Assembly: GCA_035946615.1 (NCBI GenBank) | Contig: DASYZB010000003.1 | Coordinates: 1 to 64,000 of the forward strand | Length of the DNA stretch: 64,000 bases | Source of the DNA: Verrucomicrobiia bacterium | GTDB taxonomy: Bacteria; Verrucomicrobiota; Verrucomicrobiia; Limisphaerales; UBA8199 | Direction of reading: 5' to 3' | The notes under the pieces: generated by a model | What the model saw: the letters and a program-made list of their open reading frames with translations, nothing else | Database searches by the model: none | What the model was told of the DNA's origin: nothing | Shown here: in pieces, positions 1-64,000 of the stretch | Layout of the letters: each line of letters opens with the position of its first letter | Numbering within the stretch: position 1 is the first letter of the stretch | Made by a program: the position numbers and the translations under genes

Positions 1-103
1 CACGAAGGCCGCTCCGGCCTTATCCTTCTGCTGGAGCAGGAAAAAAGCGAAAAATCCACCTCACCCAAACCACCTGACATCCGAAACCAAATCCCTCAAT
101 TAC

Positions 104-261
104 TCAACACGGACCGCCATCAATTATCGAGATCGCTCTCACAAGCTTACACTCTTCGTCGAACCATTTTTGCTCTTCGAGGTCGTCTTGTGTCGGGGCA
201 GACTTGGCCTGTTCCCGTTTGGCTCGGCGCAATCGCCTAACGTAGTTTCCTATGGTATTTC
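104..261 (-). pseudogene. Frameshifted 3' tail of the MORN-repeat gene
   Basis: Just past the stop of the MORN-repeat gene, another minus-strand frame stays open for about 50 codons, from near 261 to a TGA at 104-106. Its translation is charged and helix-like (NTIGNYVRRLRR, then a Lys/Glu/Asp-rich stretch). It begins exactly where the upstream frame ends, so one missing base near 259-264 would join the two into a protein of about 200 residues. The sequence shows the open frame and its position; that it is the true tail of the same gene is inference. A sequencing or assembly error is as likely as a genuine mutation. Confidence 0.45.
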
Positions 262-708
262 GGTCTTCTCATCCTCAAACCGCGGAAGTTCTGGCATGCT
301 CTCACATTTCTGCGCGTAAGCCTTTTTGGAAATCGGAGCGCCTCCAAAATAGTACCGTTGTCCGTAGAGCATTCCGTCCTCGGCCCACCATCTCATACGG
401 CCGGTCATTTCGCCCTGCAGTTGAGACCACTCGTATCTGAGTTGACCATTTTCATACCATTCTCGGAGCATGCCGGTGCCGTTGTCGAACTTGCACATTC
501 CCAACATTTGCCCTTTTGTGTTCCATTTCCGAACAACCCCATCCAGCAACCCATTGTGGTAATTGCCTTTCTGCGCGAGTACCCCGTTTTCATGCCATAC
601 GCGGTAAAACCCATGCCGCGTTCCTCTTTTCATAGTGTATTCTGACGACGGCCTTCCATCCGGGAACACGGTTCGATCGATGCCATCTTTAGGGGCTTGA
701 GTCTTCAT
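250..708 (-). CDS. MORN-repeat (YwqK-like) protein, probably frameshifted at its 3' end
   Basis: The 152-residue product has repeated units of the form ENG-L-KG-Y-NG-L-G-W, for example HENGVLAQKGNYHNGLLDG and YENGQLRYEWSQLQGEMTG. This is the MORN-variant repeat of YwqK-like proteins. No signal peptide or membrane segment is visible. Family members are annotated as toxin-antitoxin-like or as surface repeat proteins, but their role is poorly known, so no function is assigned. The frame closes at 250 after a Glu/Lys-rich stretch, while a sister frame continues to 104, suggesting a one-base deletion near 259-264. It stands alone, divergent from mutY. Confidence 0.72.
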   Translation of the reverse strand: MKTQAPKDGIDRTVFPDGRPSSEYTMKRGTRHGFYRVWHENGVLAQKGNYHNGLLDGVVRKWNTKGQMLGMCKFDNGTGMLREWYENGQLRYEWSQLQGEMTGRMRWWAEDGMLYGQRYYFGGAPISKKAYAQKCESMPELPRFEDEKTEIP

Positions 709-965
709 GATCAGTTCGGTTCGAACACACGCCTGTCAGAATGTTGCATCTTCAACGGCCTGCGCGTCAACCTTCCCTATTCCCGTGGCAACGTCCCCGC
801 CAGACTGGTGCGTGAGCAGTGGAAATAAAACGGAGCGCCATTGTGTTTGGCGGAAGAGTGCTTAAATGCCGCCCAAGGCCCAACTAACCCCGTTCAGGGA
901 AGAAAATGGCCAAATAGTACCTGATTTGCGCCGGGGATTGGTCCTGCCTTGCTTTCGAGCGCTGG

Positions 966-2093
966 GTGGCTGTACTTGCTATATCTGTGACACCGCACCA
1001 GCGTAAAATCGCCGCCATCGTTTCAAGACTGCTGGAATGGTATCCCAGGAACGCGAGGGATTTACCCTGGAGGCAGACCACTGATCCCTATGGCGTATTT
1101 GTGTCTGAAATCATGCTGCAACAGACTCAGGTCAAAATGGTCCTGGGCTACTGGAATCGTTGGATGCGCTCATTGCCGACCCTGAGCGCGTTGGCCAAAG
1201 CCAGCCCCCAGAGGATTCATAAGCTTTGGGAAGGGCTGGGCTATTACACTCGAGTCCGCAACATGCAGCGAGCCGCCCGGATGATGGTTAAGGAGCATGC
1301 CGGCAAGGTCCCTTCAAAGTTGGATGAACTCCTGGCGCTGCCGGGCATCGGACGCTACACCGCCGGAGCAATCTGCAGCATTGCCTTCGATCAGCCGGCG
1401 CCGATCCTGGACGCCAACATCATCCGGGTGCTGGCACGCCTCTACGGTATTGGAAGCGACCCGCGCCAGGCCAAGGCCAAGACGGAGTTGTGGAGAATTT
1501 CCCAAGAGCTGGTACAGCGCGCCTCCTCGATGAATGGCCGTTCAGGCGTCTGTTCGCAGTTCAACCAGTCCCTGATGGAATTGGGCGCGCTTCTTTGCAC
1601 GAGGAAAGCGCCGCGTTGCGATCTTTGCCCACTGGCCCGAGTTTGCTTCGCTCACCAGGAAGACCGGGTAGCAGATTTACCGGCCCTTGCAAAACGGCCA
1701 AAGCCCACCGCGCGCTGGTTCGCCGCGTTTGTGGTCGAGGATAAGGGCCGGTTTTTGGTGCGGCAGCGGCCTGCCAAGGGCATCAATGGTTCTTTGTGGG
1801 AGTTTCCCAATGTGGAGATTCATCGGAAAGCAAATATGAAGAAGGCGGCGCGGGTGGTCCTGGGCGCAAGCGCCCGGTCGATCGAGCGGTTCTGCACCAT
1901 CCGGCATTCGATTACGCGCTATCGCATTACGCTCGATGTTTTCAAGGTTCAGACGAACCTGGCGGGAAAACCATCTCGATCTGGCGCGCGCTGGTTGACC
2001 CAGGCTCAAGCGAGGCGGTTGCCTTTCACAGGAGCCCACAAGAAGATTCTTTGGATGAGAGGGAGTGAGCGCCTACCGACCACCGTACACTGA
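966..2093 (+). CDS. mutY: A/G-specific adenine glycosylase MutY
   Basis: A 375-residue base-excision-repair enzyme that removes adenine mispaired with 8-oxoguanine. Residues about 15-230 form the HhH-GPD fold: SEIMLQQTQV carries the catalytic Glu (E48), LPGIGRYTAGA is the helix-hairpin-helix, and ILDANIIRVLAR carries the catalytic Asp. Four cysteines spaced C-x6-C-x2-C-x5-C (CTRKAPRCDLCPLARVC) form the 4Fe-4S loop. The remaining C-terminal region (about 245-365) is the NUDIX-like domain that reads 8-oxoG. Length is normal. The start is a GTG at 966; a second GTG at 987 is possible because most homologues have a shorter leader. It is monocistronic. Confidence 0.95.
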   Translation: MAVLAISVTPHQRKIAAIVSRLLEWYPRNARDLPWRQTTDPYGVFVSEIMLQQTQVKMVLGYWNRWMRSLPTLSALAKASPQRIHKLWEGLGYYTRVRNMQRAARMMVKEHAGKVPSKLDELLALPGIGRYTAGAICSIAFDQPAPILDANIIRVLARLYGIGSDPRQAKAKTELWRISQELVQRASSMNGRSGVCSQFNQSLMELGALLCTRKAPRCDLCPLARVCFAHQEDRVADLPALAKRPKPTARWFAAFVVEDKGRFLVRQRPAKGINGSLWEFPNVEIHRKANMKKAARVVLGASARSIERFCTIRHSITRYRITLDVFKVQTNLAGKPSRSGARWLTQAQARRLPFTGAHKKILWMRGSERLPTTVH

Positions 2094-2110
2094 TAGCGCG
2101 CGCTGCCAGG

Positions 2111-2163
2111 TTCCCTCTCCCAGCCTGCGGGGTCAAGGAGAGGGGCCTGTTCGCTGGTGACCG
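2111..2163. repeat. CCCTCTCC...GGAGAGGG hairpin repeat, copy 1
   Basis: CCCTCTCC (2113-2120) pairs perfectly with GGAGAGGG (2137-2144) and is followed by a conserved tail GCCTGTTCGCTGGTGACC. The same hairpin and tail occur at 24259-24315, and a looser version at 20561-20651. It lies in the intergenic stretch between mutY and the response regulator, where it could act as a transcript end or a REP-like element. Confidence 0.65.
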
Positions 2164-2370
2164 CAGGCTGGCTCTGGGTCCAAGCCACCGAAAACCACCT
2201 GCAATTAGAAGTCCTCAGGCTTCCTGGAAGAAAATGTGGGTAACGACAAGCGCTGAAGCGAGTGTTAATGAGTCGCACAGCCTTGAAGAACCCTGTCGTG
2301 CGCCCTTGAAGATTTCACTGTCCGATTCCGAGTGGTTTATTATCCTCGGGTTTTGCATCCTGAACCATCA

Positions 2371-3813
2371 ATGAGCAAGTTGCTGTTAATAGACGACGAA
2401 GCGGACGTGCAATACTCGTTCCAGCGGATTTTTGATTCGCCGGATATCGAGTTGACGACCGCGTCGAGCGGGGAGGAGGGCTTGAGGCTCCTCCCGCGGC
2501 TCAAGCCGGACTTGGTGCTGATGGACGTGCGGATGGGCGGGATGAGCGGCCTGGAGACCCTGCGGCGTCTGCGCCAGCTTGATTCGAAACTGCTGGTCAT
2601 CCTGATGACCGCTTACGGCACCACGCAAACCGCCATCGAGGCGATGAAGCTGGGCGCATACGATTATCTGCTCAAGCCGTTCGATGTGCCCAAGCTTAAA
2701 GAGATTGTTTCCAAAGCCCTGAAAGCCGCTCTGGACATGCGGCAGGTGGTCTCGTATCAGCCGTTGCTCGAATCGGAGGATTACGAGCTGGGAATCGTGG
2801 GCCGCAGCGAGCCGATGCAGCAGGTGTTCAAATTGATCGGGCAATTGGCCGCTTCGGATGCCACGGCCCTCATCACGGGCGAAAGCGGCACCGGCAAAGA
2901 GTTGGTTGCCCGGGCAATTTATCACCATAGCAACCGCAGCCAACACCCGTTTCTTGCCGTCAATTGCGCGGCGATTCCGGAGCAACTGCTCGAAAGCGAG
3001 CTGTTTGGGCACGAGCGCGGGGCTTTTACCGGCGCAACTCTCCAGCGCATTGGCAAGTTCGAGCAATGCAATCGCGGCACGCTGTTCCTGGATGAAATCG
3101 GCGATATGACCCCCGCCACGCAAACCAAAATCCTGCGCGTGCTGCAGTCGGGCACCTTCGAGCGAGTGGGTGGGAACCAGCCTCTCAAGGTGGATGTGCG
3201 CATCATCGCGGCAACCAACAAACCCCTCGAACAAGCCGTCGCCGCCCGGCAGTTCAGGGAGGACCTCTTTTACCGGCTGAATGTGGTCCGAATTCATATC
3301 CCGCCGATGCGGGAACGGAGGGAAGACATCCGGCTTTTGGTGAATTATTTCCTGAGCAAATTCGCCAAGGACCAGGCCGTGCCGCCCCGCTCGATAGCCC
3401 CTTCTGCCCTCAAAGCGCTCGAAAAGCACCATTGGCCGGGCAACGTGCGCGAGCTGGAAAACGTCATCCGGCGCGCCCTGGTGATGGCCAAAGGCGAGGC
3501 GATTCTCACCAGCGATCTGCCAGCCGAAATCAGCGGCGCCGCAGTTGCTGGCTCCGCCACGACCAGCCCCTTGGCCCCGGGTGATTCCGCCGGAACGGAT
3601 GTGGCCGTGCTGGCGCGGCAGCTTTTTCAGTGGGCTCGCCGCGATCCGAAGCTCAAGATTATCCCCGCAGTGGAACGTGAATTGGTCATTCAGGCCCTCA
3701 AAGATACGGAAGGCAACCAGGTCCATGCGGCCAAGTTGCTGGGCATCACGCGGGCGACCTTGCGCAAGCGGGTCGAAAAATTCGGCATCCAGAAAGAACT
3801 CAACATCAAGTAA
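2371..3813 (+). CDS. Sigma-54-dependent NtrC-type response regulator
   Basis: A 480-residue activator. Residues 1-120 are a receiver domain with phospho-acceptor D52 (VLMDVRM) and K102 (LLKPFD). Residues about 140-385 are the AAA+ sigma-54 interaction domain: Walker A GESGTGKE (170-177), GAFTGA (217-222), which contacts sigma-54, and Walker B FLDEI (239-243). The C-terminal 45 residues form a Fis-type helix-turn-helix. The ATG at 2371 is preferred over 2332 because receiver domains begin directly at MSKLLLIDDE. No histidine kinase is adjacent. Its TAA shares its last base with the ATG of the glycosyltransferase (TAATG), implying translational coupling. Its target genes are unknown. Confidence 0.93.
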   Translation: MSKLLLIDDEADVQYSFQRIFDSPDIELTTASSGEEGLRLLPRLKPDLVLMDVRMGGMSGLETLRRLRQLDSKLLVILMTAYGTTQTAIEAMKLGAYDYLLKPFDVPKLKEIVSKALKAALDMRQVVSYQPLLESEDYELGIVGRSEPMQQVFKLIGQLAASDATALITGESGTGKELVARAIYHHSNRSQHPFLAVNCAAIPEQLLESELFGHERGAFTGATLQRIGKFEQCNRGTLFLDEIGDMTPATQTKILRVLQSGTFERVGGNQPLKVDVRIIAATNKPLEQAVAARQFREDLFYRLNVVRIHIPPMRERREDIRLLVNYFLSKFAKDQAVPPRSIAPSALKALEKHHWPGNVRELENVIRRALVMAKGEAILTSDLPAEISGAAVAGSATTSPLAPGDSAGTDVAVLARQLFQWARRDPKLKIIPAVERELVIQALKDTEGNQVHAAKLLGITRATLRKRVEKFGIQKELNIK

Positions 3814-4694
3814 TGGCCGAGTCCTCCCCTCTCGCTCCCCCGGCCGAGCCCAGCTTGCTGCTGCTGATTCCCGCTTACAACGAAGAGCACCGGATCGAAC
3901 CGGTTTTGCGGGACTATGGCCGTTATTTCCGGGAGAATTATCGGGGCAAGTTTCAGCTCGTGGTAGTGCTTAACGGCTGCCGGGACAACACGCTGGGCGT
4001 TGTCCAGCGCGTGGCAGGGCAATACCCGGCCATCAGCGCATTGGAATTCCGCGAACCCATCGGCAAAGGGGGCGCGCTGATTGAAGGGCTTAAACTAGCG
4101 CCGCTGGCTGACGTGGTGGGCTATGTCGATGCCGATGGGGCCACTCCGCCCCGGGCCTTTCACGAGTTGGTGAAGCACCTCGGCGAGGCCGACTGTGTCA
4201 TTGGCTCGCGCTGGCTGCCCGGGGCAGTACTGCATGTCGAGCAAACCAGCAAACGCCAGTTTGCCAGCCGCGCCTTCCATCGCGTTGTCGAGTTGTTCTT
4301 CCACATGCACATCAAGGACACGCAGTGCGGGGCCAAGGTCATGCGGCGCCAGGCCGTCGAGCGCGTTCATTCAGCGTTGCGCATTGCGGATATGGCCTTT
4401 GATATCAACCTGCTCTACTCGCTTAAGCGCGCCGGGTTCTCCGTCCTGGAAGTGCCCACCGAATGGACCGACAAGATTGGCTCGAAGGTGACCCTGTTCC
4501 GCACCTCGCTGACGATGTTTCTTTCTGTGCTGCGGATTTGGTTGATCTACTCCCGGCTCTACCCGCTTCTGCGCCCTTTGCGCCCGCTCGAAACCTGGGT
4601 TTACAAGATGCTCCTGCGCCAGCCGCCGCCAAGGCCGGGACCCAAGAACCAGAGAAGCGGAAAGGAAATGGGTAGTGGAGCCCCGGGCGCATGA
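3813..4694 (+). CDS. Family 2 glycosyltransferase (dolichyl/polyprenyl-phosphate sugar synthase-like)
   Basis: A 293-residue GT-A fold enzyme resembling ALG5/DPM1-type polyprenyl-phosphate glycosyltransferases. IPAYNEEHRI (19-28) is the nucleotide-sugar entry motif, VVLNGCRDNT follows it, and YVDADGATPP (105-113) carries the DxD metal site. A hydrophobic stretch near 235-260 could tether it to the membrane. It probably transfers a sugar from a nucleotide donor to a lipid carrier for envelope or exopolysaccharide assembly; the sugar cannot be read from sequence. Its start overlaps the stop of the upstream sigma-54 regulator, so the two are co-expressed. Confidence 0.88.
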   Translation: MAESSPLAPPAEPSLLLLIPAYNEEHRIEPVLRDYGRYFRENYRGKFQLVVVLNGCRDNTLGVVQRVAGQYPAISALEFREPIGKGGALIEGLKLAPLADVVGYVDADGATPPRAFHELVKHLGEADCVIGSRWLPGAVLHVEQTSKRQFASRAFHRVVELFFHMHIKDTQCGAKVMRRQAVERVHSALRIADMAFDINLLYSLKRAGFSVLEVPTEWTDKIGSKVTLFRTSLTMFLSVLRIWLIYSRLYPLLRPLRPLETWVYKMLLRQPPPRPGPKNQRSGKEMGSGAPGA

Positions 4695-4700
4695 CAAAGT

Positions 4701-4958
4701 ATGGGCGTCTTGCCTCCTGGCTTTTTCCTTGATTTCCAAACTCGGGGGGACCATAAATGGCGGATGCTTGGAATACTCGGGGCGAGATTATTTCCCAAAG
4801 CTACACCGATTGAGCGGCGGGTGAAAACCAGGGCGGTGCTGCTGACCACTTTGGCCGTCCTTGTGTTGATTGGAGCGGTGGCTCTGATTACCGCCTGGGC
4901 CTCCGGGTTAGGGTCTGTGTTCCACCAGAATTCCCCATCGAGCCTGCTGGGCCATTAA
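4701..4958 (+). CDS. Small membrane protein, hypothetical
   Basis: The longest reading is 85 residues; an internal ATG at 4764 would give a 64-residue protein. Both contain one clear transmembrane helix (TTLAVLVLIGAVALITAWAS) preceded by an Arg/Lys-rich segment, so it would sit N-in. It lies six bases after the glycosyltransferase stop and could be the last gene of that operon. I recognise no family. The short length and lack of a clear ribosome site make it uncertain. Confidence 0.35.
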   Translation: MGVLPPGFFLDFQTRGDHKWRMLGILGARLFPKATPIERRVKTRAVLLTTLAVLVLIGAVALITAWASGLGSVFHQNSPSSLLGH

Positions 4959-4961
4959 GCC

Positions 4962-5258
4962 TCAATCTCGGAGGGCAGAGATCGCTCGAAAGGGGGAAGT
5001 AATTTCTCCGGCGGGGTTCCAATATCGGTCCATCCGCTGCCGGTTTTCCCACAAGACGGCAACCGCGCGTTCCTCGAACAAACAGGGGAACACCAGGATT
5101 GGAAAGGCGGTCTGGCGCGCAAGGGTCATGGCTGCTTCGCCTTGATCAAGAATCCGGGCGTGCAGCGTCGCATCGGGAATGTCGTCCAACTGGCGCAGCA
5201 CCAAGGTGCATTTCAATAATTGGAGCTTTTCCATGTCGTGATCGTAAGTGGCGTCCAT
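4962..5258 (-). CDS. Hypothetical protein, 98 residues
   Basis: A soluble 98-residue protein with a natural amino-acid mix and no signal peptide, membrane segment or recognisable motif. It is Leu/Ala/Arg-rich with likely helices (MEKLQLLKCTLVLRQLDDIP) and contains two Cys. It converges on the small membrane protein, with three bases between them, and is divergent from the secreted phosphodiesterase. It looks like a conserved lineage-specific protein, but I cannot assign a family. Confidence 0.5.
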   Translation of the reverse strand: MDATYDHDMEKLQLLKCTLVLRQLDDIPDATLHARILDQGEAAMTLARQTAFPILVFPCLFEERAVAVLWENRQRMDRYWNPAGEITSPFRAISALRD

Positions 5259-5451
5259 GACAAATCGCTGACAGGCATGTTACAATCAGCCTGAAAACAT
5301 CGGAGGAGATGTCTCCGTAGTCTCCCGGGCCTCTCCGTCAACAGCTCGCCTCAGTGTGTTACGGTCCGGCAACAAACCATTCACCAGATATTTACAGCGC
5401 AAAAAGAGGGTTTCTCTTGCGGTCCTGCCGTGTGTTCGCGAAGGTGTGACC

Positions 5452-7041
5452 ATGTTGCGTATTGCAAAGTTATTGACCGTCTTTTTACTGCTTTTTCCAC
5501 AGTCCGGGCTCCTGGCCGCCGGCAAGGCCGCTCACGTTGTCGTGCTGGTCTGGGACGGTATGCGCCCCGATTTCGTCACCGAAAAGACCACTCCAACCCT
5601 CATGAAATTGGCCCGAGAGGGCGTCACCTTTGCCCATCACCATCCCGTTTACGTCAGCTCGACCGAAGTCAACGGCACAGCCTTCGCAACGGGTATGTAT
5701 CCCGAGCAGAGCGGGATCGTTGGAAACGAAGAGTATCGTCCCGCCATTTCACTCACTAAACCTATCATGACGGCCAACCCGCCTGAGGTGCGCCGGGGCG
5801 ATGAAATTCTTGATAGCCAGTTTCTGCGCTGCCCGACCTTGGCCGAGACTCTCCATGCGCATACGCTTCGGACGGTTGTTGCCGGGGCGAAAACCGTGAC
5901 GCTGCTGCTGGACCGTCACGCAGGAGAAAACGGCGGGCTCGGGGTGGATTTGTTCGAGGGGAATGTCCTTCCCAAGGCTATGGCAGGCGAATTGAATGGC
6001 GCTTTGGGCAAGTTTCCCCCAGTGGGTCTTCCCAAGCGCGAGCGGGATTTGTGGACCACCCAGGCGCTGGTTGGGCCGTTATGGGATGATGGCGTCCCGG
6101 CTTTATCGTGGTTATGGTTAAGTGAACCGGATTATTCCCAGCACCATACCGGGCCGGGTTCGAAAACGTCTCTCGCTGCGATTCTGTCTTGCGATCAGAA
6201 CCTCGCCCAGGTCCTTGCAGCCCTGGATAAAAAAGGGGTGCGCGAACAAACGGACGTCATTGTGGTTTCCGACCACGGCTTTTCCACAATTTTTCAAACC
6301 GCGCCTGTGGCCGCCCTGCTGCGCAAGGCAGGATTCAAGGCCGCGCGGGCATTTTCTGCGGCGGGCCCGCACCCGGGCGAGGTGATGGTGGTGGGCAATG
6401 GCGGCACGGCGTTTCTCTATGTGACCGGCCATGACGCAACACAGATCAATCAGTTAGCGCATTGGCTCCAGGCGCAACCTTTCTGCGGAGTGGTCTTTAC
6501 ACGGATACCCGTCGATGGGGCCTTCCGGCTCGAACAAGCCAAGATCGATTCTCCGGCGGCGCCTGATATTGTCTGTGCCATGCGCTGGAAAGCCGATTCG
6601 AGCGCCAACGGCACACCCGGCCTCATTTACAGCGATGCCAGCGAATACGGTCCAGGCCAGGGGATGCATGCCAGCCTCAGTCCTTTTGACATGCACAACA
6701 CTTGCATCGCCGCTGGCCCGGACTTTCGCAGAGATTTCCAGGACCCGCTTCCTACAGGAAACATTGATATTGCGCCGACGGTGACGTGGCTGTTGGGCGT
6801 GACGCCGCAGAGGCAGCCCTCTGGCCGGGTCCTTCACGAGGCCCTGACTGAGAATACCGAACGCAATGCTCACCCCACGAGCCACCATTTAGAAACAACC
6901 TATCGTGATGAAAATTTTGGCTGGCGCCAGTACCTGGATTATTCCGAAGTCAGCGGCGTGCTCTACTTTGATGCGGGCAACGGCGAGCAAATCCAAGCCG
7001 CGACAGCAAGCGCAAGCGGCGCCCCAGGAAAATCCCGGTAG
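5452..7041 (+). CDS. Secreted alkaline phosphatase-like phosphodiesterase
   Basis: A 529-residue protein of the type I phosphodiesterase/nucleotide pyrophosphatase (alkaline phosphatase) superfamily. A Sec signal peptide (MLRIAKLLTVFLLLFP...LLAAG) precedes metal-site motifs: VLVWDGMRPDF with D35, a Thr-rich nucleophile segment STEVNGTAFATGMYP (70-84), SEPDYSQHHTGPG, VVSDHGFS and a late His in DMHNTCIAAGPD. It probably hydrolyses phosphodiesters or phosphonates outside the cytoplasm; the substrate is unknown. The ATG at 5452 follows a GAAGGTGTGA ribosome site; the frame is open back to 5356, but that would bury the signal peptide. It stands alone. Confidence 0.85.
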   Translation: MLRIAKLLTVFLLLFPQSGLLAAGKAAHVVVLVWDGMRPDFVTEKTTPTLMKLAREGVTFAHHHPVYVSSTEVNGTAFATGMYPEQSGIVGNEEYRPAISLTKPIMTANPPEVRRGDEILDSQFLRCPTLAETLHAHTLRTVVAGAKTVTLLLDRHAGENGGLGVDLFEGNVLPKAMAGELNGALGKFPPVGLPKRERDLWTTQALVGPLWDDGVPALSWLWLSEPDYSQHHTGPGSKTSLAAILSCDQNLAQVLAALDKKGVREQTDVIVVSDHGFSTIFQTAPVAALLRKAGFKAARAFSAAGPHPGEVMVVGNGGTAFLYVTGHDATQINQLAHWLQAQPFCGVVFTRIPVDGAFRLEQAKIDSPAAPDIVCAMRWKADSSANGTPGLIYSDASEYGPGQGMHASLSPFDMHNTCIAAGPDFRRDFQDPLPTGNIDIAPTVTWLLGVTPQRQPSGRVLHEALTENTERNAHPTSHHLETTYRDENFGWRQYLDYSEVSGVLYFDAGNGEQIQAATASASGAPGKSR

Positions 7042-7131
7042 GCGAAATTTGCGCGCGGCTCGGGTGAATGCCTGATTGAGGGGAGAAGGTTCCAAAGGAA
7101 GCTTGGAGGGCAAACCTTGAAAGGAGTTAAA

Positions 7132-7467
7132 ATGAAGAAATTGATAGCAATAATGGCAGTCGCCGGCCTTTTGGCTGCATCAGGCTGTGCGTCCCGAGAA
7201 AACCAGGGCGGCACATCTGAAAACCCGAATACCAGCACCGGGACGAGCGAAAACACCGGCACAATGAACACTCCCCAAAATGAAACGGGGACCAGTGGGA
7301 CGAGCCAGCAGAATGCCAATCCCAGCAAGAACGAGAATAACAACACCGGCACCAGCGGCAACACCGGTGCTGCAACGACCCCGGGCGGCAATAATGCCGG
7401 GGCCGGCTCGGGCAATACCACCACCAACAGCGACTCGGGCGCCGGCAACAACTCCGCGCCCCAATAG
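7132..7467 (+). CDS. Low-complexity Asn/Thr/Gly/Ser-rich lipoprotein
   Basis: A 111-residue lipoprotein precursor. The signal MKKLIAIMAVAGLLAASGC ends in a lipobox with the acylated Cys at residue 19. The rest is almost entirely Asn, Thr, Gly, Ser and Ala in short degenerate repeats (GTSENTGT, NNTGTSGNTG), predicted to be disordered. A strong ribosome site AAGGAG lies before the ATG at 7132; an ATG at 7117 is in frame but poorer. No function can be assigned; similar tails act as flexible surface linkers. The lipoprotein signal is clear, the function unknown. Confidence 0.75.
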   Translation: MKKLIAIMAVAGLLAASGCASRENQGGTSENPNTSTGTSENTGTMNTPQNETGTSGTSQQNANPSKNENNNTGTSGNTGAATTPGGNNAGAGSGNTTTNSDSGAGNNSAPQ

Positions 7468-7584
7468 CATCGACTTCAAGCCATACGGCCTACAACTCCG
7501 GCAGGGTGCCTTGGCATTCCTGCCGGAGCATTTTGTCGGCCAGGGCCATTCGACAATTGCGGGCTTCGTGCCTACTCTTTGAGC

Positions 7585-8175
7585 ATGGCCGAAGCACCGC
7601 TGAATATCCTGGCTGTCGTCGGCAGCCTCCAACGCGGGTCTGTGACGCGTTTGATCATCAACCATGTCGCCGAACAACTCCGGGCCTCCGGCTGCAGCGT
7701 TGATGTTCTGGATTTCCAGAATGAACCGCTGGCGCTGTATAATCCGGACACCGCCCACGAGCTGCCCGGCTATGCCGAATTGCAGGCACGCGTGTCCCGT
7801 GCCGATGTCATTGTTCTGGGCACCCCGGATTATCACGGGAGCCTCAGCGGGGCGACGAAGAATTTTCTGGACCATTTCTGGCGCGAGTTTGCCGGAAAAC
7901 TCTTCGCCACGATTGTCGCTTCCCACGAAAAAGGTCTCACTGTCACCGACCAACTCCGCACCGTCGCCCGCCAGTGTTATGCCTGGACGTTGCCCTACGG
8001 AATTTCATTTGCGGAGGATGTCGATGTGAAGGATGGCCAGATCGCGAGCGAATCACTTCGCAACAGGCTCGCGATGCTGATTCGCGATGCCCGCGTCTAT
8101 GGCCGCGTCCTCTCCCAACAGCGCCGGGCGGACTTGGCGGGACCGGACCCCGGCTTCCTCGCCCGATTGCGCTGA
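7585..8175 (+). CDS. NADPH-dependent FMN reductase family protein
   Basis: A 196-residue flavodoxin-like NAD(P)H:FMN oxidoreductase. The phosphate-binding loop VVGSLQRGSVTR (near residue 11) and GTPDYHGSLSGATKNFLDH (near 78) are the FMN-binding signatures of the SsuE/ChrR/YLR011w group. It would transfer electrons from NADPH to FMN or a quinone-like or xenobiotic acceptor in the cytoplasm. The ATG at 7585 is used; an upstream TTG at 7579 adds two residues. It is not clearly in an operon with the lipoprotein upstream (117 bases away). The specific acceptor cannot be inferred. Confidence 0.85.
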   Translation: MAEAPLNILAVVGSLQRGSVTRLIINHVAEQLRASGCSVDVLDFQNEPLALYNPDTAHELPGYAELQARVSRADVIVLGTPDYHGSLSGATKNFLDHFWREFAGKLFATIVASHEKGLTVTDQLRTVARQCYAWTLPYGISFAEDVDVKDGQIASESLRNRLAMLIRDARVYGRVLSQQRRADLAGPDPGFLARLR

Positions 8176-8310
8176 CTTATCCGCCATTATGCGGAGGGGT
8201 TCTTGTCCAGGTCGTCAAAAAACCCGTGACGTTCCAGGGATTGCCTTGTCAGAAAAGGGAGATGAACAGGATGTTTTTGAAGGTCTCTCAGCACGCGGGA
8301 CTGGAAGCCT

Positions 8311-9594
8311 ATGGCTAACTACTCATATATCGCTATTGACCCGCGAGGGAGTGAAACTCGGGGGATGCTTGAAGTTGCAAATCAGAGTGAAGCTGTTCGA
8401 CGGGTCAGGGAGATGGGGCTTTTCCCGACAAATATTAAGGCGGCATCTGATCGAACTGCTCGCAGGACACCAAAGCGTCCTTTTGGGAACACCGTGCGAC
8501 TCAGAAGCCTGATGCCGCTGGCCACCCGCCGGAAAGTCAGAGCCGCCAAGCTCGTGGTGTTCACACGGCAGGTGGCCACCATGGTCGGGGCAGGCATGCC
8601 TTTGCTGCGGAGCCTTAAGATTCTTGAAGAGCAGGAAGAAGGCAGGACCTTGCGGGGCGTCATCCGCGAAATCGGATTTTCAATTGAGAACGGTGGCTCG
8701 TTCTCCGAGGCCATTGCGTTCTATCCCAAAATCTTCAATCCCTTGTATGTGAATCTTGTGCGAGCGGGAGAAAGCGCAGGCGCTTTGGAATTGGCGCTTC
8801 ATCGCCTTGCGGAATTCATGGAAAAAACGGAGAAGATAAAAGGCAAAGTCAAAGCGGCCTTGGTCTATCCGTGCGCGGTTTTGGTGGTGGCGACCGGGAT
8901 AACGGGCCTTTTGATGACGTTCATCGTGCCACGCTTTCGGGTTGTGTTCGAGGGATTGCTCGACGGCGCCGCGCTGCCGGCCTTTACACGGTTTGTATTT
9001 GAGTTGAGCGGCCTTCTTGTGCAGCGACTTCCCTTCGTTTTGCTGGCAGGGGCGGCTGTGGCTTGCGTGTTCATAATGGGCATCAGAACCAAATTGGGGA
9101 GGCGATGGTTCGACCGTGTAAAACTTTCTTTGCCGATAGTTGGCCCGCTGTTTCGCAAAGCGGCCATCTCGCGGTTTGCCAGGACGTTCGGCACGCTGGC
9201 CGGAAGCGGTGTGCCGATTCTCCAAGCCCTCACAATCGTCGAGGGAACGGCAGGCAATTCCATCATTGGGGACGTGATTGCTCGAATGCACGAACAAGTA
9301 AAGCAGGGTGATCCGATAGCCCCCGGTTTGAAGGCGTCCGGGGTCTTTCCTGCAATGGTCGCGGGTTTGGTGGATGTTGGCGAGCAGACCGGGGCCCTGC
9401 CGGAGCTGCTGATGAAAATCGCCGATAATTACGAGGATGAGTTTGATAATGCCGTGAGTGGCCTTACATCTTTGTTGGAGCCGATTCTGATTCTGATCCT
9501 GGCGGTTATTGTCGGGAGTATTGTTGTGGCAATGTTCCTGCCGTTAATTACCATCGCCACCGGCCTCGGCGGGGCTGGTCCAGGCCGGATGTGA
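8311..9594 (+). CDS. gspF: Type II secretion/type IV pilus inner-membrane protein GspF/PilC
   Basis: A 427-residue platform protein with the duplicated GspF fold. The N-terminal region resembles the GspF cytoplasmic start (YSYIAIDPRGSETRGMLE). The first repeat (about 85-210) has FTRQVATMVGAGMPLLRSL and ends in a membrane helix; the second (about 285-410) has FARTFGTLAGSGVPILQAL and VGEQTGALPELL, then a final membrane helix. It anchors the assembly ATPase in the inner membrane. No gspE, gspG or other partner is adjacent, so it is an orphan here. It converges on the DUF1080 gene with eight bases between stops. Confidence 0.93.
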   Translation: MANYSYIAIDPRGSETRGMLEVANQSEAVRRVREMGLFPTNIKAASDRTARRTPKRPFGNTVRLRSLMPLATRRKVRAAKLVVFTRQVATMVGAGMPLLRSLKILEEQEEGRTLRGVIREIGFSIENGGSFSEAIAFYPKIFNPLYVNLVRAGESAGALELALHRLAEFMEKTEKIKGKVKAALVYPCAVLVVATGITGLLMTFIVPRFRVVFEGLLDGAALPAFTRFVFELSGLLVQRLPFVLLAGAAVACVFIMGIRTKLGRRWFDRVKLSLPIVGPLFRKAAISRFARTFGTLAGSGVPILQALTIVEGTAGNSIIGDVIARMHEQVKQGDPIAPGLKASGVFPAMVAGLVDVGEQTGALPELLMKIADNYEDEFDNAVSGLTSLLEPILILILAVIVGSIVVAMFLPLITIATGLGGAGPGRM

Positions 9595-9602
9595 ACGACG
9601 GG

Positions 9603-10385
9603 TTACGGATTTCCACCAAGGAACTTGATGGAAATATCCTTGAACTCAATATCCATCGTGAAGCCGGCGTGCATCTGGAGCGCGATCACCCCGCCCTTGA
9701 GGACGGCCTTTGGACTGTCGTCAATCATCTCAGTCATCAGGCGACCGTTGATCTTGTACCAAACGTGGTCTCCATTGACGATGAGGGCGATGTCGTTCCA
9801 ACCGCCCTTATTGTGTAGAAGCTTTCCGAGGTCGTCGGCGCTTTCCGGAAGCGGGTCGTTGTGACGTTTATTCTCGTTGTCCCAAGTGGTCTTTTCGCCG
9901 CGGTTACTCATCGTGCCTCGTCCGCCGGCGATGCCCGATTCGTCATAGATCGAACCGGTGTATCGGCCGCCGCTATCGATGTCGGCTTGGTAGCCGCCCG
10001 CGTGAAGGGTCTTCGGATTGTTGATCACCGAACGGAACTGCACGCCCGAGTTGCCTTCCGGGCTGACGAGCATCCATTTGATGTGGAGCTCGAAATTGAC
10101 AAACCGTTCGGGGTGCTCCTTGGAGGCGCTCAGAATGAGATCAGTCTGGACCGAGTGATCCCTGGTTTCGCTGCCGTCGATAACGCCGTCCTTGACAGAC
10201 CAGTAGCCCTTAAGACCTTCCCAGCCGGTCAGGTCCTTGCCATTGAAAAGACTGATGAAGCCATTGGCATCGGGCTGCCCCAGAAGCGCCGCAGTGGGAG
10301 CGACGGCTGGTTTATCTTGCGCCCGAACGGGGGCGGCGATCACCGCCAAGACGGCAAAGGTCGTGAGAGAAACGTGTTTAAGCAT
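9603..10385 (-). CDS. Secreted DUF1080 (3-keto-disaccharide hydrolase fold) protein
   Basis: A 260-residue protein with a Sec signal (MLKHVSLTTFAVLAVIAAPVRAQ) and one DUF1080 domain, which adopts a concanavalin-like lectin/glucanase fold. Hallmarks are FISLFNGKDLTGWEG near the N-terminus, NSGVQFRS, GGYQADID, and WNDIALIVNGDHVWYKING toward the C-terminus. Family members bind or cleave sugars; some are annotated 3-keto-disaccharide hydrolases. The ATG at 10385 starts the signal peptide cleanly; an in-frame upstream start at 10400 adds five residues. A second DUF1080 gene lies at 47116. Role in extracytoplasmic carbohydrate breakdown is inferred from the family. Confidence 0.87.
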   Translation of the reverse strand: MLKHVSLTTFAVLAVIAAPVRAQDKPAVAPTAALLGQPDANGFISLFNGKDLTGWEGLKGYWSVKDGVIDGSETRDHSVQTDLILSASKEHPERFVNFELHIKWMLVSPEGNSGVQFRSVINNPKTLHAGGYQADIDSGGRYTGSIYDESGIAGGRGTMSNRGEKTTWDNENKRHNDPLPESADDLGKLLHNKGGWNDIALIVNGDHVWYKINGRLMTEMIDDSPKAVLKGGVIALQMHAGFTMDIEFKDISIKFLGGNP

Positions 10386-10450
10386 ATGTGGGGAAACCAT
10401 AGGTGGTGCCTGCTGTTCCTTTCAATCTTTAATTTACGGCAAACTGCCGG

Positions 10451-10783
10451 ATCATTTCCGGCGCCAATATGGCTTGGATGACCGGCGCCCTGGACCTCAA
10501 CGGCGATACTCGCATTTCGGCCGCAACCGTGGATATGGGCGCCTACGAATACATTGCGACCCCGCTCAGCCCCGCGCTGAGTTCTCCCGCCCGCCTTTCG
10601 GCGAACCAATTTCAATTTGTCCTCAGTGGCACTGCCGGACAAACCTATACGGTTGAGTACTCCCTCACGTTAACCAACTGGCTCTCCCTCCTGGTCACTA
10701 ACGCGCCGGGCAATCCATTTATCACCACAGACTCAACCGCCACCAACCAGTTGCGTTTCTATCGCGTGCGAGCCGGGCCATAG
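10451..10783 (+). pseudogene. C-terminal remnant of a choice-of-anchor-Q type beta-helix protein
   Basis: The reading encodes LDLNGDTRI...VDMGAYEY, the characteristic end of the choice-of-anchor-Q module in large secreted beta-helix proteins. It is followed by GQTYTVEYSLTLTNW...LRFYRVRAG, the C-terminal domain common in Verrucomicrobia exported proteins. The homology extends upstream of the first ATG (10469) to about 10451; an in-frame stop lies at 10430. Only the last 110 or so residues remain, with no signal peptide. It is therefore read as a truncated gene tail. The motifs are visible; the parent protein is inferred. Confidence 0.6.
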
Positions 10784-10960
10784 TACTTACGCCTGCTCCC
10801 ACCGCCAGCCCGACAGTCGACGCAAAAGGCTTATTGCGATGGGTTTTCGAAGGTGTTATAGTAAAGATTACGAAAACGAATTGAGGCCGGCGCACGCGCG
10901 AGGGCCGTCCGGGGCCGGGGCGGAGACTCAGCGTCGGCTGTGGTGTGTGCTGGTTTTGTT

Positions 10961-13900
10961 ATGAGGCGGATCCGTAACCGAGTTGCCATCTTTCCGGTTC
11001 TTCTGCTCTGTGCCCCGCTCGCGGGGGCCGGCGCCAACTCAACCATTGAGTTCAACCGCGACGTCCGCCCCATCCTTTCAGAAAACTGCTTCGTCTGCCA
11101 CGGCCCGGGCAAAGAGGACCGAAAAGCCAACCTGCGCCTGGATGTGCGCGAGGTGGCGCTCGAGCACAAGGCTATCGTTGCCGGCAACCTCGCCCAGAGC
11201 AAGCTGATCCAGCATATCTTCTCGACCAACCCGAAAATCATCATGCCCCCGCCGGAGACGAATAAGAAGCTCTCTGTCGCAGAAAAAGAAATCCTCCGCA
11301 ACTGGATTAAGGCGGGGGCGAAATACGAACCGTACTGGGCGTATGTAAGGCCGGTTCGCGCGCAACTGCCACCGACCAAAAACCCAGGTTGGGTGCGCAA
11401 TCCCATTGATGCGTTCATTCTTCACAAGCTCGATGAGAAGGGTGTCAAGCCCTCACCGGAAGCTGACAAGGCGACGCTGTTGCGCCGGTTGAGCCTGGAC
11501 CTGATTGGGCTGCCGCCGACGCCGGCGCAAGTCGCGGCCTTTGTCTCCGATTCCAGTCCGGAGAGTTACGAACGGCAGGTGGATCGGCTTCTGGCTTCAC
11601 CGCATTTCGGAGAAAGAATGGCCGTGCCCTGGCTCGATGTCGTGCGCTTCGCCGATACGGTCGGTTATCACGGCGATCAAAACATCAACATCTTCCCCTA
11701 CCGTGATTACGTGATTAACTCGTTCAACACGAACAAACCCTTCGACCAGTTCACCGTCGAGCAGCTTGCCGGGGACCTGCTACCGCACCCCACCACCGAA
11801 TCGCGCATCGCCACAGGTTTCAACCGCCTCAATATGGTTACCCGAGAAGGCGGCGCCCAACCCAAAGAGTACCTCGCAAAATATGCCGCCGACCGCGTCC
11901 GCACCGTTTCGATGGCCTGGCTGGGTTCGACCATGGGCTGCGCCGAATGTCACGACCACAAATTTGATCCCTTCACATCCAAGGATTTTTACCAGATGGA
12001 GGCCTTCTTCGCTGACATCAAGCAATGGGGCGTCTATGAGGACTACGGCTACACCCCGAATGCGGAACTCAAGGGCATCGACAATGACTCGCCTTTTCCC
12101 CCGGAAATTGAGGTCAATAGCCCGTACCTGCAGCGACGAATCAAGAAGCTCGAAGCCAAAGCCGACGCGCTCTGCGCGCAGGCTGCTGCGAAACTCGAGG
12201 CTGACGCCTCTCTGAAGCAACCATTTGAACAATGGCGCCAGTCGAGCCTGGCTTTCTTGAGCCAGAATCCGAGCGGCTGGCAAACACCGGTTCCCGAGGT
12301 TGCAATTGAAACCGAGAAGCCCGACCGTGCAGTTCAAACCAATTTCACTGTCCAGGCTGACCGCACTGTTTTGCTCGCAGAGGGGAAGCGAAAAAAGGTC
12401 CGGTTCCTGTTGCCGGTCTCAAATTGGCCGATAGCCGCAATGCGTCTCGAAATCACGCCCCTTGAAACGCCAAGCGAAAAGGCAGGAGACCCGCCCCAGA
12501 GGACGGAAGCCTCGATCACCCTCTCGGCAACTCTGAAATCATCAGACGGTAACAACCAATCCAAGCTGTCGTTCAACCATGCCGACGCCGACCATAAAAA
12601 GGAGATTTACTCGAACGGTTTTCCCATCCTTGGCGTAGCGAGGCGTTGGCTCATCTCAATTAACGACACCCGCCAGAAGGCGGTCTGGTTGCTGGATAGC
12701 CCCGTTGAAACCAAGGCGGGCGATGTCCTGGAGTTGGATTTTGGCAGCCTGCCCGTCGCTTCGGCGCGGGTCTCGCTCTCCCCCTTCGCCGCCCCTGAGC
12801 CGCTCGACTCCGGTATCGGCGACTCTCTCGAAACCGCCTTGCGCATCCCAAACGAAGCGTCTGCTTCTCAATCCAATCTCGTGGCGCGCACCTACCTGTT
12901 CAGCACGCGCTCGGATGAGGAGTTCGTTGCGCAAGCCGGCGAACTCCAGCGCCAAATTGATGCATGCCGGCATGGCCGTGCTTTCACGCTCGTGACGGTC
13001 GCCCGCGATAAACCTCGAGTCACCCGGCTGCTCCATCGCGGTGATTGGCAGGACGACACCGGCGAGGTCCTGGAGCCGGGAGTGCCGCATTTCCTGCCGC
13101 AGATTCCCAATCCCGACGGCCATCGGCTCACGCGGCTGGACCTCGCGCGCTGGCTGGTTTCTCCTGATAACCCTCTCACCGCCCGCGCCGTTGTGAACCG
13201 CTTGTGGAAGCAGTTCTTTGGCGCCGGCATCTCCGCGGTCGTGGATGATCTCGGCGGCCAGGGTGAATGGCCGAGCCACCCCGAATTGCTGGACTGGCTC
13301 GCGAGCGAGTTCATGCATCCAGAATTCCAGCAGCCCTCGACCCTTCAGCACCCCCCTCCCCATGACTGGGACATCAAACACATGGTGAAGCTCATGGTCA
13401 TGTCCGCGGCGTATCGGCAGAGTTCCAAGGCTCGCCCTGATCTGAAGGAAATTGACCCCAACAACCGCCTGCTGGCGCGCCAATCGCCGCGCCGCCTTGA
13501 AGCCGAGTTCGTTCGCGACAATGCGCTCTTCATTTCTGGCCTGCTGAATCCGGATTTGGGCGGCCCCAGTGTCCATCCTTATCAGCCGGCCGGTTACTAC
13601 GCCAACTTGCAGTTCCCCGACCGCGTTTACCAAGCCGACCAGGATCAGCGCGAATATCGGCGCGGCGTGTATATCCATTGGCAGCGCACTTTCCTCCACC
13701 CGATGCTCGCCAACTTCGATGCCCCCTCGCGCGAGGAATGCACCGCCAGCCGCGTCGTCTCAAATACTCCCCAACAGGCCCTTACTCTCCTAAACGACCC
13801 CACCTTCGTCGAGGCCGCGCGCGTCTGGGCTGCACACCTCCTGGACCCGGCCAAGGAATCGGATGCCCAAAGGCTTGACAGGGCCTTTTACCGCGCCCTG

Positions 13901-14113
13901 GCTCGCCCTCCGACAGCCCGGGAGAAAGAGTCCCTTCTCAAGTTTCTCTCCGTTCAAGAGGCCACCTATAAGCAGAATCCCGCAGATGTCTCAAAGCTCC
14001 TCCACGTCGGCATCGCGCCCGCCCCCAAAGATGAAAACCCAAAGGACGTTGCCGCATGGACCCAGCTCTGCCGCGTCATCCTGAACCTGCACGAAACAAT
14101 TACCTGTTATTGA
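10961..14113 (+). CDS. Secreted PSD1-type protein: planctomycete cytochrome c, DUF1549, DUF1553
   Basis: A 1050-residue exported protein. After a Sec signal (residues 1-25), residues about 28-105 form the planctomycete-type cytochrome c domain with the haem motif CFVCH (43-47). DUF1549 follows, starting at PIDAFILHKLDEKGV with LSLDLIGLPPTPAQ, and contains a second CxxCH (GCAECHDHKFDPF). The middle region is unassigned and the C-terminal third is DUF1553 (LARWLVSPDNPLTARAVVNRLW, later QALTLLNDPTFVEAA). The ATG at 10961 is preferred over a GTG at 10940 because it opens directly into the signal peptide. It lies three bases from the DUF1501 gene, the usual partner. Biochemical function is unproven. 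Confidence 0.92.
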   Translation: MRRIRNRVAIFPVLLLCAPLAGAGANSTIEFNRDVRPILSENCFVCHGPGKEDRKANLRLDVREVALEHKAIVAGNLAQSKLIQHIFSTNPKIIMPPPETNKKLSVAEKEILRNWIKAGAKYEPYWAYVRPVRAQLPPTKNPGWVRNPIDAFILHKLDEKGVKPSPEADKATLLRRLSLDLIGLPPTPAQVAAFVSDSSPESYERQVDRLLASPHFGERMAVPWLDVVRFADTVGYHGDQNINIFPYRDYVINSFNTNKPFDQFTVEQLAGDLLPHPTTESRIATGFNRLNMVTREGGAQPKEYLAKYAADRVRTVSMAWLGSTMGCAECHDHKFDPFTSKDFYQMEAFFADIKQWGVYEDYGYTPNAELKGIDNDSPFPPEIEVNSPYLQRRIKKLEAKADALCAQAAAKLEADASLKQPFEQWRQSSLAFLSQNPSGWQTPVPEVAIETEKPDRAVQTNFTVQADRTVLLAEGKRKKVRFLLPVSNWPIAAMRLEITPLETPSEKAGDPPQRTEASITLSATLKSSDGNNQSKLSFNHADADHKKEIYSNGFPILGVARRWLISINDTRQKAVWLLDSPVETKAGDVLELDFGSLPVASARVSLSPFAAPEPLDSGIGDSLETALRIPNEASASQSNLVARTYLFSTRSDEEFVAQAGELQRQIDACRHGRAFTLVTVARDKPRVTRLLHRGDWQDDTGEVLEPGVPHFLPQIPNPDGHRLTRLDLARWLVSPDNPLTARAVVNRLWKQFFGAGISAVVDDLGGQGEWPSHPELLDWLASEFMHPEFQQPSTLQHPPPHDWDIKHMVKLMVMSAAYRQSSKARPDLKEIDPNNRLLARQSPRRLEAEFVRDNALFISGLLNPDLGGPSVHPYQPAGYYANLQFPDRVYQADQDQREYRRGVYIHWQRTFLHPMLANFDAPSREECTASRVVSNTPQQALTLLNDPTFVEAARVWAAHLLDPAKESDAQRLDRAFYRALARPPTAREKESLLKFLSVQEATYKQNPADVSKLLHVGIAPAPKDENPKDVAAWTQLCRVILNLHETITCY

Positions 14114-14116
14114 CTT

Positions 14117-15571
14117 ATGACGCCTTACTTCGATGAACGTGAGTTTCAGCTCAGCATTAACCGCCGCACCTTCCTGAGTCGCGCCGCCTACGGCCTGGGC
14201 GGCATTGCGCTCGCCTGTCTGCTCCAGCCCGCTTCAGCAGAGACCCTCCCGGCGCCACCGGAATCCGAACGCTGGCGTGGAGTGGTTAACCCGCCCGATT
14301 TTCCTCCCCGCGCCCGGCGCGTCATCCACCTCTGCATGGCCGGTGGGCCCTCGCACCTCGAAAGCTTCGATTATAAACCGGAACTTCAGCGCCTCGACGG
14401 CCAGCCGTTTCCTGATTCCTACACGCGGGGCCAGCAGCTCGCCCAATTGCAGGGGGCGGTCCTCAAAGCCCGGGGTCCGTTCACTCAATTCCAAAAGCAC
14501 GGCCAATCCGGCCAGGAAATCTCCGATCTCTTTCCCCACATTGCCGGCATCGCGGACGATATCTGTATCGTCCGCTCGCTTCACACCGAGCAAATCAACC
14601 ATGACCCGGCCCACGCCTTCATGAACACCGGCACCCGCATCAAAGGCCGGCCCAGCATGGGATCCTGGCTCCTTTACGGCCTGGGCGCCGACACACAGGA
14701 TTTGCCCGGCTTCGTCGTGCTGACTTCCGCGGGCAAAAGCGGCCTCCAGCCGGTCTCCGCCCGGCAATGGTCCAGCGGGTTTCTTCCCAGTAAATTCCAA
14801 GGCATCCTCTTTCAATCCAAGGGCGCTCCCGTCCACTACGTGGGCAACCCGGAGGGGGTCTGTCAAAGCACCCAGCGGCAGGTGATCGAGGAAATCAATC
14901 GGTTGAACGGCATGCTCGAAGCTCGCCAGATGGACCCGGAAATCGAAACCCGCGTCGCCCAATACGAAATGGCCTTCCGCATGCAGACCTCGGTGCCCGA
15001 ACTGGCCGATCTGAATTCCGAACCGCAGCACATCCTGGACATGTACGGTGTCAAACACCCAGGAGAAGGCACCTTCGCTTCAAACTGCCTGCTCGCCCGC
15101 CGCCTGGCCGAACGTGGCGTGCGCTTCATCCAGCTTTACCACCGCGCCTGGGACCACCACAGCGACATCGTCAAAGACATGCCAGTCGCCGCCCAAGAGG
15201 TTGACCGGGCCTCCGCCGCCCTGGTGGCAGACCTCAAGCAGCGTGGGATGCTCGACGAGACCCTCATCATCTGGGGCGGTGAATTTGGCCGCACCCCCAT
15301 GGGCCAGGGCTCTGGCCGCGACCACCATATCAACGCCTTTTCCATCTGGATGGCCGGTGGCGGTGTCAAAGGCGGCCTGACTTGGGGCAGCACAGACGAA
15401 CTCGGCTACCGCTATCTTGAAGACGGCCAGGAAATGCACGTCCACGACCTCCACGCCACCATGCTCTACCTGTGCGGCATCAATCACAAGCGCCTCACTT
15501 TTCGTTACCAGGGGCGCGACTTCCGCCTCACCGATGTCTCCGGCGAGGTCGCCCACGGGGTGGTTTCCTGA
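14117..15571 (+). CDS. Tat-exported DUF1501 (sulfatase-fold) protein
   Basis: A 484-residue protein with a twin-arginine signal (NRRTFLSRAAYGLGGIALACLL) and a DUF1501 domain, which shares the alkaline-phosphatase/sulfatase fold. Visible features are HLCMAGGPSHLESFDYKP, HDPAHAFMNTGTRIKGRPSMGSW (partly), RGVRFIQLYHRAWDHH, and the metal-site-like GEFGRTPMGQG followed by DHHINAFSIWMAGGG. It sits three bases after the DUF1549/DUF1553 gene; the two are nearly always found together and probably act on the same extracytoplasmic polymer. The Tat signal suggests it folds with a cofactor or metal before export. Substrate unknown. Confidence 0.92.
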   Translation: MTPYFDEREFQLSINRRTFLSRAAYGLGGIALACLLQPASAETLPAPPESERWRGVVNPPDFPPRARRVIHLCMAGGPSHLESFDYKPELQRLDGQPFPDSYTRGQQLAQLQGAVLKARGPFTQFQKHGQSGQEISDLFPHIAGIADDICIVRSLHTEQINHDPAHAFMNTGTRIKGRPSMGSWLLYGLGADTQDLPGFVVLTSAGKSGLQPVSARQWSSGFLPSKFQGILFQSKGAPVHYVGNPEGVCQSTQRQVIEEINRLNGMLEARQMDPEIETRVAQYEMAFRMQTSVPELADLNSEPQHILDMYGVKHPGEGTFASNCLLARRLAERGVRFIQLYHRAWDHHSDIVKDMPVAAQEVDRASAALVADLKQRGMLDETLIIWGGEFGRTPMGQGSGRDHHINAFSIWMAGGGVKGGLTWGSTDELGYRYLEDGQEMHVHDLHATMLYLCGINHKRLTFRYQGRDFRLTDVSGEVAHGVVS

Positions 15572-15584
15572 CCAGGGCTGATTT

Positions 15585-16904
15585 ATGAAGCTCGCTGGGA
15601 CCCATTCCCTGGTTCTTCTCTGTCTAGGCGCGGCGCTAGCGGCGCTCGGTGGAACCGATTTCCATGCCTGGGCGCCCACTCCGCCTATGGGCTGGAACAG
15701 TTGGGATTGCTTTGCCACCACCATTACCGAAGCGCAGACGAAAGCACAGGCGGATGTGATGGCTCAAAAGCTGGCGCGGTTTGGGTGGCGTTACATTGTG
15801 GTCGATATCCAGTGGTACGAACCCCAAGCCAGGGGCTTTGAGTACCGGAAAGGCGCCAGGTTGACGATGGACGAATGGGGCCGGCTTCTGCCCGCGAGCA
15901 ACCGATTTCCCTCGGGTTTCGAGGCCCTGGCCCAGCACATCCATGGCAAGGGCTTGAAGTTTGGCATTCATCTTATGCGCGGGATACCGCGCTTGGCTGT
16001 TGCGCAGAATACGGCCATTAAGGGCACACCGTTCCACGCCGCAGACATCGCCGACGCGAACAGTTTCTGCGCCTGGAACACCGATATGCATGGTGTGGAT
16101 ATGTCCAAGCCCGGCGCGCAGGAATATTATAATTCGGTGTTCGAATTGATTGCCTCTTGGGGAGTGGATTTCGTGAAAGTGGACGACCTGAGCCGGCCAT
16201 ATCACAGGGGGGAAATCGAAGCCATACGAAAGGCTATCGACCGGACTGGGCGGCCAATAGTATTGAGCACCTCTCCTGGAGCCACACCCCTGACGGCGGG
16301 TGAACACATTTCACAGCACGCCAATATGTGGCGTATTAGCGACGATTTCTGGGACAAGTGGCCCGAACTGCTGGCGCAATTCAAGCGGCTGCGTCAGTGG
16401 ACTCCTTATCGCGGGCCCGGTCATTTTCCCGACGCCGATATGCTGCCGCTTGGGGTGATTGATATGGGCAAGCGGACCACCCACTTCACCCATGACGAGC
16501 AGTACACGCTTCTGACCCTGTGGTGCATCGCCCGTTCCCCACTGATTCTGGGTTCGGACATGACCAGGCTGGACGACTTTACGCTCTCCTTGCTGACGAA
16601 CCCGGAAGTGCTCTCGGTAAACCAGAGTAGTAGCGGCAACCACGAGCTGTTCAACCGGGACGGTCTGCTTGCCTGGGTGGCCCAGGTGCCGGGTTCAACC
16701 GACGAGTATCTTGCCCTCTTCAATACGCAGGAGGTACCCGACAAAGTGCCCATAAACCTCGGAGGCTCGTCCCAGGTGCGCGACCTCTGGTTTCGCAAAG
16801 ACCTGGGCAAAGCCGACGGTGAATTCGCGCCCCAGATCGCTTCTCACGGCGCCAAGCTTTACAGACTGTCGCCCGGGCGCCTGGGCTTCGAAAAAATTCT
16901 TTAG
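15585..16904 (+). CDS. Secreted GH27 family alpha-galactosidase-like enzyme
   Basis: A 439-residue protein with a Sec signal and a GH27 (GH-D clan) TIM barrel. TPPMGWNSWDCF is the family's N-terminal signature; the nucleophile is in VKVDD (D200) and the acid/base in RISDDFWD (D253 or D254). A C-terminal beta domain runs from about residue 345. GH27 enzymes hydrolyse terminal alpha-galactosides or related sugars with retention. The exact sugar cannot be told; some relatives cleave beta-L-arabinopyranosides. It is 13 bases after the DUF1501 gene and may be co-transcribed with it. Confidence 0.9.
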   Translation: MKLAGTHSLVLLCLGAALAALGGTDFHAWAPTPPMGWNSWDCFATTITEAQTKAQADVMAQKLARFGWRYIVVDIQWYEPQARGFEYRKGARLTMDEWGRLLPASNRFPSGFEALAQHIHGKGLKFGIHLMRGIPRLAVAQNTAIKGTPFHAADIADANSFCAWNTDMHGVDMSKPGAQEYYNSVFELIASWGVDFVKVDDLSRPYHRGEIEAIRKAIDRTGRPIVLSTSPGATPLTAGEHISQHANMWRISDDFWDKWPELLAQFKRLRQWTPYRGPGHFPDADMLPLGVIDMGKRTTHFTHDEQYTLLTLWCIARSPLILGSDMTRLDDFTLSLLTNPEVLSVNQSSSGNHELFNRDGLLAWVAQVPGSTDEYLALFNTQEVPDKVPINLGGSSQVRDLWFRKDLGKADGEFAPQIASHGAKLYRLSPGRLGFEKIL

Positions 16905-16923
16905 CGAGACGGAGCCTCAGACC

Positions 16924-16979
16924 GTGGCTCGGGCATCTTGCCCGAGTTCCCACGGGCGAGACGCCCGTGCCACGGCGTG
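16924..16979. repeat. Twin perfect hairpins between convergent genes
   Basis: Two adjacent perfect stems: CTCGGGCA (16928-16935) with TGCCCGAG (16939-16946), and CACGGGCG (16951-16958) with CGCCCGTG (16962-16969), each with a three-base loop. They lie between the convergent GH27 and Gfo/Idh genes, so they may end both transcripts. The paired layout also resembles a REP doublet. No long U tract follows either stem. Confidence 0.65.
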
Positions 16980-16981
16980 GC

Positions 16982-18343
16982 TCACGCAAACTTGTACTGG
17001 CCCGGGATGGCCACCTCGGGGAAGGGCAGGCTTCCCATCTCGTATTTTTCCGGTCCCAAGCGGGTGGTGGAATTAAGGACTTCCTCCGCTTCAATCGAGC
17101 GCCCGCTATAGGCGGACTCGCGCCCCATGATCCCGGTGAGGGTGCTTTCGGCGACGTTTTTGGCCTCGTTCAGCGGGGCGCCGGCGCGAATGCTGGCCAT
17201 CAGGTCCTGGTGCTCCTGCTGGTAGGGATTGACGTCGCGTTCGCGAAATCTCCAGAGCACCTGCTTGTTGCTGGCCCGTATCCAGTCCTTGCAATTGCTC
17301 GAACCTTTGGTCCCCACAACGGCCTCCTCGACCTTGCCTTCACAGCCATTCATTTGGCGGCACTGGCTGAACATCCGCGCGCCGTTGGCATATTCGAACT
17401 CGACGGCAAAATGATCGTAGATGTGGCCGTAATTCTTGTTGGGCCGCGCCTGCCGGCCTCCCAAGGCCAGGGCTTTGATGGGGTGCGCACCCATGACCCA
17501 GTTGATCACGTCCAGGTTATGGACGTGTTGCTCAACGATGTGGTCGCCCCCCAGCCAGGTGAAATAATTCCAATTGCGCAGTTGCCACTCCATATCGCTC
17601 CAGCCGGGCTGACGTTCCACCACCCAGATCACGCCCCCGTCCCAATACGCGCGGGCAGCCAGAATCTCGCCCACCGCGCCATCCTGGAGCCGTTTGATTG
17701 CCTCCCCATAGCTGCGCATGTGGCGCCGCTGGGTGCCCGCTACGATGCCCAGGTTCTTCTGCTTTGCCAATTCCCCGGCCTCGAGCACCAACCGGATGCC
17801 GGGGCCATCGACCGCGCATGGCTTCTCGGCGAAAACGTTCTTCCCCGCTTCGATGGCAGCCTTGAGGTGCGTGGCGCGGAAGTGCGGGGGCGTGGCCAGG
17901 ATGACATAGTTGATGTCCGGGACCGCCAGCAGCTTTTGGTAGGCATCAAAGCCCGTGAAGCACATCTCATCGGGGATGGACATGTTGAGCTTTTGGAGTT
18001 GCTCGCGGCAGCCGTTGAGGCGATCAGGAAACACGTCACCCAGGGCAACAACTTTTACGTTTTTGCTCGCCGCGCTGGCATCGGCTTTGATGTTCTCGGT
18101 GTGGTAACCCGCCTGGGGATAGTTCACGTCGGTCGCGGCGCCCAGGGCATCGGCCACAGCGCCGGTCCCGCGTCCGCCGCAGCCGATGAGACCGATGCGG
18201 ATTGGGTCGTCAGGCGCGGCATGGCCCGTGATGACAAAAGGCATCTGCGCCAAAGCCGCAGCGCCGGCGGCGGCGAGTGAGGAGTTCTTCAGGAACTGAC
18301 GTCGTGAAACTGGATCGAGTGGATTGGAATGGCTGGATTTCAT
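16982..18343 (-). CDS. Tat-exported Gfo/Idh/MocA family oxidoreductase
   Basis: A 453-residue NAD(P)-dependent oxidoreductase. A Tat signal (SRRQFLKNSSLAAAGAAALAQ) precedes the Rossmann fold, with dinucleotide motif GLIGCGGRGTGAV and the catalytic EKP motif in FAEKPCAVD. The C-terminal alpha/beta domain carries GGDHIVEQHVHNLDVINW, the substrate-site pattern of this branch. These periplasmic enzymes are thought to oxidise or rearrange sugars or cyclitols with tightly bound cofactor. The ATG at 18343 gives a normal Tat n-region; the frame is open to 18367. It is convergent with GH27; a 365-base region separates it from the divergent DUF6580-like gene. Substrate unknown. Confidence 0.9.
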   Translation of the reverse strand: MKSSHSNPLDPVSRRQFLKNSSLAAAGAAALAQMPFVITGHAAPDDPIRIGLIGCGGRGTGAVADALGAATDVNYPQAGYHTENIKADASAASKNVKVVALGDVFPDRLNGCREQLQKLNMSIPDEMCFTGFDAYQKLLAVPDINYVILATPPHFRATHLKAAIEAGKNVFAEKPCAVDGPGIRLVLEAGELAKQKNLGIVAGTQRRHMRSYGEAIKRLQDGAVGEILAARAYWDGGVIWVVERQPGWSDMEWQLRNWNYFTWLGGDHIVEQHVHNLDVINWVMGAHPIKALALGGRQARPNKNYGHIYDHFAVEFEYANGARMFSQCRQMNGCEGKVEEAVVGTKGSSNCKDWIRASNKQVLWRFRERDVNPYQQEHQDLMASIRAGAPLNEAKNVAESTLTGIMGRESAYSGRSIEAEEVLNSTTRLGPEKYEMGSLPFPEVAIPGQYKFA

Positions 18344-18557
18344 ATAAGCTCTTGAGTTGGGTCTCAACAGTCATTTGGCAACGCCGGTGGAATGCAGGCG
18401 CCGGCTGAGGCGAATCCTAAAGCAACCCTCGCGGAAAACCAGCTTAATCTGGCCTGGTTTAAAAAATCGAATATAAGTCTCGAGGCGGCGATTTCCCCAA
18501 GGCCGCTTACGAGGAGGGCCCGTCTGGCGCCGGTAACGCCCCCTCGGCGGGCGAGTG

Positions 18558-18600
18558 GGAGCAGGAGTAAGGGTATGAGTATGAGTAAGAGTAAGACATA
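18558..18600. repeat. Degenerate GAGTAW-type simple repeat
   Basis: Here GAGCAG, GAGTAA, GGGTAT, GAGTAT, GAGTAA and GAGTAA follow one another in a purine-rich six-base period. It lies between the Tat oxidoreductase and the DUF6580-like gene, just before a structured element. A related (TC)CTCGTCCTCG repeat occurs at 45736. Likely slippage-derived; no function is claimed. Confidence 0.6.
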
Positions 18601-18685
18601 GAGGCGGCGCGGACACTGGCGCAACAAGGCCGGATTAGGCATTTAATTCATGCAGGGCTGGGACGAAGCCCAGGCGCGCCGCCTC
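18601..18685 (+). ncRNA. Candidate structured RNA leader (possible riboswitch) of the membrane gene
   Basis: A perfect ten-base stem closes the element: GAGGCGGCGC (18601-18610) with GCGCCGCCTC (18676-18685). Inside are three small hairpins: GCC-GGATTA-GGC, CAT-TTAATTC-ATG and CTGGG-ACGAAG-CCCAG (18658-18673). TTGTCATTTTT follows it, and the coding region starts at 18709. A second GAGGCGGCG at 18483-18491 could compete for the same right arm. The placement before an ECF-S-like transporter gene suggests a regulatory leader, but it matches no riboswitch consensus I know. It could be only an interspersed hairpin. Confidence 0.35.
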
Positions 18686-18708
18686 TTGTCATTTTTAAGC
18701 GCGGGCGT

Positions 18709-19374
18709 ATGCTCCGGCTGATGAAAGGCAAATGGATGATGCCTCTGGCCTTCATGCTGGCCTTTGCGCTTACACGCATCCCGGGCATGCTGCCGCAAAA
18801 CTTCAGCGCCGCATATGCGCTGTGCTTTTGCGCCGGTCTCTATTTCCCAGGCCGCATAGCGTGGTGGCTTCCGCTAGGCGCGCTCCTGCTCACCGATATT
18901 GGTTTGGACCTGTATTATCGCTTCGATCTGGGCTGGCAGGTCTTCGACACAACGGCCTTGAAATATCAACTGGTCAATTATGCCGCCTATGCCTGTTTGA
19001 TAGGTCTGGGGCGCAAATTCAAACCCAACTGTTCATTTATGGCGCTGCTGGGCGGCGGCGTTTTTGGGGCGCTGCTCTTTTATCTGATCACCAATACCGC
19101 CTCCTGGTTTTTCAACCCGTTTGGAAATCCTGAATACAGCAAAACCTTCGCCGGTTGGCTGATTGCGCTGACCAAAGGGACCGCTGGCTGGCCTGAGACC
19201 TGGCAGTTCTTTCGCAATACCCTTTTAAGCGGCGGCTTGTTCACCGGCTTGTTTGTGGGCGCCATGAAATGGCTTGAATCCTCCGAGTCAGCACAGGAAA
19301 AGGAACCCAAGGAATCGCCTGCCCCTGCCGAAGAACCGCAGGGCGACCAGGCCGCGGAACCTCGGGATGCGTGA
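18709..19374 (+). CDS. DUF6580-like integral membrane protein (ECF S-component-like)
   Basis: A 221-residue protein with about five to six membrane helices, followed by a charged Glu/Pro/Ala-rich tail (about 190-221). Helix and loop patterns such as PLGALLLTDIGLDLYY, LLFYLITNTASWF and FFRNTLLSGGLFTGLF resemble DUF6580 proteins, which are compared with energy-coupling-factor S components that bind small molecules. A transport role is inference; the ligand is unknown. Start codons at 18709 and 18721 are both plausible. Its TGA overlaps the GTG start of the phosphoesterase by four bases. A structured element lies directly upstream. Confidence 0.75.
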   Translation: MLRLMKGKWMMPLAFMLAFALTRIPGMLPQNFSAAYALCFCAGLYFPGRIAWWLPLGALLLTDIGLDLYYRFDLGWQVFDTTALKYQLVNYAAYACLIGLGRKFKPNCSFMALLGGGVFGALLFYLITNTASWFFNPFGNPEYSKTFAGWLIALTKGTAGWPETWQFFRNTLLSGGLFTGLFVGAMKWLESSESAQEKEPKESPAPAEEPQGDQAAEPRDA

Positions 19375-19898
19375 GGGATAATCCGCCAGCCCCAAACCAA
19401 ACCGCCCGGCGCATTGCCGCGTTCAAAATCGGGGTCATTTCAGATACACACAACTACTTTGATCCTCAAATCAAAGCGCTTTTTGACGGAGTCGTCCATA
19501 TCCTGCATGCTGGAGATATTGGGGGCACCGGCATCATCCGGCAACTCGAGGACATCGCGCCCGTTACTGCGGTTTTAGGAAACACCGACGATCCTGGATT
19601 GCACTTCAACCTGACCGAATTCATCGAGGTGACTGGGAGAAGGTTCCTGCTTCACCACATCGTGCAACCCTCGCGCTTGCCTGACTGGCTGCAAGGACGC
19701 ATCGCCGGCGACAGACCCGACGTGGTGGTTTTTGGCCATACGCATAAACCATTCAGCCAACGCATTGGCCCGCCTCTTTTCTTCAATCCCGGTTACGCCG
19801 GCAAATCCCGTTTCGGCATGGAACGCACAGTGGCTATCCTGCACTGCGAACAGGACGCTATCTGGCCGGAATATTTCCGGCTTGAGAGCCTGCTTTAA
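19371..19898 (+). CDS. YfcE/MJ0936-type metallophosphoesterase
   Basis: A 175-residue calcineurin-like phosphodiesterase. The metal ligands are visible in ISDTHN, HAGDIG, GNTD and GHTH, in the order expected for the YfcE family. It cleaves phosphodiester or phosphomonoester substrates in the cytoplasm using two divalent metals; natural substrates of this family are not settled. It starts with GTG at 19371 inside the four-base GTGA overlap with the upstream membrane gene, so translation is coupled. A large hairpin repeat lies just after its stop. Confidence 0.9.
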   Translation: MRDNPPAPNQTARRIAAFKIGVISDTHNYFDPQIKALFDGVVHILHAGDIGGTGIIRQLEDIAPVTAVLGNTDDPGLHFNLTEFIEVTGRRFLLHHIVQPSRLPDWLQGRIAGDRPDVVVFGHTHKPFSQRIGPPLFFNPGYAGKSRFGMERTVAILHCEQDAIWPEYFRLESLL

Positions 19899-19917
19899 AA
19901 ACAGAATTGCCGCTGCT

Positions 19918-19962
19918 CGTCCGTAGCAGCCGACGCCTGGCGTCGACTGCTATGATCGGACG
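19918..19962. repeat. Long hairpin repeat of the GTAGCAGCCGACGCC family
   Basis: CGTCCGTAGCAG-C-CGACGCC folds back on GGCGTCG-A-CTGCTA...CGGACG, an almost uninterrupted stem from 19918 to 19962, followed by AAAAA. It lies between the convergent phosphoesterase and RRM genes and may terminate both. Its core GTAGCAGCCGACGCC recurs at 62597, and a diverged form, GTAGGAGACGACGT, at 56690 and 60626. Confidence 0.65.
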
Positions 19963-20056
19963 AAAAACCAGGACGAGAGAGTCGTCCAATAACCGCAGGG
20001 AGCACGCCGCCGCTCGATAATCGGCTTACGGCAGGTTGCTCATCTGCTCTGCTTTG

Positions 20057-20371
20057 CTACTGGCGCCGCTCACGGTAACCGCCACCGCCGCCATCGCGTC
20101 CGCCGCCGCCCATCGGGCGTTCCTCGCGCGGACGGGCCTCATTGACGGTCAGCGCGCGGCCTTGGAAATCCTTCTGATGAAACATCCCAATGGCCTTGCT
20201 GGCATCCTCTTGGGTCCCCATTTCGATGAAGGCGAAACCCCGGGACCGGCCCGTCGTCCGGTCCTGCATGATGTTGACTGCAACGACCCCGCCCGCCTGG
20301 GCGAAGTAATCCTGCAGATCGTTTTCGGTAGTCGTGAATGGTAGATTCCCGACGAATAGTCTGGCCGGCAT
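20057..20371 (-). CDS. Small RRM-type RNA-binding protein with Gly-rich tail
   Basis: A 104-residue protein with one RNA-recognition motif: RNP2 is RLFVGNL (near residue 4) and RNP1 is RSRGFAFIEM (near 45). The last 20 or so residues are Gly/Arg-rich (GGGGRDGGGGGYRERR). This is the plan of cyanobacterial Rbp and other bacterial glycine-rich RRM proteins, often cold-induced RNA chaperones. The ATG at 20371 is at the usual distance from RNP2; the open frame to 20518 lies over the leader. A leader of about 110 bases from the promoter near 20489-20518 would allow post-transcriptional control, as in cold-shock genes. Confidence 0.92.
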   Translation of the reverse strand: MPARLFVGNLPFTTTENDLQDYFAQAGGVVAVNIMQDRTTGRSRGFAFIEMGTQEDASKAIGMFHQKDFQGRALTVNEARPREERPMGGGGRDGGGGGYRERRQ

Positions 20372-20488
20372 AATGTTCTCTGTTCTGTTTCTCGCTCCAA
20401 CCGGGTGGCCGTTCCCAGGCGCTGGTCTCAAATCGCCCCTAAACCAAAGGACAATTCCCGCGTCACCAGGTTTTTGCTGAGTTGCCCT

Positions 20489-20518
20489 TTTGTAGAACAA
20501 AACCGCCTGCCAAGTCAA
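20489..20518 (-). promoter_or_regulatory. Sigma-70-type promoter of the RRM gene
   Basis: On the minus strand TTGACT (20513-20518) and TACAAA (20489-20494) are separated by 18 bases. Transcription would begin near 20482, leaving about 110 bases before the ATG at 20371. Derived from sequence pattern only. Confidence 0.5.
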
Positions 20519-20560
20519 GAAGAATAATTAACCCAACAAATTAGCATCAAGGTCGATGAA

Positions 20561-20651
20561 CAGGTGTCTGTTCGCTGGTGACGCTTAACACTTTTCACTG
20601 TCCAGGTACAGCGAGTGGGGCCTCCTCTCCTCCTGGGGATGAGAGGGAGAG
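20561..20651. repeat. Diverged copy of the CCCTCTCC hairpin repeat
   Basis: This 91-base stretch in the 313-base gap between the RRM gene and the response regulator shares TGTTCGCTGGTGAC (20569-20582) exactly with the copy at 2111. It then has CCTCTCCTCCTGGGGATGAGAGGG, a looser version of the hairpin. The order of tail and hairpin differs from the other copies. Confidence 0.5.
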
Positions 20652-20684
20652 CGCAGAACGGTAATCTATTGTTAAAACAGGCCT

Positions 20685-22042
<1,358 letters not shown>

Positions 22043-22046
<4 letters not shown>

Positions 22047-22819
22047 AAGTTATGTATGCGATTTCGCCCGCAGGCGCGGGTGAACGCGCCGAAGAGAGCC
22101 TGGTGTTCGGCAAATCGCCCGGCCAAGCGTTCCGGGTGGAATTGCACGCTCAAGAGCCACGGCAACCAGCGCACTCCACCCGGCTGGAGTTCGAGCGCCT
22201 CGATGATGCCATCCGAGCTGGTGGCCGCCACACGAAGCGGGGCGGCCACCCGGCCAATTGCCTGGTGATGCGTGCTGTTCACGCCCAGATTCTTCTTGCC
22301 GGTTATCTTGGCCAGTACTGAACCCGGTGTCAATTGCACTTCGTGAACGATTTCACTGCGTTTATCCATGCGCCGATGGCGCAACGCCCCCGGCACCTGG
22401 CTGGGAATATCGGCCACCAGCCCACCCCCCAAGGCCACGTTAAGGATTTGGTGCCCGCGGCAAATCGCTAGCAACGGTTTGCGCTGGCGAAAGACCTCGT
22501 CAATAAGCACCAGCTCACGGTAATCCCGCCCGCCACCATCAGGGGTGACGCCGACCGTGCGGCGCACTGCAGCGGGCAAGACATCCCCGTAGAGGCGCGG
22601 ATCGACATCATCCCCGCCGGTCAACAGCACGCCGTCGCATCGGCGCACGCAGTCGGCGATGCATTCCCGCTCCACCGTCACGGGGATTATCAGGGGCAAC
22701 CCGCCTGCGGCAAGAATGGCTTGCTGGTAATTGGCCGAAAGGCTGATCGAGAGGTCCCCAAATTCCTTCCCTTTGCCCTCAATGTCTGGGGAAATCAAAA
22801 TGAGCGGTCGTTTGGTCAT
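22043..22819 (-). CDS. Gamma-glutamyl-GABA hydrolase-like peptidase C26
   Basis: A 258-residue class I glutamine-amidotransferase-fold hydrolase of the PuuD/peptidase C26 group. LTGGDDVDP (67-75) is the oxyanion-side motif, LAICRGHQILN carries the nucleophile C120, and SVQFHPE the catalytic His/Glu. The family removes gamma-linked glutamate from small molecules such as gamma-glutamyl-GABA; the actual substrate here is unknown. It lies 12 bases after the small hypothetical gene and overlaps the regulator by ATGA. Polyamine breakdown is suggested by homology only. Confidence 0.92.
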
Positions 22820-22831
22820 GTTGCAATCAAC

Positions 22832-23104
22832 TCAGTCGAAAGCCGCTTCGGGAAAGCGTTCGCGAATGGATTTTTTGACGCGCGCTTCTTCTTCGGGACG
22901 CAAGCGGCGGCGGTTAATGCGGCGCTGGACGGCGTCGAGCAGCTCCAGCCAATCATCCAAAGGCGGTTCGGGAACGGCCTGCCATTGGTCGTAGCGTTTT
23001 TCACGCGCAAAGAAGAGCCAATCGCGTCCGACATGCTGCGCATAGACCTGGAGGGTAAGGCCCCCGGGAGTGGTGCGTTTCCAACTGATCTCAGCCTTAG
23101 GCAT
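22832..23104 (-). CDS. Conserved hypothetical protein, 90 residues
   Basis: A 90-residue soluble protein between ispF and the C26 hydrolase, seven bases from ispF and 12 from its downstream neighbour, so it is in the operon. The N-terminal half looks like a small beta-rich domain with aromatic residues (RDWLFFAREKRYDQW). The C-terminal half is helical and highly charged (LDDWLELLDAVQRRINRRRLRPEEE, quoted in part; ends IRERFPEAAFD). The ATG at 23104 avoids overlap with ispF. I recognise no family and see no signal or membrane segment. Confidence 0.72.
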   Translation of the reverse strand: MPKAEISWKRTTPGGLTLQVYAQHVGRDWLFFAREKRYDQWQAVPEPPLDDWLELLDAVQRRINRRRLRPEEEARVKKSIRERFPEAAFD

Positions 23105-23111
23105 GGGGGCA

Positions 23112-23594
23112 TCAATGCTCGGGCAAATCGACGCCCGCCACAGCAATCGCCGCGATGCCCTCTTCACGCCCGATAAACCCTAAGGTTTCGTTGGTCGTGG
23201 CTTTGATCCCGATTCGTTGGACATTCAGTTCGAGGGCCTCGGCCATATTGCGTTTCATCTGCTCAATGTGGGGGAAGAGCTTGGGCGCCTGGGCGATGAT
23301 GGTGGCGTCGATATTGATCAGTTTGCCGCCACGCAACGCCACCAGGCGCGAGGCCTCCCGCAGGAACACGCGGCTGGGGGCCCCTTGCCAGCGTGGGTCG
23401 GTATTAGGGAAATGATGGCCGATGTCGGCTTCGCCGAGGGCGCCGAGGATGGCATCGCAGACGGCGTGCATCAACACATCGGCGTCCGAATGGCCTTCGA
23501 GGCCTTTTGGATGCTCGATGTCAACCCCGCCCAGGACCAGCTTTCGTCCCTCGGCCAGAGCATGAACGTCGTAACCGATGCCCACATGAACCAT
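23112..23594 (-). CDS. ispF: 2-C-methyl-D-erythritol 2,4-cyclodiphosphate synthase IspF
   Basis: A 160-residue enzyme of the non-mevalonate isoprenoid pathway, converting CDP-ME-2-phosphate to ME-cyclodiphosphate with release of CMP. The zinc ligands are D9 and H11 (GYDVHAL) and H43 (DADVLMHA); the trimer-fold motifs NIDATIIAQAPK and KATTNETLGFIGREEGI are intact. Length is typical (about 157-160). The ATG at 23594 starts the canonical sequence; the frame is open to 23714. IspD is not adjacent. It heads a tight minus-strand operon. Confidence 0.96.
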   Translation of the reverse strand: MVHVGIGYDVHALAEGRKLVLGGVDIEHPKGLEGHSDADVLMHAVCDAILGALGEADIGHHFPNTDPRWQGAPSRVFLREASRLVALRGGKLINIDATIIAQAPKLFPHIEQMKRNMAEALELNVQRIGIKATTNETLGFIGREEGIAAIAVAGVDLPEH

Positions 23595-23695
23595 GGGCCA
23601 ACTATAGGCAGAGGGGCCAAAGCTACCAAGCACTTTTGCCGTCGGGCCGACACTCTCAGCTCGAGCCACCGCGAATTTGGCGATCATCAACTTGA

Positions 23696-24082
23696 TGCTT
23701 ATTTGGCCCTGCATCGCCTAATGAGAAAGTCTTCATCTGTCCCTCGGATCGGATTCTTTCAAAGCAGATTGGGCACGCCTTCACGAGTTACACCTTCAAC
23801 GGATACGAGGTGGGGCCAGGGGCCATTGCGCGCATAACAGGCAAGAAGCTGGGTTCCATCAAAAGTCCGGCCAAGGCGGTATTGGTTGGCGAGTGGCCCG
23901 CATTCTTTGGCGGCTCGTGGCATCCGGTAATTAACCGAGACTATCCCAACGCAAAAAACGCGCTGAGCTTTGTCGATGGGCATGCGGGCCTCATCAAAAG
24001 TTTTTGGGATGGTGCTTCCGATTCCGATCCCTGTAACTATGAGCCCCCAGCCGGATATGATTACAACTGGGATGGAGAATGA
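23696..24082 (+). pseudogene. C-terminal remnant of a type II secretion pseudopilin-like protein
   Basis: The frame is open from about 23696, upstream of the first plausible start codon. It reads PASPNEKVFICPSDR, SYTFNGYEVGPG, AVLVGEWPAFF, and NALSFVDGHAGLIKSFWDG. The FVDGH segment is the H-x9-DG-like end of Verrucomicrobia/Planctomycetes pseudopilins (DUF1559-type). The N-terminal methylation site and pilin helix are absent, so this is a truncated gene tail. It starts just upstream of and divergent from ispF, suggesting a rearrangement breakpoint there. Family recognised from motifs; loss of function inferred. Confidence 0.6.
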
Positions 24083-24240
24083 CGTTCCTCCCGAACGCCC
24101 GCACTTCGCGCCGGTAGAGATCAGGAAATCTGAGTCTGGACATTTCATACTCGATTTCGCGTCTCATTAACACGCGGGCTTTAGCCGGGTTTTGCTTGAT
24201 GCGCTCAAGCAGCGCGGGCAGTTCTGCATCAAATTCATGC
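24082..24240 (-). other. Coding-like remnant with no start codon
   Basis: On the minus strand a frame reads HEFDAELPALLERIKQNPAK and REIEYEMSRLRFPDLYRREV with coding-like composition and few rare residues. No ATG or GTG lies next to its upstream end, which runs straight into the hairpin repeat at 24259. It may be a fragment of a decayed gene. The family is unknown. Confidence 0.3.
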
Positions 24241-24258
24241 TTAGTCGCCCCGCCAAGC

Positions 24259-24315
24259 TTCCCTCTCCCAGTCTGCGGGGAGAGGGGCCTATTCAGGGGC
24301 CTATTCGCTGGTGAC
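24259..24315. repeat. CCCTCTCC...GGAGAGGG hairpin repeat, copy 3
   Basis: CCCTCTCCC (24261-24269) pairs with GGGAGAGGG (about 24278-24286), followed by the conserved tail ATTCGCTGGTGACCC. The segment AGGGGCCTATTC is duplicated in tandem here (24283-24306), unlike in the copy at 2111. It lies between two gene remnants and the 919-residue gene. Confidence 0.65.
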
Positions 24316-24380
24316 CCTTCAGGACCGGGGGCAAAGGGCCACTGCGCCAAAGGACGCGCGAAGTTGAAAAAAGCCAATTG

Positions 24381-27140
24381 TCAACAATTGAGACGTGGCC
24401 CCGCTGCCACCGTTTCACTATGAAAATGGCGCACCACGAAGTAAGGCTGGTTAGCGAGATTAGAGGCGAATCCGGGATACAGCGATGAGTTTTGGGCGTC
24501 CTGCCGTATCTCGAAGTAATATTGGAGCGGGTATGGCGAATTCGTGTAAGCCGCCGGGATGGTGGCGCCGAAGTGATTCCCTTCCGCTTGCATAAAGACC
24601 CTCTCGAATCGCTCACCATGGTTCACGTGGCGATAGTAGAGGCGAACGGCCTGGGATGACCTTTGCAATATTAACTCTATCTCGAGCGGTTGGCCGGCGC
24701 GGAAGCGAGCCGGCGGCGAATGACGGCAAACAACAATGGGTCGCCGCGGTCGGTCCAGGATTTCCTGGATGCACAATCGAATGTGCTCCGATCCAATGGC
24801 GTTGCCAGCCTCTCCGCTCGTTTGCTCCAGCCGCTTCTCCAATAAAGCGATGTCGTCGTCAATGGCGGGCAGCCGGTCGAGCCAATGGCCGCGCAAATGG
24901 GGTAGCTCGCCCACGGTCACATCAGCTTGATAAACGTTGCGCGCTTGCTCTGCCAGTTCGGCCCATGCGTTGCGGGCGCGGCGATATACCCTTATGCATT
25001 CAATCAGGGAAGCGCGATCACCGCTTTGTTCGAACAATCCGTAGAGAACACCCGAGCGAAACTTCGCGCCGAAAAATCGCCCAAGTCCGATTTGGATTTT
25101 CAAGTCAACCACCATGCGTCGATATTCCGCTGTGTTGTTGTTCCTAACCTTACTTTCGGCCAGCGCGAGGTTTTTCGCTGCAGCTTCGGCGTAATCTTCG
25201 ATCCATCGCGCGACTTCGATTGGAGTGTATTTCCCGCTGTGTTCGCCTTTGAGCAATTCGCCGGCAAAATCATTGATGCGCAGGAATAATTGCGGGTCCA
25301 GCGGGCTCACGTTGCCAAACACCTTCGGCGCAGGGCTGTCACCATACGGGCTAGGGCGGCCAGCATCGATGAGCGAGTGGTTAAAATACATCTCCGGCCA
25401 GTAACTGTTGTTTCCTGCGGAAGGCGCGTGGGCGGTGGTGATAATGGGCAGGATGCGGCTGGCGTTTGCCAATGCGAGTTCCACTGCCTTGGCCCCTTTT
25501 GCAAAAGTCTTTCGCAACATCCGCTGCCAAATGTCCGGGGCGCTTTCAGGGTTATACATCAAACGTCCCCACAGCCTCAGCGTATAAAGGTATTTTTCCC
25601 AGTCCCAGCGCGGCTTGAGGGACACCTCAGCGTAGGCGCAGCGGCCACCGGGGATGCCTGAGCCTCGGCGACCCTTGAAAGTGAGGGGCTCCATGATTTC
25701 AACACCAGCGCTGCCGCAAAAGCTAAAGGCCCTGCTGTGGGCAGCGGCAGTCACTGGGTCGCCCCACAAGAGCAGCCGTTGCGTCCCCGGCCAGATGCGA
25801 TACATCACCGTATAGCGGCGATTTTCCTTGAGCAGGTCGCCGTAACCATACCGAAGAAAACTGCGCGACCCGCTGCTCAGTTTCATTAAACCCGAACCCT
25901 CTCTACCGGGCCGAGGCCGCTCCAGTGCCCGGATTTCGGTCTGATGATAAGGCATTCCAAGGTGCTCGGCCCAGTACTTCGGCGCGACATCTACGGCCAT
26001 CCCCGTAGCCAGCGCCGAGTCAATCATCGTTTCATCGATCCCTTTGGCGTGCAGGTCAATTTCCACCCTGCGGCCGCATTTGGCCACTCCCTCAAAAACC
26101 ATACGCCAAAAATCGTAACTGCCCTCGGGAACCCCGCTTTCACCATGGATGCGGAATGTAATGGCGCTGATGGCGGGGCAGGCCCTCAACAGCGCCAGCA
26201 CCGCGTCCCGGCAATAAGGGCCGTGGTTTTGTGCTGACAATCCGGCAATTCGGTAGTTTGCCCGCGGACTGCTGGACCAGTCATAGCCGTGCATCCAGAT
26301 GCCCAATTGGAATTGCAGGCCGCGCGCAACGGTTTCCTCGCTGATGAACTTGAGCATCTCCAAATTGCCGTCGCGCTCAGCATCCGGCAATTCAGGCACT
26401 CGCACATCGTATCCTGGAACGGATAGCAGAAACGGGTACGCGAATAAAAAGTAGGCATCGGTCACGTCTCGTAAAAAATCGTAACCGATGCCGAGGCTGA
26501 GATTGAAGCGGTTAAAGCGTTGAGTCGCCAGCATGGTCAGATAGCGCGGCCACATCTCCCGATCATTGAACCACGGCTTGTCTTCAACTTCGCTGACGAA
26601 AGCCCGGGCGATGCTGCGAATGCGATTGGCGGGCTGTTCCACCGTCCGTTGGATGTTGCCCAACTCATCGAGGGGAGCGACGGCGAAGTTGACGCGGTCC
26701 GCAAGTTCCAGGGCCGCATAAACCAGTCCGCGCACATCCGATCCTGTCGCCAGCACAAACCGACGGTCACCCATCTTGCCGCGCGCCACAGCGACGGCTT
26801 CCGGAACATCCGCCAACGAAATACCCGTTGCAGCCAGCGCCTGCTTTCCGCTGCTCGAACCAGCAGTAGCGACAATGACGCAATCCCAGCCGGCGGGCGC
26901 CTGTTCCAAGCGGTGAAAAATTTCCGCCGCCGCCCCTCGGCTTCTAAGGGAAACTAGCAATTCCTCTGCCACCCACTGAACGGCTTTTTGTTTGGCCTCT
27001 TCCGCATCGAGAACAATAGCAACGCCCCTGGCTTTCCCTCGGGCGGATAGAGTTCCGGGAAACAGACTAACTGCGGCCACTGCTGCGGAAGCTGTTGCCG
27101 TGGTCCTAAGAAAATCGCGGCGCGAATTTTTTGCAATCAT
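24381..27140 (-). CDS. Large Tat-exported protein of unrecognised family, possibly glycoside hydrolase-like
   Basis: A 919-residue protein with a Tat signal (RRDFLRTTATASAAVAAVSL). Residues about 35-160 look like an alpha/beta N-terminal domain seen in some glycosidases (for example VATAGSSSGKQAL and DVRGLVYAALELADRV). A middle region (about 180-560) has segments suggestive of a TIM barrel: RFNRFNLSLGIGYDF, FQLGIWMHGYDW, SAITFRIHGESG, RVEIDLHAKGID, YTVMYRIWPGTQRLLLWGDP. A helical region and a beta-rich end follow (FRAGQPLEIELILQ...YYFEIRQDA). Acidic residues near the strand ends fit a hydrolase, but catalytic residues cannot be assigned with confidence. It is monocistronic. Confidence 0.8.
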   Translation of the reverse strand: MIAKNSRRDFLRTTATASAAVAAVSLFPGTLSARGKARGVAIVLDAEEAKQKAVQWVAEELLVSLRSRGAAAEIFHRLEQAPAGWDCVIVATAGSSSGKQALAATGISLADVPEAVAVARGKMGDRRFVLATGSDVRGLVYAALELADRVNFAVAPLDELGNIQRTVEQPANRIRSIARAFVSEVEDKPWFNDREMWPRYLTMLATQRFNRFNLSLGIGYDFLRDVTDAYFLFAYPFLLSVPGYDVRVPELPDAERDGNLEMLKFISEETVARGLQFQLGIWMHGYDWSSSPRANYRIAGLSAQNHGPYCRDAVLALLRACPAISAITFRIHGESGVPEGSYDFWRMVFEGVAKCGRRVEIDLHAKGIDETMIDSALATGMAVDVAPKYWAEHLGMPYHQTEIRALERPRPGREGSGLMKLSSGSRSFLRYGYGDLLKENRRYTVMYRIWPGTQRLLLWGDPVTAAAHSRAFSFCGSAGVEIMEPLTFKGRRGSGIPGGRCAYAEVSLKPRWDWEKYLYTLRLWGRLMYNPESAPDIWQRMLRKTFAKGAKAVELALANASRILPIITTAHAPSAGNNSYWPEMYFNHSLIDAGRPSPYGDSPAPKVFGNVSPLDPQLFLRINDFAGELLKGEHSGKYTPIEVARWIEDYAEAAAKNLALAESKVRNNNTAEYRRMVVDLKIQIGLGRFFGAKFRSGVLYGLFEQSGDRASLIECIRVYRRARNAWAELAEQARNVYQADVTVGELPHLRGHWLDRLPAIDDDIALLEKRLEQTSGEAGNAIGSEHIRLCIQEILDRPRRPIVVCRHSPPARFRAGQPLEIELILQRSSQAVRLYYRHVNHGERFERVFMQAEGNHFGATIPAAYTNSPYPLQYYFEIRQDAQNSSLYPGFASNLANQPYFVVRHFHSETVAAGPRLNC

Positions 27141-27224
27141 GTCAACGGATCCTCTTGGATTGAAGTGCCGAACTATCTCTATTTGGCAGCCGAACCCTCA
27201 CTTTGAATTGTCTGTGCAATGAGC

Positions 27225-27387
27225 AAATGGTTTCCCGATCTCCCAATGTGACCAACGGATCGACAATGCGCCAGTCATATAGCTCATCCAGCCCACGTTC
27301 AAGCTCGTGTAGCACATGAGCCCGTTCACAGTAGCGGGATTAAAATTGTTGGCAAGCAGCGACATGTATTCCTCGGGTCTGCGTCGT
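27225..27387 (-). pseudogene. Degraded fragment resembling the ArsS (DUF3641) C-terminal region
   Basis: On the minus strand the reading RRRPEEYMSLLANNFNPA, then VNGLMCYTSLNVGW, continues after a one-base frame change near 27271 as DELYDWRIVDPL. This resembles the NPA..GLMC...VGWDG.LYD segment of the DUF3641 domain of arsenosugar-biosynthesis radical SAM proteins. There is no start codon, and stops flank it. It lies in the 560-base gap before rpmI. The similarity is from memory of the family pattern, so the assignment is tentative. Confidence 0.4.
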
Positions 27388-27640
27388 GCTTTCAGGCCCC
27401 CGTGACAGGGCTAATCTGGCTTGCAGAGTCCATGGATTTCGATGGCGTTGCTCAAGTCCTGCCCTGCGCGTCGCGTCTCCGATCCTAAAAAGCCCCACCA
27501 ACAAACTCCTCGCCATCAGCCACCACCGGGCACGTCGCGCGCGCGTCCGCCCCTCTCGTGGTTGGGATGCGGCGGCCGGCGAGAGCAGGCACCACGCCGC
27601 GCCGCCGTGAAGCTTGAAGCCTTGAAGCTCAAAATCTCTC

Positions 27641-27669
27641 TTGCTTCCGGGTTGCGGGCATCCTATATT
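27641..27669 (+). promoter_or_regulatory. Sigma-70-type promoter of rpmI-rplT
   Basis: TTGCTT (27641-27646) and TATATT (27664-27669) are separated by 17 bases, the optimal spacing. Transcription would start near 27676, a short leader before the rpmI ATG at 27703. No infC gene lies upstream. Confidence 0.55.
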
Positions 27670-27702
27670 GCGCGCTCTTTTTGAAAGAAAACTAAACGTA
27701 TT

Positions 27703-27912
27703 ATGAGACTTCCCAAAGGCATTAAGACCAGGAAATCGGTGGCCAAACGGTTTAAAATTACCGCGGGAGGCAAGGTCCTTCGCACCAGCGCGGGGCGCCG
27801 TCATTTGATGCAGACCAAGAACCCCAAGAGACGGCGGGGTTTGCGCGGGGCGACGAGCGTGCATTCGACCGACGAATACCGCATCAAGCAGAATCTGCCG
27901 TTCAGCCACTAA
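27703..27912 (+). CDS. rpmI: 50S ribosomal protein bL35
   Basis: A 69-residue, strongly basic protein with the bL35 pattern KGIKTRKSVAKRFKITAGGKV, GRRHLMQTKNPKRRR (in two pieces). It is a structural protein of the large ribosomal subunit. A promoter and short leader precede it; rplT follows after 34 bases. In many bacteria infC comes first and its product region controls this operon by autoregulation, but infC is absent here. Confidence 0.96.
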   Translation: MRLPKGIKTRKSVAKRFKITAGGKVLRTSAGRRHLMQTKNPKRRRGLRGATSVHSTDEYRIKQNLPFSH

Positions 27913-27946
27913 CCGCCACAATCCACTTTCAACTATCGACTAACAT

Positions 27947-28318
27947 ATGCGAGTAACCAACGCGCCAGCTTCCCGCAAACGACGGACCCGGATGATACGG
28001 GCGGCCAAAGGCTTTCGGATGCGCCGGTCGAAACTGTATCGGTATGCTTCTGATGCGGTCGATCATGGACGCCAATATGCCTTCCGCGACAGGCGAGCCA
28101 AAAAGCGCACGTTCCGGGGTTTATGGCAAATCCGTATCAATGCGGCCGCCCGCGCAGCAGGCATAACCTACAGCCGCTTTATGGAAGGCTTGAAAGCGGC
28201 CAAAGTTGCCCTGGACCGCAAGATATTGGCGGACCTTGCGGCGACGGACGGCGCGGCCTTTAGCGAGTTGGTCAAGGTCGCCCAAGACGCCCTGAAGGCC
28301 AAAGCGGCCAAGGCTTAA
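27947..28318 (+). CDS. rplT: 50S ribosomal protein bL20
   Basis: A 123-residue basic protein matching bL20 (RVTNAPASRKRRTRMIRAAKGFR is its divergent start; SKLYRYASDAVDHGRQYAFRDRR and RQIRI-like WQIRINAAARAAGITYSRFM are family segments). It is an early 23S rRNA-binding assembly protein and, in other bacteria, the autoregulator of its own operon. Its C-terminus is slightly Ala/Lys-extended. The rpmI-rplT-pheS-pheT order is a well-known arrangement. Confidence 0.96.
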   Translation: MRVTNAPASRKRRTRMIRAAKGFRMRRSKLYRYASDAVDHGRQYAFRDRRAKKRTFRGLWQIRINAAARAAGITYSRFMEGLKAAKVALDRKILADLAATDGAAFSELVKVAQDALKAKAAKA

Positions 28319-28389
28319 GTCATTTCCGATTACCGATTGGCAGGATGGGCGGCCAGCAATGGGCGCCCATTTCGTTTAATGCCGCAACA

Positions 28390-29421
28390 ATGGCTGGATT
28401 CCTCGAGCAAATCGAACCGCTGAAACAAGCGGCCATAGCTGAGTTGCGCGCTGCCATCGACTTGGCCGCCCTCGAACAGGCCCGCGTCAATTACCTCGGC
28501 GCGCGCGGCGGCTTTACGGCGCTGCTCAAACAATTGGGCGAGCTGGCCAAGGAGGAAAAGCCGGCTGCAGGCAAGGCCGTCAACACCGCCAAGGCGGAGA
28601 TCGAAACGGTTTTGGCCGAGCGCCGCGCTCAACTCGAATTGCAGAGCGCTTCCCCGCAGGAACCCACTGACTTTACCCTTCCGGGCAGGCGCCGGCCTTT
28701 GGGCAAGCTGCACCCGCTGACGCAAGTGACCGAAGACATCATCCGCAGTTTTCGCAAGATCGGTTTTGTGGTGGCAGACGGGCCCGAGGTAGAAAACGAG
28801 TATTACTGTTTTGACGCGTTGAACACACCGGCGGACCATCCGGCGCGCGACACGCAGGACACCTTTTACCTCGCGACTGCAGCGGCCAAGGAGAGCCAAA
28901 GCAACGCAGGCCTGCTGCTGCGGACCCATACCTCGTCGGTCCAGATTCGGGTGATGGAAAAACAGACGCCACCGGTGCGGATTATTGTGCCTGGGCGGGT
29001 CTATCGGCGCGACAACGCCGACGCCACGCATAATCCGACGTTCCACCAGGTCGAAGGGTTGTATGTGGACCGTGGGGTGACGGTTAGCGATCTGAAAGGG
29101 ACGGTTGAATTTGTTTTCAAAGAGCTGATGGGGCCCGAAACCCGCATCCGGTTTCGTCCCCATTATTTCAGCTATACCGAGCCGAGCTTCGAGATCGATT
29201 TTAGCAGCGCATTGACGCGCAAGATGGGCAAAGAATGGCTGGAAATCGCCGGCTGCGGAATGGTGCACCCGCAGGTATTTGAGAATGTGGGGTATGACCC
29301 GGAAACCTGGACCGGGTGGGCCTTCGGTTTTGGCATCGAACGCATTGCCATGATCCGTTACGACATAAATGATATCCGGCTCTTTTACCAAAACGACCTG
29401 CGTTTTCTGCGGCAGTTTTAG
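28390..29421 (+). CDS. pheS: Phenylalanyl-tRNA synthetase alpha subunit
   Basis: A 343-residue class II synthetase catalytic subunit. Residues 1-90 are the coiled-coil tRNA-contacting arm (LEQARVNYLGARGGFT is the family start). Motif 2 is GRVYRRDNADATHNPTFHQVEG and motif 3 is GWAFGFGIERIAMIRY. With PheT it forms the alpha2-beta2 enzyme that charges tRNA-Phe. The ATG at 28390 is preferred over one at 28345 because it matches the usual N-terminus. pheT starts 17 bases downstream. Confidence 0.95.
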   Translation: MAGFLEQIEPLKQAAIAELRAAIDLAALEQARVNYLGARGGFTALLKQLGELAKEEKPAAGKAVNTAKAEIETVLAERRAQLELQSASPQEPTDFTLPGRRRPLGKLHPLTQVTEDIIRSFRKIGFVVADGPEVENEYYCFDALNTPADHPARDTQDTFYLATAAAKESQSNAGLLLRTHTSSVQIRVMEKQTPPVRIIVPGRVYRRDNADATHNPTFHQVEGLYVDRGVTVSDLKGTVEFVFKELMGPETRIRFRPHYFSYTEPSFEIDFSSALTRKMGKEWLEIAGCGMVHPQVFENVGYDPETWTGWAFGFGIERIAMIRYDINDIRLFYQNDLRFLRQF

Positions 29422-29438
29422 CGTTTGGGGACATTTCG

Positions 29439-31958
29439 ATGAAAGTCACTCTGAATTGGCTCAAGCAGTACATCGATTTCGATTGGTCTGCCGAACATCT
29501 CGCTGAGCGGCTCACGATGCTCGGCATCGAGGTCGAGGGGGTTCAAAAACTTGGCGGCGAGTTCGATGGCATTGTTGTTGCCGAGGTCCTGGCCTGCGAT
29601 AAACATCCCAACGCCGATAAGTTGTCTCTGTGCCGGGTGAATGACGGCGGGGGTGAACGCCAGATCGTTTGCGGCGCGCACAATTTCAAAGTGGGCGACA
29701 AGGTCCCTCTTATTTTGCCCGGCCACACGCTGCCCGCAAAGCCGGGCGGGGCGCCCCTCACGATCAAGGTGGGCAAGATACGCGGGGTCGAGTCGCAAGG
29801 AATGATGTGCTCGCCGCAGGAGCTGGGCCTTGCGGACGACACGGAGGGCCTGCTCATCCTGCGTCCAGACGCCCGGGTCGGCCAGCCATTCGCCGAGTAT
29901 TTGGGGCGGCCCGGCACGGACGTGGTTTATGACCTTGAGATAACGCCCAACCGGCCAGACCTCAACAGCGTAATCGGAATTGCCCGTGAGATTGCCGCCG
30001 CCACAGGGAATCAGTTGAGAATGCCTGAAACCGGCGATGCCGAAAAGCAAGGGGCTCCGGGCACAACACCCGCAACTCCGCGCGTTTCTGACCTGGTGGC
30101 GGTGCGCATCGAAGACCCGAAGCTTTGCCCAAGATATGCCGCCCGGGTAATTCAGGGGGTGAGCATCGCGCCGAGCCCGGATTGGTTGCGAAACACCCTC
30201 GAAATGGTTGGCGTGCGGAGCATCAATAACGTGGTTGATGTGACCAATTACGTCATGCTCGAAACCGGCCAACCGCTGCACGCGTTCGATTATCATCTGC
30301 TGGCCACGACAGGCTCGATGCCGGCAATTGTTGTCCGGCGGGCGCGCGAGGGCGAGAAATTCATCACACTCGATGGGCAGGAGCGCGCGCTAACCTCCGA
30401 GATGCTTTTAATCGCGGATGAAACCAAGCCCGTCGCCCTGGCTGGAGTTATGGGCGGGCAAAACAGCGAGATTCATCTCAATACCAAGGATGTCCTGATC
30501 GAGAGCGCCTATTTCAAGCCCCAGAACATCCGGGCGACATCGAAGAAGCTGGAACTGCGCACCGAATCCTCGTATCGCTTCGAGCGCGGCGGTGATGTGA
30601 GTATTTGCGACTGGGCCAGCCGTCGCGCCGCGCATCTGATTGTTCAAACGGCGGGAGGGACCCTCGCCGCAGGTGTCGTTGATGCATACCCCAAACCTGC
30701 CGCATTAAGAGATGTGCGGCTGCGCCACGAAAAGGTCAATGCGCTGCTGGGGACTACTCTCTCACCCGAACAGATCGAGGAATACATGGGCCAGCTTGAG
30801 TTAAAACCATTTGGCCGCAAACCGCGTCCGGTGGGGGCGCCCCAGAGCCCGCTTGAGCCGTCGAGCTTCCGCATACCCAGTTTCCGGGTGGACCTCAAGC
30901 GGGAGGTTGATCTCATTGAAGAGGTTGCCAGGCTGTATGGTGTGGATAAAATCCCGGCCACTCCACCCAGAGGAGCGCTGGGCTCCAATCCCTATGATTC
31001 GGTCCATGACGAACTATCCGGAGTCCGGCAAATCCTCACCGGATTAGGCCTCTTTGAGGCGCAGGGCCAGACGCTCATTTCCGATGCCGCCGCGCGTTTG
31101 GTGGCAACTGAGGGGATAGTGCCGCTGGCAAATCCACTGAGCAGCGACATGAATGTGCTTCGCCCGAGTTTGCTGCCCGGCTTGCTCGAGGCCTTGCGGC
31201 ACAACTCGAATCACCATAACCATGAAGTGGCCTTGTTCGAGATGGGCCGGGTCTTCTCGAATGCGGCTTCGGCGCCGAGCTCAACCAGCGGTCCCGCCGG
31301 TGCGCCAGCCGCAGAGGTCCGCGAAGAACGGCGCCTGGCTGTGGCCCTCACCGGGCGGCGCAACCCGCTTTTCTGGACCGGCGCCGAGCGTGAAGAAAAA
31401 CTCGATGCCTACGACTTGAAAGGCGTGCTTGAGCAGTTTTTCGAGCAATTCGGGTTACGCGGCGTGAGCTACGCCCGGCGCGCCGAAAGCTCCGCAGTGT
31501 TTATCGAATCTGCTACGATAACGCTGGGTAGGTTCCAGCTCGGCGAGTTGGGCCAACTGCGTCCGGCATTGGCGAAAGCTTATGACTTGCGTGATCCCGT
31601 TTTGCTGGCCGAGTTGAATCTGGATATCCTCCTGGCCCGGCGCAATCGCGCCATCGCTTTCCGTGCGTTGCCTTCTTTCCCGGCCATCCGCCGCGACATC
31701 GCGATGATTGTCCCTGAGGCGACCACACACGAAGCGGTCGTGCAAGCCGTTAAACAGGCCAAACCAGCGAACCTTGAGTCAGTCGAATTATTCGATGTGT
31801 TTCGAGGGAAAAATGTTCCGGCCGGTCAGAAAAGCATGGCTTATGCGTTTACCTATCGAAGCCCGGAACGGACGCTAACCGACACGGAAGCAAACCTGGC
31901 GCACCAGAAAGTCACCGAACAACTCAAGCAAAAGCTCCACGCCACGGTGCGGGCATAG
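29439..31958 (+). CDS. pheT: Phenylalanyl-tRNA synthetase beta subunit
   Basis: An 839-residue beta subunit. Order: N-terminal tRNA-binding (EMAP II-like) domain about 40-155 (EVLACDKHPNADKLSLCRV), B3/B4 editing region about 210-395 (NNVVDVTNYVMLETGQPLHAFD split in part), B5 about 410-500, the inactive class II core, and a C-terminal FDX-ACB domain about 745-839 (LPSFPAIRRDIAMIV). Length is slightly above the usual 790-800 because of a Pro/Ala-rich insert near 465-485 and 610-625. It pairs with PheS directly upstream. Confidence 0.95.
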   Translation: MKVTLNWLKQYIDFDWSAEHLAERLTMLGIEVEGVQKLGGEFDGIVVAEVLACDKHPNADKLSLCRVNDGGGERQIVCGAHNFKVGDKVPLILPGHTLPAKPGGAPLTIKVGKIRGVESQGMMCSPQELGLADDTEGLLILRPDARVGQPFAEYLGRPGTDVVYDLEITPNRPDLNSVIGIAREIAAATGNQLRMPETGDAEKQGAPGTTPATPRVSDLVAVRIEDPKLCPRYAARVIQGVSIAPSPDWLRNTLEMVGVRSINNVVDVTNYVMLETGQPLHAFDYHLLATTGSMPAIVVRRAREGEKFITLDGQERALTSEMLLIADETKPVALAGVMGGQNSEIHLNTKDVLIESAYFKPQNIRATSKKLELRTESSYRFERGGDVSICDWASRRAAHLIVQTAGGTLAAGVVDAYPKPAALRDVRLRHEKVNALLGTTLSPEQIEEYMGQLELKPFGRKPRPVGAPQSPLEPSSFRIPSFRVDLKREVDLIEEVARLYGVDKIPATPPRGALGSNPYDSVHDELSGVRQILTGLGLFEAQGQTLISDAAARLVATEGIVPLANPLSSDMNVLRPSLLPGLLEALRHNSNHHNHEVALFEMGRVFSNAASAPSSTSGPAGAPAAEVREERRLAVALTGRRNPLFWTGAEREEKLDAYDLKGVLEQFFEQFGLRGVSYARRAESSAVFIESATITLGRFQLGELGQLRPALAKAYDLRDPVLLAELNLDILLARRNRAIAFRALPSFPAIRRDIAMIVPEATTHEAVVQAVKQAKPANLESVELFDVFRGKNVPAGQKSMAYAFTYRSPERTLTDTEANLAHQKVTEQLKQKLHATVRA

Positions 31959-32088
31959 GAGTAGGATTTGGTTTGGAGATTTGGTTTTGGAACTTGGCAA
32001 CGGGAAACACCCTGCCGCCAAGCCACTTACATCGAATTGTTACTGTTCTTAGACTTTCGAATGACGCTGGCGTAAGTTGGTGGTGCGT

Positions 32089-33255
32089 ATGATTGTTTCC
32101 GTTACTCAACCCCCTGCAGCCGAGCGCAAGAGTTCCTTGCCGAAGGTGAAGCGCTACATGGGCGAGGTGGTGTATATCTACGCATTTGACATGGCCTACG
32201 AGATGGTGCGTCAGCCAGTCCGGGAGTTGCTCGGCCAACCTGTCGCCCAATTCTCGGTGGATGCCAGCAAACGCAGTCCGCGTCATTTGTTCTTTTACCG
32301 CCCACAAATGGTGCGGCTACCCCCGCTCGAGAGAATTGGCTCCAATGGACCGGTGCGTATCGAGCGTGGGATAAAGATTCTGCCGGTGGGCGCCATCAGC
32401 GTCACGATTCGTGTTCCGTTCGAAGTGGGACAGGTCGAGGACCTGGTGGATTACCATGATCTCCAGTTCAGCAATGGCTCGTTGAATGAGGAAGTCCGGC
32501 GTCTGGCCGAGGAGGTTCGGCGCGAGCTGGCTCCATTCTACATCCGCCCGGTGGCCAACCTGGCCGAGGAAGAGGCCTATACCGTTTTTTGCATTAACTC
32601 GCCCTTATTGACCGAAGACGGCGCCCCGCTGCGGACAGAGAACTGGCTGCAGGCCAACCGGCGGTCAGTGGCTTCCCTGCTAACCCAGGAGCCGGATATC
32701 GACCATTTGTCGAAGCAAGAGGCCGAGGAATCCACGGGCCGGTACTTGAGCTACTACGAACACGACCTGGTGGTGGTGGACTGGGACGCGGCGCTTATCC
32801 TGGACGAGCGGCAAAACTTCGACGAAACGCTTTATGTGATGGAGTTGGCGAATTTGCAACTCGCCGAGCTCGAGGCCTACGACCGGCTGCTGGATGACTC
32901 GCTCGAAAGAGCTTATCGGGACCTGACGGGCCGTTCATTCCGGCTCCGGACCAGTATTTTGAGGGAGTTGCGCGAGATTCGCATTGATCTGGCTCGCTTC
33001 AGCGATGAACTATCGAACATCACCAAATTCTTTGGCGATTGGCACCTGGCCCGCATTTACGAGAATGTCTCCGCTCGCTTTCACCTGGTGGACTGGCACC
33101 GCACGATTGATGGCAAACTCCAGACGCTGGACGACCTGTATCAACTGCTCAATCACGATCAAAACAATCGATGGATGTTGCTGCTCGAGGTGACCATTGT
33201 GCTCCTGTTTGTAATCGACCTGGTCATCCTGTTTTTTGGTGTCAAGGCGAGGTAA
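32089..33255 (+). CDS. RMD1/YagE (DUF155) family protein
   Basis: A 388-residue protein of the RMD1/DUF155 family, related to yeast RMD1 and bacterial YagE. The diagnostic C-terminal half has SILRELREIRIDLARFSDEL, ITKFFGDWHLARIY, SARFHLVDWHRTI and a final transmembrane helix (LEVTIVLLFVIDLVILFF). It is therefore a membrane-anchored protein with most of its mass in the cytoplasm. Its biochemical role is not known. The ATG at 32089 is preferred over an upstream TTG at 32077. A stem-loop follows at 33272. It is not coupled to pheT (130 bases away). Confidence 0.8.
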   Translation: MIVSVTQPPAAERKSSLPKVKRYMGEVVYIYAFDMAYEMVRQPVRELLGQPVAQFSVDASKRSPRHLFFYRPQMVRLPPLERIGSNGPVRIERGIKILPVGAISVTIRVPFEVGQVEDLVDYHDLQFSNGSLNEEVRRLAEEVRRELAPFYIRPVANLAEEEAYTVFCINSPLLTEDGAPLRTENWLQANRRSVASLLTQEPDIDHLSKQEAEESTGRYLSYYEHDLVVVDWDAALILDERQNFDETLYVMELANLQLAELEAYDRLLDDSLERAYRDLTGRSFRLRTSILRELREIRIDLARFSDELSNITKFFGDWHLARIYENVSARFHLVDWHRTIDGKLQTLDDLYQLLNHDQNNRWMLLLEVTIVLLFVIDLVILFFGVKAR

Positions 33256-33271
33256 GGTCCATTCGCGTTTG

Positions 33272-33291
33272 GCTGGCTTTTTAGAGCCAGC
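33272..33291 (+). terminator. Stem-loop between the RMD1-family gene and nuoN
   Basis: GCTGGCT (33272-33278) pairs with AGCCAGC (33285-33291) around a TTTTAG loop. It lies 17 bases past the RMD1-family stop. Only a short T run follows, so termination may be weak. Confidence 0.4.
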
Positions 33292-33423
33292 TTTCGCGAC
33301 AACCCCAATCCTCGCCGGCTTTCCGCCAGTTGCAAATCCGGGTCGATTTCCTCTGGGTAGGCCGCTGTGTAAGCCAGCGCCATTTGGAGGAGAGCTGCCT
33401 CATCTTCGCCCCCCGAGTCCGCG

Positions 33424-34911
33424 CTACCGGACCATCAGGCCTACGGCGTCAGTTAATGGTTGGACCAGCGAGTTGGGGGCGAAGCCGAGCAGAACGACCC
33501 CAAGCGCCAGAACAGTGACCAGCACCTGGGTGATAACGGGCGTGGTGGCAACCGCGACAGGGCCTGGGGCGTCCGTCACGTAAATGCGTTTGAGCACCTG
33601 GAGATAGTAATAGAGTGAGACCGCGCTCATGGCCAAGGCCAGCACCACCAGCCAAAGCAAACCCAAATCGGAGTGGCCCGTTGCCAGCGCTGCGCTGAAG
33701 AGGTAAAACTTGCCGAAAAAACCTGCCAACGGAGGGATACCTGCCAGCGAAAGCATAAAAATAAGCATCGCAAAAGCCAATAAGGGGGCGCGACGGCCAA
33801 GGCCGGCGAAATCAGCGAGGGTGTCGCCGCCGGTTTGGTGTTTCACCACCGAGACGACGCCGAAGGCGCCCAGGGTAGCCAGGCCGTAGGTCACAACGTA
33901 ATAGACCAGGGCGGCCATACCAGCCATCGAGTGGCTCATCACGCCCAGCAGCATGTAACCGGCATGGGCAATAGCAGAGTAAGCCAGCAAACGCCTGACG
34001 CTGCTTTGGACGATAGCCGCCAGATTGCCTAGCACCATCGAAACTGCGGCCACAATGGCAAGCACCGGCACCCACCCCGGCACGTAGGCATGCCAGGCGC
34101 CGCTTCCCTCTGCGCCTTTGAACCCGAGCATCATCACACGAGCGAAAATAAAAAAACCAGCCACTTTCGAGGCAGACGCGATAAACGCGGCGCTGGGGAC
34201 AGGCGCGCCTTCATAGGTGTCCGGGGCCCAGAGATGAAATGGGGCAGCGGCAACTTTGAAGCCAAACCCGATAACGGTCATGACAATGGCCAGGGCTAGA
34301 AGCGGGTCAAGCCCCGGCCCTTGTATGGCCGCGCCGATGCCAGCCAGGCTCGTCGCGCCGGACAATCCGTAGAGCAAGCTCAAGCCAAAAAGGGTAACCG
34401 CGGCTGAGAGGCCGCCAAAGAGGAAGTACTTGAGCGCGGCTTCCGCCGAGAACCGGCTGCGCTTGTTAAAAGCCGTCAGCACATAAAGCGAGAGGCTGGT
34501 TAATTCAAGTGAAAGGAAAATCATCAGGATATCCTGGGCGCTGACGAGGAATATCATGCCAATGGCCGCCAGGAGCACCAAAGCGAAGTACTCCCCCATA
34601 TGCGGAGTAAAGTCGGCGTCGATTGAAAGCACCAGGGCGCAGACCGTTAAACCGAGCAGGGCGATTTTGACAACCCTGTTGAGAGGGTCGAGCACAAGCA
34701 GTCCGTCCATGAGATTGGCCTGCTGCGGCAAGGCAAGCATCCACCCGATGGCCGCCAGGCAGCCGGCCGACGAAATCATGGCCCCAATCAGCGCTCGAAA
34801 CCGCAGGTCCAATCCGCCCAGGCTCAGCAGGTCTGCCGACAAGACTACAAGGACCGTGACAACGAGAATCATCTCGGGCATCGCCACTTTGAGAATTTCG
34901 AGATAGCTCAT
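33424..34911 (-). CDS. nuoN: NADH-quinone oxidoreductase subunit N
   Basis: A 495-residue antiporter-like subunit with about 14 membrane helices. Key features are the conserved Glu in LSLELTSLSLYVL (TM5-type) and the TM8-type broken-helix motif YSAIAHAGYMLLG with its preceding Arg/Lys. It is one of the proton-pumping modules of the membrane arm of complex I. It is the last gene of the operon; its ATG at 34911 touches the last base of the upstream nuoM stop. Length is close to E. coli NuoN (485). Confidence 0.95.
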   Translation of the reverse strand: MSYLEILKVAMPEMILVVTVLVVLSADLLSLGGLDLRFRALIGAMISSAGCLAAIGWMLALPQQANLMDGLLVLDPLNRVVKIALLGLTVCALVLSIDADFTPHMGEYFALVLLAAIGMIFLVSAQDILMIFLSLELTSLSLYVLTAFNKRSRFSAEAALKYFLFGGLSAAVTLFGLSLLYGLSGATSLAGIGAAIQGPGLDPLLALAIVMTVIGFGFKVAAAPFHLWAPDTYEGAPVPSAAFIASASKVAGFFIFARVMMLGFKGAEGSGAWHAYVPGWVPVLAIVAAVSMVLGNLAAIVQSSVRRLLAYSAIAHAGYMLLGVMSHSMAGMAALVYYVVTYGLATLGAFGVVSVVKHQTGGDTLADFAGLGRRAPLLAFAMLIFMLSLAGIPPLAGFFGKFYLFSAALATGHSDLGLLWLVVLALAMSAVSLYYYLQVLKRIYVTDAPGPVAVATTPVITQVLVTVLALGVVLLGFAPNSLVQPLTDAVGLMVR

Positions 34912-36416
34912 TATGGTCCGGCAATTTGCCTCAAGCCGTTGAAGAGCGAGGAGCTGAGGCTGGGGACGATTAGGTTAAGAAGCAGACTGGGGAACAGCCC
35001 AATCAGCAGTGAGGTTACCATCAGAATAACCGCCCCGATCTTTTCGGGCATTGTAATGGGCGGCATACCCGAATGAGCTGGGGCGGCTGGTTGATCGGAG
35101 AAAAATGCCTTAAGCAGGGCCCGTAATGTGTAGGCCACTCCTACAACAAGGCCGATACCCGCTACAACTGCCAAGGTGGGGAAGGCCCGCCAGGCGCCGA
35201 CCAGGACCTGCAACTCCGCCGCAAACCCGCTGAACCCGGGCAGACCCATCGAGGCAACACACGCCACAGTAAATGTGACCGCCGCAAAGGGCATCAACCG
35301 GCTCAAATTCATTCGCTCGAGATTGGCGAGTTGCCGGGTGTGCGTGCGGTCATAGACCATCCGCCCGACGACTGCAAAGAGCAGCCCCGCGATAATCCCG
35401 TGTGAGAACATCTGCAGCACAGCGCCGCTGAGCCCAATGGGGTTCAAGGTCATCAAGCCCAGCAACACAAAACCCATATGGCTCACGCTCGAGTAGCCAA
35501 TAACATATTTGAAGTCCGTCTGAACCAGCGCGACCGTCGCGCCATAGAGAATCCCAATCAGCCCGAGCACGCTGAACAGGTCCAGCCAGGAGGCGAACCC
35601 GAGCACATGAAAGCCCCATGGCCCCAATCCTTGAGGGAAAAGAGTCATCGCCACCCGAAGGCAGCCGTAGGCGCCCAGTTTCATCACAACACCCGCCAAC
35701 AGCATGGAAGCGGCAGTCGGTGCCGCTACATGGCCCGTCGGCGCCCAGGTATGAAAGGGCCAAAGGCCGGCCAGAATTCCAAATCCAACAAACACAAGAG
35801 GGAAGGCCCACATCTGGAACGCGTGAGGGAAAGGGAACTCAGCCAGTTGCTGCAAGCTCATGGTGTGCCCCCCGGCGATGACAAAGGCGGCCAATAAACC
35901 AATGAGCACCATGGCGCTGCCGCCAAACGAGTAGAGAGCCAACTTCATCGCGCCATATTCCCGCCGCGTCGAGCCCCAAATGGCTATCAAAAAATATTTT
36001 GGAATAATCGCAATCTCATAAAACACAAACAGCAGAAACAAATCGAAGCTGAGGAAGACACCATAAACCCCTCCGATGAGGGCCAGGTACAATGCAAAGA
36101 ATTCCTTCGCCCGATACTCAATGTTCCAGGAAAAAAGGATGCCAGCGATGGCCGCAATGCCTGTCAACAGAACCAGAGTCAGGCTGATACCATCGGCGGC
36201 GAGATGAAATCGAATGCCCATCGATGGAATCCACGGGACATTGACAATCGTCTCGAGTTGGCCGGGCGCGGCCTGGAGTGTCTCCGCCACGGCGAAACTC
36301 AAACCGAGGGCGGCGGTCGAGAGGGCGAGCAGGCGGGCGGCCCGCGCGTCTTTCGCCGGCAAGAGCGGCAGCACGGCCGCCCCAAGGAAGGAAATATAGA
36401 TGGTCCAGGCCAGCAT
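34911..36416 (-). CDS. nuoM: NADH-quinone oxidoreductase subunit M, second copy
   Basis: A 501-residue antiporter-like subunit with the NuoM signature: the Glu in VFYEIAIIPKYFLIAIWG, LPFHTWAPTGHVAAPTAAS-like GLWPFHTWAPTGH, and YSSVSHMGFVLLGLM. It differs from the neighbouring NuoM at 36423 by an altered Glu-helix (IIPKYFLIAIWG against LVPAFFLIKLWG) and its C-terminus. Two adjacent NuoM proteins imply an extra pumping module. It shares one base with nuoN and is six bases after the other nuoM. Which of the two is the standard NuoM cannot be told from sequence by eye. Confidence 0.93.
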   Translation of the reverse strand: MLAWTIYISFLGAAVLPLLPAKDARAARLLALSTAALGLSFAVAETLQAAPGQLETIVNVPWIPSMGIRFHLAADGISLTLVLLTGIAAIAGILFSWNIEYRAKEFFALYLALIGGVYGVFLSFDLFLLFVFYEIAIIPKYFLIAIWGSTRREYGAMKLALYSFGGSAMVLIGLLAAFVIAGGHTMSLQQLAEFPFPHAFQMWAFPLVFVGFGILAGLWPFHTWAPTGHVAAPTAASMLLAGVVMKLGAYGCLRVAMTLFPQGLGPWGFHVLGFASWLDLFSVLGLIGILYGATVALVQTDFKYVIGYSSVSHMGFVLLGLMTLNPIGLSGAVLQMFSHGIIAGLLFAVVGRMVYDRTHTRQLANLERMNLSRLMPFAAVTFTVACVASMGLPGFSGFAAELQVLVGAWRAFPTLAVVAGIGLVVGVAYTLRALLKAFFSDQPAAPAHSGMPPITMPEKIGAVILMVTSLLIGLFPSLLLNLIVPSLSSSLFNGLRQIAGP

Positions 36417-36422
36417 GGTCGG

Positions 36423-37973
36423 TCAAAACCTTAGATGCTGGACAATCCCCAGAACTGTGCCGTTTATCATGCCCAGAACGAGTTGGGGATAAATCCCCAA
36501 AAGAAACATCAGGCCAATAGCCGGTAAAACCATCGCCCGTTCGGCAGCCGTCAAATCGGGCATGGCGGACCATTTCTCATTCAGAGGGCCATTAAATACC
36601 CGGTGCAACATCATCAGCAGAAAGACGGCCGTGATGAGCAAACCAAGCACCGCCAAAGCCGTCGCCCAGGTAGCCAGCGCGAAAGCCCCTTTGAAAATGA
36701 GGAATTCTCCCACAAACCCGTTCAGGCCCGGAAGACCGAGCGAAGAGAAAAGGGCAATGCCCATCAGACCGCAAAAGACCGGGGCGACCTTTCGCAGGCC
36801 GCCAAAATCTTCGAGGCCGCGCAGGCCGTGGCCGCGTTGTTCGAGAAAACCGATGAACCAAAACAAAGTAGCAGCCGTGAGGCCGTGGTTGAACATCTGC
36901 AGGAACACGCCATTGAGTGTGGCGGCTTTCTCGGCAAGAGGCGATGCGGCCATGGTGCTGGCGCTCAGGACGGCGAAGATGCCCAAAAGGCAGTAGCCCA
37001 AGTGGTTGATGGAAGAAAAGGCCAGCATCCGTTTGATGTCGCGCTGGGCAAAGGCCGCTCCCGCGGAAACCACGATGGTGATAACCGCCAGCCACAGCAG
37101 CGGCGTCATGGCCCAGCGCATCTCTTGCGGAAAAATCGGCAGCAAAATGCGCAGGAAACCATAGATGCCCATTTTGGACATCAATCCGGAGAGCAACATG
37201 GTGACGCCGGTCGGCGCTTCCGAATAGGCAGCGGGCAACCAGGTGTGCAGAGGTATCAATGGCACTTTCACCGCAAAACCAAGGAAAGCGCCGGTGAAAA
37301 TAACCAGGGCCAGGCGCTTGGCCGTTAAACTGTACCAGCCCAGTTTTGTCGAGAGGGCAGACATGAGCGCGCCGTTGCGGCCCAGATCAGCGAGGTCTGT
37401 GAAATCGAATTTACCCGTCGCCAGGAAGATGGCCAGGAACGCCAGGAGCATGGCCACGCTGCCCACCATGGTATAAACAAAAAATTGTGTGGCTGCAGAA
37501 CTGCTCAACGGCCCTCCCCATAACTTAATCAGAAAAAAGGCGGGCACCAGGCTGAGTTCCCAAAAAATGAACCAATGGAAGAAATTGAGCGCGGTGAAGG
37601 TGCCAAGCAGTCCGGCCTGCAGGAAGAGCACCAATGCAAAGAAAAGCCGTTCGCGCGCCTCGATATTCCACGAAGCAAGCAAGGCCATCGGCACAACGAT
37701 AGCTGAGAGGAGCACCATCAAAATACCCAGGCCATCCACCCCCGTGTGATATTGCACGCCCAGAATGGGAATCCAGGCAATCCGCTCCTGGAACTGGAGA
37801 TCGGCCCAGCCCGAGTCGAATTTTCCCCACAGCATCAGGGCCAAAGCCAGGGCGAGAAGGCTGAAGCCAAAGGCCGTGACCCGGGCGAGGTTTCTTCCCG
37901 ATAAACCCAGCACGACCACCCCTCCGACCAGGGGAACCAATGTGATGACCGTTAGCCAAGGGAATCCGTTCAT
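36423..37973 (-). CDS. nuoM: NADH-quinone oxidoreductase subunit M, first copy
   Basis: A 516-residue antiporter-like membrane subunit with about 14 helices. The Glu in FWELSLVPAFFLIKLWGG, the loop IPLHTWLPAAYSEAPTGVTM and the broken-helix motif SSINHLGYCLLG are typical NuoM features. Its ATG at 37973 overlaps the TGA of nuoL by four bases (ATGA); the open frame to 38105 runs inside nuoL and is not used. It lies between nuoL and the second nuoM, so the membrane arm would be L-M-M-N. Confidence 0.94.
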   Translation of the reverse strand: MNGFPWLTVITLVPLVGGVVVLGLSGRNLARVTAFGFSLLALALALMLWGKFDSGWADLQFQERIAWIPILGVQYHTGVDGLGILMVLLSAIVVPMALLASWNIEARERLFFALVLFLQAGLLGTFTALNFFHWFIFWELSLVPAFFLIKLWGGPLSSSAATQFFVYTMVGSVAMLLAFLAIFLATGKFDFTDLADLGRNGALMSALSTKLGWYSLTAKRLALVIFTGAFLGFAVKVPLIPLHTWLPAAYSEAPTGVTMLLSGLMSKMGIYGFLRILLPIFPQEMRWAMTPLLWLAVITIVVSAGAAFAQRDIKRMLAFSSINHLGYCLLGIFAVLSASTMAASPLAEKAATLNGVFLQMFNHGLTAATLFWFIGFLEQRGHGLRGLEDFGGLRKVAPVFCGLMGIALFSSLGLPGLNGFVGEFLIFKGAFALATWATALAVLGLLITAVFLLMMLHRVFNGPLNEKWSAMPDLTAAERAMVLPAIGLMFLLGIYPQLVLGMINGTVLGIVQHLRF

Positions 37974-40093
37974 GATGCGCGGCACCCCCAAATCAAAATC
38001 AAGACCAGGATGCCCAGGGCCACACTGAGGATTCGCAAATAATGCTGCACCCGGCCATCCTGAATCCTGGAAAAGAGCGCTCCGCCGCGTCTCAGGCCGC
38101 GACAACTCTCATCAAAACCCAGGTTGACCACGTATTCGTCCAGCAACCGATCCAGCCAGGCCAGGCCAACCGCGATATAAGAAACCAGGTTGACGGCTCC
38201 GTTCCAAACGTGCTCTTCGAGCCAGGCACAGGTTTTTGCCCAAAGGTCGTTCAGGCCCACAACTGCCCATTGATAGATTTCATCGACAAAATACTTCCGG
38301 TGAAGCAACCGGAAAAGGTTAGGCCAAAGACATTCGAGGACGTCGGGTTCCTCGCTGCTGGCAACCGGTTGGCGCCCGTAGAACCACCAGCCCAGCCCGA
38401 TGCCCGCAAAGACAATGATTGAGGAAGTCAGCAGAAGCGCCGGCATCCCCTTTTCAAAAAGCGCCGCGGCGTTCGCCGAGACATGTTCCCCATTAAGGAA
38501 TGCCTGGAACCACGGCCAAATCGGCGTGCCAATGAAGCCGAGCACGATCGAAAAGAAGGCCAGTACCGCCAGAGGAACAATCATGACCAGAGGGCTTTCA
38601 TGCGGCTCAGCGGGCAACTCGATGTGCGGATGTTCCCTGGCCGGAAGGCCGGCGTGGGCCATGGTGCGTTGCTCGGAGGCGGTCGTCTTTCCCAGGGCCA
38701 GCCGGCAATTGCCGAAGAAGACATAAAAGACCTGTCGGGTCATGTAAAAGGCGGTGAGAAAGGCGCCCGCCGCACCGAGATAGAACGGCAACCGCGAAAT
38801 GCTCCAGCCATGGGCTGCATGGAGAATTTCGTCCTTGCTCCAAAAGCCGGAGAAGAACAGCGGCACGCCGCTAAGAGCCATCATGCCGATGGCGTATGTA
38901 GCGAAAGTCAATGGCATAAACCGGCGCAGCCCGCCCATACAACGGACATCCTGCTCGTCGCGGCAGCCATGGATGACGGAACCGGCGCCCAGGAACAGCA
39001 GGGCCTTGAAAAACGCGTGCGTCATGAGATGGAACATGCCCACTGCCACTCCACCGGCGCCCAGACCCATCATCATGAAACCCAGTTGCGACACTGTCGA
39101 GTAGGCGAGAATGCGTTTGATGTCGATTTGGGCCACAGCGATAGTGGCCGCAAACACCGCCGTAATGGCTCCAACCCAGGTCACCACGATCAGAGCGCCA
39201 CTCGGGGCCCCGCCGTGCGAGACAGCCATCAACGGATAAACTCGGGCGACGAGAAACACCCCCGCCGCCACCATGGTCGCCGCGTGAATCAGGGCGCTGA
39301 CCGGAGTAGGTCCCTCCATGGCGTCAGGCAGCCAGACATGGAGAGGGACTTGGCCTGATTTGCCGATGGCGCCGCAAAAGATCAGCAGTCCGATTCCGGT
39401 GGATGCAGCCATACCCAGAGCAGTGGTCCGGCTGAGCAAAGCGCCTAGAGCCGATTGTTCGATGCAACCCCGGCCACCATCATAAAAAAGCAGCGTCCCG
39501 GTTTGGGAGTAGAGCCAAACGATGCCAAGCAAAAAGGCGAGGTCGCCAATTCGGGTGGTGATAAAGGCCTTTAGGGCCGCGCGCTCCGCGCTGGGTTTAT
39601 GATACCAGAACCCGATGAGCAGATAGGAGGTCAGGCCCACCAACTCCCAGCACATGAAAAACAGCAGCAGGCTGTTGGCAATAACCAGCCCCAGCATCGC
39701 GGCGGCAAACAGCGAGAGGAAACAGAAAAAGCGCGTGAAATTCTCGTCGTGGGCCATGTAACCCAGCGAATAGATAAAGATGAGCAACCCCACCAAACAG
39801 ACCATCACCAGCATCATCGCCGTGAGCGGGTCCAGAACCCAGCCTAGTTTCACCCAACCCTCTCCCATTTGGAACCATGGGAAATTGAAAACCTCGCGTG
39901 AGGTGAGGCCCTGGTGGGAGCGGGCCAGCACGGCGGCAAAGGCGGCGCACGACAGAATAAGCGACAAGCCCATCGAGCCGATAGCCAGCGAGGCGGCAAA
40001 CAGCCGGTGGCGTTGTTTGGAAACAGCACTGAGGGCCGCAGCCAGCAGCGGGAAGACAGGAATGAGCCAGAGATTGTGCAAAATCCCGTTCAC
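37970..40093 (-). CDS. nuoL: NADH-quinone oxidoreductase subunit L
   Basis: A 707-residue distal antiporter-like subunit with about 16 helices, longer than the 610 or so of E. coli NuoL. Features are the Glu in FMCWELVGLTSYLLIGFWY, the loop VPLHVWLPDAMEGPTPVSALIHAATM and the broken-helix motif YSTVSQLGFMMMGLG. The extra length is in the C-terminal part, which carries the lateral helix (about 570-680) and a final helix. A longer lateral helix would fit a complex with one more pump subunit. It lies 12 bases after nuoK. Confidence 0.95.
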   Translation of the reverse strand: MNGILHNLWLIPVFPLLAAALSAVSKQRHRLFAASLAIGSMGLSLILSCAAFAAVLARSHQGLTSREVFNFPWFQMGEGWVKLGWVLDPLTAMMLVMVCLVGLLIFIYSLGYMAHDENFTRFFCFLSLFAAAMLGLVIANSLLLFFMCWELVGLTSYLLIGFWYHKPSAERAALKAFITTRIGDLAFLLGIVWLYSQTGTLLFYDGGRGCIEQSALGALLSRTTALGMAASTGIGLLIFCGAIGKSGQVPLHVWLPDAMEGPTPVSALIHAATMVAAGVFLVARVYPLMAVSHGGAPSGALIVVTWVGAITAVFAATIAVAQIDIKRILAYSTVSQLGFMMMGLGAGGVAVGMFHLMTHAFFKALLFLGAGSVIHGCRDEQDVRCMGGLRRFMPLTFATYAIGMMALSGVPLFFSGFWSKDEILHAAHGWSISRLPFYLGAAGAFLTAFYMTRQVFYVFFGNCRLALGKTTASEQRTMAHAGLPAREHPHIELPAEPHESPLVMIVPLAVLAFFSIVLGFIGTPIWPWFQAFLNGEHVSANAAALFEKGMPALLLTSSIIVFAGIGLGWWFYGRQPVASSEEPDVLECLWPNLFRLLHRKYFVDEIYQWAVVGLNDLWAKTCAWLEEHVWNGAVNLVSYIAVGLAWLDRLLDEYVVNLGFDESCRGLRRGGALFSRIQDGRVQHYLRILSVALGILVLILIWGCRAS

Positions 40094-40105
40094 TCGTTTT
40101 AGCCG

Positions 40106-40420
40106 TCAGCCTTTCATCGAATTGATGGTGTCCACGTTCGAGGTTTTATAATGCCGGTAAATTGATATAATCAACGCCAGTCCAACAGCGGCCTCGGCGG
40201 CGGCAACCCCGATTGAGAAAATCACGAACAGAACGCCTGTGAGTGATTCGGGATGCGGACCGTACCGCCAAAAGGCGATGAAATTGAGGTTGGCGGCATT
40301 GAGCATCAACTCGATGGCCACCAGAACGATGATGGCGTTGCGGCGCGTCAACGCTCCCGCCAGGCCGATGGCGAACAGTAGCGCCGAAACCAGCAAATAA
40401 GCCTGCAAGGGTACCATCAA
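40106..40420 (-). CDS. nuoK: NADH-quinone oxidoreductase subunit K
   Basis: A 104-residue membrane subunit with three helices. The conserved membrane Glu residues appear in VAIELMLNAANLNFIAF (ELMLNAANL) and VAAAEAAVGLALII. It belongs to the E-channel part of complex I next to NuoJ. Its start overlaps the nuoJ stop by ATGA. Length is normal (about 100). Confidence 0.95.
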   Translation of the reverse strand: MMVPLQAYLLVSALLFAIGLAGALTRRNAIIVLVAIELMLNAANLNFIAFWRYGPHPESLTGVLFVIFSIGVAAAEAAVGLALIISIYRHYKTSNVDTINSMKG

Positions 40421-40908
40421 GCCTCCCTGTTGTGCATGGCGATAATGACCGCGCCGATTAAGGCCGCTGTCAGCAACAGGCCCACCACTTCGAGGGGCAA
40501 GACATAATGGTTCATCAGTTCATCCCCAATTTGCCGAACCGGCGCTTCGGCTGCCGCCGCGACACGCTTCGGCAATGCCCTTGTCGAAAAAATCACTCCT
40601 GTCAAAATCCCAAAGACGGCCAGGGCAATGATCGCGCCGACGGCCCAGGAGGATGAGAAAACCGCCTGAACTTGTGGCTCGCCGCCACGGGTCAGAAGAA
40701 TCGCAAACACAATGAGGATGGCTACGGCCCCGATATAAACCAAGATTTGGGCGAACCCGACGAATTGGGCGTTGAGTTGAAGATAAAACATGGCGAGTCC
40801 CGCGAAGGTCACAGTAAGAGCCAGCGCGCAGTGGACCAGGTTGCGCAAGGTGATTGCCGCAATGGCCCCGGCCAGAGTCATCAGGGCAATGAGCAGGAAA
40901 ATGGGCAT
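40417..40908 (-). CDS. nuoJ: NADH-quinone oxidoreductase subunit J
   Basis: A 163-residue membrane subunit with five helices. LRNLVHCALALTVTFAGLAM and FYLQLNAQFVGFAQILVYIGAVAIL are the family hallmark segments containing the pi-bulge helix. It forms the coupling region with NuoH and NuoK. It is separated from nuoH by 31 bases and overlaps nuoK by four. Confidence 0.95.
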   Translation of the reverse strand: MPIFLLIALMTLAGAIAAITLRNLVHCALALTVTFAGLAMFYLQLNAQFVGFAQILVYIGAVAILIVFAILLTRGGEPQVQAVFSSSWAVGAIIALAVFGILTGVIFSTRALPKRVAAAAEAPVRQIGDELMNHYVLPLEVVGLLLTAALIGAVIIAMHNREA

Positions 40909-40939
40909 AGGTTAGGATCAGCAACGATTCAACAATTAG

Positions 40940-42106
40940 TCAATCGGCATAATGATAAGTCCGCCTGGAAACGCTGCTGCGAGCGAACAGAGTCCGGGCC
41001 AGCACGACGTAAGACCCAACCGTTCCCACACTACAGACCAGCCAGCGTTCGAGTTCGTTTGGCAAAAAACGCCAAAGCCCGGCGATGAGAATGTTGAGCA
41101 GCGCCATCGGCAGCATGAATTTCCAGGCGAAGTTCATGAGTTGGTCCATGCGCAGCCGCGGCAGGGTGCCCCGCACCCAAATAAAGACTGCAATGAGGGC
41201 CAGGAGTTTTGCAAAAAACCACACGTACGAGGGGACCCATGTCAGAAATGGCAGCGGGGCATGCCAGCCGCCCAGAAAGAGAGTGATGGCCAGCCCGCTC
41301 ACAGCGAACATGCCGATGTACTCACCCAAGAAGAATAATGCGAATTTAAAGCCGGAATACTCGGTGTAATAACCGGCAATAATCTCTGATTCACCCTCAG
41401 GCAAGTCGAAAGGGGAGCGGTTCGATTCGGCTGCACCCGCGATCATAAAGAGGACAAAACCGGCCAGACCCCAGGGCGTCAGAACAAACCAGTGCGGCAC
41501 CCAACCGGAGTAGCCGGTCTGCGCATGGACTATGGTGACCGTTGAGAGCGAGCCGGCCATCATTATCACTGTCACCGACGCCAGTATCAGCGGCACTTCA
41601 TAACTGATCATCTGGGCCATCGCCCGCATCGCGCCCAACAGGGAGTATTTGTTGCGGCTGGCCCAGCCGGCCATGAACACTGACAACTCGGTGGCCGCGC
41701 CCACCGCGAAGAAGAACAGCACGCCCGAATCCAGATCGACGGCGGCCATGCCTCTGCCCATTGGCAGCACGGCCAAGGCCAGAAAGGCCGGCGCCACCAG
41801 CACCAGCGGCGCCAGGAAATGAACCCACCAATCGGCCGCGCGTGGAACGACGTCCTCTTTGGTCAGGGCCTTTAACCCGTCCGCAAGCGGTTGGAGGACG
41901 CCCCAAGGGCCAACCCGGTTTGGGCCATAGCGATTTTGGATTCGGCCCAGGCCCTTGCGTTCGAGAATAGTGGTTAAGGCAAATAGCGATGCGAAAACCG
42001 CAATGAGCGCGACAACGGAAATCAACGCCGATAAAACGGGCTGCCAACCTGCCGGGGCGGCGCCGACCAGCCAGTGCTTGAGCGCGACGAAGAGCTGGTC
42101 CGTCAT
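40940..42106 (-). CDS. nuoH: NADH-quinone oxidoreductase subunit H
   Basis: A 388-residue subunit that anchors the hydrophilic arm and forms the quinone tunnel. Hallmarks: ERKGLGRIQNRYGPNRVGPWGVLQP near residue 50 (in part) and the acidic loop ESNRSPFDLPEGESEIIAGYYTEYSG (in part). About eight helices. The N-terminal region before the first hallmark is a little longer than in E. coli (325 residues). Its start overlaps the nuoI stop by four bases. Confidence 0.95.
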   Translation of the reverse strand: MTDQLFVALKHWLVGAAPAGWQPVLSALISVVALIAVFASLFALTTILERKGLGRIQNRYGPNRVGPWGVLQPLADGLKALTKEDVVPRAADWWVHFLAPLVLVAPAFLALAVLPMGRGMAAVDLDSGVLFFFAVGAATELSVFMAGWASRNKYSLLGAMRAMAQMISYEVPLILASVTVIMMAGSLSTVTIVHAQTGYSGWVPHWFVLTPWGLAGFVLFMIAGAAESNRSPFDLPEGESEIIAGYYTEYSGFKFALFFLGEYIGMFAVSGLAITLFLGGWHAPLPFLTWVPSYVWFFAKLLALIAVFIWVRGTLPRLRMDQLMNFAWKFMLPMALLNILIAGLWRFLPNELERWLVCSVGTVGSYVVLARTLFARSSVSRRTYHYAD

Positions 42107-42741
42107 TGGCTTAGAGCGGGGACCCTCTCAGGCTTTTGCGCAACGGGGGTGACTGCGGATTTTGGCGCTGCAGCCGCTTTGGTTTTGGTTTCCGCATCCG
42201 CCTTGGTTTTGGCCTCCGCCTTGGCCTTCTCAGCAGCCAGGCGGCCATCAATCTCTGTGGCCTCCGCGGGATGGATTTTGTGATAGTACTGATTGGATTT
42301 GGCGAGCTGCTTTTTATCGAGCAGCAATTGCGCAAAACGATCCTCCGTGCTCAGTTCATACTCGACATCCATCTTAATCGCGTCGAATGGGCAGACCTCG
42401 ACGCAAATCTGGCAGCTCATGCACACCGAGACATCGATGTCGAAGACCTTGGGCTGAAACTGTAGTTTGCCAATGTAATCGGGTTTCTTGGCGGTGTCCT
42501 TGACGATAAAAATGCATTTGGGCGGGCATTCCTTCTCGCAAATCTGGCACGCAACGCAGCGCAACCCCTTTTGCCAGTCGCTTCCGTCATAGACCAGGAA
42601 TGGAAAATTGCGCGCCGCCTCTTTTTGCGGGAGGCGCTCTTCCGGATATTGAACGGTCACCAGCCGCTCTTCATGAACATAGCTGCCCAGAAAATTGCGG
42701 GCCGTTTCGGTTAAACCTTTAATGATGCCTTCGCCTAACAT
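42103..42741 (-). CDS. nuoI: NADH-quinone oxidoreductase subunit I
   Basis: A 212-residue ferredoxin-like subunit with two 4Fe-4S motifs: CVACQICEKECP and CMSCQICVEVCP, carrying clusters N6a and N6b that pass electrons to N2 in NuoB. The ATG at 42741 gives the usual amphipathic N-terminus (MLGEGIIKGLTETARNFLG); the open frame to 42846 overlaps nuoD and is not used. After about residue 160 there is a low-complexity Ala/Lys/Glu/Thr tail (KAKAEAKTKADAETKTK), unusual for NuoI. It is 31 bases after nuoD. Confidence 0.95.
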   Translation of the reverse strand: MLGEGIIKGLTETARNFLGSYVHEERLVTVQYPEERLPQKEAARNFPFLVYDGSDWQKGLRCVACQICEKECPPKCIFIVKDTAKKPDYIGKLQFQPKVFDIDVSVCMSCQICVEVCPFDAIKMDVEYELSTEDRFAQLLLDKKQLAKSNQYYHKIHPAEATEIDGRLAAEKAKAEAKTKADAETKTKAAAAPKSAVTPVAQKPERVPALSQ

Positions 42742-42772
42742 GATAAAACCAACTCCAAGCGGCGCGGTGAAT

Positions 42773-43954
42773 TCATCGATCGACCTCGCCCAAAACAATA
42801 TCCACGCTGCCCAGGATGATGACCACATCCGCCACATGATGCCCAAGGCACATGTCTTCCAATATCGTCAAATTAATCAGGCTCGGCGGACGCACCCGGT
42901 AGCGATACGGGTTGGGCGAGCCGTCGCTAATTAGATAAAAACCCAACTCGCCTTTAGGGCCTTCAATCCGCCCGTATGCCTCGCCCGGTTTGGGCCGGAA
43001 CCCGCGCAGCTTGGCTTTAGGGTCTATAATCGGGCCTGAGGGGATATCGCGCAAGGCCCGTTCGAGAATTTTTGTGGATTCGCGCATCTCCAGCACGCGA
43101 ATCATGTAGCGATCATAAACATCCCCGTGCTCACCCAGAGGAACGCGGAATTGAAAGCGCTCATAAATGCCGTAGGAGTCCGTCTTGCGAATATCATAAT
43201 TGACGCCGCTGGCGCGAAGCATCGGCCCGGTGACACTGGCGTTGATGGCCAGAGCGCCTGGCAGGACGCCCACCCCCTGCGTGCGAGACATGAGGATTTC
43301 GTTTTCATTCAGCAGCGCCTCGAACTCGTCCAGGAACTGCGGGAATTGCGCCGTGACTTGGCGGGCTTGTTCGAGCCAGCCGGGGGGCAGGTCACAGCGG
43401 CAGCCGCCAAAGCGCATGTAATTGCACATCATCCGCGCCCCGGTGAGCGACTCGAATAGGTCGAGTATCTTCTCCCGTTCGCGGAAAGCATACATCAGCG
43501 GCGTGCCCGAGGCGCCCATGTCTTGGAGCAGAAAGCCGCCCAGGCAGGTGTGGTTCAGGAGGCGCGTCAACTCGGCGGCGATGATGCGGATGTATTCGGC
43601 CCGCTCGGGAACTTGCAGGCCGGCGAGCTTCTCGACCGCCAAGGCATAGGCCCAGTTGTTGGTCAGCGAACAGAAATAATCCAGCCGGTCCGTATAAGGC
43701 ATCGAGGCCAGAAACGTTGTTCCTTCTCCAATCTTCTCATGATTGCGGTGCAGGTAACCAAACACCGGTTTGAGCTTGAGGACCCGCTCTCCATCCAGGA
43801 CCACATCCATGCGAAACACGCCGTGAGTCGAGGGATGCTGCGGCCCCATCGACACTTCCAGATACTCGCCGGCTATCTCGCCGTTGCCCGAGGCCTTCGA
43901 ACGAAGCTCGTAGAGCTTGGCGGTCTCTTGCAGGCTATCTGGAGTGGTGGTCAT
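42773..43954 (-). CDS. nuoD: NADH-quinone oxidoreductase subunit D
   Basis: A 393-residue 49-kDa-type subunit that lines the quinone site. [15 protein letters not shown] holds the loop with the quinone-site His, and RADY-type segments ([22 protein letters not shown]) are present. The C-terminus ends DIVLGEVDR, matching the family end. The start at 43954 lies eight bases after the nuoC stop; the open frame to 44041 overlaps nuoC. NuoC and NuoD are separate, not fused. Confidence 0.95.
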
Positions 43955-43961
43955 CTGCGCG

Positions 43962-44582
43962 TTAGCTGTAATGCTCTTTAGCCCGCTCGAGCACCTCGTC
44001 GTGAGGCGTCGGCTCGTATTCGTAATCGTCGGGCTCGACATAATCTTTGCGCATCGGGAAATCTTTGAAGCCTTCCCACATCAGCAGACGGCGCAAGTCG
44101 GGGTGACCATCAAAAATAATGCCGTATAGATCGTAGATTTCCCGTTCCTGGAACTCGGCCCCGCGCCACAGCGGCGTAAGGGAGGGCAGATGGTTATTCT
44201 CAGTCCGGTCCTGGGTGCGCAACCGCAGAACCAGCGGGCCATGCCTTAATTCCATGGAGTAAAGGTGGTAAACGGCCTCCAAAAACCCAGGCTTCTTTGT
44301 CTCCGTCGTCTGCACAATCTCCCGCTCCGCTCCCTCGATAGTTTGCTTGCTCTTGATGCTTTCTTTAATCACCGCATCCAGCCAATCCACGCCCGTGACA
44401 TTCGAGGCATAATCCAGCCGAAGCAGCGGGTCGTCCCTCAGGAATTGAGCCACAGCGAACGCGTGTTTGTTATCCACGAGAAACGAATGCTGCCCCGAGG
44501 GGCTGCCGTTGGCAATCACCTCGATGCGGGCGCCAGGGACGGCTGCTTCAGCTCGTGCTTTGATTTGTTCCAAAGGTTCCAT
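43962..44582 (-). CDS. nuoC: NADH-quinone oxidoreductase subunit C
   Basis: A 206-residue 30-kDa-type subunit. The family signature is [34 protein letters not shown] (in part [10 protein letters not shown]), near residue 140-175. It helps form the connecting part of the hydrophilic arm with NuoD and NuoB. It is 16 bases after nuoB and has no obvious fusion or truncation. Confidence 0.95.
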
Positions 44583-44598
44583 TAAGCGTTTCGATTCC

Positions 44599-45213
44599 CT
44601 ATTCGCTCCTCCTCAGAGCCGGGGGCCGCCACAGTTGAGGGTTGTTCGGGGGAACCAGGTCGTGATCACCGAAGGCAGGGACGGGAAATTCGCTGGGCGC
44701 CTCGGCAACCAGATGGGCTGGGCGATGTTCACCGGTGAGGGATTGGTCATCGATCTTTTGCTGCAACGTCATCAGCGCGTGCAGCAGCGCCTCGGGTCGT
44801 GGCGGGCAGCCCGGGATGTGGACATCCACCGGGATGTAGCGGTCGATGCCCTTGAGCACGTTATAGCCTTGCTTGAATGGCCCGCCGGAAATCGCGCAGG
44901 CCCCCATCGCGATGACATATTTCGGCTCGGGCATCTGGTTGTACAAACGGACCACTTGCGGCGCCATTTTTTTGGTGACGGTCCCCGCCACGATCATCAG
45001 GTCCGCCTGGCGCGGCGAGGGACGGAACACCTCAGCCCCGAAACGGGCCAGGTCGTATCGGGCCATCGACGCGGCTATCATTTCAATGGCGCAGCAGGCC
45101 AAGCCAAAACCCAGTGGCCAAATGGAATTCTTGCGGCCCCAGTTGTAGAGGTCTTCGAGCGTGGTGGTGAAGATACCCTGTTTGCTCAGTTCGCTGCGCA
45201 GTCCATCATCCAT
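44599..45213 (-). CDS. nuoB: NADH-quinone oxidoreductase subunit B
   Basis: A 204-residue subunit holding cluster N2. Its ligands are C40 and C41 (GLACCAIE), C106 (MGACAISGG) and C136 (IPGCPPRPE). N2 passes electrons to quinone. The C-terminal 40 residues form a Pro-rich tail not needed for the fold. It is 15 bases after nuoA. Confidence 0.96.
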
Positions 45214-45228
45214 GGCAGAAAAAACACC

Positions 45229-45606
45229 TCATTTCCACGTTAAAACCCCCTTCTGCCAGGCCCAAGCCAGTCCTTCAGCTAACAACAGGAGAAAGACCAG
45301 CATCGCCAGAAAACCCCCGGCGGACAACCCTCGGAACGAGACAGCAAACGGCAGCACAAACAGCGTCTCGACATCAAAGATCAAAAAGATAATCGCATAG
45401 ATGTAATACTCGGCTTTGAACTGCACCCAAGCATCACCTTTGGATTCCAAACCGCACTCGTAGATGGCATTCTTGGTCGGACCCGGTTTGCGAGGGGAAA
45501 ACTTGCGCGCCCACAGCCACGCCAGGGCCAAGGGAGCCAAGGCGAAAACCACAGCGCCAGCCAGCAAAAGAACAATGAATAAATAGGGTTGGCTTTCAGC
45601 CGGCAT
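45229..45606 (-). CDS. nuoA: NADH-quinone oxidoreductase subunit A
   Basis: A 125-residue membrane subunit with three helices. YECGL near residue 50 and FDVETLFV near 78 are the conserved NuoA patterns; the loop between them contacts the quinone tunnel. It is the first gene of the operon. A promoter-like sequence with 17-base spacing ends about 32 bases upstream of its ATG at 45606. Confidence 0.95.
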   Translation of the reverse strand: MPAESQPYLFIVLLLAGAVVFALAPLALAWLWARKFSPRKPGPTKNAIYECGLESKGDAWVQFKAEYYIYAIIFLIFDVETLFVLPFAVSFRGLSAGGFLAMLVFLLLLAEGLAWAWQKGVLTWK

Positions 45607-45637
45607 AATTCAATCTCATTAACATCCACATAAGCAG

Positions 45638-45666
45638 ACCGTACCAGCCGAAGCTGGGGCAGTCAA
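45638..45666 (-). promoter_or_regulatory. Sigma-70-type promoter of the nuo operon
   Basis: On the minus strand TTGACT (45661-45666) and TACGGT (45638-45643) are spaced by 17 bases, with a predicted start near 45631 and a short leader to nuoA. Pattern-based only. Confidence 0.5.
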
Positions 45667-45735
45667 GGAAGCCAAAGGGTTTTAAACCGTGAACGAGGCA
45701 CTTAGAGCGTACTTTAAAAATGGATGGCTCCCGTT

Positions 45736-45813
45736 CCTCTTCGTTCTCGTCCTCGTCCTTCGTCCTCGATTTTCAGCTCTTTCGAGAACAAGAACGAGGA
45801 CGAGGACGAATGG
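45736..45813. repeat. Imperfect inverted repeat of CTCGTCCTCG units
   Basis: A left arm of about 34 bases with TTCGTTCTCGTCCTCGTCC (45740 on) and a right arm (45782-45813) with AACGAGGACGAGGACGAA form a long imperfect hairpin with a loop of about 13 bases. It lies between the divergent upstream ends of nuoA and the 3' end of dinB. Repeat-unit slippage is a likely origin. Confidence 0.6.
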
Positions 45814-45865
45814 CGGCAGTTCTATTCTTGAAGCAGGCTCTTACAGGTCGCCGGAGGTTTCCCTT

Positions 45866-46940
45866 TTAAAGCAACACCAGTTGTTCAGCGCTGGGTTCGC
45901 GCAAGCCGGCCACGCCAAGGCCCAGCAATCGCAGCGGGCGTGACACCAGCTTCTCACGGCCAAGCAGAAAGCAGCCCAGCCGGTAAATTTCCCGGGCTTC
46001 CGTCAGCGGAGATTCGACCGTGATCTGCCGCGTGAGTGTGGTAAAGTCGCCATATCGGATTTTGACTTGCACTGTGTGGGCGCCCAGGCGCCGGCGCTTG
46101 AGCCTCGCCGCGATGTCCTCGGCTTGCGCGCGCAAACAGCCGCGCAGCACCCTCCGATCCTGGGTATCTTTCAAAAACGTCTCCTCACCACTGATACTCT
46201 TGATCTCATCACCTGAGTCCAGAGCGCGGTCATCCTGGCCGAACGCAAATTCCTTGAGCTTTGGCCCAAACGAGCCGACCAGCGCGCGCAAATCCCCTGG
46301 ATAATCCTGAAGGTCGCCGACGGTCTCAATCCCGACCCGGTTCAAAATCCCCTGCGTCACCTTGCCTACCCCGTATAAGGCGCGCACCGGCAGCGGGCGC
46401 AAAAACTCCAGCTTCTGTTTTTCGGGGATAAGCGTCAGGCCATCCGGTTTCTTGTGGTCGCTGGCGATTTTGGCCAGCAATTTATTTGAGGCTATCCCGA
46501 TTGTGGCCGTCAATTGGCGCTCTGAGCGGATACGCTCCTTCAGCTTTTGCGCAAAAGGCACGGACTTAAGCAGGGACCCATCCTGGTCCTCTGCCTGGCA
46601 CATGGCCGACACATCCAGGTACGCCTCGTCAATGGACATTTGCTCGATGTTCGCGCCCATCTCAATGAGGAGGTTCATAATGTGGCGCGACTCCTGCCGG
46701 TAATGCTCCATCCGCCGGCCGGACAAAGATGCCGCTGGGACAAAGCCGCCCAGCCGTCACGCTGGGCATGGCCGAACGGACGCCAAATTTCCGCGCTTCG
46801 TAGCTGCTGGCGCAGACCACCCCGCGCTGGATTGGCGGCGCGCCCACGATAACCGGCTTGCCTCGCAACGCGGGGTTGTCCCTTTGCTCCACAGACGCAT
46901 AGAACGCGTCCATGTCCAAATGAAAGACGACACGAAACAC
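45866..46940 (-). pseudogene. dinB: DNA polymerase IV (DinB), interrupted by a one-base frameshift
   Basis: Two minus-strand frames together give a normal Y-family polymerase of about 358 residues. The first (GTG at 46940) has [18 protein letters not shown] and [19 protein letters not shown] and breaks after CPSGIFVRP. The second resumes at [11 protein letters not shown] and carries the palm motif SIDEAYLDVS, the HhH region (LYGVGKVTQGILNRVGI) and the little finger. Removing one G in 46712-46721 rejoins them exactly. Intact DinB does error-prone lesion bypass. It is either a recent mutation or a sequencing error; all catalytic residues are present. Confidence 0.85.
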
Positions 46941-47115
46941 CCTAGAAAAGATTGGCAGGTTCTCTCAAAAATAGAAGTCCCGGAAACTCCAACAGGATTC
47001 CTCGACAAATCGGAAGGAGCCAGTACCATGGATGCTCATGGAATTCAAGGTTACCAGCAGCAACGGGGTCGCTGGTCAGCAAAGCAAGATTTTGCAAAGC
47101 TTCCCGGGAAATCCG

Positions 47116-47709
47116 ATGAGGAAATGTTTGACAATTTCGATTTGGACGATGCTGGCCGTGACCGGCGGAGAAACCAAACCGAGATGGATTTCTTTGTTCA
47201 ACGGCAAAGACCTCAGCGGCTGGACGGTTCGCGGCAAGGCAACCTGGTCAGTCCAAGACGGAGTCCTGGTGGGCATTGGGGGCATGGGCCACATCTATAC
47301 GGACGCCGCATGTACAAATTTTGAGGCAAAGGGCATGTTCCGCGTGACCAGCCAGGGAGCGATACCCAACAGCGGGTTTTATTTTCGCGCCAATTCGCCA
47401 GTAGATGACGAGAATGACTTTCCACGGGGTTACGAGGCTCAGATTTGTAGTCACGGCGAAGGCTATACCGGATGGCTCTGGAAACCGGGCAAGCCGACCG
47501 GCAAAGCGGCAGAACTGCTCACCAGAGACGGTGAATGGTTTAATTATCGCATTCGGGCCGTGGGCGCACACATTCAGTTTTGGATCGATGGCAAATTGGT
47601 TATGAGTTATGATGACACCGAATACAAGAGCGGCCACTTTGCGATCCAGGGTCACAATCCCGGCATGAAGGTTGAAGCCAAGGAGTTGTGCTATTTGGAT
47701 TTGAACTGA
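47116..47709 (+). CDS. DUF1080 (3-keto-disaccharide hydrolase fold) protein, short form
   Basis: A 197-residue protein with one DUF1080 domain: WISLFNGKDLSGWTVRGKA, NSGFYFRAN, GYEAQICSHG and WFNYRIRAVGAHIQFWIDGK follow the family order. The first 20 residues (MRKCLTISIWTMLAVTGG) resemble a weak or short signal. The ATG at 47116 matches this; the frame is open from 47032. It is 27 bases before kdpD, perhaps by chance. Sugar binding or cleavage is inferred from the family. Confidence 0.82.
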   Translation: MRKCLTISIWTMLAVTGGETKPRWISLFNGKDLSGWTVRGKATWSVQDGVLVGIGGMGHIYTDAACTNFEAKGMFRVTSQGAIPNSGFYFRANSPVDDENDFPRGYEAQICSHGEGYTGWLWKPGKPTGKAAELLTRDGEWFNYRIRAVGAHIQFWIDGKLVMSYDDTEYKSGHFAIQGHNPGMKVEAKELCYLDLN

Positions 47710-47736
47710 TACTGGCATCATCTCCTTATTGGAAAC

Positions 47737-50424
47737 ATGACCGAGGTTCAGCGCCCGAATCCAGACGCGATGCTGGCCGCCTTGCAAAAGGAGGAGGCCA
47801 AATCACGTCGCGGGAAGTTGAAGGTCTTTTTCGGCATGGCTCCCGGTGTGGGCAAGACCTACGCCATGCTCGAAGCTGCCCGGCGGGAGTTGGCCGCCGG
47901 GCGCGACGTGGTCGCCGGCTATGTGGAAACCCATCGGCGCAAGGAGACCGATGCGCTGGCCCAGGGTCTTCCGGTCATCCCCCGGCTCACCGTCGAGTAC
48001 CACAGTGTGACTCTGACGGAGATGGACCTGGATGCCGTTCTGGCCCGGCGCCCGCAACTGGCCTTGGTGGATGAGTTCGCGCACACCAACGCGCCCGGCG
48101 CCCGGCATCCCAAGCGGTATCAGGACGTGCTCGAGTTGCTTGAAGCCGGTATCGACGTTTTCACCACCCTCAATGTGCAGCATGTTGAAAGCCGCGCCGA
48201 AGCCGTGCGCCAAATCACCGGCGTCCCGATTCGCGAAATGCTGCCGGATACCGCGCTGGATGGGGCGGAATTTGAGCTGGTGGATTTGCCGCCCGAGGAG
48301 CTGCGCGCCCGCCTGGCCGCCGGCAAAGTTTATGTTCCGGAATCGGCCCGGGCGGCGCAGGAGAATTTTTTCCGTCCGGGCAATCTCGCGGCGTTGCGGG
48401 AACTGGCGCTGCGTTTTGCGGCCGAGCACGTGGGCCAGGATGTGCTGGGCTACCGCCAATCGCTGGGCATTACGGACCCGTGGAAATCGGGCCGGCGCCT
48501 GCTGGTCGCCTTAAGCCCCAGTCCCACCTCAGCCGCGTTGTTGCGTTGGACCCGACGCCTGGCCGGGGAACTGCATGCGCAATGGCTGGCGGTCTATGTC
48601 GAGCTGCCGCGCCAGCTTTCCTCAGATGACCAGGGCCGGCTGGCCAAGCATCTGAGCCTTGCCCGCGAACTGGGCGCGCAGGTGCTCACGACCACCGATG
48701 ATGATGTGGTCCGCGGCCTTATGCGCGTGGCGCGGGAACAAAACGCAACCGAGCTGATCGTGGGCAAACCGGCGGGCTGGCGGGTGCTGGACCTCTTGCG
48801 CGGCGGCTCGTTTCTGAATCGGCTGATTCGCGAAAGCGGGCAGGTTGACGTTCATGTCGTCAGAGCTGAAGAAGAACCGGTGAGGGGGCGCCGGCTGGAG
48901 GTCCCGCGTTTTGCCATTACGGACGCTCGCGGCTACGCTGTGGCCGCCGGAGTGGTCGCGGCTGTCACGGTCATTAACCTGATTCTTCAAAGATGGATCG
49001 GCTACCTCCCTGTCTCGTTGTTGTACCTCGTCGCTGTGGTTGGGCTCGGGATATTTGTCGGACGCGGCCCAACGCTGGCGGCGGCAACTTTAACGGCACT
49101 TTTGTGGGACTTTTTCTTTACTGAACCGCGCTACACGCTGCGTATCTCCAACGGCGCCGATACAATGATGTTTCTGACCTATTTTTTGGTCGCCTTGGCA
49201 ATGGGCCATTTGACGGCCCGGTTGCGGACCCAGCAGGCTGCCGAACGGCACCGGGAGCAACGTGCCACCGCCCTTTATTTGCTCACGCGTGAACTGGCCA
49301 AAGGCACCGACCTTGCCGATCTGCTGGCCATTGTCGTTCGCGAAGTCAGCAAGACCTTCCTCGCTGAGGTCGCCGTTTCGCTGCCAGGCGATGACAACTC
49401 TTCTCCGCTGACTCCTTATTTCGCAAGCACGTGGGCGCTGCCCGAGAAGGAGCAAAGCGTGGCAAGCTGGGCGTACCGTCATCGGCAACCGGCCGGGCGG
49501 GCCACCGACACCCTCCCCTCAGCCGAGGGATTGCACCTGCCCCTGGTGGCCGGCGAGCGCGTGGCCGGCGTATTGAGCCTGCGGTTCCGTGAGCCCGGCC
49601 CGCTCGCCCCTGCCCAACGGGATTTGCTCGATGCCTTCGTTCCGCAGATTGCGCTGGTGCTCGATCGGCAGCGCCTGCGGGATGATGAGCAGCAGGCGCA
49701 ATTGATCGCCCAATCTGAGCGGCTCAGCAAGACCTTGCTGAACTCCGTCTCACACGAGTTGAAGACCCCTTTGGCCGCGCTGCAAGCAGTGGCGGACAGC
49801 CTTGAAGCGAATCGCGATGACCGCGCGACCACTTTGGCCGAGTTCCGCACCGCGTTGGAACGGCTCAATCGAGTCGTGAATAACCTTCTGAACATGACGC
49901 GTCTCGAGGCGGGAACCGTCCAGCCTCGACTCGACTGGTCCGACGTGACGGAGATATGTTCCGCAGCGCTGGACCTGACTGGCGGCGCCCTTGCCGCCCA
50001 TCCTCTGGTGCGAGAGATTCAACCCAACCCGCCCCTTGTTAAAGTGGACCAGGCGCTGATCGAGCAAGCGCTTGCGAACTTACTGATTAATGCCGCAATG
50101 CACACCCCGCCAGGCACCGAAGTCACTCTCCGGGCACGGGTCGCCTCGGGACAGTTCGACCTTTCTGTGCTCGATCGCGGGCGGGGTCTGCCGGAAGGTG
50201 ACCCTGAGGCGCTGTTCGCAAAGTTTGCGCGCGGCCCATCCGCCCCGGCCGGCGGGTCCGGTCTGGGCCTGGCGATTGCGCGCGGGTTTGCTCGCGCCCA
50301 TGGCGGCGAGGCCTTCGCCCGGCCACGCGAAGGTGGCGGCGCGCAGTTCAGCCTCGTGCTGCCCGTGGAAACCCTGGAACTAACCCCTCATGAAGCCGAG
50401 TCTCCCCACCGCTCTCATCATTGA
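47737..50424 (+). CDS. kdpD: KdpD-type sensor histidine kinase
   Basis: An 895-residue membrane kinase. Residues about 25-235 are the KdpD N-terminal domain with Walker A GMAPGVGKT (33-41); about 250-375 is a universal-stress-like domain; about 395-490 has four membrane helices (DUF4118); about 510-640 looks like a GAF segment. The kinase core has H673 in SVSHELKTP, an N box LANLLINAAMHT, DRGRGLPEGD and GSGLGLAIARG. In E. coli it senses K+/ionic stress and controls kdpFABC, but no kdp transporter gene is nearby. It overlaps kdpE by 35 bases. Confidence 0.93.
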   Translation: MTEVQRPNPDAMLAALQKEEAKSRRGKLKVFFGMAPGVGKTYAMLEAARRELAAGRDVVAGYVETHRRKETDALAQGLPVIPRLTVEYHSVTLTEMDLDAVLARRPQLALVDEFAHTNAPGARHPKRYQDVLELLEAGIDVFTTLNVQHVESRAEAVRQITGVPIREMLPDTALDGAEFELVDLPPEELRARLAAGKVYVPESARAAQENFFRPGNLAALRELALRFAAEHVGQDVLGYRQSLGITDPWKSGRRLLVALSPSPTSAALLRWTRRLAGELHAQWLAVYVELPRQLSSDDQGRLAKHLSLARELGAQVLTTTDDDVVRGLMRVAREQNATELIVGKPAGWRVLDLLRGGSFLNRLIRESGQVDVHVVRAEEEPVRGRRLEVPRFAITDARGYAVAAGVVAAVTVINLILQRWIGYLPVSLLYLVAVVGLGIFVGRGPTLAAATLTALLWDFFFTEPRYTLRISNGADTMMFLTYFLVALAMGHLTARLRTQQAAERHREQRATALYLLTRELAKGTDLADLLAIVVREVSKTFLAEVAVSLPGDDNSSPLTPYFASTWALPEKEQSVASWAYRHRQPAGRATDTLPSAEGLHLPLVAGERVAGVLSLRFREPGPLAPAQRDLLDAFVPQIALVLDRQRLRDDEQQAQLIAQSERLSKTLLNSVSHELKTPLAALQAVADSLEANRDDRATTLAEFRTALERLNRVVNNLLNMTRLEAGTVQPRLDWSDVTEICSAALDLTGGALAAHPLVREIQPNPPLVKVDQALIEQALANLLINAAMHTPPGTEVTLRARVASGQFDLSVLDRGRGLPEGDPEALFAKFARGPSAPAGGSGLGLAIARGFARAHGGEAFARPREGGGAQFSLVLPVETLELTPHEAESPHRSHH

Positions 50425-51079
50425 CGATGAACTGCAGATTCGACGCCTGCTTCGCGCCGGGTTGGAAGGGGCAGGCTACCGCGTTGTCGAAGCCGATAGC
50501 GGCCAGCTTGGAATTTCCCAAACCGCCCTCTGCCGGCCTGATGTCGTGGTGCTGGATTTGGGACTGGCCGACATGGAAGGGCGCGAGGTCTTGCGCCGGA
50601 TTCGTGAATGGAGCCGGGTGCCCGTGCTGGTGGCCAGCGTGCGGGATGATCCCGAGGACAAAGTGGCGGCGTTGGACGCAGGGGCTGACGATTATGTCAC
50701 CAAACCATTCGATTCGACTGAACTGCTGGCCCGCTTGCGCGCTATCCAGCGCCGCGCTGACCCGGCGCGCGAGGCGCCCGAGTTTATTGCAGGCTCGCTG
50801 CGCATTGATTTCGTAGCCCGGCTGGTCAGGGTCGGAGAGCGGGAGATTCATCTGACCCCAATTGAGTACGCGCTGCTGCGGGTGCTGGCGCGTAATGTGG
50901 GGAAAGTGGTTAGCCATCGTCAACTTCTGCGGGAGGTCTGGGGTCCAAACGCCGAACAGCAATCGCAGTATCTGCGCGTCCATTTAGCCCACGTGCGCCA
51001 AAAGCTCGCCGAGGCTGGGATTAACCCGCAGAGCCTGCGAACCGAACCGGGGATTGGCTACCGCCTTGCTCTTTTGTAA
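50390..51079 (+). CDS. kdpE: KdpE-type OmpR-family response regulator
   Basis: A 229-residue regulator with a receiver domain (phospho-acceptor D56 in VVVLDLG, K105 in TKPFD) and a C-terminal winged helix (about 130-226; LTPIEYALLRVLARNVGKVV, YLRVHLAHVRQKL). It is the partner of the upstream KdpD and starts inside its last 35 bases, so translation is coupled. Regulated genes are unknown here. A 12-base inverted repeat begins in its stop codon. Confidence 0.93.
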   Translation: MKPSLPTALIIDDELQIRRLLRAGLEGAGYRVVEADSGQLGISQTALCRPDVVVLDLGLADMEGREVLRRIREWSRVPVLVASVRDDPEDKVAALDAGADDYVTKPFDSTELLARLRAIQRRADPAREAPEFIAGSLRIDFVARLVRVGEREIHLTPIEYALLRVLARNVGKVVSHRQLLREVWGPNAEQQSQYLRVHLAHVRQKLAEAGINPQSLRTEPGIGYRLALL

Positions 51080-51164
51080 CCGCGAATGAACGCTAACGAA
51101 CGCAAATCCTAATCTGGCCGCCCGACCTGTAAAAAGTTCCCCAGTTCGCGGCCATTCGCGGTTA
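51077..51164. repeat. Inverted repeat (12-base arms) after kdpE
   Basis: TAACCGCGAATG (51077-51088, including the kdpE stop) is a perfect inverted match to CATTCGCGGTTA (51153-51164), with GAACGCTAACGAACGC inside. It occupies most of the 142-base gap before the sulfatase. It may be a transcript end or a REP-like element. Confidence 0.6.
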
Positions 51165-51221
51165 ATGCGCGATTAGTACAAAGATTTGCTCTGCTTGAGG
51201 GTCCTTGCTACTTAGTTGTCC

Positions 51222-52583
51222 ATGGCCAGGCTTTCTATCAGCGCAATCGCGTTCATTGCGGCGCTCTCACTCAGTTTCACCGCCCGGGGCGCGCCTGTGC
51301 CAACCCGCCCCAATGTCATCTTCATCCTGGCAGACGATCAGGGAAGCGTGGACGCCAATTGCTACGGGGCCAAGGACTTGGTGACCCCTGGTGTGGACCG
51401 GCTCGCCGCCCAGGGCGTGCGCTTCACCCAGTTTTATTCCGCCGCCCCGGTCTGTTCGCCTTCGCGCGCCGGCCTGCTTACGGGTCGCTACCCCTGGCTC
51501 GCCGGCATGCCCAATAATGGAGCCGCCCCGCCGACCGAAGCGGCGGATCAATTGGACACATTGACGGGACAGGGCTTGCCCGCGAGTGAAAAGACCCTGG
51601 CCGACATGTTCCGCGCCGCAGGCTATGCCACCGCGCATATCGGCAAATGGCACCTGGGGCTCGGCGCCGGGCATCGTCCTCTGGACCATGGGTTCGATTA
51701 CTCGTTCGGTTTCATGGGCGGTTGCATCGATAATTGGACCCATTTTTTCTATTGGGCGGGGCCAAACCGGCACGACCTTTGGGAAAACAACCAACGCGTC
51801 CGTCTGCCGGGCCATTACTTTCCAGACCTCATGGTCGAAAGGGCCGAGGCCTTCATTTCGACCAATCGCGACCGTCCATTCTTCATGTATTTTGCAATGA
51901 ACATGCCCCATTACCCGTACCAGGGAGACCCCAAATGGATCGAGCATTATCATGACTTGAAGTTCCCGCGCAACTTGTACGCGGCATTTGTCTCGACGCT
52001 CGATGAGCGAGTTCAGCGGCTGATGAAGTTCCTGGAAGATTCCGGGCTGCGTGAGCGGACGCTTATCGTTTACCAATCCGATAACGGGCATTCGGTCGAG
52101 GAGCGCGCCCATTATGGTGGCGGGAGCAGCGGGCCCTATCGCGGGGCCAAGTTCAGCCTGTTCGAGGGGGGCATCCGGCTGCCGGCTATTATCTCCTGGC
52201 CGGGCCACTTACCGGAAGGCCAGGTGCGCGGCCAGGTGGCCCATGCCTGCGATTGGATGCCGACACTGGCGCAAATTTGCGGCGTGGCTTTGCCCAAAAC
52301 CCAATTAAACGGGCGCAGCCTCGTGCCGGCAATCGAGTCTGCCGAGGCGCCCAGCCCGAATGATGTGCTCCAATGGCGGCTCAATGACCAATGGGCTGTC
52401 CGCGAGGGCCCCTGGAAACTGCTGCACAATCCCAACGATCAGGCCGACAAGCAAAAACTTGCCCCGCGCGATAAGAAATGGTTTCTGGCCAATATCGAGG
52501 ATGACCCAGGCGAACGGACAAATCTCGCGGCGCTGCACCCGGATATTGTCACCCGCCTGCAAGCACTGGAACCCGCCAGATAG
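51222..52583 (+). CDS. Secreted sulfatase (arylsulfatase family)
   Basis: A 453-residue protein with a Sec signal (MARLSISAIAFIAALSLSF) and the sulfatase fold. The modification motif CSPSRAGLLTGR starts at C78, to be converted to formylglycine; metal ligands include DD at 38-39 (ILADDQG) and the late YQSDNGHS pattern. Substrate probably a sulfated polysaccharide or ester. Many relatives act on algal or host glycans. A formylglycine-generating or anaerobic maturation enzyme is not in the window. The ATG at 51222 is preferred over an upstream TTG at 51216. Confidence 0.9.
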   Translation: MARLSISAIAFIAALSLSFTARGAPVPTRPNVIFILADDQGSVDANCYGAKDLVTPGVDRLAAQGVRFTQFYSAAPVCSPSRAGLLTGRYPWLAGMPNNGAAPPTEAADQLDTLTGQGLPASEKTLADMFRAAGYATAHIGKWHLGLGAGHRPLDHGFDYSFGFMGGCIDNWTHFFYWAGPNRHDLWENNQRVRLPGHYFPDLMVERAEAFISTNRDRPFFMYFAMNMPHYPYQGDPKWIEHYHDLKFPRNLYAAFVSTLDERVQRLMKFLEDSGLRERTLIVYQSDNGHSVEERAHYGGGSSGPYRGAKFSLFEGGIRLPAIISWPGHLPEGQVRGQVAHACDWMPTLAQICGVALPKTQLNGRSLVPAIESAEAPSPNDVLQWRLNDQWAVREGPWKLLHNPNDQADKQKLAPRDKKWFLANIEDDPGERTNLAALHPDIVTRLQALEPAR

Positions 52584-52659
52584 ATTTTCCGGTCGCGACC
52601 GGAGCGCTTGCGTGGCGGGCAATGGTTGACCTGGCCGGCACGCAGGCTAGAATCCCGTT

Positions 52660-55326
52660 ATGAATGCTATTTCTCGGGGTACGCCATCCCTTTCGATAGT
52701 CCTGCGTTTCTGCAAGGGTATTTCCAGGCGGTGCTATGGAATTCCTTCGTCGGGCGGGGGTTGGTTGGTTCTGGCTTTTGTTGCCGGGGTGTTCAGTAGC
52801 GCGTGCTTTGCCCGGCAGGCTATTCAAGCCGAGCCCGGGAGCGCTGTGGCCGATGCTCCCAAAACTGGCCAGGCGCGGGCACGGGCGCCAATCGCTGTGC
52901 AAACGCGCGCGCCAGGGGAGGATGTCGATAGCCCTTCATTCCGCACCCGGCAGCATCTGGCGCCGAACCGCAATCTGCTCTTCAACGGCTTAGGTTTATC
53001 CCCCGCCGGTGAGGCTGTGCGCATCAGCGATATGGCTTTAAAAATGGTCATCGCGCCCGATGGCAAAGCAGTAGTGGCTGTCTGCTCAGGTTACAATCAG
53101 GCGGGAGTGAACCTCGTCGGCCTGGATGGCAAACGGACCATGCAGTTCATCTCCCTTAAGGAAGCATTCAACGGCTTGGCCTTCGCTCCGGACGGCAAGA
53201 AGTTTTATGTTACCGGGGGAGACCGTGGGGCGATTTACGTTTTCAAGTATAGCAGCGGCAAGGCCGAGCTGGAGAAGGAGGTCCAACCCAATCCGGACGA
53301 GAATTTTGTGTTTTTGGCAGGCATGACCGTTCAGGCTTCTAGCGGAATTATTTATGTCTGCAATGAAGCCAACCACGAGGTCTGGGTTTTGGAACCCGAG
53401 ACGTTGAAGCTGGAGAGGACGATTGCCGTGGGCCAACATCCGCATTCCTGTCTCATTGGGGGGGATGGCCGGCACCTTTATGTGAGCAATTGGGGCAGCC
53501 GCAGCGTGAGCATCATTGACACCAAACTGCAGCGCCGCGTGCGCGATTTGATGGTCGGGGTTCGCCCCAATGATATGGCCCTGGCCCCTGATGGACGATT
53601 GTTTGTGGCGTGCGCCGGCGATAACACGGTGCATGTAATTGCCACCGGCCACATCGAAAGACCAGGCGAGGAGCCGGGCCCGACCCGGCGCTTGTGGGAG
53701 GGGTCCCGTGAGATTATCAGCACCTCCCTTTATCCGCAGTCGCCCGAGGGCAGCACTCCCTGCGGTGTGGCCGTTTCACCGGACGGCAAAACGCTATTTG
53801 TGGTCAACGCGGACCAGAACAGTGTGCTGGTGGCCGATATCTCGGGCGCGCTGATGGAGGATGCAAGCCGGCACGGGGAGAAGATTTCCGTTGTAAATGG
53901 ATTCATCCCAGTCGGCTGGTATCCAACCGCTGTGGCCGTCTCGCCGGACAACAGATTTCTTCTGGTTGCCAACGGCAAGGGCCTGATGTCGCGGCAAAGC
54001 TATCCGCCTAAATTCTCCTCGCCCACCAAAGGCTACCGGGGCGTGGGCTTTGATACAACGGGCCGCATTTTCGAAGGGAGCATCTCATTTATCCCGCGGC
54101 CAGACACCGCCCAGATGGCGGCGTATACCGAACAGGTTCGGCGCAATTCATCTTATCACCCCGAGCACCTGATGCAGGCTCCCTTGCCCGGTGACACTGT
54201 CATTCCCGCGCACGTGGGCGACCCGTGTCCGATCAAGTACGTCATTTACATCATTAAAGAGAACCGCACTTACGACCAAGTCCTGGGCGACATGACCGAT
54301 GCTCAGGGCCGCCCGTTGGGCAATGGCGACCCGAAGCTGACCATTTACGGCGAAAAGGTCACACCGAACCAGCATGCCTTGGCGCGCGAGTATGTGCTGT
54401 TCGACGACCTTTTCAGCAACAGCGAGGTGAGCGTGGATGGTCATAGCTGGTGCGACGCTGCTATGGCGACTGATTTCAACCAGCGTTCGTGGATCATTTC
54501 CTATTCGAGACATGGCCGGCTCCCCGGCAACGAGGAGATGGAAACTCCGGTCAACGGTTATCTCTGGGACCTGTGCCGGCGCAATGGGGTGAGCTTTAAG
54601 ACCTACGGCGAAGGGTCCCAGCGGGTGCCTTCAGTTAACCGCGGCGATTGGAGCGGAGGCCGCGATACCGCGCGGGTGAAGCACTGGATTGCCGACCTCT
54701 ACCGCGCCGAACAGAGCGGCGATATGCCCCGGTTCAGCATCATGGCCCTGGGCGAAAACCATACCCAAGGCACCCGCCCCGGCGCCCCGACCCCCGAGGC
54801 TTGTGTGGGCAATAACGACTTGGCCCTTGGCCAATTGGTTGAGGCGGCCAGCCATAGCCGGTTTTGGAATCAAATGGCCATCTTCGTTATTGAAGATGAC
54901 ACCCAGAATGGTCCGGACCACGTCGATGCGCATCGGACGGCGGGCTTTGTCATCAGCCCCTATTGCAAACGCCACTTCGTTGACAGCACCCTCTACACCA
55001 CCGCCAGCATGGTGCGCACCATCGAGCTGATACTCGGCCTGCCTCCGCTGACCCAGTTTGATGCCGGCGCGACTCCCATGTTCAACTGTTTCCAAAGTCA
55101 GCCGATAGCGACGCAATGGGCGGTCTTAACGCCGCAAGTCGATCTCAATGCCAGAAACACCGCCAAATCACCTTATGCGAAGGAATCGAGCCGGATGAAT
55201 TTCAAGGCCTACGACCTTGCCCCGGAGGACGAATTGAACCGGATTCTGTGGGCTGAGGCGCGTCCAAGCGAGCCTTACCCGGCGCCCATCCATCGGATGC
55301 TCTTTACGCGCGCGCTTGGGCAGTAA
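52660..55326 (+). CDS. YncE-like beta-propeller/phosphoesterase fusion, exported
   Basis: An 888-residue two-part protein. A hydrophobic N-terminal helix (GGGWLVLAFVAGVFSSACF) follows an unusual 33-residue leader. Residues about 120-480 are seven-blade YVTN/YncE-like propeller repeats (MALAPDGRLFVACAGDNTVHV, GVAVSPDGKTLFVVNADQNS). From about 525 comes a phosphoesterase domain (pfam04185-like) with IIKENRTYDQVLGD, NEEMETPVNGYLWD and IVIEDDTQNGPDHVDAHR (ends in DHVDAHR). This fusion is annotated in other genomes as YncE/alkaline phosphatase-like. Substrate unknown. It follows the sulfatase by 76 bases. Confidence 0.88.
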   Translation: MNAISRGTPSLSIVLRFCKGISRRCYGIPSSGGGWLVLAFVAGVFSSACFARQAIQAEPGSAVADAPKTGQARARAPIAVQTRAPGEDVDSPSFRTRQHLAPNRNLLFNGLGLSPAGEAVRISDMALKMVIAPDGKAVVAVCSGYNQAGVNLVGLDGKRTMQFISLKEAFNGLAFAPDGKKFYVTGGDRGAIYVFKYSSGKAELEKEVQPNPDENFVFLAGMTVQASSGIIYVCNEANHEVWVLEPETLKLERTIAVGQHPHSCLIGGDGRHLYVSNWGSRSVSIIDTKLQRRVRDLMVGVRPNDMALAPDGRLFVACAGDNTVHVIATGHIERPGEEPGPTRRLWEGSREIISTSLYPQSPEGSTPCGVAVSPDGKTLFVVNADQNSVLVADISGALMEDASRHGEKISVVNGFIPVGWYPTAVAVSPDNRFLLVANGKGLMSRQSYPPKFSSPTKGYRGVGFDTTGRIFEGSISFIPRPDTAQMAAYTEQVRRNSSYHPEHLMQAPLPGDTVIPAHVGDPCPIKYVIYIIKENRTYDQVLGDMTDAQGRPLGNGDPKLTIYGEKVTPNQHALAREYVLFDDLFSNSEVSVDGHSWCDAAMATDFNQRSWIISYSRHGRLPGNEEMETPVNGYLWDLCRRNGVSFKTYGEGSQRVPSVNRGDWSGGRDTARVKHWIADLYRAEQSGDMPRFSIMALGENHTQGTRPGAPTPEACVGNNDLALGQLVEAASHSRFWNQMAIFVIEDDTQNGPDHVDAHRTAGFVISPYCKRHFVDSTLYTTASMVRTIELILGLPPLTQFDAGATPMFNCFQSQPIATQWAVLTPQVDLNARNTAKSPYAKESSRMNFKAYDLAPEDELNRILWAEARPSEPYPAPIHRMLFTRALGQ

Positions 55327-55330
55327 CGCC

Positions 55331-56596
55331 TTATGTCTTCAGACCGGTTGTGTCTAACTCCCATTTTTCACCGGCCTTGAGTATTTCGTCCCAGGTCACC
55401 TCGGTTTGCTTGTAAACGGCGGTGCGGCCCAGGATGGTAGTCAGATTGCTGCGGACGCTGGGCGCCACCGTGGGGTTCGAGCATTCGCCCTGAGTGACGT
55501 TCTCATAGAACGTGGCGATATTATGCTCGACGCCGACCTGGTAAATATTGTCTGTCTTGCCCTCAAAGACATCATCGCGGCTGTGCAGCCAGCATTTGCC
55601 GCCGTAATTGGTTTCAGCCGTTCCAAGGGTCCCGTGTGCGCGGACCATGATGTCATCAAAGCCAAAGCCGACCTGTTTCGAGGTAAAGGTCACCATGAGA
55701 TCGTTGGGGAAGAAAAAGAGCACCGAATAATGGTCCCAGCAATCGCCCAGGAACGGGCGGGCGCGCCCGCCACGCCCGTAAGCGCGAAGCGGATGGTCAT
55801 TAACAATCCATGTGGCGACATCGAGGGCGTGGATGTTCTGTTCGGTAATCACATCGCCGGAGATGAGCCGGTCGATGCCCCAGGCGCGCAGGCGGGTCTC
55901 GGGATTTTTCGGGTCCTTGCGGAGTTGGTTGTCGCGGTCCTCGAACATGAGGCTGGTCTGGTATTCGGCATAGACAGTAACCAGCTTGCCAATGTCACCT
56001 TTATGAATGCGCGAAAGCACCTCCTGGTAGGCGGGCATGGCGCGTGTTTGGAAATCGACCAGGAAGGTCAATTTGTTCGCGGTCGCTTTGCGCCCGCTCC
56101 CTTCGACCAACCGGCAGCCTGGAACGTCGACGGCTATCGGTTTGGCCAGGTAAACGTGTTTGCCCGCTTCGACCGCTGCGGCGGCATGTTCCGGGTGGAA
56201 GTAAGGCGGGGAGATGATGGCGACCGCGTCGAGCTTCTCATCGAGCAGCCGTTTGTATGCCGACAATCCTGTGAACCGTTTGGCAGGGGCGACGTTGAGT
56301 TTTGTGCCGGCCGCATCTACGCGATCCTGGAAATAGTCGCCGAGGGCGGCCACGTTATAGTTGCCATTTTTAGCGAACAGCTCGGCAATCCAGGCCCCGC
56401 GCCCGCCGCAGCCGATCACACCGAGATTGAGCTTGGAGTTTTCCTGCGCCGCGCGAGCCAGTTGCGGTTTCAGAAGAGTCAAACCGAGCGCGGCAGACCC
56501 GGCGCCGGCCAGGAATTTACGCCGGGTGATGTCCAGGCTGCCCGATGCGCAGGTTTCCTTTTGGGAGTGGAATTTCTGTGGAATTTGCGTGTTCAC
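55331..56596 (-). CDS. Tat-exported Gfo/Idh/MocA family oxidoreductase, second copy
   Basis: A 421-residue NAD(P)-dependent oxidoreductase with Tat motif TRRKFLAGAGSAALGLTLL, Rossmann motif LGVIGCGGRGAWI and domain 2 features (DVITEQNIHALDVATWIVNDHP). The catalytic EKP of the family appears here as AKP (YLAKPIAVDVPG), seen in a subset of exported relatives. The start is uncertain: GTG at 56596 gives a normal leader, GTG at 56656 a longer one. It converges on the phosphoesterase fusion, four bases apart. Its upstream end abuts the repeat at 56677. Confidence 0.88.
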   Translation of the reverse strand: MNTQIPQKFHSQKETCASGSLDITRRKFLAGAGSAALGLTLLKPQLARAAQENSKLNLGVIGCGGRGAWIAELFAKNGNYNVAALGDYFQDRVDAAGTKLNVAPAKRFTGLSAYKRLLDEKLDAVAIISPPYFHPEHAAAAVEAGKHVYLAKPIAVDVPGCRLVEGSGRKATANKLTFLVDFQTRAMPAYQEVLSRIHKGDIGKLVTVYAEYQTSLMFEDRDNQLRKDPKNPETRLRAWGIDRLISGDVITEQNIHALDVATWIVNDHPLRAYGRGGRARPFLGDCWDHYSVLFFFPNDLMVTFTSKQVGFGFDDIMVRAHGTLGTAETNYGGKCWLHSRDDVFEGKTDNIYQVGVEHNIATFYENVTQGECSNPTVAPSVRSNLTTILGRTAVYKQTEVTWDEILKAGEKWELDTTGLKT

Positions 56597-56676
56597 GACA
56601 CGAGATAACGCCGGAAAAACACGGATGTCAACAGGCCATTCCCCGAGGACCGGCACAAGATGGCGCGCCAGCGAGC

Positions 56677-56749
56677 GCCATTCCTGAGTGTAGGAGACGA
56701 CGTAAGGAGTCTCTCCTACAAAGGTTTGGCCCTGACCTTGTCATTGGCC
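56677..56749 (+). repeat. Left inverted-repeat copy flanking ackA-xfp
   Basis: This segment reads CGCCATTCCTGAGTGTAGG, AGACGACGTAAGGAGTCTCT, CCTACAAAGGTTTGG and CCTGACCTTGTCATTGGCCC without gaps. It contains a perfect nine-base hairpin TGTAGGAGA (56689-56697)/TCTCCTACA (56712-56720). The same sequence lies on the opposite strand at 60594-60739, where an extra interior of about 73 bases sits between AGTCTCT and CCTACA. TTGGCCCTGACC occurs twice at its end (56726-56737 and 56744-56755). Confidence 0.8.
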
Positions 56750-56804
56750 CTGACCTGAACCATTGCACCTTGGCGCCTCTGCGTTACTATCGATAGTGCC
56801 TGTC

Positions 56805-58037
56805 ATGAATCCGGCCAAGGCTTGCATCCTGACAATCAATGGCGGCTCGTCGAGCATCAAGTTTGCTCTGTTCGAGGCGGCTCAGGGATTGCGCCGGGTT
56901 CTGGAGGGGAGAATCGAACGCATCGGGCTTGAGGACCCGCGGTTTCGTGTCAAAGGGCCAACCGGCGCTGATTCCTTCACCCGCGTCGTAAAGGCCCCGG
57001 ACCATCGGGCAGCAGTCGGGGTGTTGATGGATTGGGTTGAACAAAAGATGACGAAATCGGGCCTGGCCGCTATTGGCCATCGAGTGGTTCACGGAGGGCC
57101 AAACTACACACAACCCCAACGCATCACCCCTGAATTGGTCCAGGCCTTGCATCAGCTCGAACCATTCGATCCGGAACACCTGCCCGAAGAAACTCTCCTG
57201 ACAGAGGCCTTTCAGGAGCGGTTTCCCGATGTGCCCCAAATCGCCTGTTTCGATACGGTCTTCCACCACGACCTGCCGCCCGTGGCGCGTCTGCTGGCTA
57301 TCCCGCGAGGCTACGCAGCCAAAGGAGTCCGCCGCTATGGATTTCACGGTTTATCCTATGCCTATCTCCTCGAAGAACTGGCGCGTGTTGCGGGGCCTCA
57401 AATAGCCCGTGGCCGGCTGGTGCTGGCGCACCTGGGCAACGGCGCCAGCCTTGCCGCCGTTCGTGAGGGGCGCCCTGTCGATACGACCATGGGCCTGACG
57501 CCAGCCGGAGGCATCCCGATGAGCACTCGTTCAGGCGACCTGGACCCAGGGTTAGTTTGGTACTTGGCCAGGACTGAACGTCTTGACGCGCGGCATTGGA
57601 ATGAGATGGTCAATTTTCAATCCGGATTGCTGGGCATTTCTGAAACCAGTTCGGATATGCAGGACTTGCTCGAACGCGAGGGGCGGGATGTTCGGGCCGC
57701 AGACGCGGTGGCGATGTTTTGCTATCAGGTTAAAAAGTGTATTGGGGCATTCGTTGCGGCCCTGGGCGGAATCGATTGTCTGGTGTTTGCCGGCGGCATC
57801 GGTGAGAATGCCTCGGCTGTCCGCGCCCGGATTTGTCAGGGATTGGATTTTCTTGGAATCGAGCTGGACGAGCAAGAAAACGCGGCGCAGGCCGGCGTTA
57901 TTTCGAAGAAAAGCAGCCGCGCCCTCGTGCGAGTCATTCGGACCGATGAGGAATGGATGATAGCCAAAACGGCATGCGCCGTGCTGGGTATTTCGGTCTG
58001 CGCCAATGTAAAACCCGAAAGGGCACAAAACTCATGA
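56805..58037 (+). CDS. ackA: Acetate kinase
   Basis: A 410-residue enzyme that converts acetyl phosphate and ADP to acetate and ATP. Motifs in order: [60 protein letters not shown] and [10 protein letters not shown]. The ATG at 56805 starts the canonical sequence; the frame is open back to a TTG at 56763. Its TGA overlaps the xfp ATG by four bases (ATGA), so the pair is translationally coupled. The acetyl phosphate would be the product of Xfp. Confidence 0.95.
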
Positions 58038-60604
58038 AACTGAAACGGAAGGCCGCTAAAGCAACCCATCCGACGGAAAAGAGCAAAGCTTTGCATCGAA
58101 TGGTAAAAAGCCCCGAGCGATTGGAATTACCCGGGTTTGCCGGCACAAACCACGGCATTCGAGAAGGGGTTGATGAGCTGTCCGCAGGGGGCCTGGCCAA
58201 GAGCCACGGCATAAGCCGAGCCCTATTGGAGGCTGCGCCTTTATCCGCCGACCTGCTCAAAAAGATAAACGCTTATTGGCGGGCGGCAAACTACCTGTCA
58301 GTAGGGCAAATCTACCTTTACGATAACCCGCTGCTCAAGACGCCCCTGACCATAGAACATATCAAACCGAGGTTGCTTGGCCATTGGGGCACGACGCCCG
58401 GGCTGAATTTCATCTATGCGCATTTGAATCGAGTCATTAAACAAAATGATCTGAATGCCATCTTTATTGCCGGGCCGGGCCACGGCGGGCCGGGGGTGGT
58501 GGCCAACACCTATTTGGAAGGCACCTACAGCGAGCTCTATCCAAACATTTCCCAGGACGAAACCGGCTTGAAACGGCTCTTCACCCAATTCTCCTTTCCC
58601 GGGGGTATTCCCAGCCATGCGGCGCCCGAGACGCCCGGCTCGATTCATGAAGGGGGCGAACTGGGCTATTCGCTCGCTCACGCTTACGGCGCGGTTTTTG
58701 ATAATCCGGATTTGTTGGCCGTTTGTGTTGTAGGCGATGGCGAGGCCGAGACCGGTCCGCTGGCCGGGAGCTGGCATTCGAACAAGTTTCTCAACCCGGC
58801 GCATGACGGGGCGGTGCTGCCAATTCTGCATCTGAACGGCTACAAGATTGCCAACCCAACTGTTCTGGCCCGCATCAGCCACCTGGAACTTGATGAGTTG
58901 TTGGCCGGTTACGGCTATCAACCGTGGTATGTCGAGGGAGACGAGCCCGCAAAGATGCATCAACTGATGGCGGCCACACTGGACCAGGTGCTGGCGGAGA
59001 TTAAGGCAATCCAAACTCAAGCGCGCACAAGCGGGTTCACCGAGCGCCCGATGTGGCCGATGATTGTTCTGCGCAGCCCCAAGGGATGGACCGGGCCGAA
59101 GATGGTGGATGGCAAACCAGCCGAAGGCACGTGGCGCTCGCACCAGGTGCCGTTGGCGGATTTGGCCTCCAAACCGGAGCATCTCAAGCAGCTCGAAGAA
59201 TGGCTGGAAAGCTACAGGCCAGGCGAGTTGTTTGATGAAAATGGCCGGCTGCGGCCTGAACTCTGCGAGTTGGCGCCTAAAGGGGAACGCCGGATGGGCG
59301 CCAACCCCCACGCCAATGGGGGTGTGCTGCTGCGTGACCTCCGGTTGCCCGATTTCACTGAGTACGCCGTCAATGTGGCCAGCCCGGGCGCGACCCGCGA
59401 GGAAGCCACCCGTGTGATGGGGAAATTCCTGCGCGACGTGGTCAAGCTCAACGCTGACCAGCGCAACTTCCGCATTTTTGGACCTGACGAAACGGCCTCG
59501 AACCGGCTAACGGCGTTGTTCGAGGTGACCCAGCGGGTGTTCACGGGCCAGATTCTCAAGACCGACGAGCACCTTGCCCCGGACGGGCGCGTGATGGAAG
59601 TGCTCAGCGAACATCTCTGTCAGGGCTGGCTAGAAGGCTATCTCCTGACGGGCAGGCACGGGTTCTTCTCCTGTTACGAGGCCTTCATTCACATCATTGA
59701 TTCGATGTTCAACCAGCACGCCAAATGGCTCAAGGTGACCCGCCACATTCCCTGGCGGCGGCCAATTGCTTCATTGAATTACCTGCTCACGTCGCATGTC
59801 TGGCGCCAGGACCATAACGGTTTCAGTCATCAGGACCCCGGCTTCATCGATCATGTCGTCAACAAGAAGGCCGATATCATCCGCGTGTACCTGCCCCCGG
59901 ATGCCAATACGCTCCTGTCCGTGACGGACCACTGCCTGCGCAGCCGTCATTACATCAATGTCATCGTTGCCGGCAAGCAGCCGGCCCCGCAATGGCTGGA
60001 CATGGACGCCGCCATCAAACATTGCACCGCAGGCATCGGCATTTGGCCCTGGGCCAGCAACGACCAGGGTTGCGAACCAGATGTCGTCATGGCTTGCGCA
60101 GGCGACGTGCCGACTCTTGAAACCCTCGCGGCGGCGCAAATCCTTCGACAGCACTTCCCCGAACTCAGAATCCGCGTCATCAATGTGGTCGATCTCATGA
60201 CCCTTCAGCCACAGACCGAACACCCGCATGGATTGGGGGACCGGGATTTCGACGCGCTGTTCACCACCAACAAGCCAATCATCTTTGCCTACCATGGTTA
60301 CCCCTGGCTCATCCATCGGCTGACCTACCGCCGCGCCAACCACCATAACCTCCATGTCCGCGGCTACAAGGAGGAAGGGACCACCACGACACCTTTTGAC
60401 ATGGTTGTGCTAAACGAACTGGACAGATTCCACCTGGCGGGCGACGTGATTGAGCGGGTCCCCGCCCTTGGCGCCCGCGCTGCCTACGCCAAACAAGCCC
60501 TCCGCGACAAGCTCATCGAGCACAAACTTTATATCCACCGTTACGGCGAGGATATGCCCGAGGTGCGCGATTGGGAATGGGAGGGGAAAGGACAGGGCCA
60601 ATGA
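58034..60604 (+). CDS. xfp: Xylulose-5-phosphate/fructose-6-phosphate phosphoketolase
   Basis: An 856-residue thiamine-diphosphate enzyme that splits xylulose-5-P (and often fructose-6-P) into acetyl phosphate and glyceraldehyde-3-P (or erythrose-4-P). Motifs include [17 protein letters not shown], the ThDP motif [25 protein letters not shown] and YVEGDEP; later segments [20 protein letters not shown] and [18 protein letters not shown] are family hallmarks. An N-terminal stretch of about 38 residues, rich in Lys, is longer than typical. The ATG at 58034 overlaps ackA. The last codons (about GQGQ and stop) lie within the flanking repeat. Confidence 0.95.
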
Positions 60605-60739
60605 CAAGGTCAGTTCCAAACCTTTGTAGGAGACGACGTAAGGAGTCTCTGATCAGATTGTCATCTGGCCGCCTTTGGTTCACCCGGAAGTTGCTGATCA
60701 GAGACTCCTTACGTCGTCTCCTACACTCAGGAATGGCGG
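60594..60739 (-). repeat. Right inverted-repeat copy flanking ackA-xfp, with palindromic interior
   Basis: On the minus strand this reads the same as the left copy (56677-56749), except for an interior of about 73 bases between AGTCTCT and CCTACA. The interior begins and ends with mirrored arms: TGTAGGAGACGACGTAAGG with its complement, and TGATCAG with CTGATCA, around a loop of about 35 bases. It overlaps the last codons and stop of xfp. It could fold into a very long hairpin and end transcription. Confidence 0.8.
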
Positions 60740-60792
60740 CTCGTTGCTTCGACTCTGTCATTAGCCCCGAGGGAAATGATGAGGAATGAGGG

Positions 60793-62553
60793 ATGAAGCT
60801 GGACCTGCATACAAAAGTTCATTTGGTTCTGGTGGCGATGTTCGCAGGGGTGCTGCGTTCGGCGTCCGCCGCAGAGTCCGATGATTCGGCTGCCCCACAG
60901 GCGATAGCAGGGGTCGAGTTTGAGACTAACTCTAACCGTGAAGCGTTGGGCGCTTTTCCTGTCCGGATTCAAGTCGATGCGTCCAAGCCGCATGATGAAC
61001 TGAAGCCTGTCTGGCGTTTCTTTGGAGCGGATGAACCCAATTACGCCAGCATGAAGAACGGCCAGAAGTTGCTTGGTGAACTGGGCAAACTAGCCCCTCA
61101 CCGAATTTATTTTCGGGCGCATAATCTTCTGACATCCGGCGACGGCACTCCGGCGCTCAAGTGGGGTTCAACGGGCGCCTATAATGAGGACGCCCAAGGC
61201 AACCCGGTTTATCAGTGGAGAATCCTGGACGGGATTTTCGACAGCTACATCGAGCGCGGGGTCAGGCCGTATGTGGAGATCGGTTTCATGCCCCAATCCC
61301 TCTCGATCAAGCCAGAGCCCTATCAACACCACTGGGCGCCGCAGGCTCGCTACAACGCGATCTTTACGGGCTGGGCGTATCCACCCAAGGATTACCGCAA
61401 GTGGAGCGAACTGGCCTTCCAATGGACACAACACTGTATCGAAAGATACGGGCGCGCCGAGGTGGAGTCTTGGTACTGGGAGGTTTGGAACGAGCCCAAC
61501 ATTGGCTATTGGAAAGGGACACCGGAGGAATTCCTCAAGCTCCATGACTACGCCGTTGCTGGTGTGCGACGGGCGCTGCCGACAGCCCGGGTCGGCGGCC
61601 CCGACGCCGCGGGCAGCGGTGGACGCTTTATGCGCGAGTTTTTGGAGCATTGTCTGCAAGGCACGAACTACGCCACCGGCGCTACAGGAACGCCGCTGGA
61701 TTTTGTTTCATTCCACGCCAAAGGCGCTCCGAGTTATGTCAACGGCCACGTGCGCATGGGGATCGCCAATCAACTCCGCGCGCTGCGTGACGGTTTTGAA
61801 CTGATTGGGGCTTTTCCCGAATTAAAGTCCATACCCATCATTATCGGTGAATCTGACCCGGAGGGTTGCGCGGCCTGTCAGGGGCCTGCCCTGGCATACC
61901 GCAACGGGACAATGTACTCGAGCTACACGGCGGCGGTCTTCGCGCGCCACTGTGAGCTGGCCAGGCGCTATGGCGTGAATCTCGAAGGCGCTCTAACCTG
62001 GGCCTTCGAGTTCGAGGACCAGCCCTATTTCGCTGGGTTCCGTTCTCTGGCCAGCAATGGATTGGATAAACCTGTGCTCAATGTGTTTCGCATGTTCAGC
62101 CGAATGAATGGCCGGCAGCTCGATGTGCAGAGCGACCACGCTGTGGCGCTTGAAACGATGCTAAAGGACGGTGTGCGCGCCCAACCGGATGTCTCTGCGT
62201 TAGCCTGTCTCGATTCCCACAAGCTCTGCATTCTGTTGTGGCATTACCACGATGACGATGTGCCAGGCTCCCAAGCCGTTGTCCATCTTCAGGTCACCGG
62301 ACTGCCTCCATCGAGCCGCCGGGCCGGGTGCCTTCATTTCCGCATCGATGATAACCGCAGCAATGCCTTTCGCGCCTGGCAGCGGATGGGTTCTCCCCAA
62401 CAGCCCACGCCGGAACAGTATCTTCGCCTCGAAAAAGCCGGCGAACTTGCAACCATTCCTGCGCCTCCGAATGCCGGCATCAAGAATGGGGATATCACCG
62501 TGCGCCTGGACCTGCCCCGCCAGGCCGTTTCACTCCTGGAGTGGTCCTGGTAA
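60793..62553 (+). CDS. Secreted GH39-like glycoside hydrolase
   Basis: A 586-residue protein with a Sec signal and a GH39-type (clan GH-A) barrel. The acid/base is E234 in WEVWNEPN and the nucleophile candidate E353 in IIIGESDPEG; family segments include VEIGFMPQSLS and VSFHAKGAP. GH39 members are beta-xylosidases or alpha-L-iduronidases, so the substrate is likely xylose- or uronate-containing. A C-terminal beta domain starts near 470. GAGGAATGAGGG precedes the ATG at 60793. It follows the xfp-flanking repeat by about 50 bases. Confidence 0.87.
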   Translation: MKLDLHTKVHLVLVAMFAGVLRSASAAESDDSAAPQAIAGVEFETNSNREALGAFPVRIQVDASKPHDELKPVWRFFGADEPNYASMKNGQKLLGELGKLAPHRIYFRAHNLLTSGDGTPALKWGSTGAYNEDAQGNPVYQWRILDGIFDSYIERGVRPYVEIGFMPQSLSIKPEPYQHHWAPQARYNAIFTGWAYPPKDYRKWSELAFQWTQHCIERYGRAEVESWYWEVWNEPNIGYWKGTPEEFLKLHDYAVAGVRRALPTARVGGPDAAGSGGRFMREFLEHCLQGTNYATGATGTPLDFVSFHAKGAPSYVNGHVRMGIANQLRALRDGFELIGAFPELKSIPIIIGESDPEGCAACQGPALAYRNGTMYSSYTAAVFARHCELARRYGVNLEGALTWAFEFEDQPYFAGFRSLASNGLDKPVLNVFRMFSRMNGRQLDVQSDHAVALETMLKDGVRAQPDVSALACLDSHKLCILLWHYHDDDVPGSQAVVHLQVTGLPPSSRRAGCLHFRIDDNRSNAFRAWQRMGSPQQPTPEQYLRLEKAGELATIPAPPNAGIKNGDITVRLDLPRQAVSLLEWSW

Positions 62554-62587
62554 GAGCACGGCTGGTGGGCCGAGCGTCCTCGTTTTC

Positions 62588-62623
62588 GTCAGATCGTAGC
62601 AGCCGACGCCAGGAGGCTCTGAC
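62588..62623. repeat. Interspersed hairpin repeat (GTAGCAGCCGACGCC copy)
   Basis: GTCAGA (62588-62593) and TCTGAC (62618-62623) close a stem around TCGTAGCAGCCGACGCCAGG. The core GTAGCAGCCGACGCC is identical to that at 19923-19937. It lies between the convergent GH39 and GH127 genes. Confidence 0.6.
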
Positions 62624-62666
62624 CTCAGCCCTGAGTTTCACCGGGCCAAGCCGGCGGCCACACTGC

Positions 62667-64000
62667 TTACTCCTGTCGTTGCGGGCTGCAGCCATCCTGA
62701 GCTTCCGGGAGCCACACCTGCATTTGACACGTGCCCCGATTGGCGTTGGCATAATAGGGCGTCGCCATCACCGTGAACGGCACAGGAACGACCGCATTTG
62801 CCGGAGTCTGGAAAACCCCGGTCGCGCTCGCGTGGAGAACGGTCACCCCACCCAGGTGGTCGCTCTTGTATTCGGGCGTGAATTTAGCGTCCGCCGGAAT
62901 GCTCAGGTTTTTAACCGCTCCTCCGTTATCAGCCCCTTCAAAGCAATAAACCAGCGGTCCCCGCATTAACACCACCCGGCTTTTATCTGCTTCCACGCGC
63001 GGATTGGCTTGAACCCGTTGCACAGGCATGTCCAACGTCAGTTGCACGACATCCCCGGATTTCCAGCGTCGATGCACTGTGGCGTAGCCGCGAACAATCT
63101 CAGGTTCCTCAACGAGCTTGCCATTGACCTGGAGGCGCGCGGCTCCCCGCAAGGGGCGGCTGGCGGCTTGATAGAGAGCGTCGGGAACCGATGGCCCCTG
63201 GCACCAACCGGGGATGCGGATATGCAAGTCAAAAGAAGCGGGTTTGGCTGGTTTAACCGCGATTCTTACCTCGCCTTGCCAGGGATAGCGGGTCGCCTGC
63301 TCGATCGCCACCTTCTGGCCGGCGACTTCAATTTGGGCTTTGCTGCCGACGAAGAGGTTCACATAAATCCCTGCTTTGTCCCGGGCGTAAATGTAACCGG
63401 GCATTGCCCCCATGAGCTTCAGGAACATCGGCGGACAGCAAGGGCATCCGTTCCAGGACCAGCGCGAGTTGCCGTGGGGCGCCTCCAAAGGATTCACATA
63501 CGTGTAGGAATCCCCGGCTGCCGAAACGCACACGAGCGCGCCATTATATAATTCGCGCTCGAGGACATCTGCGTAACCGGCCTCGCCCGTGAGCAAGTTC
63601 AGGTTGCGGCAAAAAAAGGCCGCGCCGACAGCTCCGCAGGTTTCCAGGTAACCGTCATTAGGCAGAAAATAATCTTTCCCGAACGCTTCGCCGGCGGCAG
63701 TCGCGCCGATGCCACCGGTCACATACATCTTCTTTTCGGTCATGTTTTTCCACAATCGGATGGCCGCTTCGCGATAATCCTCGCGCCCATTGATGCCCGC
63801 GAGCGCGGTGACGCCGGCGCACAGCAAGGACGCGCGTACTGCGTGTCCTTCAATCGCCGTTTGCTCAAAAACCGGTTTGTCATCCTGGTTATATGCGCCG
63901 TAGGACGGCTGGTCTTTGCGCGGATGTCCGCGTGCTTCGACCCAGTACTGAGCCAGCGCCAGGTACCGGTTTTCGTCAATGGGGACCGGCATGTCTTGCT
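62667..64000 (-). CDS. GH127-family (DUF1680) beta-L-arabinofuranosidase-like protein, C-terminal part
   Basis: About 443 residues are in the window; the N-terminus lies beyond the right edge (the family is usually 600-700 long). The family patterns NDGYLETCGAVGAAFFCRNL, LYNGALVCVSAAGDSYTY and the metal/cysteine segment WNGCPCCPPMFLKLMG are present, with CPCC matching the zinc-bound catalytic Cys region of GH127. The C-terminal third is beta-rich (IRIPGW, VVQLTLDMPV). It would release L-arabinofuranose or related sugars from plant polymers. Whether a signal peptide exists cannot be seen. Confidence 0.88.
   Translation of the reverse strand, partial: QDMPVPIDENRYLALAQYWVEARGHPRKDQPSYGAYNQDDKPVFEQTAIEGHAVRASLLCAGVTALAGINGREDYREAAIRLWKNMTEKKMYVTGGIGATAAGEAFGKDYFLPNDGYLETCGAVGAAFFCRNLNLLTGEAGYADVLERELYNGALVCVSAAGDSYTYVNPLEAPHGNSRWSWNGCPCCPPMFLKLMGAMPGYIYARDKAGIYVNLFVGSKAQIEVAGQKVAIEQATRYPWQGEVRIAVKPAKPASFDLHIRIPGWCQGPSVPDALYQAASRPLRGAARLQVNGKLVEEPEIVRGYATVHRRWKSGDVVQLTLDMPVQRVQANPRVEADKSRVVLMRGPLVYCFEGADNGGAVKNLSIPADAKFTPEYKSDHLGGVTVLHASATGVFQTPANAVVPVPFTVMATPYYANANRGTCQMQVWLPEAQDGCSPQRQE

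Follow-up and report, generated by a model that had tools for sequence, protein, structure and literature searches.

A conserved Tat-signal protein of a Verrucomicrobial genome with a predicted GH138-like fold and the GH138 glutamate pair

Our computational comparisons showed that a conserved Tat-signal protein, encoded in the 64,000-nucleotide stretch of Verrucomicrobiia DNA analysed here as a whole (the window), combines a GH138-like predicted fold with the glutamate pair of GH138 enzymes. The protein is very probably a GH138-like hydrolase. Its substrate was graded separately: action on xylan- or arabinoxylan-type hemicellulose is predicted with about an even chance of being right, and specificity for an uronic acid is a tentative prediction. 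Our best explanation, held with somewhat less than even confidence, is a Tat-exported exo-glycosidase that would release alpha-linked uronic acid from xylan- or arabinoxylan-type glycans. The features on which this account draws were located as follows:

24381..27140, minus strand: gene of the 919-residue protein, stop codon included (open-reading-frame list and translation; relatives 49-74% identical)
27150..27155, minus strand: possible ribosome-binding sequence, purine-rich, 9 bases 5' of the ATG (by eye)
27033..27140, minus strand: Tat signal region, residues 1-36 (TIGR01409 above its cut-off)
26646..27032, minus strand: N-terminal alpha/beta domain, residues 37-165 (model secondary structure, structural alignments, NF049878 from residue 43)
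25641..26633, minus strand: predicted catalytic (beta/alpha)8 barrel, residues 170-500 (model strands and fold matches)
26139..26141, minus strand: codon of E334, which follows strand 4, corresponds to E294 of BP0997 and is proposed to be catalytic (hhalign and MAFFT)
25977..25979, minus strand: codon of K388, a Lys in all 35 aligned sequences, the GH138 rows included
25965..25967, minus strand: codon of E392, which follows strand 6, corresponds to E361 of BP0997 and is the other residue proposed to be catalytic (hhalign and MAFFT)
24816..25613, minus strand: helical domain after the barrel, residues 510-775 (model helices; within the range aligned with BP0997)
24426..24794, minus strand: C-terminal beta-sandwich, residues 783-905, with Ig/Fn3-like matches (separate model, pLDDT 84.1)
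60793..62553, plus strand: GH39 gene (Pfam Glyco_hydro_39, E 5.2e-60; the sole GH39 match in the genome at E up to 1e-10)

The length and position of the reading frame were as an earlier note on this DNA had given them, and the strand, absent from that note, is the minus strand. Relatives were encoded at 17 loci in other records, 49-74% identical in the best segment and spread over at least four phyla (Acidobacteria, Bacteroidota, Ignavibacteria and Verrucomicrobia), which confirmed on sequence grounds that the frame is far beyond chance and encodes a real protein. Fourteen of these loci aligned from about residue 1-7 to about residue 903-907, and the other three (L016, L018, L020) were partial. 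In an alignment of 16 rows, comprising the window protein and 15 of the 17 loci (L020, where a contig end cuts the gene, and L021, with masked bases, were left out), 168 positions were invariant and a further 71 nearly so. The gene was present as a single copy in its own 5.6 Mb genome, an assembly rated 96% complete, as three further matches covered the signal region only. The Tat signal reported previously was borne out: the protein begins with a twin-arginine sequence, SRRDFLR, and scored 17.8 bits against the NCBIfam model TIGR01409, above the cut-off of 16.7 for a Tat substrate. The Pfam TAT_signal model gave 18.8 bits, below its cut-off of 22.7, and TIGR01409 matched 8 of the 16 family members at E values up to 1. 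Export would proceed via the Tat pathway.

A context rich in glycan-active enzymes had also been claimed, and this was only partly the case. The window does hold a GH27-like gene and the GH39 gene, at distances of 7.5 kb and 33.7 kb, but these were the only two glycosidases among nine other window frames scanned with Pfam, and the directly adjoining genes, recognised by eye as ispF-, pheS-, pheT- and nuo-like, have a housekeeping look. A phosphoketolase gene (XFP) lies immediately 5' of the GH39 gene on the same strand (57953-62553), a pair that fits pentose use. Elsewhere in the window, at 16967-18367, two long frames overlap on opposite strands; the minus-strand frame was scanned and gave GFO/IDH/MocA oxidoreductase family matches.

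The earlier statement that the protein could be placed in no named glycosidase family agreed with the curated databases, in which neither Pfam nor NCBIfam claims it; no strong match to a known family arose at the sequence level. Pfam searches of the 16 family members returned Tat-type and chance matches only, with no family covering the window protein, and at E values up to 1 none of the 16 matched the GH67 domains, Glyco_hydro_115 or the GH20 profile. Membership of GH67, GH115 and GH20 was rejected on these absent Pfam matches, and a Pfam search of the family for GH84 was likewise negative. The sole NCBIfam enzyme match of the window protein was the alpha-D-galacturonidase model NF049878 (E 1.4e-12, from residue 43), which matched all 16 family members at E up to 1, at best 1e-18. 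The window protein scored 46.5 bits against a cut-off of 1300, and the name was rejected as a direct annotation; the cut-off is strict, since nine GH138-type proteins taken from other genomes, at 957-1060 bits, likewise fall below it. Judging by its name, and by the match between BPa0997 and rows that also match the model, NF049878 probably represents the BT0997 type. No description of the family was found in the literature covered, including PMC7939467, PMC12282258, PMC12037645 and PMC8002723, with CAZy and most subscription papers outside the scope of the search.

Profile comparison gave the same direction. A profile search of PDB sequences found only BPa0997 (GH138) to be significant, at E 1.3e-5 to 1.4e-5, the next match lying at 0.49. 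When the window family was compared with the nine GH138-type sequences by hhalign, the two aligned over 635 columns with a probability of 99.2 and an E value of 7.8e-20, and the profile of those nine proteins matched BPa0997 along its length (E 5e-294). The closest family by profile and structure comparison was therefore GH138, which the earlier note had not named among its comparison families GH67, GH115 and GH20. Its proposal of a new or divergent hydrolase was supported: the protein is tied to GH138 by its predicted fold, by the profile comparison and by two conserved glutamates at the ends of barrel strands.

The AlphaFold2 model of the window protein (pLDDT 77.5, pTM 0.82) had low confidence at residues 1-5 and 16-36, and regions with pLDDT below 50 also lay beside the presumed pocket, at 393-408 (directly after E392), 219-235, 287-293, 416-432 and 487-497. 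Eight barrel strands were assigned from the model, at residues 174-182, 211-217, 276-282, 324-330, 360-364, 383-390, 444-450 and 479-483. This alternation of strands and helices over residues 174-483, together with top structural matches that were barrel glycosidases, gave substance to the barrel-like segments seen earlier. The N-terminal domain is of the type that precedes GH138, GH67 and GH20 barrels, and nearly all of the chain alignments started within residues 36-42. The best Foldseek match was GH138 BP0997 (E 1.1e-26), whose N-terminal domain, barrel and helical domain were all present in the window model, and VIA-align 2 superposed the two with Z 22.8 over 629 residues (rmsd 3.5 A, 14% identity). 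GH138 ranked first, with GH20 and GH84 structures next; VIA-align 2 gave Z 18.8 over 489 residues (rmsd 7.6 A) for the GH20C beta-hexosaminidase 5a6j, and Z 17.7 over 531 residues (rmsd 4.5 A) for the GH67 alpha-glucuronidase (1mqr, 1k9e). GH115 was not among the 50 structural matches listed, to which we gave no weight either way. Searched alone, the C-terminal domain matched generic sandwiches only (Ig, Fn3, CBM56), weakly, the best being a Porphyromonas peptidylarginine deiminase (E 3.9e-5, query TM-score 0.54), and no function was drawn from such generic matches. The predicted architecture would thus run from the N-terminal alpha/beta domain through the (beta/alpha)8 barrel and the helical domain to the C-terminal beta-sandwich. 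Frames of about 740-840 residues at L036, L037, L038, L041 and L045 matched the helical region only (profile positions about 511-693).

Conservation at the ends of the barrel strands, a check proposed in the earlier note, singled out E334 after strand 4 and E392 after strand 6. We take E294 and E361 to be the catalytic pair of GH138 BP0997. The hhalign comparison set E334 against the Glu in CLGEA and E392 against that in KYNGES; by hand count along the printed alignment these are E294 and E361 of BPa0997. An E361S mutant of BPa0997 has been deposited in the PDB. GH138 structures are reportedly described by Labourel (2019). A MAFFT alignment of 35 rows, made separately from hhalign, consisted of 22 family rows, four rows of a sister group (sister group M) and nine GH138 rows; E334, K388 and E392 were present in all 35 (22/22, 4/4 and 9/9). 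Omitted from it were L023, which shares a contig with L005; L096 and L098, which repeat the genes of L100 and L103; the fragments L032-L035, L050, L051, L097 and L099; and the weaker groups L036-L049, L053, L058 and L067-L088. The pair is thus shown by conservation, and E334 and E392, at the ends of strands 4 and 6, would face the scissile bond and may carry out acid/base chemistry like that of E294/E361. Retention of both glutamates and K388 in 35 of 35 sequences, along with an export signal and enzymes adjoining the gene in some genomes, makes it very unlikely that catalysis has been lost and that the protein only binds or senses glycans.

The same alignment bore on a GH20- or GH84-like beta-hexosaminidase, for which the second place of those structures might speak. 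GH20 enzymes have an Asp-Glu pair after strand 4, and in one of the 22 family rows and two of the four sister rows an Asp does stand before the strand-4 Glu, which would also favour this reading. The window protein has Gly333-Glu334 at this point, and Gly precedes the strand-4 Glu in 20 of the 22 family rows. With no Pfam match to GH20 or GH84 in addition, a hexosaminidase is barely credible.

Nineteen Arg, His or Lys positions within residues 170-500 were invariant in the 16-row alignment. Those at or near strand ends (R330, H332, H364, K366, K388 and R448) would most likely hold the carboxylate of an uronic acid. R330, H332, K366 and R448 were absent from the GH138 rows, H364 and K388 were present, and H364 is Arg in sister group M; because only two of the six are common and one of these is replaced in the sister group, galacturonic acid specificity could not be transferred from GH138. 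The reaction would most likely free a terminal alpha-linked glucuronic or galacturonic acid from a xylan- or arabinoxylan-derived glycan.

In the tree, the nine GH138 rows formed one clade (SH-aLRT 100) that lay apart from the window family. Sister group M was likewise a clade (SH-aLRT 100), and the window-family rows were grouped with a low support of 68. The separation from GH138 is a very long branch, and the program warns where long branches meet, so that the deep order is loose. The family likely represents a family-level clade within a GH138 superfamily, deserving a family of its own, and it probably works like a GH138 enzyme though it lies outside GH138 by sequence. Together with Acidobacterial and Bacteroidota sequences, the window protein and L005 made up a fork of 10 rows with a support of 99. 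Members carried by other genomes of the window's order (L024-L027) lay elsewhere in the tree, which suggests that the gene may have been acquired by horizontal transfer. L103, which came from the Bacteroidota-side search, was likewise outside this fork. The sister group itself (L028-L031, 876-977 residues, from Verrucomicrobial genomes of the window's order) scored 261-415 bits against the family profile, and the two members scanned with Pfam (L028, L029) gave no match. Directly after a sister-group gene lies L107:12483-14723, whose product resembles the helical-region group by eye.

Neighbouring genes in other genomes were examined for the substrate. Of 103 neighbours listed from 15 loci, 20 were scanned with Pfam, all of them at five loci picked because by eye they looked rich in carbohydrate enzymes. 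L011 had GH67, GH43 and esterases near the family gene; L007 had GH54, GH51, GH97 and GH3; L017 and L021 each had GH8 and GH39; and L006 had a GH51-type arabinofuranosidase. The best match of the L017 GH8 was an entry named cellulase, followed by reducing-end xylose-releasing exo-oligoxylanases (Rex), and the L021 GH8 was 79% identical to the L017 protein. The window GH39 was closest to beta-xylosidases and 52-53% identical to the L017, L021 and L100 genes. The family's neighbours are, by their sequence matches, not purely xylan enzymes: NCBIfam matched the GH39 proteins weakly to alpha-1,4-L-rhamnosidase (32-37 bits, cut-off 850), and below cut-off placed the L011 GH43 closest to arabinan endo-arabinosidase, the GH51 proteins (including that of L007) closest to arabinosylfuranosidase, and one L011 esterase with xylanase/feruloyl esterase. 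A protein of 742 residues encoded upstream of the family gene at L011:7711-9936 (plus strand), 69% identical to that of L100:4658-6892 (plus strand), had neither an NCBIfam match nor a PDB sequence match; both proteins had sub-threshold Pfam matches only (GH127, GlcNAc 2-epimerase, others), and the former is possibly another unnamed hydrolase.

Since NCBIfam labelled some neighbours as arabinan- or rhamnosidase-like, we place somewhat less confidence in both the hemicellulose step and the best explanation, and somewhat more in the alternative of an exo-glycosidase for neutral sugars, such as arabinose or rhamnose side chains, in which the basic residues bind something else. Neighbours of the arabinofuranosidase families GH51, GH54 and GH43 and the weak rhamnosidase match of the GH39 proteins agree with such an enzyme, but the closest family, GH138, is a uronidase family, and the 19 invariant basic positions are likewise at odds with it, so that we consider it somewhat unlikely. 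A diverged GH138-type alpha-galacturonidase acting on pectin (rhamnogalacturonan II) would account for the nearest solved structure and the nearest NCBIfam family, both GH138 alpha-D-galacturonidases, and for the retained glutamate pair. Against it stand the separate clade on its very long branch, residues of strands 3, 4, 5 and 7 unlike those of GH138, and the lack of pectin lyase, GH28, GH78 and GH106 in the scan (E up to 1e-5) of 20 neighbour proteins from five loci (another neighbour, L100:4724-6892, had a sub-threshold Pec_lyase match, E 0.017); pectin as the substrate is therefore improbable.

For the exported uronidase that we prefer, partner enzymes would be GH39 and Rex-type GH8. GH39 was found in 9 of 12 genomes examined and within 2.2 kb of the family gene in three of the 12 (2136, 59 and 98 bases); even placement would give 0.018 such genomes. 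The chance value for the count, 6e-7, is post hoc, assumes even placement and includes two genomes in which GH39 was known before the count, only G635 being new. In tblastn searches, 22 seeds were run against 30 stretches, of which 24 carry the family gene; seven of those 24 had supplied the seeds. A seed glycosidase was present in nine of the 24 and in none of the other 15, and as seven of the nine were seed sources, only L100 and L103 were independent finds. By tblastn, seed glycosidases were absent from 9 of 11 Acidobacterial loci and from L101, L102, L104 and L105, several of these contigs being short.

At the level of whole genomes, the window's own genome contained GH10 and the one GH39, and neither GH67 nor GH115 was found at E up to 1e-10, nor GH8 at E up to 1e-5. 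Among 26 family-carrying genomes (in which G502 and G009, both holding the L005 contig, appear to be one genome counted twice), GH10 occurred in 21 and GH115 in 11. GH67 was present in 12 of 18 carrier genomes. Among 117 relatives of the window's genome it was present in eight, and in none of the six full-length carriers, which weakened GH67 co-occurrence as a marker of function. On contig 75 of G000 (L058), the own genome also encodes a further protein that matches the GH67 N-terminal domain (Pfam E 5.4e-11); in the 760 residues scanned this was the sole Pfam match at E up to 0.001.

The xylan reducing end has the sequence Xyl-Rha-GalA-Xyl. A bolder reading, speculative and rather unlikely, would make the protein the first recognised member of an undescribed GH family, sister to a second undescribed one, with a GH138 active site directed at xylan. 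It would be either an alpha-uronidase that replaces GH67/GH115 in genomes that yielded neither of them, or an alpha-galacturonidase that acts on Xyl-Rha-GalA-Xyl together with the adjoining Rex-type GH8. Whichever substrate applies, the family consists of exported proteins of about 900 residues in at least four phyla, which carry no curated Pfam or NCBIfam name, and the active-site link to GH138 together with hemicellulose clusters in some genomes allows a direct and cheap test of function. The GH138 superfamily would widen from pectin to hemicellulose, and a uronidase would suggest how xylan-degrading Verrucomicrobia with no detected GH67 or GH115 strip acidic side chains.

Of the known systems, GH138 BP0997 (6hze, 6hzf, 6hzg; BT0997 type) resembles the window protein in domain order over residues 38-776, in the barrel and helical domain, in the strand-4 and strand-6 glutamates with a K-x-x-x-E motif, and in R175 and H364. 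It differs in that structural alignment gave only 14% identity, the window family stands in its own clade, and the C-terminal beta-sandwich lies beyond the aligned range. The window protein has a Tat signal, whereas BPa0997 and the GH138 rows have, by eye, lipoprotein- or Sec-type starts, and the [FL]RxHxESG and strand-3 WxH motifs of the window family are missing in the nine GH138 rows. Sister group M shares the RxHxESG, KYWxEQ and RLW motifs and both glutamates, but is 27-30% identical, with H364 changed to Arg and an insertion after strand 3. The GH67 enzymes (1mqr, 1k9e) share the N-terminal domain and barrel; however, the window protein has no Pfam GH67 match, and a separate GH67 gene exists in those 12 of 18 carrier genomes. 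GH20C (5a6j) is likewise similar in N-terminal domain and barrel, and is set apart by the rmsd of 7.6 A, the missing GH20 profile match, and Gly-Glu rather than Asp-Glu after strand 4.
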